From contig JAJDTT010000024.1 in the NCBI GenBank assembly GCA_022827025.1, forward strand, positions 1-40,046: DNA of 40,046 nucleotides, written 5' to 3'. Positions 1 through 40,046 of this stretch are shown here, one piece after another. This DNA is from Acidobacteriota bacterium (lineage in GTDB: Bacteria > Acidobacteriota > UBA6911 > RPQK01 > JAJDTT01). Under the pieces are notes generated by a model. That model ran no database searches and was not told where the DNA came from. It saw only the letters and a list, made by a program, of their open reading frames with translations. Each line of letters starts with the position of its first letter. Position 1 is the stretch's first letter. A program made the translations under genes and the position numbers.

Positions 1-3000
1 TCGGCAGAGAGTCCGTTGGGAACAGCATATCCATCTACGACAACATGTGCGTTCGTCCCTGAAATTCCGAAGGCACTCACCGCGGCCCGCGGCGGCCGCC
101 CCGCATGGTCAGGCCAGGCCATCGTGTCGGAAACGACACGCACCGGCTGCCGGTCCCAGTCCAGATGCGGGGTGGGGTCCCGGAAATGCAGGTGTTTCGG
201 GATCACGCCCCGCGTCATCGCCAGCACCGTCTTGATCAGCGCTGCAACTCCGGCGGCCGACTCGAGGTGACCGATGTTGGTCTTCACCGAACCAATCAAC
301 AGCGGGCGGTCCGCTGCCCGTCCCCTGCCGTACACTGCCGCCGCCGCCCGCAACTCGATCGGGTCGCCCAACTCGGACCCGGCTCCATGAGCTTCCAGGT
401 AGTCCACTTCCGCCGGTGACACGGCCGCCCGTGCGAGCGCCTCCTCGATCACCTGCTCCTGTGCCGGACCGTTGGGCACCGTCGGCCCGGCGCTCGCACC
501 GTTCTGGTTTACGGCCGAGCCGAGAATCACGCCCCAGATACGGTCGCCGTCGGTCTCAGCCTCGCGCAGCCGCTTCAGGACGAGCATCCCGCAACCCTCG
601 CCCCTCACGAAGCCGTCCGCGGAGGCGTCGAAAGTCTTGCACGCCCTCTCCCGCGACAACATCCCCAAATCCGCCATCTCCCTGGTCAATCCGGAAGACA
701 GGACCGCGTTGACGCCGCCAACCAGAGCCAGATCCACTTCACCTTGCCGCAACCCGGCCACCGCCTGGTGGGCAGCCACCAGCGACGCCGCGCAGTTGAG
801 CATCACCGGCATCGTCGGTCCCAGGAGACCCAGCTTGAAGGCAACACGACCGACCGCCATGCTCCCGGCCGTGCCCAGGTAGCTGACGACGTCGCTGTCA
901 GCCGTCATCAGATCCCGGTACTCGCTGGTGGCAATGCCGGCATAGACTCCCGTGCGGCTGCCCTTCAGCCGGTCCGGGTCGATCCCGGCATCCTCAAGGG
1001 CCCGCCAACTCGTCTCCAGAAGGAGTCGTTGTTGCGGATCCATCATGCGGGCCCCGATGGGCGTGAGCCCAAAGAAACCTGCGTCGAATCGGTCGATCCC
1101 TTCGACGAACCCGCCGCGCCGGGAAGCCGCATCCTCAGCTTCAGGGTCTCCGAAAACACCCTTCCAGGGACCGGCGTCCCGGCGGCCGTCCGTCACGGCG
1201 TCCACGCCGGCTTCGAGCTGCCGCCAGAACGCCGTGAGATCCGGCGCGCCCGGGAAGCGGCACGCCATACCGATGATCGCGATACCATCGTCCTCGCGCT
1301 CCACGACCGGCTGCGGCTCCGGCTGCACCTGGACGGCCGGAGCGCTGCCAATGTCACCGAGCTCACCGGCCAGATGACGGGCGAGTCCGGCGATATCAGG
1401 GTAGTCGAACACGATGGTGTTCGATGCCACGTACTCCCCGGAGAATGTCCGATTCAGCCGGTTCCGTAGCTCCACCGCCATAAGCGAATCCATTCCCAGA
1501 TCGAAGAACCCCACTGCGGGCGCGGGCGCCGCCGGCAGCCTCAACACCGCCTGAACCTCCTCTTGCAGGAAGGAAACGAGCACTTCTTCGCGCGTTGCCG
1601 GTGGCGCGGCTTGCAGCCGGGAAAGCAGATCTTCCGATGCGCCCGGAGAGTCCTCCGAGGCATCCTGGTCAGACGGCAGCAGGTCTTCGAACAGCGACGG
1701 GCGGCCCTCGATGGCCTCTCCGAATACGGACCAGTCCGCCGCCAGAACGACCGCGGCCGTGGGATCCTCGCGCAGCAGCCGGTCGAACACCCTGAGCCCC
1801 TGTTCCGGACTGAACCAGCCGGTTCCTGCCGCCTCCCGCCGCGCGGCAATCCGCTCCCGCTGCTCCTCGGCCTCACCGAGTCCGGACCATGCTCCCCAGG
1901 CGATGGCCTGTCCGGCAAGCCCCAGAGCGCGCCGGTGGGCGGCAAGTTGATCGAGGAACGCGTTGGCCGCCGCGTGGTTCGCCTGGCCCGGATTGCCCAG
2001 AATCCCGGCCACGCTCGAGAACAGGACGAAGAGGTCCAGGTCACGGTCGGCGGTGGCCCGGTGCAGATGCCAGGCGCCAAGGACTTTCGGCCAGAGAACC
2101 TGCTCGAACCGCTCCCAGCTCTGATTCGCGAGCGAACGATCCGACAGCACTCCCACGCTGTGGATCACGCCTCCAAGCGGCGGCAACTCCCCTTTGATCC
2201 GCTCGAGCATCTGGTCCACCGCGGCGGCATCCGTCACGTCGGCCAACTCCACCCGCACCGTGACTCCGCGTTCCCTGAGCGCGCTGATCGTCTCCGCCGC
2301 CGCCGCGTCCGGAGCCCGCCGGCCGTTCAACACGATCGCCCCCGCTCCCCGCTCCGCCAACCAGTCGGCCAAGGCGCACCCGATCCCGCCCAGGCCGCCG
2401 GTCACCAGGTAGGTCCGGTCCTGCCGCAGCCGACCCTCCTCGATCGCCGGCGCGGTCAGTACGATCTTCCCGATGTGCCGGGCGTCGCGCATGAACTCCA
2501 TCGCGGCTCCCGCCTCGGCCAGTGGCCACCTGCTGTGGATCAGGGGTTTCAGGTCACCGGCCCGCAGTCGTTCCATTATGTTTCGGAGCGCCGCTCCCGG
2601 CCGCGCCGGGTCTTGTTGCTTCAGAACATCCATCTCAAGGATGGAGTAGGCCACGTCCGGCCGGACAGCAGCCATTTCCTCTTCCGTCAGGATGTCCCGC
2701 CTGGCCAGTTCCACAAACCGGCCACCGCGGGCCAGACAGGAAAGGCTCGCCTCGATGAAGCCCGGCCCCGTAAGGCTGTTGAGCACCACGTCCACACCGG
2801 CGCCACCGGTTGTTTCGAGTATCTCCCTCCCGAACGCCGTGTTGCGGCTGTCGAACACATGCGTCACCCCCAGCGACCGCAGATAGGCTCGTTTCGGCGC
2901 GCTCGCGGTGGTAAAGACAACCGCGCCGGCCGCCTGCGCCAACTGGACGGCTGCGAGCCCGACGCCGCCCGCACCGGCATGAATAAGCACCCGTTCGCCG

Positions 3001-6000
3001 GCCTTCAGCCCTGCAAGGTCGAAGGACAGCGCGGCCGTCACGAACGCGGTCGGAAATGTGGCCAGCGCCGCGACCGGAATCCCCGTGGGCGCGAATGCCA
3101 CCAATTCCTCCCTCGTCACCACTTCCGGTCCGAATGTCCCGAATGCCAGGCCGACCACACGATCGCCCACCGAGAAGGTCGAGTTCTCGGAACCGATCTC
3201 GACGATCCGGCCGCACATCTCTTCGCCCAGCAGGCCTTCGCCGGCCAGGCCCATGGCCCGGAACACGTCCAGGAAGTTCAGACCGCGAGCTTCGATCGCG
3301 ACTCGAACTTCCTTTGGCCCCACGGGACTCGCCGGCACCGGCTCGGCGTGAAGTCCTCCGAGGTCGCCGCCGCCGTCGAACGCCAACATCCAGTCCGGTC
3401 CCTCCGGCAGGGCAAGGCGCGGCGTGGGCCGAATCAGGCGGGCCACCCGGCGGCGCCCGGCCCGGTACGCGATTTGCGTCTCCGCGTCGGGAAACAGCAG
3501 TTCCTCAGTGAAGTCGGCCGGCAGCTCCGTCCCCACGGGGTCGAGATCGATCAACTTCGAATTCATCTGCGCCGCTTCCCTGGCCACCACCCTGCCAAAA
3601 CCCCACAGCGTCGCTCCGGAAAGCTGTCCTGAGCGTTCCCGCTCCAGAACCTGCGCGCCCCGCGTGAGAAACCACATCCCCTTCTCGGGGGCCAGATCGG
3701 CATCGATCACGCCCTGCATCAGCGCCAACGCGCTCGCTGCCGCCCGTCTCGTGTCCTCCCCCATTTCCTCGGTGGTCGCCCGCGGCCCGTGACCGTCCAG
3801 CGCCGCAAGATGCACGATGCCGCCGAGCGGCACGTCATCGGTCAGCTCCTCCAGAAGGGACCGCCACGACTCGCGCCGAACCATTTCCACGGCTCTTCTG
3901 ACGACTCCGGCCTCGCCGTGCGCGGATGCCGCAGTTTCCGGAGATTCCCCGCTCGCCAGCACGACCGTCTGATTCCGCGCCGCGAGTTGGGACGCCAGCG
4001 CCGCCGCCACGCCGCCCCGGTCCGCCGCGAGGACCCAGGCGGCCGGCGGCAGGACCACCTCCGCCGGTCCCTGCGCCACGATCACGCCCCGGTCCGGCAA
4101 CCCGGCCGACTCGGACTGGTCGATTCCCAGGACTTCGACATCGCCGAAACCCGCGTCGCCGAGCGCCCGCCGCCACACGTCGGGTCCCGCCAGCGCGTGG
4201 TGCGAGCGGTAACGATCGGCAAATCGCCACCAGCCGTCCAACTGTCCGAAAATCAGATCCATCCAGCCTCTGCCACGCTGGTTCTCCAGCGCCACAAGCT
4301 GTCCCGACGGCGCCAGCAGTTCCCGGCAGTGCGTCAATGTCTCGTCGAGATACTGCGTCGCATGCAGCACGTTCGCAGCAATCACCAGGTCATACCCGTG
4401 GGAGTCGAAGCCCTGAGCCGCCGGCTCCTTCTCGATATCCAGGACGCGGTATTCGATCGGCGCATCCGCCTGGCCGAAACGCCCCTCCGCGTCCGCGAAG
4501 AAGCCCGCCGAGATGTCGGTATAGGTGTAGTCGAACCGCCCGGCCGGAAGCCCCGGCAGAATGCACTCGGTCGCCGACCCGATGCCGGCGCCAACCTCCA
4601 GCACTCTGAGCCGCCGTCCGTCGGGCAACTCGGCCGCGAGGGTCTGCACCACCTCTCCCAGCATCCGGTTCGCCGCTCCCCACACCGGCGCACTCCGGTA
4701 AAGATCGGCTGCCTGCGGCTTCGCGTCGCCGAACAGCAGCGACAGCGGGTCCTCTCGTCCGCGAAGCACGTCCGGCAAGGCGCCGGCGCATCGCCGGAAG
4801 AGTCCGATCTCGTTCGAACCGTGCGGGTAGAGTCCGCTCATGCCGGTGGCGCACTCCTCGGAATCTTGCGGCATCGCTTCCGGCAACGGATCATCCGCCC
4901 CGATCATCACCACGAAGCCCTCACCCGCCGTCTCCAGCACGCCCGACGCGGCCAGCAGTTCGAGCATCCGGCAAAACAACTGCGAGTGGATCGGCAGCAC
5001 CTCCAGGTCTTGCCGCAATCCCTCGGGGTCCACGGCGGCGCCCGCCCGGCGCTGCCAGCCCAGCTTTTCCAGGGCCGAGAGCGCATAGGACCACGACAAC
5101 CGCTCCAGGTCGGCCTGCAGGGCGGCCTCTTCTTCGACTCCGACTCCTTCGGCGGCCAGGTACCGGGAAAACGGCTCCGAGCGGCGCGCCACGCTTGACG
5201 GGCTGGGGATGAAATCAGCCGACGGCATTCCCGGCGCAAGGACGCCATCCCGCCACACCACCTCGTACAGGAGCTCGTCCAACCCTTCCACTGCCGAGAG
5301 CATCGCCTCCCGGGTCGCCCGCTTCACCGTGTACCCATCCAACTCGCCCAGGAGGGTCCCGCTCAGGTCGTAGATCCGGAGGTCCCCGGTAAGAACCTCC
5401 GGCGGCTCGGATTCCGCATTCGGAGCCGCGGTTTGCCGGTCTCCCGGCATGCGCGCGTGGCAGACAATCCTTTCCGGCAGCGTCCCTTTGAGCCACAGCC
5501 GTTCCCACCCGAACGGCAGATAGGTGACCCCTTCCCAGGTCTCCGCCGGCTCGCGCGCCGCGGCCATGACCTGGAAACAACCGTCGAGCAGAAGCGGATG
5601 GAAATGCAGCCCGCCGGGGTCGAGGCCCGCCGGAAGAGCCACCTCGCCAAGCGCCTCGCCTGCCCCGGACCAGACCGCTTCCAGCGTACGGAACGACGGC
5701 CCGAGCTCGATCCCGATCCCGGCCTTGGCCCGGTAGAGGGCAGCCACATCCTGCGGTGAAAGGCCGGTCTTGACGCCTTCCAGGTCAAGGCGCTCCCCGG
5801 CTCGCGGTCCGCGGGAGCCGGGCGCCACTCGGGCCTCCGCGTGCAGCGTCCATTCGTCACCGGAATCTCCCTTGCTGAGTATCCGAATACGGCGCGCTTC
5901 GCCGGACCCGTCGAGAAGGATCTGCATTTTTCGGCCCGGTTCACCGCGCCCGTCGCCAGCGTCCTCCTCCACGAAGATCAATGGGTTGTGCAGCTGCACG

Positions 6001-9000
6001 TCCTCCACCACGTCCCGTCCGGTGCCCTCTGCGACGCAAGCCGATACGGCCATGGCCCCGTAGAGCGCGCCCGGCGCCACCAGCCGGCCGAACACCCGGT
6101 GGTCCTCCAGCCATGCCGGATCGGAGGGAAACACCTCCGTATCGAACGCGATCTCCCCGCTGGCGGATTCGTGCCTGCCGCCAAGCAATGGGTGACCGGC
6201 GCTCAGGCGCCGGCGCCTTGACGCCTTGACCCAGTGGCTCTGGCGGCGGAAGGGATAGCCCGGCAGCGAGATCCGGCGCCGCCGCTCCGCGGCGAACAGT
6301 CCCTGAAAAGAGATCGGGAACCCAGCTTCATACGCCGCCGCCACCGCCTCGACGAACGCGCTGTCGGCAGCCTCCGCCGGGGCGTCGCGCGACGGCCGTT
6401 TCAGACTCGAAAGCACGTCCGGCGTCGCCGCGGCACCGGCAGACTGCGGCCAGGCCATGGACACGATGGGACCCAGCACCGCGTGAGGTCCGACCTCCAC
6501 CACCGCATCCACTTCCAACTCTGCGAGGGTCTCCACCGCGCTGCGGAAGGCCACCTTCTCCCGCACCTGCCGGCGCCAGTACGCCCCATCGAGCGCCTGA
6601 CCCGTCTTTCGCGGCCGGCCCGTCAAACTGCTCACGAAGACACATGACGGCGGCGCGAGGGCAATCTCCGATAGCGCCGCTTCCACACCATCCAGCGCCG
6701 GCTCCACCAAAGCGCTGTGGTATGCCGGGCTTTTTCGCAACCGCCGCACCTGAACCTCTTCACTCTCGAAGCGCGCCAGTATTGCCTCGACATCTGTTGC
6801 CAAGCCGCTCACGACCTGGCTCGCCCCGTTGTCCGCGGCAATGCTCAAGCCGGGTCCGGCGGTGGCCGCATTCAGTTCTTCCACCGCGGCCGCCACGCGC
6901 GACTCGGTCGCGAAGATCGCCGCCATTGCCCCCTGTCCAGGCAATGCTCCCATCAACGCGCCGCGGGTTGCGGCAAACCGCAGGCCATCCTCGAGGCCGA
7001 AGACCCCCGCTGCCTGAGCCGCCGCGATCTCCCCGAGGCTGTGCCCCACCACGACGTGGGGCCGGATCCCCAGACTCGCCCAAAGCGCGGTCAACGCACA
7101 CTCCAGTGCATAGATCGCCGGCTGTGTCCAGGCCGCGTCGTCGAGATCTCCCGCGCGGCCGAACATCACGTCCAGCAACGACGCACCACGTTCCTCCCGG
7201 AGCACCGCCTCGCAACGGTCCAGGACAGCCCGTGCCACCGGCTCGCAGTCGTACAGGTGCTTCCCCATCCCCACCCACTGGCTGGCCTGTCCGGTGTACG
7301 CGAACGCCACCTTGGCGGGCGCCTCCGAGCCCGGCATCGTTCCCGGCCCGCCGTCTGCATCCGCCAGCGTCTGCAGGGCCTCGCGCAGGTTTTCGGAATC
7401 CCGGAACACCAGGCCCTTCCGGTGGCTGAAATGACTCCGCCCCACCGCCGCCGTCCACGCCATGTCCGAGAGCAGCGGATCCCTGGCGCCGCCGGCAGAA
7501 CGCTCCCCGACGTGCTTGTCGAGCCATTTCAGGTACCGTCCCGCCAGCTCCTGCAGCGTCTCGGCCGACTTGCCCGAGAGCGGCAGAAGAAGCGTTTCGC
7601 GGGCAGCCAGCGCTTCCGTGGGGGGCGCCGCGGTTCCCTCCGGAACCGAAACGGCGACGGGCCGCGGAGCGCCTGATGCCCACTGGTCGCTCGCGGAGCC
7701 GGCGGGGACATCCCGCGTCGAGTCGTAACCCTCGACCACCAGATGGGCGTTGGTTCCGGACCAGCCGAACCCGCTCACACCCGCCAATGGAGCGCGGCCC
7801 GAATGCTGAGGCCAATCCATCGGAGCCGAGGTCACCCGCAGCGGCAACCGGTCCCAGTCGATCTGCGGATTGGGATTCCGGAAATGAAGATGCCTTGGAA
7901 TCGTGCGCCGGTGCATCGAGAGCACCACCTTGATTACCCCGGCGACCCCCGCCGCCGGCTCCAAATGGCCGACATTGGTCTTCACTGAACCGATCAGCAG
8001 CGGGCGGTCCGCTTCGCGCCCCCTGCCGTAGACCACCCCCGCCGCCTGCGCCTCGATCGGGTCCCCGACCTCGGTGCCGGTGCCGTGCGCCTCCAGATAG
8101 TCCACTTCCGCGGGCAGAACCCCCGCCTGTGACAAGGCCTCTTCGATGACCCGCTCCTGCGCCGCCCCGTTCGGCACCGTCAGTCCCGGGCTCGCCCCGT
8201 CCTGATTGACCGCCGCGCCGCGGATCACGGCCCAGATGCGGTCGCCGTCCGCCTCCGCCTCGCTCAGCCGCTTCAAGACCACGATTCCGCAGCCCTCGCC
8301 CCGCACGTATCCATTCGCAGCGGCGTCGAACGTCTTGCATTTTCCGTCCGGCGACAACATTGCGGCATTCCCGCGCAGTTCCGACAGCCGTCCCGACAGG
8401 ATGGTGTGCACCCCTCCGGCGAGGGCAAGGGCGGCCTCGCCCCGCTGCAGGCCTGACACCGCCTGGTGTATCGCAACCAGCGATGACGAGCAGGCGGTGT
8501 CCAGCGCCATAGCGGGTCCCCCGAGACCCAGCACGAAGGCAACCCGTCCGATGGCCGTGTTGAAGGAAGTGCCGCTGACGGCGTAGAGGCTGGCGGCGGG
8601 TTCCGTGAACTCGTTCCCGCTCAGGACCAGACTGCGGTAATCGTTGTTGCTGATCCCGGCATACACTCCGGTGCGGCTGCCCTTGAGCCGATCCGGATCC
8701 ATCCCCGCGTCCTCCAGAGCCCGCCAGCTCGTTTCCAGCATCAACCTCTGTTGAGGATCCAGCAGTTGCGCCTCGACTGGCGAAATCCGGAAAAACGAAG
8801 CGTCGAACTGGTCGATTCCATCGAGGTAGGCGCCGAACCGGCAGGCCTCGTTCTGAACCGAGGGATCCGGAAAGAGTTCACCCACCCGCCCGGCGCCGGA
8901 TCCGGGAACGCCTTCGATCACGGCGTTCCGGCCAGTTTCCAGCAGGCGCCAGAAGGCCGACAGGTTCCGCGCGCCGGGGAACCGGCATGCCATACCTACG

Positions 9001-9056
9001 ATTGCGATGGGCTCTCCGGCCCGGACTCCCTTTTGTCGTCCGCCGTCATGTTTCAT
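1..9056 (-). CDS. Type I modular polyketide synthase, fully reducing module plus next KS (3' end outside window)
   Basis: Builds a polyketide chain; about 3,018 codons are visible and the frame is open at the left edge. Domains in order (approximate residues): KS1 15-437 with DTACSSSL (Cys189), EAHGTGT and NVGHLE; AT 575-909 with GHSLGE (Ser673) and SPAYHSALVEP; DH 954-1252 with DHRVFGRLVAPG (His986) and LLLDGCFQ (Asp1158); C-methyltransferase 1450-1635 with EVGAGIGSATE; ER 1890-2200 with AGAGGVGLAAVQLA; KR 2210-2392 with VTGGLGGIG; ACP 2489-2562 with LGMDSL (Ser2524); KS2 2589-3009. One full module would therefore extend, C-methylate and fully reduce, giving an alpha-methyl saturated unit. 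Two oddities: KS2 has MLNCAASL and EAHGAGS motifs, and the KR tyrosine is His2361 (GQANHAAAN). The start is ATG with AGGAGAG nine bases upstream. The gene lies 55 bp behind grpE on the same strand. The product is unknown. Confidence 0.96.
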   Translation of the reverse strand, partial: MKHDGGRQKGVRAGEPIAIVGMACRFPGARNLSAFWRLLETGRNAVIEGVPGSGAGRVGELFPDPSVQNEACRFGAYLDGIDQFDASFFRISPVEAQLLDPQQRLMLETSWRALEDAGMDPDRLKGSRTGVYAGISNNDYRSLVLSGNEFTEPAASLYAVSGTSFNTAIGRVAFVLGLGGPAMALDTACSSSLVAIHQAVSGLQRGEAALALAGGVHTILSGRLSELRGNAAMLSPDGKCKTFDAAANGYVRGEGCGIVVLKRLSEAEADGDRIWAVIRGAAVNQDGASPGLTVPNGAAQERVIEEALSQAGVLPAEVDYLEAHGTGTEVGDPIEAQAAGVVYGRGREADRPLLIGSVKTNVGHLEPAAGVAGVIKVVLSMHRRTIPRHLHFRNPNPQIDWDRLPLRVTSAPMDWPQHSGRAPLAGVSGFGWSGTNAHLVVEGYDSTRDVPAGSASDQWASGAPRPVAVSVPEGTAAPPTEALAARETLLLPLSGKSAETLQELAGRYLKWLDKHVGERSAGGARDPLLSDMAWTAAVGRSHFSHRKGLVFRDSENLREALQTLADADGGPGTMPGSEAPAKVAFAYTGQASQWVGMGKHLYDCEPVARAVLDRCEAVLREERGASLLDVMFGRAGDLDDAAWTQPAIYALECALTALWASLGIRPHVVVGHSLGEIAAAQAAGVFGLEDGLRFAATRGALMGALPGQGAMAAIFATESRVAAAVEELNAATAGPGLSIAADNGASQVVSGLATDVEAILARFESEEVQVRRLRKSPAYHSALVEPALDGVEAALSEIALAPPSCVFVSSLTGRPRKTGQALDGAYWRRQVREKVAFRSAVETLAELEVDAVVEVGPHAVLGPIVSMAWPQSAGAAATPDVLSSLKRPSRDAPAEAADSAFVEAVAAAYEAGFPISFQGLFAAERRRRISLPGYPFRRQSHWVKASRRRRLSAGHPLLGGRHESASGEIAFDTEVFPSDPAWLEDHRVFGRLVAPGALYGAMAVSACVAEGTGRDVVEDVQLHNPLIFVEEDAGDGRGEPGRKMQILLDGSGEARRIRILSKGDSGDEWTLHAEARVAPGSRGPRAGERLDLEGVKTGLSPQDVAALYRAKAGIGIELGPSFRTLEAVWSGAGEALGEVALPAGLDPGGLHFHPLLLDGCFQVMAAAREPAETWEGVTYLPFGWERLWLKGTLPERIVCHARMPGDRQTAAPNAESEPPEVLTGDLRIYDLSGTLLGELDGYTVKRATREAMLSAVEGLDELLYEVVWRDGVLAPGMPSADFIPSPSSVARRSEPFSRYLAAEGVGVEEEAALQADLERLSWSYALSALEKLGWQRRAGAAVDPEGLRQDLEVLPIHSQLFCRMLELLAASGVLETAGEGFVVMIGADDPLPEAMPQDSEECATGMSGLYPHGSNEIGLFRRCAGALPDVLRGREDPLSLLFGDAKPQAADLYRSAPVWGAANRMLGEVVQTLAAELPDGRRLRVLEVGAGIGSATECILPGLPAGRFDYTYTDISAGFFADAEGRFGQADAPIEYRVLDIEKEPAAQGFDSHGYDLVIAANVLHATQYLDETLTHCRELLAPSGQLVALENQRGRGWMDLIFGQLDGWWRFADRYRSHHALAGPDVWRRALGDAGFGDVEVLGIDQSESAGLPDRGVIVAQGPAEVVLPPAAWVLAADRGGVAAALASQLAARNQTVVLASGESPETAASAHGEAGVVRRAVEMVRRESWRSLLEELTDDVPLGGIVHLAALDGHGPRATTEEMGEDTRRAAASALALMQGVIDADLAPEKGMWFLTRGAQVLERERSGQLSGATLWGFGRVVAREAAQMNSKLIDLDPVGTELPADFTEELLFPDAETQIAYRAGRRRVARLIRPTPRLALPEGPDWMLAFDGGGDLGGLHAEPVPASPVGPKEVRVAIEARGLNFLDVFRAMGLAGEGLLGEEMCGRIVEIGSENSTFSVGDRVVGLAFGTFGPEVVTREELVAFAPTGIPVAALATFPTAFVTAALSFDLAGLKAGERVLIHAGAGGVGLAAVQLAQAAGAVVFTTASAPKRAYLRSLGVTHVFDSRNTAFGREILETTGGAGVDVVLNSLTGPGFIEASLSCLARGGRFVELARRDILTEEEMAAVRPDVAYSILEMDVLKQQDPARPGAALRNIMERLRAGDLKPLIHSRWPLAEAGAAMEFMRDARHIGKIVLTAPAIEEGRLRQDRTYLVTGGLGGIGCALADWLAERGAGAIVLNGRRAPDAAAAETISALRERGVTVRVELADVTDAAAVDQMLERIKGELPPLGGVIHSVGVLSDRSLANQSWERFEQVLWPKVLGAWHLHRATADRDLDLFVLFSSVAGILGNPGQANHAAANAFLDQLAAHRRALGLAGQAIAWGAWSGLGEAEEQRERIAARREAAGTGWFSPEQGLRVFDRLLREDPTAAVVLAADWSVFGEAIEGRPSLFEDLLPSDQDASEDSPGASEDLLSRLQAAPPATREEVLVSFLQEEVQAVLRLPAAPAPAVGFFDLGMDSLMAVELRNRLNRTFSGEYVASNTIVFDYPDIAGLARHLAGELGDIGSAPAVQVQPEPQPVVEREDDGIAIIGMACRFPGAPDLTAFWRQLEAGVDAVTDGRRDAGPWKGVFGDPEAEDAASRRGGFVEGIDRFDAGFFGLTPIGARMMDPQQRLLLETSWRALEDAGIDPDRLKGSRTGVYAGIATSEYRDLMTADSDVVSYLGTAGSMAVGRVAFKLGLLGPTMPVMLNCAASLVAAHQAVAGLRQGEVDLALVGGVNAVLSSGLTREMADLGMLSRERACKTFDASADGFVRGEGCGMLVLKRLREAETDGDRIWGVILGSAVNQNGASAGPTVPNGPAQEQVIEEALARAAVSPAEVDYLEAHGAGSELGDPIELRAAAAVYGRGRAADRPLLIGSVKTNIGHLESAAGVAALIKTVLAMTRGVIPKHLHFRDPTPHLDWDRQPVRVVSDTMAWPDHAGRPPRAAVSAFGISGTNAHVVVDGYAVPNGLSA

Positions 9057-9065
9057 GGTGTTTCA

Positions 9066-9072
9066 CTCTCCT
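9066..9072 (-). promoter_or_regulatory. Ribosome binding site of the PKS gene
   Basis: On the minus strand this reads AGGAGAG and lies nine bases before the ATG at 9056, fixing the PKS start. No promoter is evident in the 55 bp between grpE and the PKS, so read-through from hrcA-grpE is possible. Confidence 0.7.
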
Positions 9073-9111
9073 GTGCGGACTGACCTGGGAGCCTGCGCGG
9101 CAGAAATTAAT

Positions 9112-9708
9112 CTACTGACCCGGGGACTCTTCCGGAGGCGGCATGGCCACCTTGACCTGGGCCGCCCGCAGGAGCTTGTCACGGATGAGATAACCGGGCC
9201 GGTACTCCTCGAGGACGGTGCCCTCCTCATGTTCCCGGGTGAACTCCCGCAGCACCGCCTCGTGGACCCTGGGGTCGAACTGGCTGCCGACTCCGGGAGC
9301 GGTCGTCACCTGGAACTTCTCCAACAGCGCCTTCATCCGTTCGGCGAGCAGCCGGTAGCCCTCCAGGTACGGCCCGAGGGCGGGATCCGGATCGGCCGCC
9401 GACATGACCTCCAATCCCTTGGCGCAGGCATCCAGTATGGGAAGCAGCTCCAACGCCAGGTCGGACTGTCCCTGAAGGCGGGCTTCGAACCGGTTCTTCT
9501 CCGTCCGCTTGCGGTAGTTGTCGAACTCGGCCTGTTTCCGGAGCAGCAGATCGTAGTATTCGTCGCGTTGCCTGGCGAGGTCCTCGAGAGCCTCTTCGTA
9601 GATCGACTCGGCGGTCTCGTCGGGAGAGGAGTCCTCTTGCGGCGCTTCCCGGGCGTCTTCGTCCCGGGAGTCTTCAGCCTGATTCTCGATGTCTTCGGGT
9701 CGTTCCAT
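9112..9708 (-). CDS. grpE: GrpE, nucleotide exchange factor of DnaK
   Basis: GrpE releases ADP from the Hsp70 chaperone DnaK in the cytoplasm. The 198-residue protein has the family layout: an acidic disordered N-terminus (about residues 1-35), a long charged helix with RKQAEFDNYRKRTEKN, and the C-terminal beta domain with FDPRVHEAV, EEGTVLEEYRPGY and LIRDKLLRAAQVKVA. I chose the ATG at 9708 because GGAGAG lies at a workable distance; a TTG three codons earlier would almost touch it. hrcA lies upstream on the same strand, but dnaK and dnaJ, the usual neighbours, are absent here; a PKS follows instead. No CIRCE operator (TTAGCACTC-N9-GAGTGCTAA) is visible in the 144 bp between hrcA and grpE. 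Confidence 0.95.
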   Translation of the reverse strand: MERPEDIENQAEDSRDEDAREAPQEDSSPDETAESIYEEALEDLARQRDEYYDLLLRKQAEFDNYRKRTEKNRFEARLQGQSDLALELLPILDACAKGLEVMSAADPDPALGPYLEGYRLLAERMKALLEKFQVTTAPGVGSQFDPRVHEAVLREFTREHEEGTVLEEYRPGYLIRDKLLRAAQVKVAMPPPEESPGQ

Positions 9709-9852
9709 TGTCGCCAACTCTCCGTGGTCGTGGCCATGGCGCCGATCGCACCCGCCGACCGTTGCGATTTGGAAGTGATCGGATCGGGCTGGCGGCGGTC
9801 CGGAGCCGGCCCTGCCGCTCAGGGCTCAGGTTGACGGTATGGCCGAGGCGGC

Positions 9853-10917
9853 TCAAGTCGCGCTCAAGATCCGGCCGAAGAGCCGGGCCACGTATCCAAC
9901 CAGGCTGATCCCCCTGTCGTATTTCATCCGCCTGGGGCCGAGGATTCCCAAGCTGCCCGCCACTCGTTCCCGGTAGAGATAGGGTGAGGAGATCATGGCC
10001 CAACCCCGCATCTCGGGGATATGACGATCCAGGTCCAGCGTCACACGCGGAGCGGGTTGGTCCGCGTCAAGGCGCCTGGTGAGGACCTCGGCCAATCGGC
10101 TCTTCTTCTCCATGGTTCTGAACAGGCCGGCTGCCCGGTCCTGATCGTTCAGCTCCGGCTGTTGAAGGACCCGCGAGGTGCCGCCGAAATAGACTTCGGA
10201 ATCACTCCCCGGGTTTCGCCTCGACCTCACCAGGCTGGCCGTCCCCAGACGGATGGCTTCGTTGCGAGGCCGCCTGTCCTCCCCGGTATCGGACTCAAGT
10301 CTCCGGAGTTCTCGACGGATATGGGAAAGGGTCTGCCCCTCGAATTGGTCTTGGAGACAGAGGCCGGCGCGGTCCAGATCCTCCTGGCTCAGGCGGCGGC
10401 CGGTAGCGATCAGACGGCTCTGAACCAGTCCCGCGCGAGTGACGAGAATGGCCAGGATCCGGCGGGACGAGATCTTGACGAACTCGATCCGTTTCAGAAC
10501 CGACACCGACTGGGGCGGAGCCAATACGAACCCCAGGTTGTTGGAAAGCCGGGAAAGGATCTGAGAGGTCTGGATCATGAGGTCGCCGGGATCCGTCTCC
10601 TGCTCCAGCATCTCCCGGATCCGGGACACCTGGCGGTTGGGCAGGTTCGGAGTCCTCTCCAACCCGTCGACATAGAATTGAAAGCCCTTGGTCGTGGGGA
10701 CCCTTCCCGCGGACGTGTGCGGCTGATTCAGAAATCCCGCTTGCTCCAGCCGGGCCATGATGGCTCGAATGGTGGCGGGGCTGACCCCCTCCGGATGGAG
10801 AGACGCCAACCTCTTGGAGCCGACGGGAAGGCCGGTTCGAATGTATTCGAGGACCAGCAGCTGAAGCAGTTGGTGAGCGCGCCGGGTGAGTTCCGCCGAG
10901 GCCTTACTCTTCGTCAT
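9853..10917 (-). CDS. hrcA: HrcA, heat-shock transcriptional repressor
   Basis: HrcA represses class I heat-shock genes by binding CIRCE operators. The 354-residue protein starts with the winged-helix domain (LTRRAHQLLQLLVLEYIRTG, then GVSPATIRAIMARLEQAGFL and PHTSAGRVPTTKGFQFYVDG, the family signature). It continues with the GAF-like and C-terminal parts (LGFVLAPPQS, FVKISSRRILAILVT, LGILGPRRMKYDRGISLVGYVA). I chose the ATG at 10917 because homology starts right after it; the frame stays open further upstream into lipM but that part does not look like HrcA. A promoter sits 35-64 bp upstream. No CIRCE element is visible before hrcA or grpE, so the autoregulatory site is either divergent or elsewhere in the genome. 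Confidence 0.94.
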   Translation of the reverse strand: MTKSKASAELTRRAHQLLQLLVLEYIRTGLPVGSKRLASLHPEGVSPATIRAIMARLEQAGFLNQPHTSAGRVPTTKGFQFYVDGLERTPNLPNRQVSRIREMLEQETDPGDLMIQTSQILSRLSNNLGFVLAPPQSVSVLKRIEFVKISSRRILAILVTRAGLVQSRLIATGRRLSQEDLDRAGLCLQDQFEGQTLSHIRRELRRLESDTGEDRRPRNEAIRLGTASLVRSRRNPGSDSEVYFGGTSRVLQQPELNDQDRAAGLFRTMEKKSRLAEVLTRRLDADQPAPRVTLDLDRHIPEMRGWAMISSPYLYRERVAGSLGILGPRRMKYDRGISLVGYVARLFGRILSAT

Positions 10918-10951
10918 CAGGGACCAGAAAATCTCTGCGAATTGCCGGGAT

Positions 10952-10981
10952 TTTATAGCATAACGGCTTGGCCGGAGGCAA
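10952..10981 (-). promoter_or_regulatory. Candidate sigma70-type promoter of hrcA-grpE
   Basis: The minus strand carries TTGCCT (10981-10976), an 18-base spacer and TATAAA (10957-10952). Transcription would start near 10945, leaving a leader of about 28 bases before the hrcA ATG. The -10 box overlaps the TAA stop of the upstream lipM-like gene, so hrcA can be expressed separately from it. It is AT-rich in an otherwise GC-rich stretch. Confidence 0.5.
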
Positions 10982-11738
10982 TGCCCAGAGACCACTCCCG
11001 CGAGTCGTCAATCGGCTTCCGGAAGCGGATGCCGAACACCTGCCGAAAGCCCCGGATCAGCGCTTGGGACAGCTCGTCGAAGGAGACCGGCCGGCCGGCG
11101 GCTTCCGACACGCCGACGGTCTTCGATCTGAGATACTCCGCGTCGACTCCCAGGGCGGCGGCCATGAGATCGTAGTGAATCACCAACGGAATCGAACCAT
11201 GCTGCAGGAAGCTGCGCTTCGTCTTCTTCTGGGCGCTCCCCACCATCTTTCGGGCGCCATGGACGAGTTCATGCCGTGAAGGCGCCACGAAACAGGGCTT
11301 CTGGGCCCGTGACAGAGCCCTGTCCCGGAGCCCGTCTCCGGGCGCCGCCGCGGGGTGGATTCCCAGCCGGAACAACCCGGTCCGCAAAGCCGCCGAAATC
11401 TCGCGGTGGATCCTCCGGACGCTCTGCAGCGGAAAATGGCGGCTGTCGTTGGACGTCACCATGTAGGTGAGTTCGTCGTGGTGGAAGACGGCGCGGCCGC
11501 CGGTGGGACGATGGACCCAGGGGATGCCGTGGGCCTGGCAATAACCCTTGGCAAAGGCCAGTTCGGGCGTCTGATGACAGCCCAGTGAGACGGTCGGTTC
11601 CTTCCAACCGTAGAAACGGACCAGAGTGACGGGGCGGCGGCTGCGCTCAGCGAAGAGTTGCAGCCGCCGGTCGATCCGCATGTTGGAAGCCCCGTCCAGT
11701 GACGGACTCAGCACGCAGAACCAGTCTTGGGAGGCCAC
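10953..11738 (-). CDS. lipM: LipM-type octanoyltransferase (biotin/lipoate A/B protein ligase family)
   Basis: Probably transfers octanoyl from acyl carrier protein to a lipoyl-domain protein such as GcvH, the first step of lipoate synthesis. The 261-residue form from GTG 11738 covers the whole fold: WFCVLSPSLDGASNMRID, RPTGGRAVFHHDELTY (residues 78-92), KPCFVAPSRHEL with Cys149 at the LipM active-site position, and GARKMVGSAQKKTKRSFLQH with Lys164. The Cys in the PCF...PS..EL context favours LipM over the ATP-dependent ligase LplA, which lacks it. An ATG at 11681 is a possible later start, but it would cut the first conserved helix. The start lies 17 bp after the htrA stop, so the two are probably co-transcribed. 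Its stop codon overlaps the hrcA promoter. Confidence 0.85.
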   Translation of the reverse strand: MASQDWFCVLSPSLDGASNMRIDRRLQLFAERSRRPVTLVRFYGWKEPTVSLGCHQTPELAFAKGYCQAHGIPWVHRPTGGRAVFHHDELTYMVTSNDSRHFPLQSVRRIHREISAALRTGLFRLGIHPAAAPGDGLRDRALSRAQKPCFVAPSRHELVHGARKMVGSAQKKTKRSFLQHGSIPLVIHYDLMAAALGVDAEYLRSKTVGVSEAAGRPVSFDELSQALIRGFRQVFGIRFRKPIDDSREWSLGIASGQAVML

Positions 11739-11755
11739 GATGCCGGTCGGGGTCC

Positions 11756-13390
11756 TCAGGGCTTGCGAAACGAGACGTAACGCACCGATGGTCTTCGGTT
11801 CTGATTGATGCTGATGACCCGGAGGATGATGGCCTGGTCCGCCTCGATGCTGTCGATGGTCTCCTTGAACTCGCGGTCGGTCTGCACCGGATCTCCGTTC
11901 ACGTGGGTGATGATGTCGAAACGCCTCAGCCCCGCCTCGTCGCCGAGACTGCCGGGCCAGATTTCGGTGATGAAGACCCCACCCTCCTCGTCCAGGCCCA
12001 ACTGGTCCGAATCCCGGGGATTGAGGGTGCGCCACCGCAGTCCGATCTCCTTGCGCCGTTTCTCCTGGTCCTCCTCCTCCTCTTCGAAGGAGAGCCCTCC
12101 GGCCTCCGACCGTTCCTGGGCCTCCATGGTGCGTTCCGCCAGCATCACCGAGAAGTTCTTCACTTCGCCCCGGCGAACCACGACCACCGGAAGCGCATCC
12201 CCGGGAGGAGTGTTGGCCACGGTCACCCGCAGGTCGAAGTTGTTTTCCACCTCCTGGTCGCCCAGCTTCACGATCACGTCCTCTTCCCGGATTCCCGCAT
12301 CGTATGCCGGTCCGGTCTGGTTCGGCTCGCCTCGTTCGTCCACCAGTTGCGTGACCAACACGCCGTCGCCGTCCTTGATCCCCTTCGGGTCTTCGCCGGC
12401 CACTCCGAAATACTCGGCCATCTCCGGGTTCAAGGGCCGGTCGTTCATGGAGATCCCCATCCAGCCCCGTTCGATCTTTCCCTTGCTCACGAGCTGGTTG
12501 TAGGAGTTGACGAAGACCGTGGAAGGGATGGCGAAACCCACCCCCTGCGATCCCCGGGAACCGGAGACGATGAGCGTGTTGATTCCCACCACTTCACCCG
12601 ACATGTTCACCAGGGGGCCGCCGCTGTTGCCCGGATTGATGGCGGCGTCGGTCTGAATGAAGTCCCCGAACGCAGCGCTCATGACCGGACCGCCGATGAC
12701 GCGCGCCGTCGCCGAGACGATTCCCGCGGTGATGGTCTTGCCGACGCCGAACGGATTGCCGATGGCCAGCACCCACTCGCCGATCCGAAGGTCGGTGGCA
12801 TCGCCCACCGGGACGAAGGGCAGAGGTCCGGGAGCCTCGATCTTGATCACGGCCAGGTCCGACTCGTGATCGACGCCCACGACCTCGGCGGTGTGGGTCT
12901 CCCCCGAATGGAGGGTCACGGAGATCTTGTCGGCCACTCGCCGCCCGACGGCCTCCTCGACCGGCGCGATCACGTGATGGTTGGAGAGGATGTATCCCTG
13001 GCTGTCGACGATCACCCCCGAGCCCAGGCTGGTCCGCCGGGCGGGTCCCCTGGGCATGCGGTTCCAGAGGTTGTCTCCGAAGAACTCCCGCAACTCCCTC
13101 TGGCGCCGCTCCATGTTGACGATGGAGGTGGTGTTGATGTTGACCACCGCCGCCTCCACCGACTCGGCCACCCGGGTGAAGCCTTCCGTCAAGCTGCCCG
13201 CGTCGGCCGCGGCAAGCGGTTTTCCCCGTCCCTCAGGAGTCGTCAGCCGGGATTTCGACTCTTTCTCCGTGCTGGAGACGCCGTCCAGAACGAGCACGGT
13301 TCCGATGGCGATGCCCAGGACCAGAGCGGCCAGGACGGCGAGAAAACCGACACCGGTCCGGTATCGGAAAAGGGTGTTTCGCAAGGTCAT
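11756..13390 (-). CDS. htrA: HtrA/DegP-family serine protease with two PDZ domains
   Basis: A periplasmic protease/chaperone of envelope stress. The 544-residue protein has one N-terminal membrane segment (about residues 12-36), so it is anchored and faces the periplasm. The trypsin-like domain spans about 68-290, with the triad His139 (LSNHHV), Asp178 (SDLAVIK) and Ser256 (NPGNSGGPL). A first PDZ domain covers about 310-400 (RGWMGISM, AGIREEDVIVKLG), a charged acidic linker with a run of glutamates follows (about 425-437), and a second PDZ domain ends the protein (GVFITEIWPGSLGDEAGLRR). GGAGG lies nine bases before the ATG. The lipM-like gene follows 17 bp downstream. All catalytic residues are intact, so it should be active. 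Confidence 0.96.
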   Translation of the reverse strand: MTLRNTLFRYRTGVGFLAVLAALVLGIAIGTVLVLDGVSSTEKESKSRLTTPEGRGKPLAAADAGSLTEGFTRVAESVEAAVVNINTTSIVNMERRQRELREFFGDNLWNRMPRGPARRTSLGSGVIVDSQGYILSNHHVIAPVEEAVGRRVADKISVTLHSGETHTAEVVGVDHESDLAVIKIEAPGPLPFVPVGDATDLRIGEWVLAIGNPFGVGKTITAGIVSATARVIGGPVMSAAFGDFIQTDAAINPGNSGGPLVNMSGEVVGINTLIVSGSRGSQGVGFAIPSTVFVNSYNQLVSKGKIERGWMGISMNDRPLNPEMAEYFGVAGEDPKGIKDGDGVLVTQLVDERGEPNQTGPAYDAGIREEDVIVKLGDQEVENNFDLRVTVANTPPGDALPVVVVRRGEVKNFSVMLAERTMEAQERSEAGGLSFEEEEEDQEKRRKEIGLRWRTLNPRDSDQLGLDEEGGVFITEIWPGSLGDEAGLRRFDIITHVNGDPVQTDREFKETIDSIEADQAIILRVISINQNRRPSVRYVSFRKP

Positions 13391-13528
13391 GCTTCTTGTC
13401 CTCCGCTCGAATTCGAATCGTGATCTTCTGTCGGTTCTTTCGTAAGGTTATACGCTGGCGCTCCGGCCGGGGTTCACATTCTCAATGCGATTCTCCGGCC
13501 CCGGCGCCGGACTCGCGGACCGCCCCGG

Positions 13529-15700
13529 TCAGACGAGTCTGACCCTCGCGTATCTCTGGTAGAACTTCTTGATCCCCCGTCCGGAGAACGAGACGGTCAA
13601 CTTGAGATCGTGCCGGGTGTTCTGGACCTGCAGGACGGTTCCGTGCCCGTAATCGGGATGCTCGACTCTGGCGCCCGGGGCGAAGCTCCCGCTTCCGGTG
13701 CCACCTGCCTTGCGACCCGACTTCGAGCGCCGGACCCCGGACCGTCCTGCGGAGTGACCGGTGCCCCAGAGCTGGGCCTGAGACCAGTCCGGTCCGGAGT
13801 AACGCACCAGGCGATGGGGGATCTCGGACAGGAAGCTGCTCGCCTGGCGGCGCTCCTCCACGTCTCCTCCCCACATCCTCCGGGTGCGGGCCAGGGTGAG
13901 GATCAGGCGCTTCCGGGCCCGGGTCATGCCCACGTAGCACAGCCGCCGTTCTTCTTCCAGGTTTCCCTCCGCAAGGGATCGCGTGTGGGGCAGCAGCTTC
14001 TCCTCCATTCCGACCACGAAGACGACGGGAAACTCGAGTCCCTTGGCGTTGTGAAGCGTCATCAGCGTGACCGGGGCCGCCTCGTCGTAATCGTCCGTTT
14101 CCGATCGGAGCGCGGTCTCGTCCAGGAATTCCTGGAGGCTCCGGCCGGAATCCTCATGGTCGCGGGCCGCGCCCAGCAGTTCCTGCAGGTTCAAAAGCCG
14201 GTTTTTGGCCTCCTCCGACTCTTCTCTTTCCAGGGTCCGGGCATATCCACTGGAATGCAGGATCTGCTCCACGACGAGGTGAAGGGGCTGCTCCTGGTCG
14301 ATCCACTGCCGCCACTGACCGACCAGCGCCACGAAACGTTCCAGGACGTTCCGCAACCTGCGGGGCGCATCCTCCTGTTCGGCGTCCCGGCAAACGGCGT
14401 CCCAGAGCGAGTCGCCGCCTCGCGCCGCGCCCAGGCGGAGGCGGGCCAGGCTCTTGGCTCCGATGCCTCTTGGCGGAGTGTTGATGATCCGCTCCAGCGC
14501 CAGGTTGTCCCTGGGATTGCGGGCGACCCTCAGGAAGGCGAGGGCGTCCCGGACCTCTTTCCGCTTGTAGAAGCTCACCCCTCCTACCAGACGGTAAGGG
14601 ATTCCGAAGCGGTTCAAAGTATCCTCGAACTGCCGGGACAGGAAGTTGATGCGATACAGGACGCCGATCCCCGTCTCTCCCTGTTGAAGGTAGCGTTCGA
14701 TCCTCCGGCAAACGAACAGGGATTCCGCGTGAGAGCTCTCCGCCGAGTGGACCTCGACCGGCTCTCCGCGGGGATTCTCCGTCCAGAGCCGTTTCGGCTT
14801 TCTCTCGGAGTTGTGGGAGACGACCGCCATGGCGGCGTCCAGGATGCTCTGACGGGAACGGTAGTTCTGCTCCAGCTTGACCACGACGGCTCCGGGAAAG
14901 TCCTCCTCGAAGCTGAGGATGTTGCCGACGTCGGCTCCCCGAAAGGCGTAGATGGACTGATCCTCGTCACCCACGGCGGTCACGTTCCGGTGGGTCGAGG
15001 TCAGATGCCGCACCAGGGCGTATTGACTGGAGTTGGTGTCCTGGTATTCGTCGATGAGGAGATACCGGTAGCGGTTCGACCAGGCCTCCCGGATCTCGGG
15101 CCGTTCCCGAAACAACCGGTCGGTGAGCAGTATCAGGTCGTCGAAGTCCATGGCGTTGGACTTCTCCAGATGCGCCTGATATTGCGCCATCACCGGCTCC
15201 AGCCCCTCGTGGTCGAAGGGGTCGAAGTCGTAGTCGGAATCGTAGACTCGTCTCCGGCTCCGGTTTTTCCGCTTGCTGATGAGGCTTCGGACCCGGGGCA
15301 CCGGCGAACCGATGCCCGCGTCCGCGCAGATCTTCTTGAGGATGGCGTTCTGATCGTCCGTGTCGCAGATGGAGAAGTCTCGCCCATACCCCAGGTGTTC
15401 GGCATGCCGCCGCAGGACCCGGACGCAGAAGGAATGAAAGGTCGACAGAGTCGGGACCCGGTCCAGTCCCTGCAGCAGACCCTCCACCCGGAGACGCATT
15501 TCCTGGGCCGCCTTGTTGGTGAAGGTGACCCCCAGGACCTCTCCGGGATGGCATCTCCCCCGGTGGATCAGGTGGGCGATCTTGCAGGTGATGACCCGTG
15601 TCTTTCCGCTTCCGGCGCCGGCCACCACGAGCATGGGACCATCGGTGGTGGTGACGGCCAGCTTTTGCCGGTCATTCAGAGTATTGAGGTATTCGTCCAT
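13529..15700 (-). CDS. pcrA: UvrD/PcrA-type superfamily 1 DNA helicase
   Basis: A 3'-5' DNA helicase of nucleotide excision repair, mismatch repair and replication restart. All SF1A motifs are present in 723 residues: Q motif LNDRQKLAV, Walker A AGAGSGKT (27-34), TFTNKAAQEM, TFHSFCVRVLRRH, Walker B LLIDEYQDTN, VGDEDQSIYAFRGA, LEQNYRS, VTLMTLHNAKGLEFPVVFV and LCYVGMTRARKRL. The C-terminal tail (about 640-723) carries a basic glycine/serine linker and then a small domain (GARVEHPDYGHGTVLQV) of the Tudor-like type that binds RNA polymerase in PcrA. Length and architecture match PcrA/UvrD. There is no clear Shine-Dalgarno before the ATG at 15700. It stands alone: a terminator lies upstream and htrA begins 138 bp downstream; I see no gene in that gap. 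Confidence 0.95.
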   Translation of the reverse strand: MDEYLNTLNDRQKLAVTTTDGPMLVVAGAGSGKTRVITCKIAHLIHRGRCHPGEVLGVTFTNKAAQEMRLRVEGLLQGLDRVPTLSTFHSFCVRVLRRHAEHLGYGRDFSICDTDDQNAILKKICADAGIGSPVPRVRSLISKRKNRSRRRVYDSDYDFDPFDHEGLEPVMAQYQAHLEKSNAMDFDDLILLTDRLFRERPEIREAWSNRYRYLLIDEYQDTNSSQYALVRHLTSTHRNVTAVGDEDQSIYAFRGADVGNILSFEEDFPGAVVVKLEQNYRSRQSILDAAMAVVSHNSERKPKRLWTENPRGEPVEVHSAESSHAESLFVCRRIERYLQQGETGIGVLYRINFLSRQFEDTLNRFGIPYRLVGGVSFYKRKEVRDALAFLRVARNPRDNLALERIINTPPRGIGAKSLARLRLGAARGGDSLWDAVCRDAEQEDAPRRLRNVLERFVALVGQWRQWIDQEQPLHLVVEQILHSSGYARTLEREESEEAKNRLLNLQELLGAARDHEDSGRSLQEFLDETALRSETDDYDEAAPVTLMTLHNAKGLEFPVVFVVGMEEKLLPHTRSLAEGNLEEERRLCYVGMTRARKRLILTLARTRRMWGGDVEERRQASSFLSEIPHRLVRYSGPDWSQAQLWGTGHSAGRSGVRRSKSGRKAGGTGSGSFAPGARVEHPDYGHGTVLQVQNTRHDLKLTVSFSGRGIKKFYQRYARVRLV

Positions 15701-15767
15701 GAAACCCGGATGAAGACGGCGTCGCGGGCGGAAGCAGGTGGGCTATGGGCTGCTTGGATAAGGGATG

Positions 15768-15810
15768 TAAACAAAGGGCCGGGAAAGGGGCTTGCCCTCC
15801 CGGCCCTTGG
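15768..15810 (-). terminator. Rho-independent terminator of the TPR gene
   Basis: A perfect 11-bp stem, AAGGGCCGGGA (15774-15784) with TCCCGGCCCTT (15798-15808), encloses a 13-base loop that can itself pair partly. Read on the minus strand the stem is followed by TTTGTTTAC, a T-rich tail. It sits 33 bp after the stop of the TPR gene and before pcrA, separating the two. Confidence 0.75.
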
Positions 15811-15840
15811 GGTGAATCTGCTGTCGGCAGACTGGAAGAC

Positions 15841-16839
15841 TCAGCTGACCCGCTCGACGAACTCTTCGATTCCGGCGAGGGAGTCGTTGTGGGTGGACTT
15901 GTAGAGCTGTTCCAGGTGCTTGCGGCAATGCTTGGCATGCGGCGCGCCCCGTTGGACGGAACCGCGGGCGAAGGCCTTCATGGCGTCATCGATCCGATTC
16001 TGCTGCCATCGGCCCATCCCGATATAGAAGTAGGCTTCTCCCCGCAGTCCCCGCGAGGAAGTGGCGCGCAGGGCCCGGCTGTAGCTGGAGATGGCGCCTC
16101 CCCAGTTCCTGGACTCGGCGGCGTTGCGGCCCACGGCGCCGTGGGCAATGGCCGTCTGCATCTTGACGTATTTGTCCCATTCCGCCTGGGAGGTGCCCTG
16201 CGGTTTCTTGATCGCGCCGAAGGCCCGGATGGTCTTCCGGCCATACTCGGAGGCCCTCTTCCACTGCTTCTTGGCCACGTAGATATTGGTCAGCTCGGCC
16301 ACGATCTGGAAGGTCTCCGCGGGCTTGAGCCCGGCCACCGCCTTCTCGCCGTATGAGATGTACTTGGCCTGGTTCTTGGTCCCGTAGGACATGGCCAGAA
16401 TGTAGGCGAGTCCGGCGGACGGCATCTTGGCGTAGAATTTCTCGCCGTATTGGGCCGCCTTCTGAAGCTGCCGGCTCTGGAATGCGGCATAGGTGACCAT
16501 CCTCAGCGCGTTGGGCTCGTTCGGTTTCAGGGCCAGAAGTTTCTCGCCGGCCGATACCACCTTCCGATGGTTGCCCTTGGTCTGGTACTCCTGCAGCAAC
16601 TTCACGTAGTTGCCCAGGGCATACTCACTCAGCTTCGAAGAGGGCTTGGCCTTCATGAAGCCGATGATGGCGTCCTCGCGCTTACCCAGTTCGGGTTGGT
16701 CAATGGCCGCCTTGTAGACCTGGTAGTCCTGGATGCTGTAAGGGACCTTCTGTTGTCCCGTCAGGGGGCTCAATACCAAGGCCGTCATGACCAAAGCCAA
16801 TCCGACCCGCAGACCCTTTCGGCGTGCTTTGAATGTCAT
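15841..16839 (-). CDS. Secreted tetratricopeptide-repeat protein
   Basis: Function unknown. The 332-residue protein has an N-terminal signal peptide (basic MTFKARRKGLRVG, then a hydrophobic stretch to about residue 27, cleavage plausible near LTGQQ). The rest is nearly all helical and TPR-like, with units around HRKVVSAGEKLLALKPNEPN, LQKAAQYGEKFYAKMPS, AKYISYGEKAVAGLKPAE, KRASEYGRKTIRAFG and WGGAISSYSRALRATSS. The end is rich in His, Cys and Lys. TPRs usually scaffold protein complexes, so a role in envelope assembly is an inference. I chose the ATG at 16839 because AGGAGG lies about 11 bases upstream; an ATG seven codons earlier overlaps that site. A hairpin terminator follows. A weak promoter candidate is listed upstream. 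Confidence 0.8.
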   Translation of the reverse strand: MTFKARRKGLRVGLALVMTALVLSPLTGQQKVPYSIQDYQVYKAAIDQPELGKREDAIIGFMKAKPSSKLSEYALGNYVKLLQEYQTKGNHRKVVSAGEKLLALKPNEPNALRMVTYAAFQSRQLQKAAQYGEKFYAKMPSAGLAYILAMSYGTKNQAKYISYGEKAVAGLKPAETFQIVAELTNIYVAKKQWKRASEYGRKTIRAFGAIKKPQGTSQAEWDKYVKMQTAIAHGAVGRNAAESRNWGGAISSYSRALRATSSRGLRGEAYFYIGMGRWQQNRIDDAMKAFARGSVQRGAPHAKHCRKHLEQLYKSTHNDSLAGIEEFVERVS

Positions 16840-16898
16840 CAATTGCTGTACCCTCCTCATGCAGTGTAATAAGGTTGAGTTTGAAGCAAGTGGGAGCG

Positions 16899-16928
16899 AC
16901 ACTACCACAAGCCTCGTCCCGCGTGCAA
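16899..16928 (-). promoter_or_regulatory. Weak promoter candidate for the TPR gene
   Basis: On the minus strand TTGCAC (16928-16923) is followed by 18 bases and TAGTGT (16904-16899). It lies about 60 bp before the TPR gene start. The -10 box is a poor match to TATAAT, so this is only a candidate. Confidence 0.25.
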
Positions 16929-17005
16929 TCTCCTTTGAGCCGTCGAAGCGTCCTTCCAGGGCATGATCGCCGGCCGTTCGGTCACTTCCAGGAAAGATGC
17001 TTGTC

Positions 17006-17995
17006 ATGAGTCTCCCGGAACCGCTTCCCGCCCTGGAAATCGTGGAACTGGCCCGTATCGACGGCTCGGACGAAACCCTGGCCATCACTCCCCGTTGGTT
17101 TCCCATGGACCGGTTGGCGGCGTCCATCCGGTGCATGGGCGTGGTCACGCCCCTGCACCTGCAGCCGGCTCCGGCCGGCAAGCTGAGAATCGCCATGGGG
17201 TTCCGCCGCTACCGCGCCGCTCGGGAGTACGGGTTTCGCAAGGTGCCGGCGTTGGTCTGGACTCGGGCCTCCGACCTGCAACTCTTCGACTGCGCGCTGG
17301 CCGAGAAGGTCACCGGCCCGCTTCACGACCTGGAGCGGGCGCGGGCTCTGGTCAAGCTCCGGGCGCAGTTCGGAGTCGAGGAGGAATCCCTCATCGACCG
17401 GTACCTGCCGCTCCTGAACGCGCCGCCCAGCCGCCACCGTCTCCGCGTCCTGCTCCGGCTCGGACGCCTCGACGAAGCGTTGCAGCGCGCCGTTCACCGA
17501 TCCCTGGACCCGGAAACCGCCTTCCGCCTGGCGGCCTGGAGGGTCGCGGAACGGGAATTGTTCCTGGGACTCCTGAAACGGTATGAACCGGGCCGGAACC
17601 GGCAGCGGGAACTGTTCGGCCTGCTGGACGATCTCAGGTCTTCCGAGCGCCGGCGCGGGTCCGGAGGGCTGGACCGGGTCTGGCAGGCGTCGGGCGCCAG
17701 TGAGGCGGATGAGGACGCCGGGACGGTCCGCCCCCTGCGTTTTCGCCGAATTCTGGACTGCCTCCATCGACTGCGCCGGCCCCGCCTGTCCCGCCATCAG
17801 GACCGCTACCGCCGGTTGAAGGGAGGCCTCAAGATCCCTCCCCAGATCCGCTTGCAGGTTCCGCCCTATTTCGAGGGCGATCAGCTCTCGGTCTCGTTCT
17901 CCTGCCGCAACCAGGCCGAGTTTCGGCACCTGGTGGGCAGGCTCGAGGAGATGGGCGGCCGCGCCGAGCTGGGCCGGATCTTCGAGCTGTTGTGA
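17006..17995 (+). CDS. Stand-alone ParB/RepB/Spo0J-like protein
   Basis: The N-terminal 100 residues match the ParB nucleotide-binding domain: FPMDRLAASIRCMGVVTPLHLQ, then RIAMGFRRYRAAREYGFRKVPALV. The usual GERRxRA box reads GFRRYRA (65-71), so the glutamate is a phenylalanine. A helical middle follows (DLERARALVKLRAQFGVEEESL and onward), comparable to the ParB helix-turn-helix region, then a divergent C-terminal half rich in Arg. No parA partner and no parS-like palindrome are visible, so a chromosome partition role is unlikely. I chose the ATG at 17006, with AGGAAAG nine bases upstream, giving 329 residues; another ATG three codons earlier touches that site. A radical SAM protein of the SPL type follows on the same strand after a 280-bp gap. 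Confidence 0.8.
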   Translation: MSLPEPLPALEIVELARIDGSDETLAITPRWFPMDRLAASIRCMGVVTPLHLQPAPAGKLRIAMGFRRYRAAREYGFRKVPALVWTRASDLQLFDCALAEKVTGPLHDLERARALVKLRAQFGVEEESLIDRYLPLLNAPPSRHRLRVLLRLGRLDEALQRAVHRSLDPETAFRLAAWRVAERELFLGLLKRYEPGRNRQRELFGLLDDLRSSERRRGSGGLDRVWQASGASEADEDAGTVRPLRFRRILDCLHRLRRPRLSRHQDRYRRLKGGLKIPPQIRLQVPPYFEGDQLSVSFSCRNQAEFRHLVGRLEEMGGRAELGRIFELL

Positions 17996-18050
17996 CGGTT
18001 CATGACGAAACTGAGAAGCGGCGGAGCGGCGTCGTCCTCGGCGCCGATCC

Positions 18051-18179
18051 GGGAGCGGCGCCTTCCAGGCGCCGTCCCAGGGGGTTTAGGGGGGATGGTG
18101 GTCCCCCCTCCGCAAAGCGTCTTTTAAGAGGGGCGCGTGAAACACGCCCCTCCGGGCGCCTGGAAAGACGCCCGCTCCC
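18051..18179. repeat. MITE/REP-like element with terminal inverted repeats and inner hairpins
   Basis: The left end, GGGAGCGGCGCCTTCCAGGCGCC (as GGGAGCGG plus TTCCAGGCGCC around a short variable core, 18051-18073), is the inverted copy of the right end at 18154-18179. Inside lie three more hairpins: GGCGCCT-TCC-AGGCGCC (18057-18073), GGGGGGA-N6-TCCCCCC (18089-18108) and AGGGGCG-N9-CGCCCCT (18129-18151). No coding frame is convincing here. The density of perfect stems suggests a non-autonomous mobile or REP-type repeat between the ParB-like and radical SAM genes. A related hairpin occurs at 32467-32488. With only one full copy in view, the boundaries are uncertain. Confidence 0.55.
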
Positions 18180-18181
18180 AT

Positions 18182-18201
18182 GGGCGACAGGGATGTCGCC
18201 C
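18182..18201. repeat. Perfect 8-bp hairpin next to the palindromic element
   Basis: GGGCGACA (18182-18189) and TGTCGCCC (18194-18201) form a perfect stem around GGGA. It lies two bases after the terminal repeat of the preceding element and 74 bases before the radical SAM start codon. It may be part of the same repeat unit, or act on transcript stability. Confidence 0.5.
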
Positions 18202-18275
18202 CTCCTGGCACGGGACTGATAAGCTGTAGTCCGTCCCCCCCCCGCCGGCGGAAGGGGCGGGCGGAGGCCGATGCC

Positions 18276-19385
18276 ATGGTTGCGTATACACCGGACAAGA
18301 TTTACGTGGAGCGCGGCGTGGCGGACTCGTGGATCACCCGGAACGTGCTGCGCCGGCTTCCCGCCACGCCGGTCGAATGGCTCGAAGATTCCCGCACCCT
18401 GTTGTCCGCATCCCGCCGCGCGGGTCCGTCCCTGGCGGCGGCCAAGAGATCTCTGGTGTTGGCCCGGCACAAGGGACGCTTCTTCAAGGATTGTCCGGCC
18501 GGCCGGTCACGGGGAGAGCGGAACGTCTGTTGCAACTACTTCGTCGTCAATTACGCCAGCAACTGCCACATGGAGTGCAGCTACTGCTATCTCCAGACCC
18601 ATCTCAACTTCCCCCACCTGGTCGTCTACGCCAACTATCCCGACCTGTTGCAGGAGCTCGAGGCACGCTTCGAATCCCATCCCTCGACTCCCTTCCGGGT
18701 GGGAACCGGAGAGCTGGCCGACAGCCTGGCCCTGGATTCGCTGACCCGCTACTCGGTTCCCCTGGTGGAGTTCTTCTCCCGCTACGGCAACGCGATCCTG
18801 GAATTCAAGACCAAGTCGGACTGCGTCGAAAACCTGATGGGGCTGGACCATGGCGGACGGACCGTAGTGTCGTGGTCCATCAACCCCAGAGCGGTCCAGG
18901 AAAGCGACGAACATCGCACGGCGAGCATCGAACGGCGGCTCCGGGCGGCGGAACGTTGCGTTGCCGAGGGGTACCGGGTCGGGTTCCATCTGGACCCCAT
19001 GATCCATTACCCGGGCTGGCAGGGGGACTATGAGGACCTGGTCGACGAGATCTTCCGCCGGTTGCCGTCCCGGTCGGTTGCCTGGATTTCCCTGGGCAGC
19101 CTGCGCCTGAGTGCCGGGCTGAAGGCATTCATGAGGTCCCGATTCCCCCGAAGCGGACTCCCGCTGGGAGAGCTGGTCCCGGTCCCGGACGGCAAGCTCC
19201 GGTACTTCTGGCCGATTCGGGTGCGGATGTACCGTTCGGCCGTGGAGTGGGTCAGGGCTCGCAGCCCCAGGACTCCCGTCTACCTGTGCATGGAGCGTCC
19301 GGGGGTCTGGAGCAAGGTGTTTGCCCAGGCGCCGCCGGACGAGAAGCGCCTGGGCCGCAGCTTGGCCGTTACTGCGGCGCGGTGA
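18276..19385 (+). CDS. Spore-photoproduct-lyase-like radical SAM protein
   Basis: A radical SAM enzyme of the SplB-like group (COG1533). The 369-residue protein carries the [4Fe-4S] cluster motif SNCHMECSYCYLQ (Cys97, Cys101, Cys104), followed by LQTHLNFPHLVVYAN as in SPL (CxxxCxxCYLQT). Downstream, where SPL has its hydrogen-donor cysteine, this protein reads VGTGELADSLALD (142-154) with no cysteine. It is therefore a paralogous subfamily rather than a confirmed DNA-repair SPL, and I would not call it splB. Other conserved parts are LEFKTKSDCVENL, VSWSINP and GFHLDPMIHYPGW. I chose the ATG at 18276 because GGAGG lies eight bases upstream; the longer open frame runs into the palindromic repeat. 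The 3' end overlaps the convergent membrane-protein gene by 17 bp. The upstream neighbour is the ParB-like gene. Confidence 0.85.
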   Translation: MVAYTPDKIYVERGVADSWITRNVLRRLPATPVEWLEDSRTLLSASRRAGPSLAAAKRSLVLARHKGRFFKDCPAGRSRGERNVCCNYFVVNYASNCHMECSYCYLQTHLNFPHLVVYANYPDLLQELEARFESHPSTPFRVGTGELADSLALDSLTRYSVPLVEFFSRYGNAILEFKTKSDCVENLMGLDHGGRTVVSWSINPRAVQESDEHRTASIERRLRAAERCVAEGYRVGFHLDPMIHYPGWQGDYEDLVDEIFRRLPSRSVAWISLGSLRLSAGLKAFMRSRFPRSGLPLGELVPVPDGKLRYFWPIRVRMYRSAVEWVRARSPRTPVYLCMERPGVWSKVFAQAPPDEKRLGRSLAVTAAR

Positions 19386-19869
19386 ACCGGAACCCGTTGA
19401 TGTCCATCTCGGCGCGGGTGGACATCCACCCCCGGGGCAGGTCCTGGATGTAGAGCGTGAAGCTCCGGTTCTTCATGGGCTGGATCGGGGCCGTGTAGGC
19501 GCCCGGCCGAATCGGAGTCCGGGTGGTTTCCCAGACCGGCTCATCGTAGTTGAAGAAGACCATCTTCATCTCGACCACGTCCAGCGCCCGCTCTCCCTGG
19601 TTCTCGATGGTGGCCGAAAAAACGGCCATTCGGTTGCCGGCGATGTTCTTGGCCATCTGGAGGCGGGGCCGGGTCAGGCTGACGTGTTCCCGATACCAGC
19701 CGTAGTCCGAATCCCCGTCCCGGAGCACTCCGGTCAACTCCTCCCGCGCCTGGGGCTTGGGATCGTGCATGAAGATGACCACGCCCGCCAGCAGGACGGC
19801 TGCCAACCCGACGGGAATCAGGATCTTCCAATGCTCTTTCGTCCGGGCGGCGGCGGTGGTCTGAAACAT
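19369..19869 (-). CDS. Single-pass membrane protein, possible DUF2393-like extracytoplasmic domain
   Basis: I do not recognise this gene firmly. It has 166 residues: a short cytoplasmic basic N-terminus, one membrane helix (about residues 16-34, ILIPVGLAAVLLAGVVIFM) and an outer domain of about 120 residues that looks all-beta (RMAVFSATIENQGERALDVV, MKMVFFNYDEPVWETTR, NRSFTLYIQDLPRGW). The pattern of a conserved-residue-poor immunoglobulin-like domain after one helix resembles DUF2393/FxLYD-type proteins, a loose resemblance only. It is the last gene of the M16-M16-Pal operon, starting just seven bases after the pal stop, with AGGAG about ten bases before its ATG. That context suggests an envelope role. 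Confidence 0.7.
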   Translation of the reverse strand: MFQTTAAARTKEHWKILIPVGLAAVLLAGVVIFMHDPKPQAREELTGVLRDGDSDYGWYREHVSLTRPRLQMAKNIAGNRMAVFSATIENQGERALDVVEMKMVFFNYDEPVWETTRTPIRPGAYTAPIQPMKNRSFTLYIQDLPRGWMSTRAEMDINGFRFTAPQ

Positions 19870-19876
19870 GGTCGGT

Positions 19877-20710
19877 CTACTCCTGCTCCTGGATCAGAAC
19901 GAAATGAACTCTCCGGTTCGAGGCCCAGGCCTCTTCCGACCGGCCGGTGTCGAAAGGCCGTTCCTCTCCCAGGGCGATGGTGGTCATGCGGTCGGGGCCG
20001 ACGCCCGCGTCCACCAGAAACTGGCGCACCACCTGGGCCCTCCTGTCGGCCAGGGCCAGATTGTATTCGTCGGTGCCGCGCTCGTCGCAATGCCCTTCCA
20101 GGACGAACCGGACCTGAGCGTTTTCAGGCTGGGAAAACCAGCGGGCGTTGGCCTCCAGGGTGTCCATATTCTGGGCGTCGAGCACGCTGCTGTCGAAGCC
20201 GAAGAATACGGGCTCGACCGTGAGCGGGATTTCATCGTCCAGGGCCGGCGGGAAGAGATCTTCCTGGCGGATCGCTCCGCTCCGGTCCGCCGAAACCTCG
20301 ATCGTCGCCAGGCGCTCCACCGTGCCCCCCGGTCCGGTGGCGCTCAGCCGGTAGGAGGTCGTTTCTTCGGGAAAGAGCTTGATTCGTCCGGAGGGATCGA
20401 CCACTCCGATGCCCTGATCGATCCGCACTTCGTCAGCGTCTCGAGACTCCCAGGACAACAGGGCCGAGTCCCCCCTTCGGATCACCGGCGGCTCGACTTG
20501 AATCTCCAGGCCGGGCGCCGAAGCAACGGGCGGCTCAGCCGCGTCGACCCCGGTCCTGTCAGCGCCGGAACCGGCGTTTTCGGCGGCGGGAGGAAAGATG
20601 GGAACCCGTTTCTTGCCGCAGGAGGCTCCCGCCAGGACCAGAAGCCCCAAGAACAGGAACAGCAGGCGGGATGGAGTCTTGAAGGGGTCCCTTTCAGCGA
20701 ATGCAGGCAT
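19877..20710 (-). CDS. pal: Pal/OmpA-family peptidoglycan-associated lipoprotein
   Basis: Anchors the outer membrane to peptidoglycan. The 277-residue protein begins with a lipoprotein signal peptide (hydrophobic LLFLFLGLLVLAGASC, lipidated Cys31). A Pro/Ala-rich linker and an immunoglobulin-like segment follow (about 65-145, IQVEPPVIRRGDSALLSWES). The C-terminal OmpA-like domain (about 165-277) has VEPVFFGFDSS, FVLEGHCDERGTDEYNLAL, DRRAQVVRQFLVDAGV and SNRRVHFVL, the diaminopimelate-binding pattern. The extra immunoglobulin-like segment makes it longer than classical Pal. Its start overlaps the end of the inactive M16 gene by 17 bp. No tolB, tolQ, tolR or tolA gene is visible here. Confidence 0.9.
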   Translation of the reverse strand: MPAFAERDPFKTPSRLLFLFLGLLVLAGASCGKKRVPIFPPAAENAGSGADRTGVDAAEPPVASAPGLEIQVEPPVIRRGDSALLSWESRDADEVRIDQGIGVVDPSGRIKLFPEETTSYRLSATGPGGTVERLATIEVSADRSGAIRQEDLFPPALDDEIPLTVEPVFFGFDSSVLDAQNMDTLEANARWFSQPENAQVRFVLEGHCDERGTDEYNLALADRRAQVVRQFLVDAGVGPDRMTTIALGEERPFDTGRSEEAWASNRRVHFVLIQEQE

Positions 20711-21965
20711 ACTCAGGTCCAGCGATGATTGTGGTGAAGTTTACCGTATCCAAATGAAGGCGGGCAACTCGCCTCACCTCCTCCGCATCGACCGCGCGGA
20801 TCCATTTCGGATACAGGCGGATGAAGTCCGGGTCCAGTCCGAAGAGTTCCGCCCTGATCAGAAACCGGGCCACGTGGGCGTTGGACTGAAAGCCGAAAAC
20901 GAAGCTGCCGGTCAGGTAGTTCTGCGCCAATACCAGTTCCTTTTCCGTGGGTCCATATTCGATGAGACTCTCGACCTCCCCCAGGAGCCCATTCACGGCG
21001 GCCTCGCGATTCGCCGGCGAGGTGCAGATGTAGGCCAGAAACCGACCCGGATAGCGGCCGGCCGACCCGGTGAGGTCGCTGTAGGTAGTGTAGGCGAGGC
21101 CCCGGCCGTCCCTGAGCTCCCGGGGAATCCGGCTGCTGAACCCCGGTCCGCTGCCCAGGACGGCGTCCATCACCTGGAGCGCGTAAAAATCCGGGTCGTC
21201 CCGGGTCACGCCCAGGTGACCCAGACAGACGTGGACCTGTTCCCGGCCCTCCAGGACCCGCTGTCGCAGCCGGGGCGCGCGTTGGCGGCGGGGTGCCGGA
21301 GGCCGGCTCCTCCGGTATCGGCCGTTTCGCCACGAACCCAGGCATCTGTCCACCAGATCCGCAACGCGGGCGTTTCCGAAGTCGCCCACAACCACCAGAA
21401 TCGTGTTCTCCGGAGCATATCGCAGGCGGTGAAACTCTCGAACGTCCTCGATCCGGAGCCGCTTGACCGACGCCGTGGTGCCCAGGCTCGGGAACTGCAG
21501 CGGACCGCCCTGGTAGATCTCGCGGTTCAACAGGTTGCTCACCACCACCTGCGGATCGTCCTCCAGCGCCTCCAACCGGGTCAGAGCCTTCTCCCGCTCC
21601 AGACCGAATCGTTGCCTGGGGAAGGTGGGGCGGGAGAGCATCTGGGCCAGCAGATCGAGTCCTTCCGGCAGATCACGGTCCCTGAGATGAAGCGAAATCC
21701 CGGTCAATTCAGGTTGGCAGAAGGTGGAGAGGTTCCCGCCCGCGTCTTCCACCAGGCGGGAGATGTCGTCGGCCCGGTACCTGGCCGTCCCTTCCTCCAA
21801 CATCCGTGAAGCAAGAGCCGCCAGTCCCGGCTGCGCAAGCGGATTCTGGTCGGTGCCGGAGAGGATGAAGGCGTTGACCGAGACCACGGGAAGACGGTCG
21901 TTTCGACAGGTGAGGAGGACCAGTCCGTTGTCCCAGACCCGTCGCCGGAACCCGTCCAAGACCAT
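20694..21965 (-). CDS. M16 peptidase paralogue lacking the zinc motif
   Basis: A member of the insulinase/processing-peptidase family without catalytic residues. The fold is clear over 423 residues: N-terminal WDNGLVLLTCRNDRLPVVSV, the second half with ILVVVGDFGNARVADLV, GSGPGFSSRIPRELRDGRGLAYTTYSDLTG, and TEKELVLAQNYLTGSFVFGF. Where active members have HxxEH this one has ALASR (residues 50-54, GLAALASRMLEEGT). It is thus probably the non-catalytic subunit that pairs with the active M16 protein just upstream, as in mitochondrial processing peptidase and similar bacterial pairs. The ATG at 21965 has GGGAGG eight bases upstream. It lies 33 bp behind the active partner's stop and overlaps pal. 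Confidence 0.92.
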   Translation of the reverse strand: MVLDGFRRRVWDNGLVLLTCRNDRLPVVSVNAFILSGTDQNPLAQPGLAALASRMLEEGTARYRADDISRLVEDAGGNLSTFCQPELTGISLHLRDRDLPEGLDLLAQMLSRPTFPRQRFGLEREKALTRLEALEDDPQVVVSNLLNREIYQGGPLQFPSLGTTASVKRLRIEDVREFHRLRYAPENTILVVVGDFGNARVADLVDRCLGSWRNGRYRRSRPPAPRRQRAPRLRQRVLEGREQVHVCLGHLGVTRDDPDFYALQVMDAVLGSGPGFSSRIPRELRDGRGLAYTTYSDLTGSAGRYPGRFLAYICTSPANREAAVNGLLGEVESLIEYGPTEKELVLAQNYLTGSFVFGFQSNAHVARFLIRAELFGLDPDFIRLYPKWIRAVDAEEVRRVARLHLDTVNFTTIIAGPEYACIR

Positions 21966-21998
21966 TTTCGAAACCTCCCGTCCGCCGGCGCCGCGCGG

Positions 21999-23261
21999 CT
22001 ATCCGGTCTCCACGATGCCGACCGTCCAGCGCCGCCCGGACCAGTGTTCGGCCGCGGCCGCCATGACCTCCTCGGCGGTCAGCCTGGAGATTCGCGCCAC
22101 GTAGTCGTTCCAGTACCCCGGGCGCTGCAGCGCTTCCATCGAGGCCAGTTGCAGGCATTGGTCGAAGGTCGTTTCCAGTTCGAACAGAAACTGGTTGATG
22201 CACTGGTTCTTGGCCCGGATCAGCTCCTCCCGGGTCAGCGGTTCGGTGCACAGTTGCAGGAGTTCGCGGACCAGAAGTTCCTCGGTCCGTTGCAGGTCGG
22301 CGTCCTCGCGCAACTCCAGCCGGATCAGCAGGAGGTAGGGGTCGAAGGTGTCGCCCAGCTCGGTATGGACCAGGGACGCCAGTTGCGTCTCTTCGACGAA
22401 CTTCCTGTAGAGGCGCGACAGCCGGCCCTCGGAGAGCGCCCGGTCCAGGATCTGAAAGGCGTCGTGATCACGCTGATGGATGGAGGGGGCGGGCAGGGCC
22501 ACCAACATTCGGGGCACCCGGCTCCGCCGCCGGACGTTGATCCTGACCCGGCCGCTGTCCGGCGCCTCCCGGGGCGGACGCAGGGGCGGCGGAAGACCGG
22601 TGGCCGTCTGCCGGAAGAGCCGTTCCACGGTCCGGAGAGTGAAATCCGGGTCCGTGTCGCCGGCGACGGCCAGCACGGCGTTCCCGGGAACGTAGTACCG
22701 GCGGTAGTGTTCCGCCATCTGTTCCACGGTCAGGGCCTGGATGTCCCGGCTCAATCCGATGACGGGGAAGCGGTACGGGTGCCTCTCGAAGGCCTTCAAC
22801 TCCACCGAACGGCGCAGTGCTCCCCAGGGATGATCCTGTTCCATCCTGGATTCCTCCAGGATCACCTGCCGCTCCAGTTCGAACTGCCGGGGGTCGAAAC
22901 GACTGTTCGACATCCGGTCGGCCTCGATTTCCAGAGCGCAGACCCATCGGTCGGAGGCGAAGCTGAAGAAGTAGGCGGTATAGTCCTGCGTGGTGAAGGC
23001 GTTGTTGGAGCCCCCATGAAGCGCCGTGATCCGATCGATCTCCCCGGGGCCGAAGCGTCCGGTGCCCTTGAACATCATGTGTTCCAGGAAATGGGAAACG
23101 CCGGTCCGGCCCGGAGCCTCCACTCTGGACCCCACCCGGTAGCAGATCATGGTGGTGACGACAGGACTCGTGTGGTCCGGGCGCACCAGCAGGGTCAGAC
23201 CGTTGTCGAGGCGGTGCCGATGGACCGGAGGAACCGGGAAGCCGGCGGCTTGTCCCTTCAA
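21999..23261 (-). CDS. M16 zinc peptidase, catalytic subunit
   Basis: A zinc metallopeptidase of the pitrilysin/insulinase family. In 420 residues it has the inverted zinc motif HFLEH (His57, His61, Glu60 as base) within GVSHFLEHMMFKGT, and the third ligand Glu137 in QVILEESRM, 76 residues later as in processing peptidases. Other family parts are FELERQVILEESR, AHGGSNNAFT-like HGGSNNAFTTQDYTAY and YYVPGNAVLAVAGDTDP. There is no signal peptide, so it is cytoplasmic. I chose the TTG at 23261 because GGAGGG sits eight bases before it and homology starts just after (HRHRLDNGLTLLVRP); no ATG or GTG fits as well. It heads the operon followed by its inactive partner, pal and a membrane protein. A third M16-like gene diverges 87 bp away. 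Confidence 0.92.
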   Translation of the reverse strand: MKGQAAGFPVPPVHRHRLDNGLTLLVRPDHTSPVVTTMICYRVGSRVEAPGRTGVSHFLEHMMFKGTGRFGPGEIDRITALHGGSNNAFTTQDYTAYFFSFASDRWVCALEIEADRMSNSRFDPRQFELERQVILEESRMEQDHPWGALRRSVELKAFERHPYRFPVIGLSRDIQALTVEQMAEHYRRYYVPGNAVLAVAGDTDPDFTLRTVERLFRQTATGLPPPLRPPREAPDSGRVRINVRRRSRVPRMLVALPAPSIHQRDHDAFQILDRALSEGRLSRLYRKFVEETQLASLVHTELGDTFDPYLLLIRLELREDADLQRTEELLVRELLQLCTEPLTREELIRAKNQCINQFLFELETTFDQCLQLASMEALQRPGYWNDYVARISRLTAEEVMAAAAEHWSGRRWTVGIVETG

Positions 23262-23269
23262 GATCGGTT

Positions 23270-23275
23270 CCCTCC
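23270..23275 (-). promoter_or_regulatory. Ribosome binding site supporting a TTG start
   Basis: GGAGGG on the minus strand lies eight bases before the TTG at 23261. It decides the start of the catalytic M16 gene, because the open frame extends far upstream without family resemblance. Confidence 0.65.
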
Positions 23276-23348
23276 GGGGACGCCCCTCCTTCCGGCAACC
23301 GGAAATCCCGCGATCTCTTTTGCGCCGGGCTCGCGGGACACTGATACA

Positions 23349-24776
23349 ATGGTCCGGTTCATGAGGAGTCCATTCCAGCATTCCGGCTCCCGTCCTGGTC
23401 GGGAGATCCGGGCGCTTCCGATTCTGGCCGCCGTCATCGCCATGATTATAGCGTCCGCTCCTGGCGCACCGACGGTCAAGCTGGCGAAATTGACCGTGCC
23501 TTCGTTCGAGCGGAAGTCCCTCCTGAACGGGATGGAGTTGCTGATTCTGCCGCCCGGCCCTTCGCGCCGGTCTTTCCGTCTCATGATCGAGAACGGGGCC
23601 GCATTCGATCCGGTGGACAAGTGGGGCATCACCCATCTCACCACCCGGATGTTGCTGGAAGAGACCGAGATCCGCTCCGGAGACCTGATTCGACGGCAGC
23701 TCGAAAGCCTCGATGCCGAGCTGGAATTCCAGGTCGTCTGGGATGCCATCTACCTCTATGGAAACGCCCCGGAAGGGAATCTCGCCGCGGTCCTGGGCCT
23801 GCTCGGGGAGATCGTGGTGCGTCCCTTTTTTCGGGAGGAGACCTTCGAGCGGCTGCGGGCGCAGCAACTGGAAGAGGTCCGGAACCAGTTGAACAGACCC
23901 GAAGTGGTCACCCAGAAAGCGTTTCTGGCCCATCTTTTCGGACCGAATCCGTACGGACACGGCGTTCTGGGAACGGTGGAGACGCTGAACAACCTGGAAC
24001 TGAGAGACGTCAAGATCCAGTACCGGAAGCTCTTTCTTCCCAACCAGGCCCGGCTCGCCCTGCACACGTCAGCCGAGCCGCAGGACCTGTTCCGCGAACT
24101 GAGCCGCCGCTGGGGCGTCTGGATCCGGGCCGAGGCGGCCCCGTTCACGTTTCGCCGGGCTCCGGCCGGACAGGGTTGGCGGATTCTGTTGCAGGACCTG
24201 CCCGGGGACGAGGCCCTCTTTCGCTGGGGCAGGCTGGGCGTCGAGATGGGCAGCAGAGATTTCTACGCCCTCAAGATGCTGGAGGAATATCTCACCCTCT
24301 CCTTGCCCGGGTTGGCCCGGGTGGTGGAGGCCGAGCAGCAGATCCAGGCCTCCTCCCGGGTGAAGGCCTTTCGAATGCCGGGATACCTCCAACTGAGTCT
24401 CAGGACCTCCTCGGATCGGCTGATGCCTTATCTGAAGGAGTTTCTTCAGACCATGAGCGGACTTCGGAAGGGCGAGGTGGACTCGTCTCTGATGGAGGAA
24501 GCGAGAAGCCTGGCCTATCTTGAATTCCGCAACCGGTTGGAAGATCCGGTGGGGCGCCTGACCCGCCTGCTGGACACCAGCCTCTACGATCTGGGTGTCA
24601 CCTACATCGTGAACTACGGACTCCGCCTGCGGCGGGTGACGCCCGAAGACTTTCGCACGCTCCTCATGGAGTACCTCTCACAAGACTCTTCGCTGCTGGT
24701 CGTCGGTGGTCCCGCCGCTGAACTCAAGCCCGAACTCGAGGAATTGGGCCCGGTTCAAATCTCCACCGTCCGTTGA
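23349..24776 (+). CDS. Secreted M16-like protein without the zinc motif
   Basis: A third M16-fold protein, 475 residues from ATG 23349 (ATG 23361 is an alternative). It has an N-terminal signal or anchor segment (about residues 21-40, RALPILAAVIAMIIASAPGA), unlike the two neighbouring M16 proteins, so it acts outside the cytoplasm. The M16 landmarks are LNGMELLILPPGPSRRSFRL, then GITHLTTRMLLEET at the HxxEH place (HLTTR, residues 96-100: the first His is kept, Glu and second His are lost), PNPYGHGVLGTVETL and the closing SSLLVVGGPAAELKP. It is therefore presumably non-catalytic, or a partner for another M16 protein. It is divergent from the M16 operon. TTGCGC and TACAAT lie upstream but badly placed, so I do not call a promoter. 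The 3' end contains the -35 box for rimP. Confidence 0.82.
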   Translation: MVRFMRSPFQHSGSRPGREIRALPILAAVIAMIIASAPGAPTVKLAKLTVPSFERKSLLNGMELLILPPGPSRRSFRLMIENGAAFDPVDKWGITHLTTRMLLEETEIRSGDLIRRQLESLDAELEFQVVWDAIYLYGNAPEGNLAAVLGLLGEIVVRPFFREETFERLRAQQLEEVRNQLNRPEVVTQKAFLAHLFGPNPYGHGVLGTVETLNNLELRDVKIQYRKLFLPNQARLALHTSAEPQDLFRELSRRWGVWIRAEAAPFTFRRAPAGQGWRILLQDLPGDEALFRWGRLGVEMGSRDFYALKMLEEYLTLSLPGLARVVEAEQQIQASSRVKAFRMPGYLQLSLRTSSDRLMPYLKEFLQTMSGLRKGEVDSSLMEEARSLAYLEFRNRLEDPVGRLTRLLDTSLYDLGVTYIVNYGLRLRRVTPEDFRTLLMEYLSQDSSLLVVGGPAAELKPELEELGPVQISTVR

Positions 24777-24801
24777 ACTGTATCTGGGGCTCGGCTATAT
24801 T
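24773..24801 (+). promoter_or_regulatory. Sigma70-type promoter of the rimP-nusA-infB operon
   Basis: TTGAAC (24773-24778), a 17-base spacer and TATATT (24796-24801). Both boxes are close to consensus and the spacing is ideal. The -35 box overlaps the stop codon of the preceding M16-like gene. Transcription would start near 24808, leaving a leader of about 90 bases before rimP. Confidence 0.65.
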
Positions 24802-24897
24802 CTAGAGGACTGCGGCGAATTTTGTCCGGAGTTCGGAAGGGGTCGATTCACCTCGTTCGGCAGTCCGGAGACAGCAAGATCGCTTCAGGATGCGACC

Positions 24898-25371
24898 ATG
24901 TCGGAAGTGGCTGAGAAGGTTGAATTCCTGCTGCGGGGGGCCGTTGAGGAACAGGGCCTGGAACTGGTTCACGTGCAGTACCTTGGCCGCCGGCGGAGTC
25001 CGTTGTTGAGAGTCTATATCGACAAGCCTGGAGGCGTTACGTTGGAGGATTGTCAGACCGTCAGCCGGCAGGCGGGGGTGCTCCTGGACGTGGAGGATCT
25101 GATCCCCGCCCGGTACGTGTTGGAGGTGTCTTCTCCCGGTCTGGACCGCCCTCTCTTCCGCGTGGAGGATTACTTGCGGTTTTCGGGACGGGAGGTTCGT
25201 CTGGTCACGCGGGAGAAGATCGACAGCCGGCGCAAGTTCACCGGTTTTATCCACGACCTCAGTGACGGCGTCGTGCAGTTGAACTGCCAGGACAAGACGT
25301 ACCGGATCCCCTTCGGGATGATCGCCAAGGCCAACCTGGTCTACCGGTTCGCCGACTCGTTCAGGAAGTAG
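24898..25371 (+). CDS. rimP: RimP, ribosome maturation factor
   Basis: Needed for 30S subunit maturation. The 157-residue protein has the usual two domains: N-terminal (VEEQGLELVHVQYLGRRRSP, LRVYIDKPGGVTLEDC, VLEVSSPGLDRPL, the family signature) and C-terminal Sm-like (REVRLVTREKIDSRRKFTGF, IPFGMIAKANLVYRF). AGGA lies about seven bases before the ATG. It is the first gene of the operon and precedes nusA by 42 bp, the standard arrangement. Confidence 0.94.
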   Translation: MSEVAEKVEFLLRGAVEEQGLELVHVQYLGRRRSPLLRVYIDKPGGVTLEDCQTVSRQAGVLLDVEDLIPARYVLEVSSPGLDRPLFRVEDYLRFSGREVRLVTREKIDSRRKFTGFIHDLSDGVVQLNCQDKTYRIPFGMIAKANLVYRFADSFRK

Positions 25372-25413
25372 AATCGGCCGCAACGGGCGGCAACAGTGAG
25401 GATATAGCTAAGC

Positions 25414-26751
25414 ATGTCGAATGCCCTCAGTCAGAGCGTCGAACAGCTCAGCCGGGAAAAAGGCGTCGAATCCAAGGTCATCTACGAAGCCCTTGAGGAC
25501 GCCATGGCCGCCGCCGCCAGGAAGCACTTCAGGACCGAGGAGGAACTGCAGGCGCGTTACGACCCGGTGACCGGCACCATCGAAGTGTTTGCCGTCAAGC
25601 GCATCGTGGAGGAAGTGGAGGAAGCGGAGACGGAGATGGCTCTGTCCGAGGCCTTGCAGTACGACGACAGCTTCGAAGTGGGGGATTACCTGGAGATCCC
25701 CAAACCTCCCCTGGAGTTGGGGCGTATCGCCGCCCAGACGGCCAAGCAGGTCATTTTCCAGAAGGTTCGGGAAGCGGAACGGGAGAACGTCTTCGAGGAG
25801 TACTCGGGCCAGATCGGACAGGTGGTCCACGGAATCGTGCGGCGCTACGAGGGGGGCAACATCGTGCTGGACATCGGCCGGACCGAGGCCGTGCTCCCGT
25901 ACAACGAGCAGGCCCGCACCGAGGAATACCGCATGGGGGATCGGGTGCGAGCGGTCATCATCAAGGTGCACCGGCTCTCCAAGGGTCCCCAGATCGTGGT
26001 CTCCCGGGGCGACCCCAGCCTCCTGATCCGTCTGTTCGAGGCCGAGATTCCCGAAGTCTACGACCACACGGTCATCATCAAGAATGCGGTTCGGGAAGCG
26101 GGTGAACGGGCCAAGGTGGCGGTGTCGAGCCGGGACGACAACGTGGACCCGGTGGGTGCCTGCGTCGGCATGAGAGGCAGCCGGATCAACGCGGTGATCC
26201 GGGAATTGCGCGGAGAGAAGATCGACATCATCCAGTACTCGGACGACATCGTCGAGTACACCATCAACGCCTTGAACCCCGCGCGGATATCCAAGGTCCT
26301 GGTCCAGGATCCGCTGGACAAGGTTCTGGAGGTCATCGTCCCGGAGGATCAACTGTCTCTGGCCATCGGCAGGAAGGGACAGAATGTTCGTCTGGGTTCC
26401 AAGCTGCTGGGTTGGGAAATCAACATCAAGAGCGAGGAGGACAAGAAGCGGGAGATCCTGGCCCAGATGGAACAGTTGGCCGTACAGGCCGAACTGGCTG
26501 AGCGGGCCGCACGGGCGGGCCTGGAGGAGCTGGAGGGTCTGGGTGAGAAGACTCGAATTCGACTCGAGGAAGCCGGTGTGCAAACTATCGAGGAACTTTC
26601 GAAACGAACGGTCGAGGACTTGACGGCCATCCCCATGATCGGCGAAGCGTCGGCCCTGAAGATCCTTGCCCTGGCTGAGGCTTGGGTCCAGAATCAGGCG
26701 CAGGGCGCGGCTGCGGAAACTGCCGGGGAAGCCGAGGCCGAGTTGGTCTGA
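25414..26751 (+). CDS. nusA: NusA, transcription elongation/termination factor
   Basis: Binds RNA polymerase and nascent RNA and modulates pausing, termination and antitermination. In 445 residues: N-terminal polymerase-binding domain (1-125, IYEALEDAMAAAARKHF), S1 domain (about 130-200, GQVVHGIVRRYEGGNIVLDI), KH1 and KH2 (about 200-345, VGACVGMRGSRINAVIRELR and LSLAIGRKGQNVRLGSKLLG), and a C-terminal helix-hairpin-helix repeat (about 370-430, LEGLGEKTRIRLEEAGVQTI). The ends are ordinary. The usual next gene, ylxR, is absent; the 102-bp gap to infB holds only a 17-codon frame without a convincing ribosome site. Confidence 0.96.
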   Translation: MSNALSQSVEQLSREKGVESKVIYEALEDAMAAAARKHFRTEEELQARYDPVTGTIEVFAVKRIVEEVEEAETEMALSEALQYDDSFEVGDYLEIPKPPLELGRIAAQTAKQVIFQKVREAERENVFEEYSGQIGQVVHGIVRRYEGGNIVLDIGRTEAVLPYNEQARTEEYRMGDRVRAVIIKVHRLSKGPQIVVSRGDPSLLIRLFEAEIPEVYDHTVIIKNAVREAGERAKVAVSSRDDNVDPVGACVGMRGSRINAVIRELRGEKIDIIQYSDDIVEYTINALNPARISKVLVQDPLDKVLEVIVPEDQLSLAIGRKGQNVRLGSKLLGWEINIKSEEDKKREILAQMEQLAVQAELAERAARAGLEELEGLGEKTRIRLEEAGVQTIEELSKRTVEDLTAIPMIGEASALKILALAEAWVQNQAQGAAAETAGEAEAELV

Positions 26752-26853
26752 ACCACTGCCATGATGGTCATGAAAGCCGTTATGGACCGATTCTACGCTT
26801 TCGCGGTAGATTGATTTCTGCCGCGCAGGCTCACAGGAAGCATCAAGACGGTT

Positions 26854-29346
26854 ATGGAACAGGTGAGAGTCAACGAACTGGCTTCGGAATTCGAGATGCG
26901 GAGTACGGCCGTCATCTCGGAGCTCAAGAAGATCGGGGTCTGGGTGCCTTCACCCGAAACTCCGGTGGACTTTGACATCGCCAATCGAATCCGACGGCGC
27001 CTGCAACTCGTCATCGACACGGCGCAGGAGGAGCAGGCCCGGTCCGTCAAGGCGAAGGTCAGGAAACGGCCGGCGGCCAAGCCTCGCAAGACCATCAAGC
27101 AGTTGGGCCAGCCCAGGAAAGCCGCGTCGCCTTCGGCGGAGACGGTCGACAGCCCGTTCCTCATGGGATCGCTGAAGCCCCGAAAAGGGACGGGGAACTA
27201 TCGAAGGATCGTGACCGAACCGCCGGAGGAGATCGGGGAGAAGACCGAAGTCACCATCGAAGACGAGCCCATCATCGAAAAGGTCGAGGCCCAGATTTCG
27301 GCGGAGCTCCTGGAACAGGCACAGCGAATGGTCCTTTCCACGCAAGCGCCGGTCGCTTCCACCAGCCTTCCCCTGGTGCCGCCGGGCGGAGCCCCGCCGG
27401 TCGCTCCACCACCGGTATCCGTGCCTCCGGCGACCGAAGATGTGGTGGAGCCCGCTCCTGTAGAACCTCCCGCTCCCGAACTGCCGGAGGAGGCCGTCGA
27501 GGCCGCGCCCGCCGAGGAGGCCGAGGCTCCGGCCGCCGAAGCCCCGGAGACGGAACCCCAGCCTGTCGAGGTTGTGAAAGAGCCCGAAGGTCCCACCGTG
27601 ATCACGGTCAGCGATTCGGTGACCGTGAGGGATTTGAGCGAGAAGTTGGGCGTCAAGAGCAAGGTGCTCATCAAGGAGCTCTTCTCCCGGGGTGTGATGG
27701 CAACCATCAATCGGAGTCTGGACCGCGACACGATCCAGCAGTTGTGCGACCTCTTCGAGATTCAGGTCGAGTTCGTTTCCGAGCAGGAGGCCCTGGTCCA
27801 GGAGGAGCAGGTCGTCGAACGTCCGGAGGACGTTCAGGCGCGGGCCCCGGTCGTCACCGTCATGGGCCATGTCGACCACGGGAAGACCTCGCTTCTGGAC
27901 GCCGTTCGAGAATCGCGCGTGGCCGAATCCGAAGCGGGGGGGATCACGCAGCACATCGGGGCCTACCATGTCTCCATCGACGGCAGCAAGATCGTCTTTC
28001 TGGACACGCCGGGCCACGAAGCCTTCACCCTGATGCGGGCCCGCGGCGCCCAGGTGACCGACGTGGTGGTCCTGGTCGTCGCCGCGGACGATGGCGTCAT
28101 GCCGCAGACGCTCGAGGCCATCGACCACGCCAAAGCCGCCGATGTTCCCATCGTCGTGGCCGTCAACAAGATGGACCGTCCCGACGCCAGGCCGGACCGG
28201 GTCAAGCAGCAGTTGGCGGACCGCGGACTCACTCCCGAGGATTGGGGCGGGGACACGATCATGGTCGAGGTGTCCGCCTTGGCCCACACCAACCTGGACC
28301 TGTTGCTCGAGATGATCCTCCTGGTGGCGGATCTGACGGAGAGAAACGCCAACCCCCAGAAGCCGGCCGTGGCGGTGGTGTTGGAAGCTCAACTGGATCG
28401 GGGACGAGGTCCGGTGGCGACGGCGCTGGTGCAGGACGGGACCCTCCGGGTGGGGGACTCCTTCGTTGCGGGCACGGCTTACGGCAAGGTACGCGCCATG
28501 TTCGACGACCGGGGACGGCCGGTTGTGGAGGCCGGACCCAGTTCCGCCGTCGAGGTCCTGGGGCTGCACGATCTTCCCCAGGCGGGAGACTCCTTCCAGG
28601 TGTTGGCGAGCGCCGCCAAAGCACGGGAAATCTCGCAGCAGAGGAGTCAGGAGCAGCGCCGGAAGGATCTGGCCAGATCGGGGCCGGTGGGTCTGGAACA
28701 GCTCTTCGCCCGGATGGGACCCCGGGAAGTCAAGGAGCTCGACCTGGTCCTCAAGGCCGACGGGCGGGGATCGGTCGAGGTCCTGGAAGGATCGCTTCGG
28801 AAACTGAGCGGAGAGAAGGTCCGGATCAAGATCGTCCACAGCGGAGTCGGAGCCATTTCCGAATCGGATGTCTTGCTGGCCGCCGCCTCCAATGCCCTGG
28901 TGGTGGGTTTCAACGTCCGTCCCGAACGCAACGCCCAGATGACCGCCGAGCGGGAGCAGGTCGAGCTTCGCATGTACACGGTCATCTACGAGCTGATCGA
29001 AGAAATCCAGCATGCCATGCTCGGTCTTCTGGAACCCACCATTCGCGAGCGGTTGGTGGGCCGGGTGGAAGTGCGCGACACCTTTCGCGTGGCCAAGTTC
29101 GGAACCATCGCCGGTTGCTTCGTTCGGGATGGATCGGTTTCCCGCAACTCCATGATTCGACTGGTTCGGGACGGCGCCGTCATTCACGAAGGCCGGACCG
29201 CCTCATTGCGGCGTTTCAAGGAGGACGTCAACGAGGTCAGGAGCGGGTACGAGTGCGGCATCTCCATCGCCAACTACCAGGACATCAAGGTCGGAGACGT
29301 GATCGAAGCCTTCGTGAAGGAAACGGTGGCGCCCCAACTCGTTTAG
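26854..29346 (+). CDS. infB: Translation initiation factor IF-2
   Basis: A GTPase that brings initiator tRNA to the 30S subunit. The 830-residue protein has two IF2_N modules (about 1-50, [20 protein letters not shown], and about 253-305, [20 protein letters not shown]) joined by a long Pro/Glu/Ala-rich linker (about 160-245). The G domain starts near 330: GHVDHGKT (G1), [10 protein letters not shown] (G2), DTPGHE (G3), NKMD (G4). Domains II, III and IV follow, with the usual [12 protein letters not shown] region. AGGAAGC precedes the ATG at some distance. DUF503 follows after 22 bp. Confidence 0.97.
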
Positions 29347-29368
29347 CAGAGACTCCCGCACGCCCACG

Positions 29369-29659
29369 ATGCCCATCGTTTTCTGTTCGCTTGAGATCTA
29401 CCTCCCCTACAGCCGGTCTCTCAAGGAGAAGCGGAACGTGGTCCGCAAGACGGCGGACCGCCTGCGTGCCCGCCTCAACTTCTCCGTGGCCGAGATCGAC
29501 TACCAGAATCTGCACCGGAGGGCCCGGCTCGGAGCGGTCTCGGTGGGCCCCGACCGGGTGACTCTGGAACGGGTCTCCAATCGGCTCATCCGGGAAAGCG
29601 AAAAGATTCTGGGAGGAGACCTGGTGGACTACCACGTCGACATCTTCGATCATGACTGA
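29369..29659 (+). CDS. DUF503 (YlxP-like) protein
   Basis: A small 96-residue protein of DUF503, a family typically found between infB and rbfA. Family landmarks are CSLEIYLPYSRSLKEKRNVV, VRKTADRLRARLNFSVAEID, and the end NRLIRESEKILGGDLVDYHV. The biochemical function is not established; the constant position in this operon suggests a link to ribosome assembly or translation. The start ATG lies 22 bp after the infB stop. The expected next gene, rbfA, is missing: only 89 bp separate it from nrnA. Confidence 0.88.
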   Translation: MPIVFCSLEIYLPYSRSLKEKRNVVRKTADRLRARLNFSVAEIDYQNLHRRARLGAVSVGPDRVTLERVSNRLIRESEKILGGDLVDYHVDIFDHD

Positions 29660-29748
29660 CGATTGATCCCCGCCTTCGGTTCCCCTCCCCGGTCACACAA
29701 TTGGCGTATGCTCTCCCCGCACTCCTGACGCGACGCAGGCACGGCGCA

Positions 29749-30723
29749 ATGCTCGAGGAAATCGTCCGTTTCACCCGGGACCACCATCGCTTCGCCGTCA
29801 CTTCTCACGCCCGCCCGGACGGGGATTCCATCGGGTCGGAGCTGGGATTGGCACTGGCTCTGGAGGCTCTTGGGAAGACGGTCACCATCGTCAACGCGGA
29901 TCCGGTGCCGCGGGTCTACCGCTGGCTGCCCGGCGCCGAACGAGTCCGGATCGTCGACCGGTTGGAAGGGAGCTGGGACGCCGTCTACGTCCTGGAGTGC
30001 AACGACCTGAACCGCCCCGGGGTCCGCGGTCTGGATCGATATCCGGTGGTCAACATCGATCACCACGCCCGCACCGAGCCTTTCGGGACCTTCAACTGGG
30101 TGGACTCGGGAGCCGCCGCCGTCGCCGAAATGGTGTACCGGCTCCTGCGGGAACTGGAGGTGGCCGTCACGCCCGAAATCGCCACCAATCTCTATGTGGC
30201 GATTCTGACCGACACCGGCTCGTTCCGTTATTCCGGCACCCACGCCGGGACCTTCCGCACGGCCGCCCGCCTGACCGAAGCGGGGGCGGACCCGGGCCGG
30301 ATCGCCCAGCAGGTCTACATGAACCAGCCGCGATCCCGGGTGGGTCTGCTGGTCAAGGTCCTGGACACCTTGGAGATCCACCCCTCCGGGAGGATCGCGT
30401 CGATCTACCTGTCGCAAGCCATGTTGGCCGAAGCCGGAGCCACCGAAGAGGACGCCGAGGGTCTCGTGAACTATGCCCTGGGTCTCGAAGGCATCCGGAT
30501 GGCGGTCCTGGTCCGCCAGGACAAGACCGGTCAGGTTCGGGTCAGCCTGCGTTCCAAGGGAGACTACGACGTGGGGTTCGTGGCGTCCCGTCTGGGCGGC
30601 GGCGGGCACCGAAATGCGGCCGGCTTGAGAATGCAGGGGGACACCGGCCGCGTGTCCGCAGAAGTCCTGGGCCGGCTGGAGCGGTTGCTGGACCCGGTTG
30701 ACCAGGGATCCCCGGCATCTTGA
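29749..30723 (+). CDS. nrnA: DHH/DHHA1 phosphoesterase, NrnA-like (oligoribonuclease / pAp phosphatase)
   Basis: Probably degrades very short RNAs and/or dephosphorylates 3'-phosphoadenosine 5'-phosphate. The 324-residue protein has the DHH domain with TSHARPDGDSIGSELG (residues 18-33), CNDLNRPG, NIDHHARTEPFG (the DHH motif near residue 104) and ILTDTGSFRYSGT. The DHHA1 domain ends with VGFVASRLGGGGHRNAAGL. All metal-binding motifs look intact. I chose the ATG at 29749; TTG 29701 in the same frame adds 16 residues without family resemblance. The stop overlaps the TTG start of truB by four bases, so the two are translationally coupled. Confidence 0.9.
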   Translation: MLEEIVRFTRDHHRFAVTSHARPDGDSIGSELGLALALEALGKTVTIVNADPVPRVYRWLPGAERVRIVDRLEGSWDAVYVLECNDLNRPGVRGLDRYPVVNIDHHARTEPFGTFNWVDSGAAAVAEMVYRLLRELEVAVTPEIATNLYVAILTDTGSFRYSGTHAGTFRTAARLTEAGADPGRIAQQVYMNQPRSRVGLLVKVLDTLEIHPSGRIASIYLSQAMLAEAGATEEDAEGLVNYALGLEGIRMAVLVRQDKTGQVRVSLRSKGDYDVGFVASRLGGGGHRNAAGLRMQGDTGRVSAEVLGRLERLLDPVDQGSPAS

Positions 30724-31658
30724 GCAGACGGCGGGCCCGGCGGCGCGGAGCCGCGAGCAGGGCGGCCGGCCGCTCTCGAACCGGCGCGGGCGGTCCGGCG
30801 CCGCACGGCGTTCTGGTCGTCGACAAGCCGGAGGGCCCCACGTCCCATGACATCGTGGAATCGGCGCGGCGCTCGCTCGGGACCCGGGCAGGGCACACCG
30901 GCACCCTGGATCCCCTGGCGACCGGCGTCCTTCCCCTGGTGCTGGGAAAGGCGACTCGGCTGAGCCGTTTCTACCAGAACCAGGACAAGGAGTACCTGGC
31001 CCGGATCAGCCTGGGAAGGACGACCGAGACCTACGACCGGGAAGGAGCGGTGGTCCGGGAGGGTCCGGTTCCCCAACTCTCGACCCGGGAGGTCCGGGAG
31101 TTCCTGGATCGGTTCACGGGCGAAATTCCCCAGCGGCCGCCCCTCTACTCGGCCGTTCGGGTCAAGGGCCGGCGGCTCTACGAACTGGCCCGGCGCAAGC
31201 AGCGGGAAGAGCCTCCCCTCCGCCACGTCAGGATTCATGGGATCGAGTTGTTGGAACGGAAACGGGAGGAGTGGACGGTCCAGGTTCACTGTTCCGCCGG
31301 AACCTACATCCGGACGCTGGCCCACGACCTGGGCGAGGCGATCGGCTGCGGGGCTTTTCTGGAGAGTCTGAGACGGACTCGCTCCGGCGCCTTCGACCTG
31401 TCCCGGGCGTTATCGCCCGAACGGATGAACGAGGAATGGGGCCGCGCCCATTTCCCCCTGGAGGCGCTGCTTCCGGAGCTTCCCCGGGTCGAGTTGGAGG
31501 ATCCCAAAGCGAAGCGGGTCCGCCACGGGGGACAGGTCGAGATCGACCCTCCCCTCCCCGGCGGCTGGTGCCGGATCTTCCACGGGGGCCGCCTGGTGGC
31601 GCTCGGTGAAACGGACGCCGGCACGATTCAACCTTCAATCGTCCTGGACCCGCTCTAA
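30720..31658 (+). CDS. truB: TruB, tRNA pseudouridine-55 synthase
   Basis: Converts U55 of tRNA to pseudouridine. The 312-residue protein carries the catalytic signature HTGTLDPLATGVLP (Asp64), then LSRFYQNQDKEYLARISLG, PPLYSAVRVKGRRLYELAR, CSAGTYIRTLAHDLGEAIG and a C-terminal PUA-like part. The start is probably the TTG at 30720, overlapping the nrnA stop codon (TTGA). The first 27 residues form a very basic Arg-rich extension (SRRRARRRGAASRAAGRSR) not usual for TruB. The rpsO gene, often next, is not present; a sirtuin gene follows after 14 bp. Confidence 0.93.
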   Translation: MSRRRARRRGAASRAAGRSRTGAGGPAPHGVLVVDKPEGPTSHDIVESARRSLGTRAGHTGTLDPLATGVLPLVLGKATRLSRFYQNQDKEYLARISLGRTTETYDREGAVVREGPVPQLSTREVREFLDRFTGEIPQRPPLYSAVRVKGRRLYELARRKQREEPPLRHVRIHGIELLERKREEWTVQVHCSAGTYIRTLAHDLGEAIGCGAFLESLRRTRSGAFDLSRALSPERMNEEWGRAHFPLEALLPELPRVELEDPKAKRVRHGGQVEIDPPLPGGWCRIFHGGRLVALGETDAGTIQPSIVLDPL

Positions 31659-31672
31659 GGAGACAAACAGGG

Positions 31673-32494
31673 ATGTCGGTGAAAGAGACGTTTCCGGAAT
31701 TGGCTCCCCTGGTGGACCGGCTGCGCGGTCGGCCACCCTTTCTCGTCTTCACGGGGGCGGGCGTCTCCACGGGATCCGGGATCCCCGACTTCCGGGGGCC
31801 CCAGGGCGTCTGGAAGAAATGGACACCGGTCTACTACCAGGAGTTCCTGACTTCCCGTGAGGCCCGGGTCCGGCACTGGCAGTACAAGCTGGAGGGCTGG
31901 GAGGGGTTCCGGGACGCCAAGCCCAACGCGGCCCATCGTGCGTTGTCGCGCCTGGACCGGGAGGGGCGTCTCGATGCCGTGGTCACCCAGAACATCGATG
32001 GCCTGCACCAGTTGGCCGGACATTCCCCGGGAAGAGTCATCGAGTTGCACGGAACGAACCGGATGGTGGAGTGCACCGGCTGCGGCGCCCGGCGAGACCC
32101 GGACCCCGTCTATTCGGAGTTCGCCCGAACCGGAGATCCCCCCCGTTGTCCCTGCGGCGGTCATCTGAAGCCGGCGACCGTCTCCTTCGGCCAGGCCATG
32201 CCCCGGGACAAATTGGCGTCGGCTTTTGAAGCGGCCGCCCGAGCCCGGGTGGTCTGCTCCATCGGGTCCACGCTGGAAGTGGAACCGGCGGCCTCGGTGC
32301 CTCGTGCGGCCCAGCAGGGAGGCGCCTTCTACGCCATCATCAATCGAGGCATGACGGCGCACGACCCCATCGCCGATCTGAAGGTCGAAGGGGACGTCAA
32401 CCGGATCCTGCCGGAGCTGGCCCACCGCTTGGCCGGGAGTGGGGCGTTTTCTGCCCCCACTCGTCCGGGGGGACAGGAGAGTCCCCCCTCCTGA
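31673..32494 (+). CDS. Sir2-family NAD-dependent protein deacylase
   Basis: A cytoplasmic sirtuin. In 273 residues: GAGVSTGSGIPDFRG (28-42), TQNIDGLHQLAG (105-116), catalytic His126 in VIELHGTN, and a zinc site with Cys134 and Cys137 (CTGCG) and Cys159 and Cys161 (CPCGG, a C-x-C spacing). SIGSTLEVEPA closes the NAD pocket. The stop lies beyond a repeat: residues after about 255 (SGAFSAPTRPGGQESPPS) are encoded by two hairpins and look like an added tail rather than part of the fold. AGGAGA lies before the ATG. It follows truB by 14 bp and may be the last gene of that operon. Confidence 0.92.
   Translation: MSVKETFPELAPLVDRLRGRPPFLVFTGAGVSTGSGIPDFRGPQGVWKKWTPVYYQEFLTSREARVRHWQYKLEGWEGFRDAKPNAAHRALSRLDREGRLDAVVTQNIDGLHQLAGHSPGRVIELHGTNRMVECTGCGARRDPDPVYSEFARTGDPPRCPCGGHLKPATVSFGQAMPRDKLASAFEAAARARVVCSIGSTLEVEPAASVPRAAQQGGAFYAIINRGMTAHDPIADLKVEGDVNRILPELAHRLAGSGAFSAPTRPGGQESPPS
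32438..32488. repeat. Double hairpin at the 3' end of the sirtuin gene
   Basis: AGTGGGGC (32438-32445) can pair with GCCCCCACT (32453-32461) with one bulged base, and GGGGGGAC (32467-32474) pairs perfectly with GTCCCCCC (32481-32488). The second shares GTCCCCCCTCC with the palindromic element at 18101-18111, so the two are probably members of one repeat family. There is no T-run after the stems, so a Rho-independent terminator is less likely. Confidence 0.5.
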
Positions 32495-32556
32495 TCCCTT
32501 GATCCCCTCTTTTCCCCCGTAATAGACTGTCGCGGCCCCGGCGCCAGGATGCTCCC

Positions 32557-33447
32557 ATGACCTCCCACGACCCAATCCACGTCTGTTGGACCATCGACTG
32601 CGAAGCCACCCAAAAGGCCATCGGCGACACCGCATTGGGCATCCGCTCTCTTCGGGGTTTTTGCGACCTGTTGCTGGCGAACGGTTGCGCCGGGACCCTG
32701 TTCGTGGTTCCGGGAGACGCCCGGGCCTACCCCGCGCTCCTGCGGGAGCTGGCCGGCGCCGGGCTCCAGATCGGACTTCACTTCCATCCCCAGGAGGAGG
32801 GTCACCAGGACTATTGCGGGGCCTATACGGCCGGGGAACAGTACGAAATGTACCGTCGCGCCCTGGAGCAATTCGCCGAGGCGGTCGGATTCCGCCCCGA
32901 AACCTTTCGAACCGGGAACTGTTCGGCGAACGACTCGACTTTTCCGGTGACCCGGGAGCTGGAGTTCACCAGTTGCTCCCATTCCATGCCGGGGCGAAAC
33001 CTGCCCGGGCTCCGGAGCAACTGGGTCAACGCTCCCTTGAGCGTCCACTCGACGCACCGCGCGAACCGGCTCCTGGAGGGAGACATGGACCTGGTGGAGG
33101 TTCCGGTCACCACCGATCCCGACTCCATGCTCTGGTCCGGAGGGCATCCCCAGGACCTCCGGGTGGAACTGTTCGACGCCAAGAACCACCGCTACATGAT
33201 CGACAAGGTCCTGTCGCGGGAACAGGCCCGCCCTCCCGGCCGGGTGCGGACGTTGGTGGTGCTGACCCACAACATCTTCGACTATTCGGACCCGGCAGAT
33301 TTTCGCCGTCAGACCATGGAACAGATGATCCGCGACTTTGGACAACTGGCGGAGCAGAAGGGAATCGAGCTGCTTCCCTCGACCATCGGCGCGGCGGCCG
33401 GGGCCCACCGGCGCACCGCCGCCCGATCCGGGCAAGAGGTCCGCTGA
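32557..33447 (+). CDS. Polysaccharide-deacetylase-like (CE4/NodB-type) protein
   Basis: A probable metal-dependent deacetylase of carbohydrate or related N-acyl substrates. The 296-residue protein begins CWTIDCEA, with Asp14 at the first conserved aspartate of the family, has GLHFHPQEEGH at the place of the metal-binding histidines, FRTGNCSAND and later VVLTHNIFDYSDPADF with a conserved His. The fold assignment rests on this motif order and is moderately sure; the substrate is unknown. No signal peptide is present, so it acts in the cytoplasm, which argues for a small sugar substrate rather than cell-wall polymer. AGGA lies seven bases before the ATG. Its stop TGA overlaps the start of the aminotransferase by one base. 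Confidence 0.75.
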   Translation: MTSHDPIHVCWTIDCEATQKAIGDTALGIRSLRGFCDLLLANGCAGTLFVVPGDARAYPALLRELAGAGLQIGLHFHPQEEGHQDYCGAYTAGEQYEMYRRALEQFAEAVGFRPETFRTGNCSANDSTFPVTRELEFTSCSHSMPGRNLPGLRSNWVNAPLSVHSTHRANRLLEGDMDLVEVPVTTDPDSMLWSGGHPQDLRVELFDAKNHRYMIDKVLSREQARPPGRVRTLVVLTHNIFDYSDPADFRRQTMEQMIRDFGQLAEQKGIELLPSTIGAAAGAHRRTAARSGQEVR

Positions 33448-34622
33448 TGGGTTCCGGGGACACCTCCTATCCCATTCGAGAGATCCCCTTCGGTTCCATG
33501 GGCGGCCTCTACGACCAGGACGACGTCCGGGCCGCCCTGGAGGTGCTTCAAGCGGCAGCGGGTGCGGGCGGCAGCTTCTTCCCCCTCCCCGAGGAGGTGG
33601 ATTTTCAGAACGCCTTCGCCCGCCACGAGGGGGCGGCCAAGGCGGTGGCGGTCAACAGTTGCGGCACCGCCCTGGATCTCTGCATGATGGCGCTGGGAGT
33701 GGGGCCCGGAGACGAAGTGATCACCACCCCGCTCACCTTCGTCTGCACCGCCACCTGCGCTCTGGCCCGGGGCGCCGAAGTGGTGCTGGCCGACGTGGAC
33801 CCCGAGACCCTCTGCCTGGATCCGGACCAGGTGCGCCGCTGCATGACCGGCCGGACCCGGGCCGTGATCCCCGTTCACTTCGCCGGTCTGGCCGCCGACT
33901 GCGGCGCCTTCGAGCGCCTCGCCCGCGAAACCGGAGTGGCCGTGGTCTACGACGCCGCCCACGCCGTCTCCACCAGGTGGCGGGGCGAATCCATCGGCGG
34001 CTTCGGGCAGGCGAGCTGCTACAGCTTCCAGTCCAACAAGAACATGACGACGCTGGGAGAAGGGGGCGCCGTGACGACGGACGACGAGGAGTTCGCCGAG
34101 AGCGTCCGCCGGATGAAGACCTTCGGCTACGTCTACGGCAAGGAGACCCGCGTGGTCAGCGTCGGATTCAACTACCGGATGACCAAGGTCCAGGCGGCGG
34201 TGGGAATCTCGCAACTGCGGAAGATCGACCGGGTGGTGGCCCGCCGCCTGGAGGTCTTCCGCGAGATGCACCGGCAGTTGGAAGGGGTTGAGGAGATCAT
34301 CCGTCCCGCCGGGATCGGGCCGGACCACGGGTGCCACCTCTACGTCTGCCGCCTGGACACGGGACGGGTTCCGTTCGGCCGGGACGCCTTTCTGAGCACT
34401 CTCAAGCAGAAGTACCGGGTGAGTTGCGGCATCCACTACCCGCCGGTCTGGACCTGGGACGTGCTGGCGCGGCGGGGCTACGGCGAGGCGGCGGCCGGCT
34501 GTCCCGTGGCGGCGCTGGCCGGGAACCAGGTCTTCAGCCTCCCCCTGTTTCCCCAGACCACGAACGAGGACTGCGCCTACCTGGCCTGGGCCCTGAAGCA
34601 GAGCCTCCTGGAAACCACATGA
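33447..34622 (+). CDS. DegT/DnrJ/EryC1-family PLP-dependent sugar aminotransferase
   Basis: Transfers an amino group to a keto-sugar or keto-cyclitol. The 391-residue protein has the family series AVAVNSCGTALDLCMMALGV, GDEVITTPLTFVCTA, ADVDPETLCLDP, AVIPVHFAG, VYDAAHAVSTRWRG (Asp169 for the PLP nitrogen), YSFQSNKNMTTLGEGG (PLP lysine Lys198) and GFNYRMTKVQAAVGISQL. The C-terminal GIHYPPVW and FSLPLFPQT fit as well. The substrate cannot be told from sequence alone. The start overlaps the preceding stop (TGATG) and its own stop overlaps the next start (ATGA), so all three genes are translationally coupled. Confidence 0.92.
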   Translation: MGSGDTSYPIREIPFGSMGGLYDQDDVRAALEVLQAAAGAGGSFFPLPEEVDFQNAFARHEGAAKAVAVNSCGTALDLCMMALGVGPGDEVITTPLTFVCTATCALARGAEVVLADVDPETLCLDPDQVRRCMTGRTRAVIPVHFAGLAADCGAFERLARETGVAVVYDAAHAVSTRWRGESIGGFGQASCYSFQSNKNMTTLGEGGAVTTDDEEFAESVRRMKTFGYVYGKETRVVSVGFNYRMTKVQAAVGISQLRKIDRVVARRLEVFREMHRQLEGVEEIIRPAGIGPDHGCHLYVCRLDTGRVPFGRDAFLSTLKQKYRVSCGIHYPPVWTWDVLARRGYGEAAAGCPVAALAGNQVFSLPLFPQTTNEDCAYLAWALKQSLLETT

Positions 34623-35620
34623 CGGCGCGCAAGGTTCGCTGGGCCCTGGTGGGGGCGGGGGACCTGGCTCGAAAACGCCTCGCCGCCGCCATCCGGTCCC
34701 AACCGGGCAGCGTCCTGCGCAGCCTGGTCAGCCGCGACCCGAGTGCTCGGGCGGCGGACTTGCGGAGGCTTGCGCCCGAGGCGGTCCACGCCCGCTTCGA
34801 GGAGATGCTGGAGGACAGATCCGTCGACGCCGTCTACCTGGCCACACCGGTCTTCCTGCACGCTCCCCAGGCCATCGCGGCCCTGGAGGCCGGGAAGGAC
34901 GTCCTGGTGGAAAAACCCATGGCCATGGATCTCCGCCAGGCCAGGGAGATGTGCCGGGTCGCCCGGGACCGGGGCCGCCGTTTGTCGGTGGCCTACTACC
35001 GCCGCTTCTGGCCCCGCTTCCAACTGGTCAGGGAGATGCTGGACCGGGGCGAACTGGGGGATCTGGTCCTGATCCGGATCGCGCTGCACAGTTGGTATCC
35101 GGGGCGGGGAGGGGAAGCCTCGGATTGGAGGGTCACTCCCTCCAAGTCGGGCGGGGGAGTGCTCAGCGACGTGGGCTGTCATCGTCTGGACCTGCTGGCC
35201 TGGTGGCTGGGCCTGCCCGGCAGGCTGGTGGCCCAGGTCCTGAACCTGACGCACGAATATTCGGCTGAGGATTCGGTCACCGCGCTGCTGGAATGGGAAG
35301 GCGGTCCCGCCGGCACCGTCTCCTTCAACTGGAACAGCCGGACCTGGACCGACGAGATCCACCTGGTGGGGACCGGAGCCAAGCTCACCCTCCATCCGTG
35401 CGACGGCGAGACGGTGACCATTACGGTGGGGCGCGACATCGAGCAGCGGCCCCTGCCCAACCCCGAAAACGCCCACGGTCCCGTGGTGGACGACTTCGCC
35501 CGGTCCATATTGGAGGGTCGTCCTCCCCGTTTCGACGGCGAGGACGGCCTCCAGGCCACTCGAATCATGGATGCCATCTTCCGGTCCGCCCGGCAGGGGG
35601 CCTGGACGGAGCTGGACTGA
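34619..35620 (+). CDS. Gfo/Idh/MocA-family NAD(P)-dependent oxidoreductase
   Basis: Probably oxidises a sugar or inositol hydroxyl, which would supply the keto substrate for the adjacent aminotransferase. In 333 residues: Rossmann start WALVGAGDLARKRLAAAI, SVDAVYLATPVFLHAPQA, the catalytic-lysine motif VEKPMAMD (Glu98-Lys99-Pro100), YYRRFWPRFQLVREML and GGGVLSDVGCHRLDLLAWWL, the second conserved segment with the catalytic histidine. The pairing of a Gfo/Idh/MocA dehydrogenase with a DegT aminotransferase occurs in kanosamine and aminocyclitol routes; whether that applies here is inference. It overlaps the aminotransferase by four bases. Confidence 0.9.
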   Translation: MTARKVRWALVGAGDLARKRLAAAIRSQPGSVLRSLVSRDPSARAADLRRLAPEAVHARFEEMLEDRSVDAVYLATPVFLHAPQAIAALEAGKDVLVEKPMAMDLRQAREMCRVARDRGRRLSVAYYRRFWPRFQLVREMLDRGELGDLVLIRIALHSWYPGRGGEASDWRVTPSKSGGGVLSDVGCHRLDLLAWWLGLPGRLVAQVLNLTHEYSAEDSVTALLEWEGGPAGTVSFNWNSRTWTDEIHLVGTGAKLTLHPCDGETVTITVGRDIEQRPLPNPENAHGPVVDDFARSILEGRPPRFDGEDGLQATRIMDAIFRSARQGAWTELD

Positions 35621-35624
35621 ACTC

Positions 35625-36890
35625 GTGGACAACTCGAAGCTGGAACAACTCCGCTCCGATTTCGATTCGGTCAGCCGGACCCTCGGGGACGGGTTGCGCC
35701 GGCGGACGCCCCGTCTGGTCGCCCTGGTGGCCAAGTGGCAGAAAGAGGACCTGGTCCCGGGCCTGAGCGACCTGGACTTTCGCGTCATCTGCGACGACGA
35801 GACCTCGGGCCAAGACTGGGTCGAGGTGGATCGCGCGGTCGGAGAGATCCACCTGGAGATGGTCCGCGCCCACCCGGAGTGGAACCGGATCAACGAGCAC
35901 ACCGCCGGCGCCGGCCTCACCGTGGGCGAGGCCATGGACGGCCGCTTCCACAACCCCGAGTACGCCGCCTGGTCCGTCTGGTGGGGAGAGGAGGAGTGGT
36001 ACCGCGAATTGGACCGCCGGATCCGCCGGAGGCCCTTCGACCTGTTGGACGAGCACTACCATCTCAGCCGTTTCCTGGGCTACTACTCTCCTTACATCCG
36101 GGGCATCGATCCCCCCATCAACCTGGGCCGCTTCGAGCCCAAGTACCCGCTCCACTCCCGCTGCTGGCACTACTTCGCGCCTCCCATGCTGTCGGCGGCC
36201 TCCCTGCTGGCGAGGCGCAATCTCTCCGGCAAGCGCCGGGGGCTGAGCTGGCTCCATGAAGCGGGACACGTCAGGGCGGCGGTGGAGGCGGTCCTGCACC
36301 AGGTCGACAGTCACTACGAGACGCGGGAGTTGGGCGACCCGCGGCGGCTCGGCGAATTCGAGGATTTCCTGTTCACGGCCTTCGCCGAGTTGCGCGGCCC
36401 GGTGCGGGAGTCGGTGCGACACCTGCCGCTTCCGCCCACGCCGGACCCCGCGGCGCTGAAGGAGAGCCTGTCGGCAATGGTCTCCGACCCCCTCTCCACA
36501 CTGATCGAAAACGTCCGCTTCGTGCGGATCCGGGCCGGGCGCTACCACTTCTACGTCAATGCCCCCCGGCACTTCGAGGTCCGGGAGCTCATGGCCATCG
36601 AGCTGAAATGGGCGCGCAGACTGAACCACGGCATCTTCAGCAGCGTCCGGGCCATTCTGGAAGAGGGCGGCCTGAGTCCGGCGGAGTGCCTCCGCCGGCT
36701 GGAGATCGAGGTGGACCCGGTTCAGGCCGAGGCCATGGAGTTCATGGCGGATCTCTCCTCCCGGACTCCACAGGACCCGGATCTGCGGCAGCTCTTCCAG
36801 GAGGCCGTGGGGCGCTTCCCCCACTACTACCGCCTCCTGGAGCAGTCGCTGACCCGCAGCCTGGAACGGGTCTCGCGCCGGGGCGCGTAG
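35625..36890 (+). CDS. Unrecognised protein with nucleotidyltransferase-like motif
   Basis: I do not recognise this 421-residue protein. The N-terminal part contains PGLSDLDFRVICDD (residues 45-58), which looks like the G-S-D-x-D active site of pol-beta-type nucleotidyltransferases; a third carboxylate is not obvious. Further on are many aromatic residues (WSVWWGEEEWYREL, HYHLSRFLGYYSPYIRG) and LHEAGHV (residues 210-216), a chance or real HExxH-like motif. No signal peptide or membrane helix is seen. I chose the GTG at 35625, five bases after the dehydrogenase stop, with GGAG upstream. As last gene of the four-gene cluster it might activate or transfer the aminated product, by analogy with antibiotic nucleotidyltransferases. 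That is speculative. Confidence 0.75.
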   Translation: MDNSKLEQLRSDFDSVSRTLGDGLRRRTPRLVALVAKWQKEDLVPGLSDLDFRVICDDETSGQDWVEVDRAVGEIHLEMVRAHPEWNRINEHTAGAGLTVGEAMDGRFHNPEYAAWSVWWGEEEWYRELDRRIRRRPFDLLDEHYHLSRFLGYYSPYIRGIDPPINLGRFEPKYPLHSRCWHYFAPPMLSAASLLARRNLSGKRRGLSWLHEAGHVRAAVEAVLHQVDSHYETRELGDPRRLGEFEDFLFTAFAELRGPVRESVRHLPLPPTPDPAALKESLSAMVSDPLSTLIENVRFVRIRAGRYHFYVNAPRHFEVRELMAIELKWARRLNHGIFSSVRAILEEGGLSPAECLRRLEIEVDPVQAEAMEFMADLSSRTPQDPDLRQLFQEAVGRFPHYYRLLEQSLTRSLERVSRRGA

Positions 36891-36958
36891 CAGTTCCTCC
36901 GGGCGGGGATCGGGGCTTTCCAACGAACCCGGCGGGAGGTGTAGACTCGTCCCGAGAT

Positions 36959-39397
36959 ATGCGGACTTCAAGGACGCGGACCGGAAACTGGCTTTGCGGT
37001 GTCGTCGTCCTGGCCATGGCCTCCTTGTTCCAGCTCCCGTCGATGGGCCGGTCCGGATCGTCCCAAGACGCCATCCAGGTCCAGTCCATCCTCCATGAGC
37101 GGTGCCACTCCTGCCACAACGCACGGTTGCTTCAGGGCGGGCTCTCTCTCCAAACCCTGACGGACGTCTTGAAGGGGGGCCTCAGCGGACCGGCCCTGGT
37201 TCCCGGATCCAGCCGGGACAGCCTCCTCTTCCAACGGGTCAGCGGAGTCCGGGAACCCCGGATGCCATTCCGGAAGGAACCCTTGACCCCGCAGGAACTG
37301 GCTCTGCTGCGGCGCTGGATCGACCAGGGAGCGAGGTGGCCCACCGACCAGCCGCCTCCGGCAGCGACGCCCCGGCTCGCGCCCCGATGGCCCCGGGTGC
37401 CGGAGGGGCCGGCGCACCTGGCGAATCCCATCGACCGCTTCGTGGCGGCGGTCCTCTCGGCACAGGGGAAACCCTTTCCCCGGCCGGTCTCGGACCGGGT
37501 CTTCCTGAGGCGGGTCCACCTGGATCTGTGGGGGCTCCTGCCCTCTCCCCGGGAAGTCGAGAGCTTCCTCTGGGAGGAGAGCGACGGGAAGCGGGAACGG
37601 CGGATCCAGTCGCTGCTGGCGGATTCGGACCGATATGCCGAGCACTGGATGAGCTACTGGAACGACCTCCTGCGAAACGACGAAGGAGTCCGCTACCACG
37701 GGGAGCGCGTGCCGATCTCGGACTGGCTGCAGAAGGCCCTGCGGGAGAACCTGCCCTACGACCGCCTGGTGCAGGCGCTCCTGAACCCGGCGTCCGAGGA
37801 CGATCCCCGGGGATTCCTGGTCGGGGTCAACTGGCGGGGCGAGATCAGCGCCAGCCAGAGACGATCCATGCAGGCGGCGCAAAACAGCGCCCACGTCTTC
37901 CTGGGGGTCAATCTGAAGTGCGCCTCCTGCCACGACAGCTTCGTGGACCGCTGGAAGTTGTCCGACAGCTACGGCCTCGCCAGTCTCTTCGCCGAGGAGG
38001 AGTTGGAGCTGGTGCGCTGCGACGTCCCGCTGGGACGGACGGCGGCCCCCCGGTTCATCTTCCCCGAGTTGGGGGGGGTTTCCGCCGGCGGCCTGGAGCA
38101 ACGGCGGCGGCAGGCGGCGGCGCTCTTCACCTCGCCGCGCAACGGCCGTTTCGCCCGAACCCTGGTGAACCGCATCTGGGGCCGGCTGCTGGGCCGCAGT
38201 CTGGTCCGGTCCATGGACGATCCGGAAAGCGCCGCCTGGTCCCCCGATCTCCTGGACTGGCTGGCCTGGGACTTCGTGGAGAACGGCCACGATCTGCGGC
38301 GGCTCCTGTCCCGGATCCTGACGTCGCGGACCTACCAGATGCCGCCGGCCGGAGACTCGCCGGCGGAAGGGGCGTCCGCGGCGTTCGGGGGACCCGTCCC
38401 GAGACGCCTGACCGCGGAGCAGTTCCTGGACGGCGTCTCCTCGGTGACGGGAGAGTGGAAGGTCCTGAGTTCCGCGTCGAGCGATCCGGGCCGGCCCGGC
38501 CGCGCCTGGAGATTCATGTCCAGCCCCTTGACCCGGTCTCTGGGGCGTCCCATCCGGGATCAGGTGGTGCTGGCGCGCAACCACGAGTCCAGCACCCTGC
38601 AGGCCCTGGAACTCTCGTTTGGAGATGAGTTGAACCGGCTGATCCGCCGGGGAGCCGCCAGATTGGCCGGACGGCTCCGGCCGGCGCCCCGGAATCACTT
38701 CGACAGCGGGAACGTCAGGTGGGGAAAGGTGGAGGTCGACGTCGACATCGGCGGGTTCCGCGAGTTGCGGCTTCTGGCGGTGGATATGGATTCCTACGAT
38801 CCCTCGCGGGTGCGGGTGGCCTGGGCCGATGCCGAACTCGCGGGTCCGGAGGGAGTGACGCCGCTTCACCGATTTCAGGGTGAGGGGAGTTTCGAGGCCG
38901 GTCCGGTCCGATTCGTGGAGCGCACGGTCCGGCGGGTCACGGCGGACGACGGAACGACCACGTCGGTCGCCGACACGACCCCCCATGCGTATTCCGAGGC
39001 GCTGGTCACCGGCCTGCCCGGCGAGCTGGTCTTTCCCCTGGACGGGAAGGGATTCACCCGTTTCCGGGCCGTTGTGGGTGTGGACGAGGAAAGCCTGGGG
39101 AGCGACATCCACCCCAGCGTCCGTTTCTTCGTCTTCGACCGGGAGCCGGACCGGGACCGCCTGGTCCGGGAGGAGGGCGCCCCGCCCGTGGCCCGGGCGC
39201 CGAACGTGTTCTCGGGGGACGAACTGGTCACCTATCTCTACCGCTACTGCCTGGCGCGGGATCCATCCGGTCCGGAGCGGAAGCTGGCCCTCTCCCTGTT
39301 GGGGAATCCCGGACCCGGGGGGGCATTGGATACGGAAGGAGTGGAAGACCTGCTCTGGGCCCTTTTCCTCTCGCCCGAGTTCCAGACGATCCGCTGA
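36959..39397 (+). CDS. PSCyt1-DUF1549-DUF1553 protein with NPCBM-like insert
   Basis: A secreted, probably haem-containing protein of the type common in Planctomycetota, Verrucomicrobiota and Acidobacteriota. It has 812 residues: signal peptide or anchor (about 10-30), PSCyt1 domain with HERCHSCHNARLLQGG (CHSCH, Cys49-His53), MPFRKEPLTPQELALLRRWI, DUF1549/PSCyt2 (about 155-345, FLRRVHLDLWGLLPSPREV, LKCASCHDSFVDRW), DUF1553/PSD1 (about 390-560, FARTLVNRIWGRLLGRSLV, RRLTAEQFLDGVSSVTG). An insert (about 580-735) has VDVDIGGFRELRLLAVDMDS and FPLDGKGFTRFRAVVGVDEE, which resembles the NPCBM carbohydrate-binding module. The DUF1553 tail (LYRYCLARDPSGPE) closes it. The usual DUF1501 partner is not downstream. 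The function is presumably carbohydrate-related, but the family is uncharacterised. Confidence 0.88.
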   Translation: MRTSRTRTGNWLCGVVVLAMASLFQLPSMGRSGSSQDAIQVQSILHERCHSCHNARLLQGGLSLQTLTDVLKGGLSGPALVPGSSRDSLLFQRVSGVREPRMPFRKEPLTPQELALLRRWIDQGARWPTDQPPPAATPRLAPRWPRVPEGPAHLANPIDRFVAAVLSAQGKPFPRPVSDRVFLRRVHLDLWGLLPSPREVESFLWEESDGKRERRIQSLLADSDRYAEHWMSYWNDLLRNDEGVRYHGERVPISDWLQKALRENLPYDRLVQALLNPASEDDPRGFLVGVNWRGEISASQRRSMQAAQNSAHVFLGVNLKCASCHDSFVDRWKLSDSYGLASLFAEEELELVRCDVPLGRTAAPRFIFPELGGVSAGGLEQRRRQAAALFTSPRNGRFARTLVNRIWGRLLGRSLVRSMDDPESAAWSPDLLDWLAWDFVENGHDLRRLLSRILTSRTYQMPPAGDSPAEGASAAFGGPVPRRLTAEQFLDGVSSVTGEWKVLSSASSDPGRPGRAWRFMSSPLTRSLGRPIRDQVVLARNHESSTLQALELSFGDELNRLIRRGAARLAGRLRPAPRNHFDSGNVRWGKVEVDVDIGGFRELRLLAVDMDSYDPSRVRVAWADAELAGPEGVTPLHRFQGEGSFEAGPVRFVERTVRRVTADDGTTTSVADTTPHAYSEALVTGLPGELVFPLDGKGFTRFRAVVGVDEESLGSDIHPSVRFFVFDREPDRDRLVREEGAPPVARAPNVFSGDELVTYLYRYCLARDPSGPERKLALSLLGNPGPGGALDTEGVEDLLWALFLSPEFQTIR

Positions 39398-39607
39398 CGG
39401 CGGCTCGACCGGTCCGCGGCCCGCCAGGCGCAGACTCCTGGTTTCCGACCCGGTGCCTGTTTGTTGCCTGCAATCTCAGCCATCGCAAAAAAAGTGTGTG
39501 ACCGATGGCGATTTCAGGCGTTGTAACGGAGAGAGGGAGAAATTCCGACGGTTCTTCGGCCCGGGTGCGGCAGTTTCGCCCGGTTCGGCAGGAAGGAGAT
39601 CGAGGTC
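39398..39607 (+). other. Intergenic region without a gene
   Basis: Between the PSCyt1/DUF1553 gene and the small ankyrin-like gene. It contains a 7-bp inverted repeat, GCCATCG (39479-39485) with CGATGGC (39503-39509), spanning a run of seven A. There is no T-tail after the stem and no convincing promoter pair. AGGAG at about 39595 is the ribosome site of the next gene. Confidence 0.5.
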
Positions 39608-40018
39608 ATGAAACTCACACATTGGACACTCAGTGCACTCGGTCTGGTGGCGGTGCTGTTGATATTCTTCCTGTGGGGGCCGCAGGGAGAGGCCCCGGCG
39701 ACAATTCATCCGATCGCCATAATCGACCTGCTCTTGGATGCGGGCGCGGACCCCCGGCTTGAAAACGAGCACGGCGAGGCTCCGTGGAAAGTCGCGAGGC
39801 TGCACTCAATCGTGCAGTCCAGGCACTTGTGGCTCCACGAAAAGATTGCCCAAGAGACGGAGGCCCGAGGGCTCTCGGCCGAAGCCTATCTCGCCTCGCA
39901 GCCACACCTCCAGGAATGGGCGGACGGATTGCTGGAAGGGTATCTCGTGGAGGCGAAGATCCAGCGGGTTCTGCTGACTGCTGCTGTCAATGCCACGCCC
40001 AAGATGCCGATTCAGTAA
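39608..40018 (+). CDS. Small exported protein with one ankyrin-like repeat
   Basis: A 136-residue protein of unknown role. A hydrophobic N-terminus (residues 7-24, TLSALGLVAVLLIFFLWG) serves as signal or anchor. Residues 36-56 (IIDLLLDAGADPRLENEHGE) match the second half of an ankyrin repeat, LLxxGADPxxxxxxGxTP. Only this one unit is recognisable; the remainder is helical and charged and does not continue the repeat. It may be a remnant of a longer ankyrin protein, or a small protein that only shares the motif. AAGGAG lies about ten bases before the ATG, which supports translation. Confidence 0.7.
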   Translation: MKLTHWTLSALGLVAVLLIFFLWGPQGEAPATIHPIAIIDLLLDAGADPRLENEHGEAPWKVARLHSIVQSRHLWLHEKIAQETEARGLSAEAYLASQPHLQEWADGLLEGYLVEAKIQRVLLTAAVNATPKMPIQ

Positions 40019-40046
40019 GGAGTTCCCCCACCGGCCCCGGTCCGGC

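Follow-up and report, generated by a model that had tools for sequence, protein, structure and literature searches.

A spore photoproduct lyase-fold radical SAM protein, a ParB-like partner and a GT2 glycosyltransferase as a candidate three-gene set in at least ten bacterial phyla

An SPL-like radical SAM enzyme, named here after spore photoproduct lyase (SPL), a ParB-like partner and a GT2 glycosyltransferase (GT) appear to constitute a functional three-gene set, which occurs in at least ten bacterial phyla and is well supported by comparison. As an explanation for this three-component system, a sugar-adding modification of nucleic acid is our tentative first choice, slightly favoured over a small-molecule pathway. 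Two of the genes lie in the window, the 40,046-nucleotide stretch of DNA analysed here, which belongs to an Acidobacteriota-type MAG of 5.3 Mb in 318 contigs. On the strength of this lineage the host is presumed to be a non-spore-former. The initial annotation had placed a ParB-domain protein followed by an SPL-like radical SAM protein on the same strand, and both ORFs were found there, with Pfam ParB_N and SPL matches above cut-off (Table 1). The third component is outside the window, on contig C51, and was therefore invisible to that annotation; it changes the picture of the pair.

Table 1. Features of the ParB-like/SPL-like gene pair, in window coordinates.
Feature	Position	Strand	Basis
ParB-like partner gene (P0001)	17006..17995	+	ORF; Pfam ParB_N; AF2 mean pLDDT 95.8; Foldseek ParB/Noc/KorB
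ParB_N domain, nucleotide-binding fold, residues 37-105 of P0001	17105..17311	+	Pfam PF02195 E 6.5e-10, above cut-off
Box II, GFRR replacing GERR	17198..17209	+	sequence; G[FYWL][RK]R across family
Unnamed C-terminal domain of partner (A6)	17564..17992	+	alignments A4/A6; no Pfam family; fused to enzyme in L072, L117
SPL-like radical SAM enzyme gene, 369 aa	18276..19385	+	Pfam SPL 104.8 bits; AF2 pLDDT 94.1; Foldseek SPL TM 0.78-0.86
C73, first of the extra four-cysteine set; aligned with SPL position 76 (S76C in 4rh0)	18492..18494	+	
C85-C86, within the extra four-cysteine set	18528..18533	+	
CX3CX2C motif, C97/C101/C104, radical SAM [4Fe-4S] cluster binding	18564..18587	+	invariant in 73 sequences
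GTGE, residues 143-146; E146 aligned with catalytic Cys140 of SPL	18702..18713	+	profile alignment to 4rh0/4fhg
C338, last of the extra four-cysteine set	19287..19289	+	

Two ATG candidates, at 16997 and 17006, were available for the ParB-like gene and the latter was preferred because congeners begin at its equivalent; for the SPL-like gene the ATG at 18276 is best taken as the start. In the window the two genes are 280 bp apart. The minus strand carries a TPR protein and PcrA/UvrD upstream of the pair (13529-17196, kept in related Acidobacteriota loci), PcrA being two genes away, and a small protein, an OmpA-family protein and two ORFs resembling M16 peptidases (these last by eye) downstream.

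The adjacency of the ParB-like and SPL-like genes is far beyond chance. In 60 related genomes the two are neighbours in nearly all of those having both. Scanning species genomes yielded 413 relatives, the best 80 of which were kept as loci; these are best matches and not a random sample, with thresholds of our own choosing and mostly MAGs as genomes. They come from Acidobacteriota, Deltaproteobacteria/Desulfobacterota, Omnitrophota, WOR-1, Zixibacteria, KSB1, Nitrospinae, Nitrospirae, Sumerlaeota, Calditrichaeota and others. Among the 77 of these best 80 loci with enough sequence, the partner gene immediately precedes the SPL-like gene on the same strand in 57 (53 by script, and L076, L079, L090 and L098 by coordinates, since these four had been missed by stop-to-stop ORFs), and partner domain and enzyme share one open frame in two (L072 and L117, the latter starting at a contig edge). 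Most pairs are co-directional with ORFs that overlap or lie no more than 60 nt apart. Where the partner is not beside the SPL-like gene, it was encoded elsewhere in 15 of 16 genomes searched, and among 247 Acidobacteriota genomes 40 had both genes, one the partner only, nine the SPL-like gene only and 197 neither. The initial annotation had named chance as the alternative to a conserved neighbourhood, and chance adjacency of the pair is ruled out by the 57 upstream partners and two fusions across phyla. Chance or purely ancestral synteny without any shared function is hardly credible for the set as a whole: some neighbours (TPR, UvrD, OmpA, SecA) are indeed kept only within single clades, as such synteny would have it, but the adjacency recurs with changing flanks, in fusions and in three alternative pairings, with co-occurrence in two phyla.

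The front half of the partner resembles the ParB-CTPase fold of ParB, Noc and KorB, with a ParB_N fold, then an HTH-like region, and a GxRR phosphate motif; its TIGR00180 score is 46.9 bits versus a cut-off of 58.45. It differs from those proteins by an aromatic residue for E in Box II, by the loss of Box III in the window genus, by a C-terminal domain of its own, and by having neither parA nor LG[K/R]GL, the ParA-binding motif given in the main text of PMC12704722, in its N-terminus. As annotated initially, no parA was found beside the gene, and the canonical parA-parB pair of the genome (GERR, ENIQR) is on contig C187. The altered nucleotide box GFRRYRA was also read correctly, and G[F/Y/W/L][R/K]R is found family-wide, in the commonest forms listed. 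About 39 of 45 full-length partners retain Box III, (D/E)N..R, which is degenerate in the window genus and reads EKVTG in the window copy. The C-terminal ~140 residues have no Pfam family and no separate PDB match among the Foldseek matches listed. In the alignments this domain is the part common to full-length, short and fused partners, and because one clade (eleven rows) keeps it alone, having lost the ParB_N half, it is the C-terminal domain and not ParB_N that is the constant element.

Of the DNA-binding or CTP-switch module proposed initially, the CTP switch is doubtful for the window copy, since Box III is degenerate in the genus and a whole clade is without the ParB_N half. The partner has no canonical recognition-helix motif (G[K/R]SR..VAN), and DNA binding argued from HTH charge was discarded, a mean net charge of -0.2 in the partner HTH versus 1.2 in 10 canonical ParB not being discriminating. 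According to the main text of a survey of orphan ParB folds (Kaljevic et al. 2025, PMC12704722), Box III is frequently lost in such orphans, which bind a variety of NTPs, and NTP specificity is unreadable from sequence. The partner is like them in its orphan ParB-CTPase fold with lineage-specific C-terminal domain and in its Box III loss, and the main text of that survey holds no link to radical SAM, photoproduct lyase or glycosyltransferase.

Comparison gives good support for a radical SAM enzyme that has the SPL fold but differs in its catalytic residues and carries an additional site of four cysteines. Pfam PF20903 (SPL) matched at E 5.6e-30, its bit score standing against a cut-off of 27, and in Foldseek the SPL match extends over ~355 columns with 22% identity; other folds follow at a TM of about 0.4-0.5, MqnE far behind SPL. 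The enzyme is however not a member of true SPL (SPL/SplB; PDB 4fhc, 4rh0; TIGR04070); it scored 124.1 bits in TIGR04070, the NCBIfam SPL equivalog, against a cut-off of 400. Profile alignment employed 4rh0 (C140A/S76C) and 4fhg (C140S) as references, with the numbering checked on C90/C94/C97, and paired K180 with K174, R277 with R273, Y103 with Y96 and Y105 with Y98, in addition to E146 and C73 (Table 1). K174 and R273 of SPL are the residues that we take, from the SPL structure paper, to contact the lesion. Whole-chain fold, CX3CX2C (73 of 73 sequences) and the invariant Y96, K174 and R273 equivalents are thus shared with SPL, whereas Cys140 is replaced by Glu, Y98 is not kept, four cysteines are extra, and a partner gene and a GT accompany the enzyme. 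Of the 73 sequences, 69 have E and four have Q at position 146, and position 105 varies between I, F, Y and V, so that the Y96/Y98 tyrosine relay of SPL is not retained. The last ~70 residues, the region of the DNA-inserting hairpin, could not be aligned with SPL by sequence.

In Bacillus SPL the cysteine is the hydrogen donor (PMC3742179, PMC5368176). With Glu at the place of the SPL catalytic Cys, spore photoproduct repair by the known Bacillus mechanism is therefore not expected. Of the initial suggestion, the conserved neighbourhood and the SPL fold of the enzyme are supported, and a nucleic-acid system is still the leading guess. Loss of Cys140 would by itself be compatible with lesion repair, because SPL of C. 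acetobutylicum uses C74, on the opposite side of the pocket (PMC5368176). C73 aligns with this donor site at SPL position 74/76, yet behaves as one of the four-cysteine set C73, C85 or C75, C86 and C338, which is kept, relocated or lost jointly. Among sequences with C73, C86 and C338 that are not cut off, C85 occurs without C75 in 81 (82 counting one truncated row) and is replaced by C75 in 10; a single sequence has both, and all have at least one of the two. C73, C85 and C338 have jointly been lost in four Omnitrophota sequences, which carry Q146, and the divergent L153-L158 and L189 are without the set. Since cysteines that relocate and vanish jointly do so as metal ligands do, the pattern suggests a second metal site, and we infer that it may hold an auxiliary [4Fe-4S] cluster, zinc being the alternative.

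One specific GT2 glycosyltransferase gene heads the operon, directly upstream of partner or enzyme, in 23 of the 80 loci, from several phyla; in L115 the GT-partner pair is found 3 kb upstream of the enzyme. The order GT-partner-SPL recurs in operons of many phyla. The gene has a Glycos_transf_2 domain (PF00535, E 1.7e-36) with an invariant DXD-type DSDD, and the scores of its orthologs stand clearly apart from those of other GT2 proteins. With the nearest named models, TuaG, EpsE and similar, it has the GT-A domain and the DSDD and ED motifs in common; its NCBIfam matches are all far below cut-off, and it differs as a stand-alone gene with no polysaccharide cluster. In the window genome it occupies 16364-17179 of its contig, amid housekeeping genes. 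EngB had been considered as the shared upstream gene of locus cluster 1 and was rejected, as one long ORF had misled and the common gene is GT2.

Co-occurrence of GT and SPL-like gene (the latter counted at E <= 1e-60) in the 247 Acidobacteriota genomes was 34 with both, 3 with GT only, 15 with SPL only and 195 with neither; the three GT-only genomes hold a divergent SPL-like gene, so that a looser search gave 37 of 37 GT-positive genomes. In a second phylum (198 genomes) the corresponding figures were 103, 6, 12 and 77. Fisher p values of 1e-26 to 1e-36 overstate this evidence, since relatives are not independent. Thus about half of the sampled genomes of the second phylum and about one seventh of the sampled Acidobacteriota have both genes, and the two are on one contig within 1.5 kb in 35 genomes. 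GT adjacency requires at least 9 changes on the SPL tree, and each two of the three genes can be found side by side: partner and SPL; GT and partner, the SPL-like gene being elsewhere (G070, G082); and GT and SPL, the partner being elsewhere (Omnitrophota). What the loci have in common is the radical enzyme and the partner domain, as a rule accompanied by the GT.

This tracking bears on another reading, in which non-spore-formers would directly reverse thymine lesions, UV-induced or other, C73 would donate the hydrogen, the partner would load DNA and the GT would be an unrelated neighbour. Such reversal would be in line with the SPL fold, with a C73 at the alternative donor site engineered in 4rh0, with the use of C74 in C. 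acetobutylicum (PMC5368176), and with an EndoQ-like/UvrD gene overlapping ParB in KSB1 and PcrA near the window pair, but it is an unlikely reading, for the GT follows the SPL-like gene in two phyla and is hence not incidental, C73 changes with C85/C75 and C338 like a metal ligand, and the relay tyrosine Y98 is not conserved.

In the nucleic-acid modification that we prefer, the SPL-like enzyme would cleave SAM at the CX3CX2C cluster and generate a radical on a nucleobase held in the SPL-like pocket. The C-terminal domain of the partner would dock on the enzyme, the ParB_N/HTH front half, present in most lineages, may tie the complex to nucleotide or nucleic acid, and the GT2 would then add a sugar to the group installed by the radical enzyme. 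Both the nucleic-acid substrate and the order, radical step before glycosylation, are deduced, the former because of the SPL ancestry, the conserved pocket residues, the ParB/HTH ancestry of the partner and the EndoQ-like/UvrD overlap in KSB1. Against it count a dispensable ParB_N/HTH half, an HTH no more basic than that of canonical ParB, the absence of the GT from one Acidobacteriota family and most KSB1 genomes, and viral contigs without relatives at the sensitivity used, unlike typical DNA hypermodification genes. GT2 enzymes moreover act mostly on sugars, lipids or proteins, and a variant operon of GT, nucleoside-phosphorylase-like gene and divergent SPL-like gene (SPL') would suit a small-molecule pathway at least equally well.

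In such a small-molecule or lipid pathway the enzyme would, like MqnE and HpnH, add or transfer 5'-deoxyadenosyl to an acceptor; where present, a nucleosidase would trim the product, the GT would glycosylate it, and ParB_N would only sense nucleotide. This is a plausible competitor, if somewhat less probable than nucleic-acid modification. It would account for the variant operons, for the PNP_UDP_1 gene that adjoins the ParB gene in some Acidobacteriota loci, for the GT2 family membership and for the lack of relatives in viral contigs; the closest solved fold is however that of SPL, which acts on DNA, with MqnE a long way behind, the two phosphorylase-like families have no detectable relation, and the main variant of the operon is without a nucleosidase. 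That RNA (tRNA or rRNA) instead of DNA is modified by the same three-step logic seems quite improbable: conserved single-copy genes in housekeeping neighbourhoods, with no mobile-element or viral context seen, agree with it, but no RNA-binding domain was found and nothing is RNA-specific. A phage or mobile system was rejected, with no relatives in viral contigs at the sensitivity used and neither the ParB-like nor the SPL-like protein matched by PADLOC models.

Base J and T4 glucosyl-hmC are made by base activation followed by sugar transfer. The likeness of the modification favoured here to these systems is one of logic only, drawn from general knowledge; the trio has a radical SAM enzyme and no oxygenase, and was not found in viruses here. 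A bolder and rather doubtful version is that a radical SAM enzyme descended from SPL and bearing a second Fe-S cluster makes a base modification, which a dedicated GT decorates and a ParB-derived partner steers, so that the trio would be a widespread chromosomal pathway, an O2-independent counterpart of the base J type and a core trait of many uncultured phyla. Three handles are at hand: a radical SAM subfamily that is classed as SPL and is unable to use the SPL catalytic cysteine, a new partner domain and an accompanying GT. If the product is a modified nucleic acid, this would mean a new glycosylated base in uncultured lineages, and otherwise a new radical SAM pathway. Some 'spore photoproduct lyase' annotations in non-spore-formers are probably misnamed genes. 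In the main texts of the literature searched, no paper was found that pairs SPL with ParB or with the GT of the trio, nor any description of the trio.

Several related arrangements were observed. In KSB1 (L107 1834-5004, L120 1822-5046) a gene encoding an EndoQ-like (TIGR00375) PHP domain fused to a UvrD helicase overlaps the ParB-like gene at its start. The variant operon of GT, nucleoside-phosphorylase-like protein and SPL' was found in L155-L157, L189 and L190 (G126, G159, G223); here SGYDCD replaces GTGELAD in SPL', and the middle gene, with futalosine hydrolase as best, sub-threshold family match, encodes a helical C-terminal part. A similarity of this part to the C-terminal domain of the partner was unsupported (hhalign probability 26). 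A PNP_UDP_1 nucleoside phosphorylase gene adjoins the ParB-like gene in the Acidobacteriota loci L198, L200, L203, L207, L209, L210 and L128, which include an Aminicenantes record, and no relation between these two phosphorylase-like families was detectable. In G008, of the same order as the window genome, ParB-like and SPL-like genes are on different contigs (L145, L146) and the GT on a third. The intergenic gap of the window pair itself contains an insert (18022-18205) which congeners are without. Pieces of it recur in the window genome (L001, 91% over 65 bp; L135, 85% over 52 bp) and inverted repeats lie within it, and by sequence it looks like a dispersed intergenic repeat.
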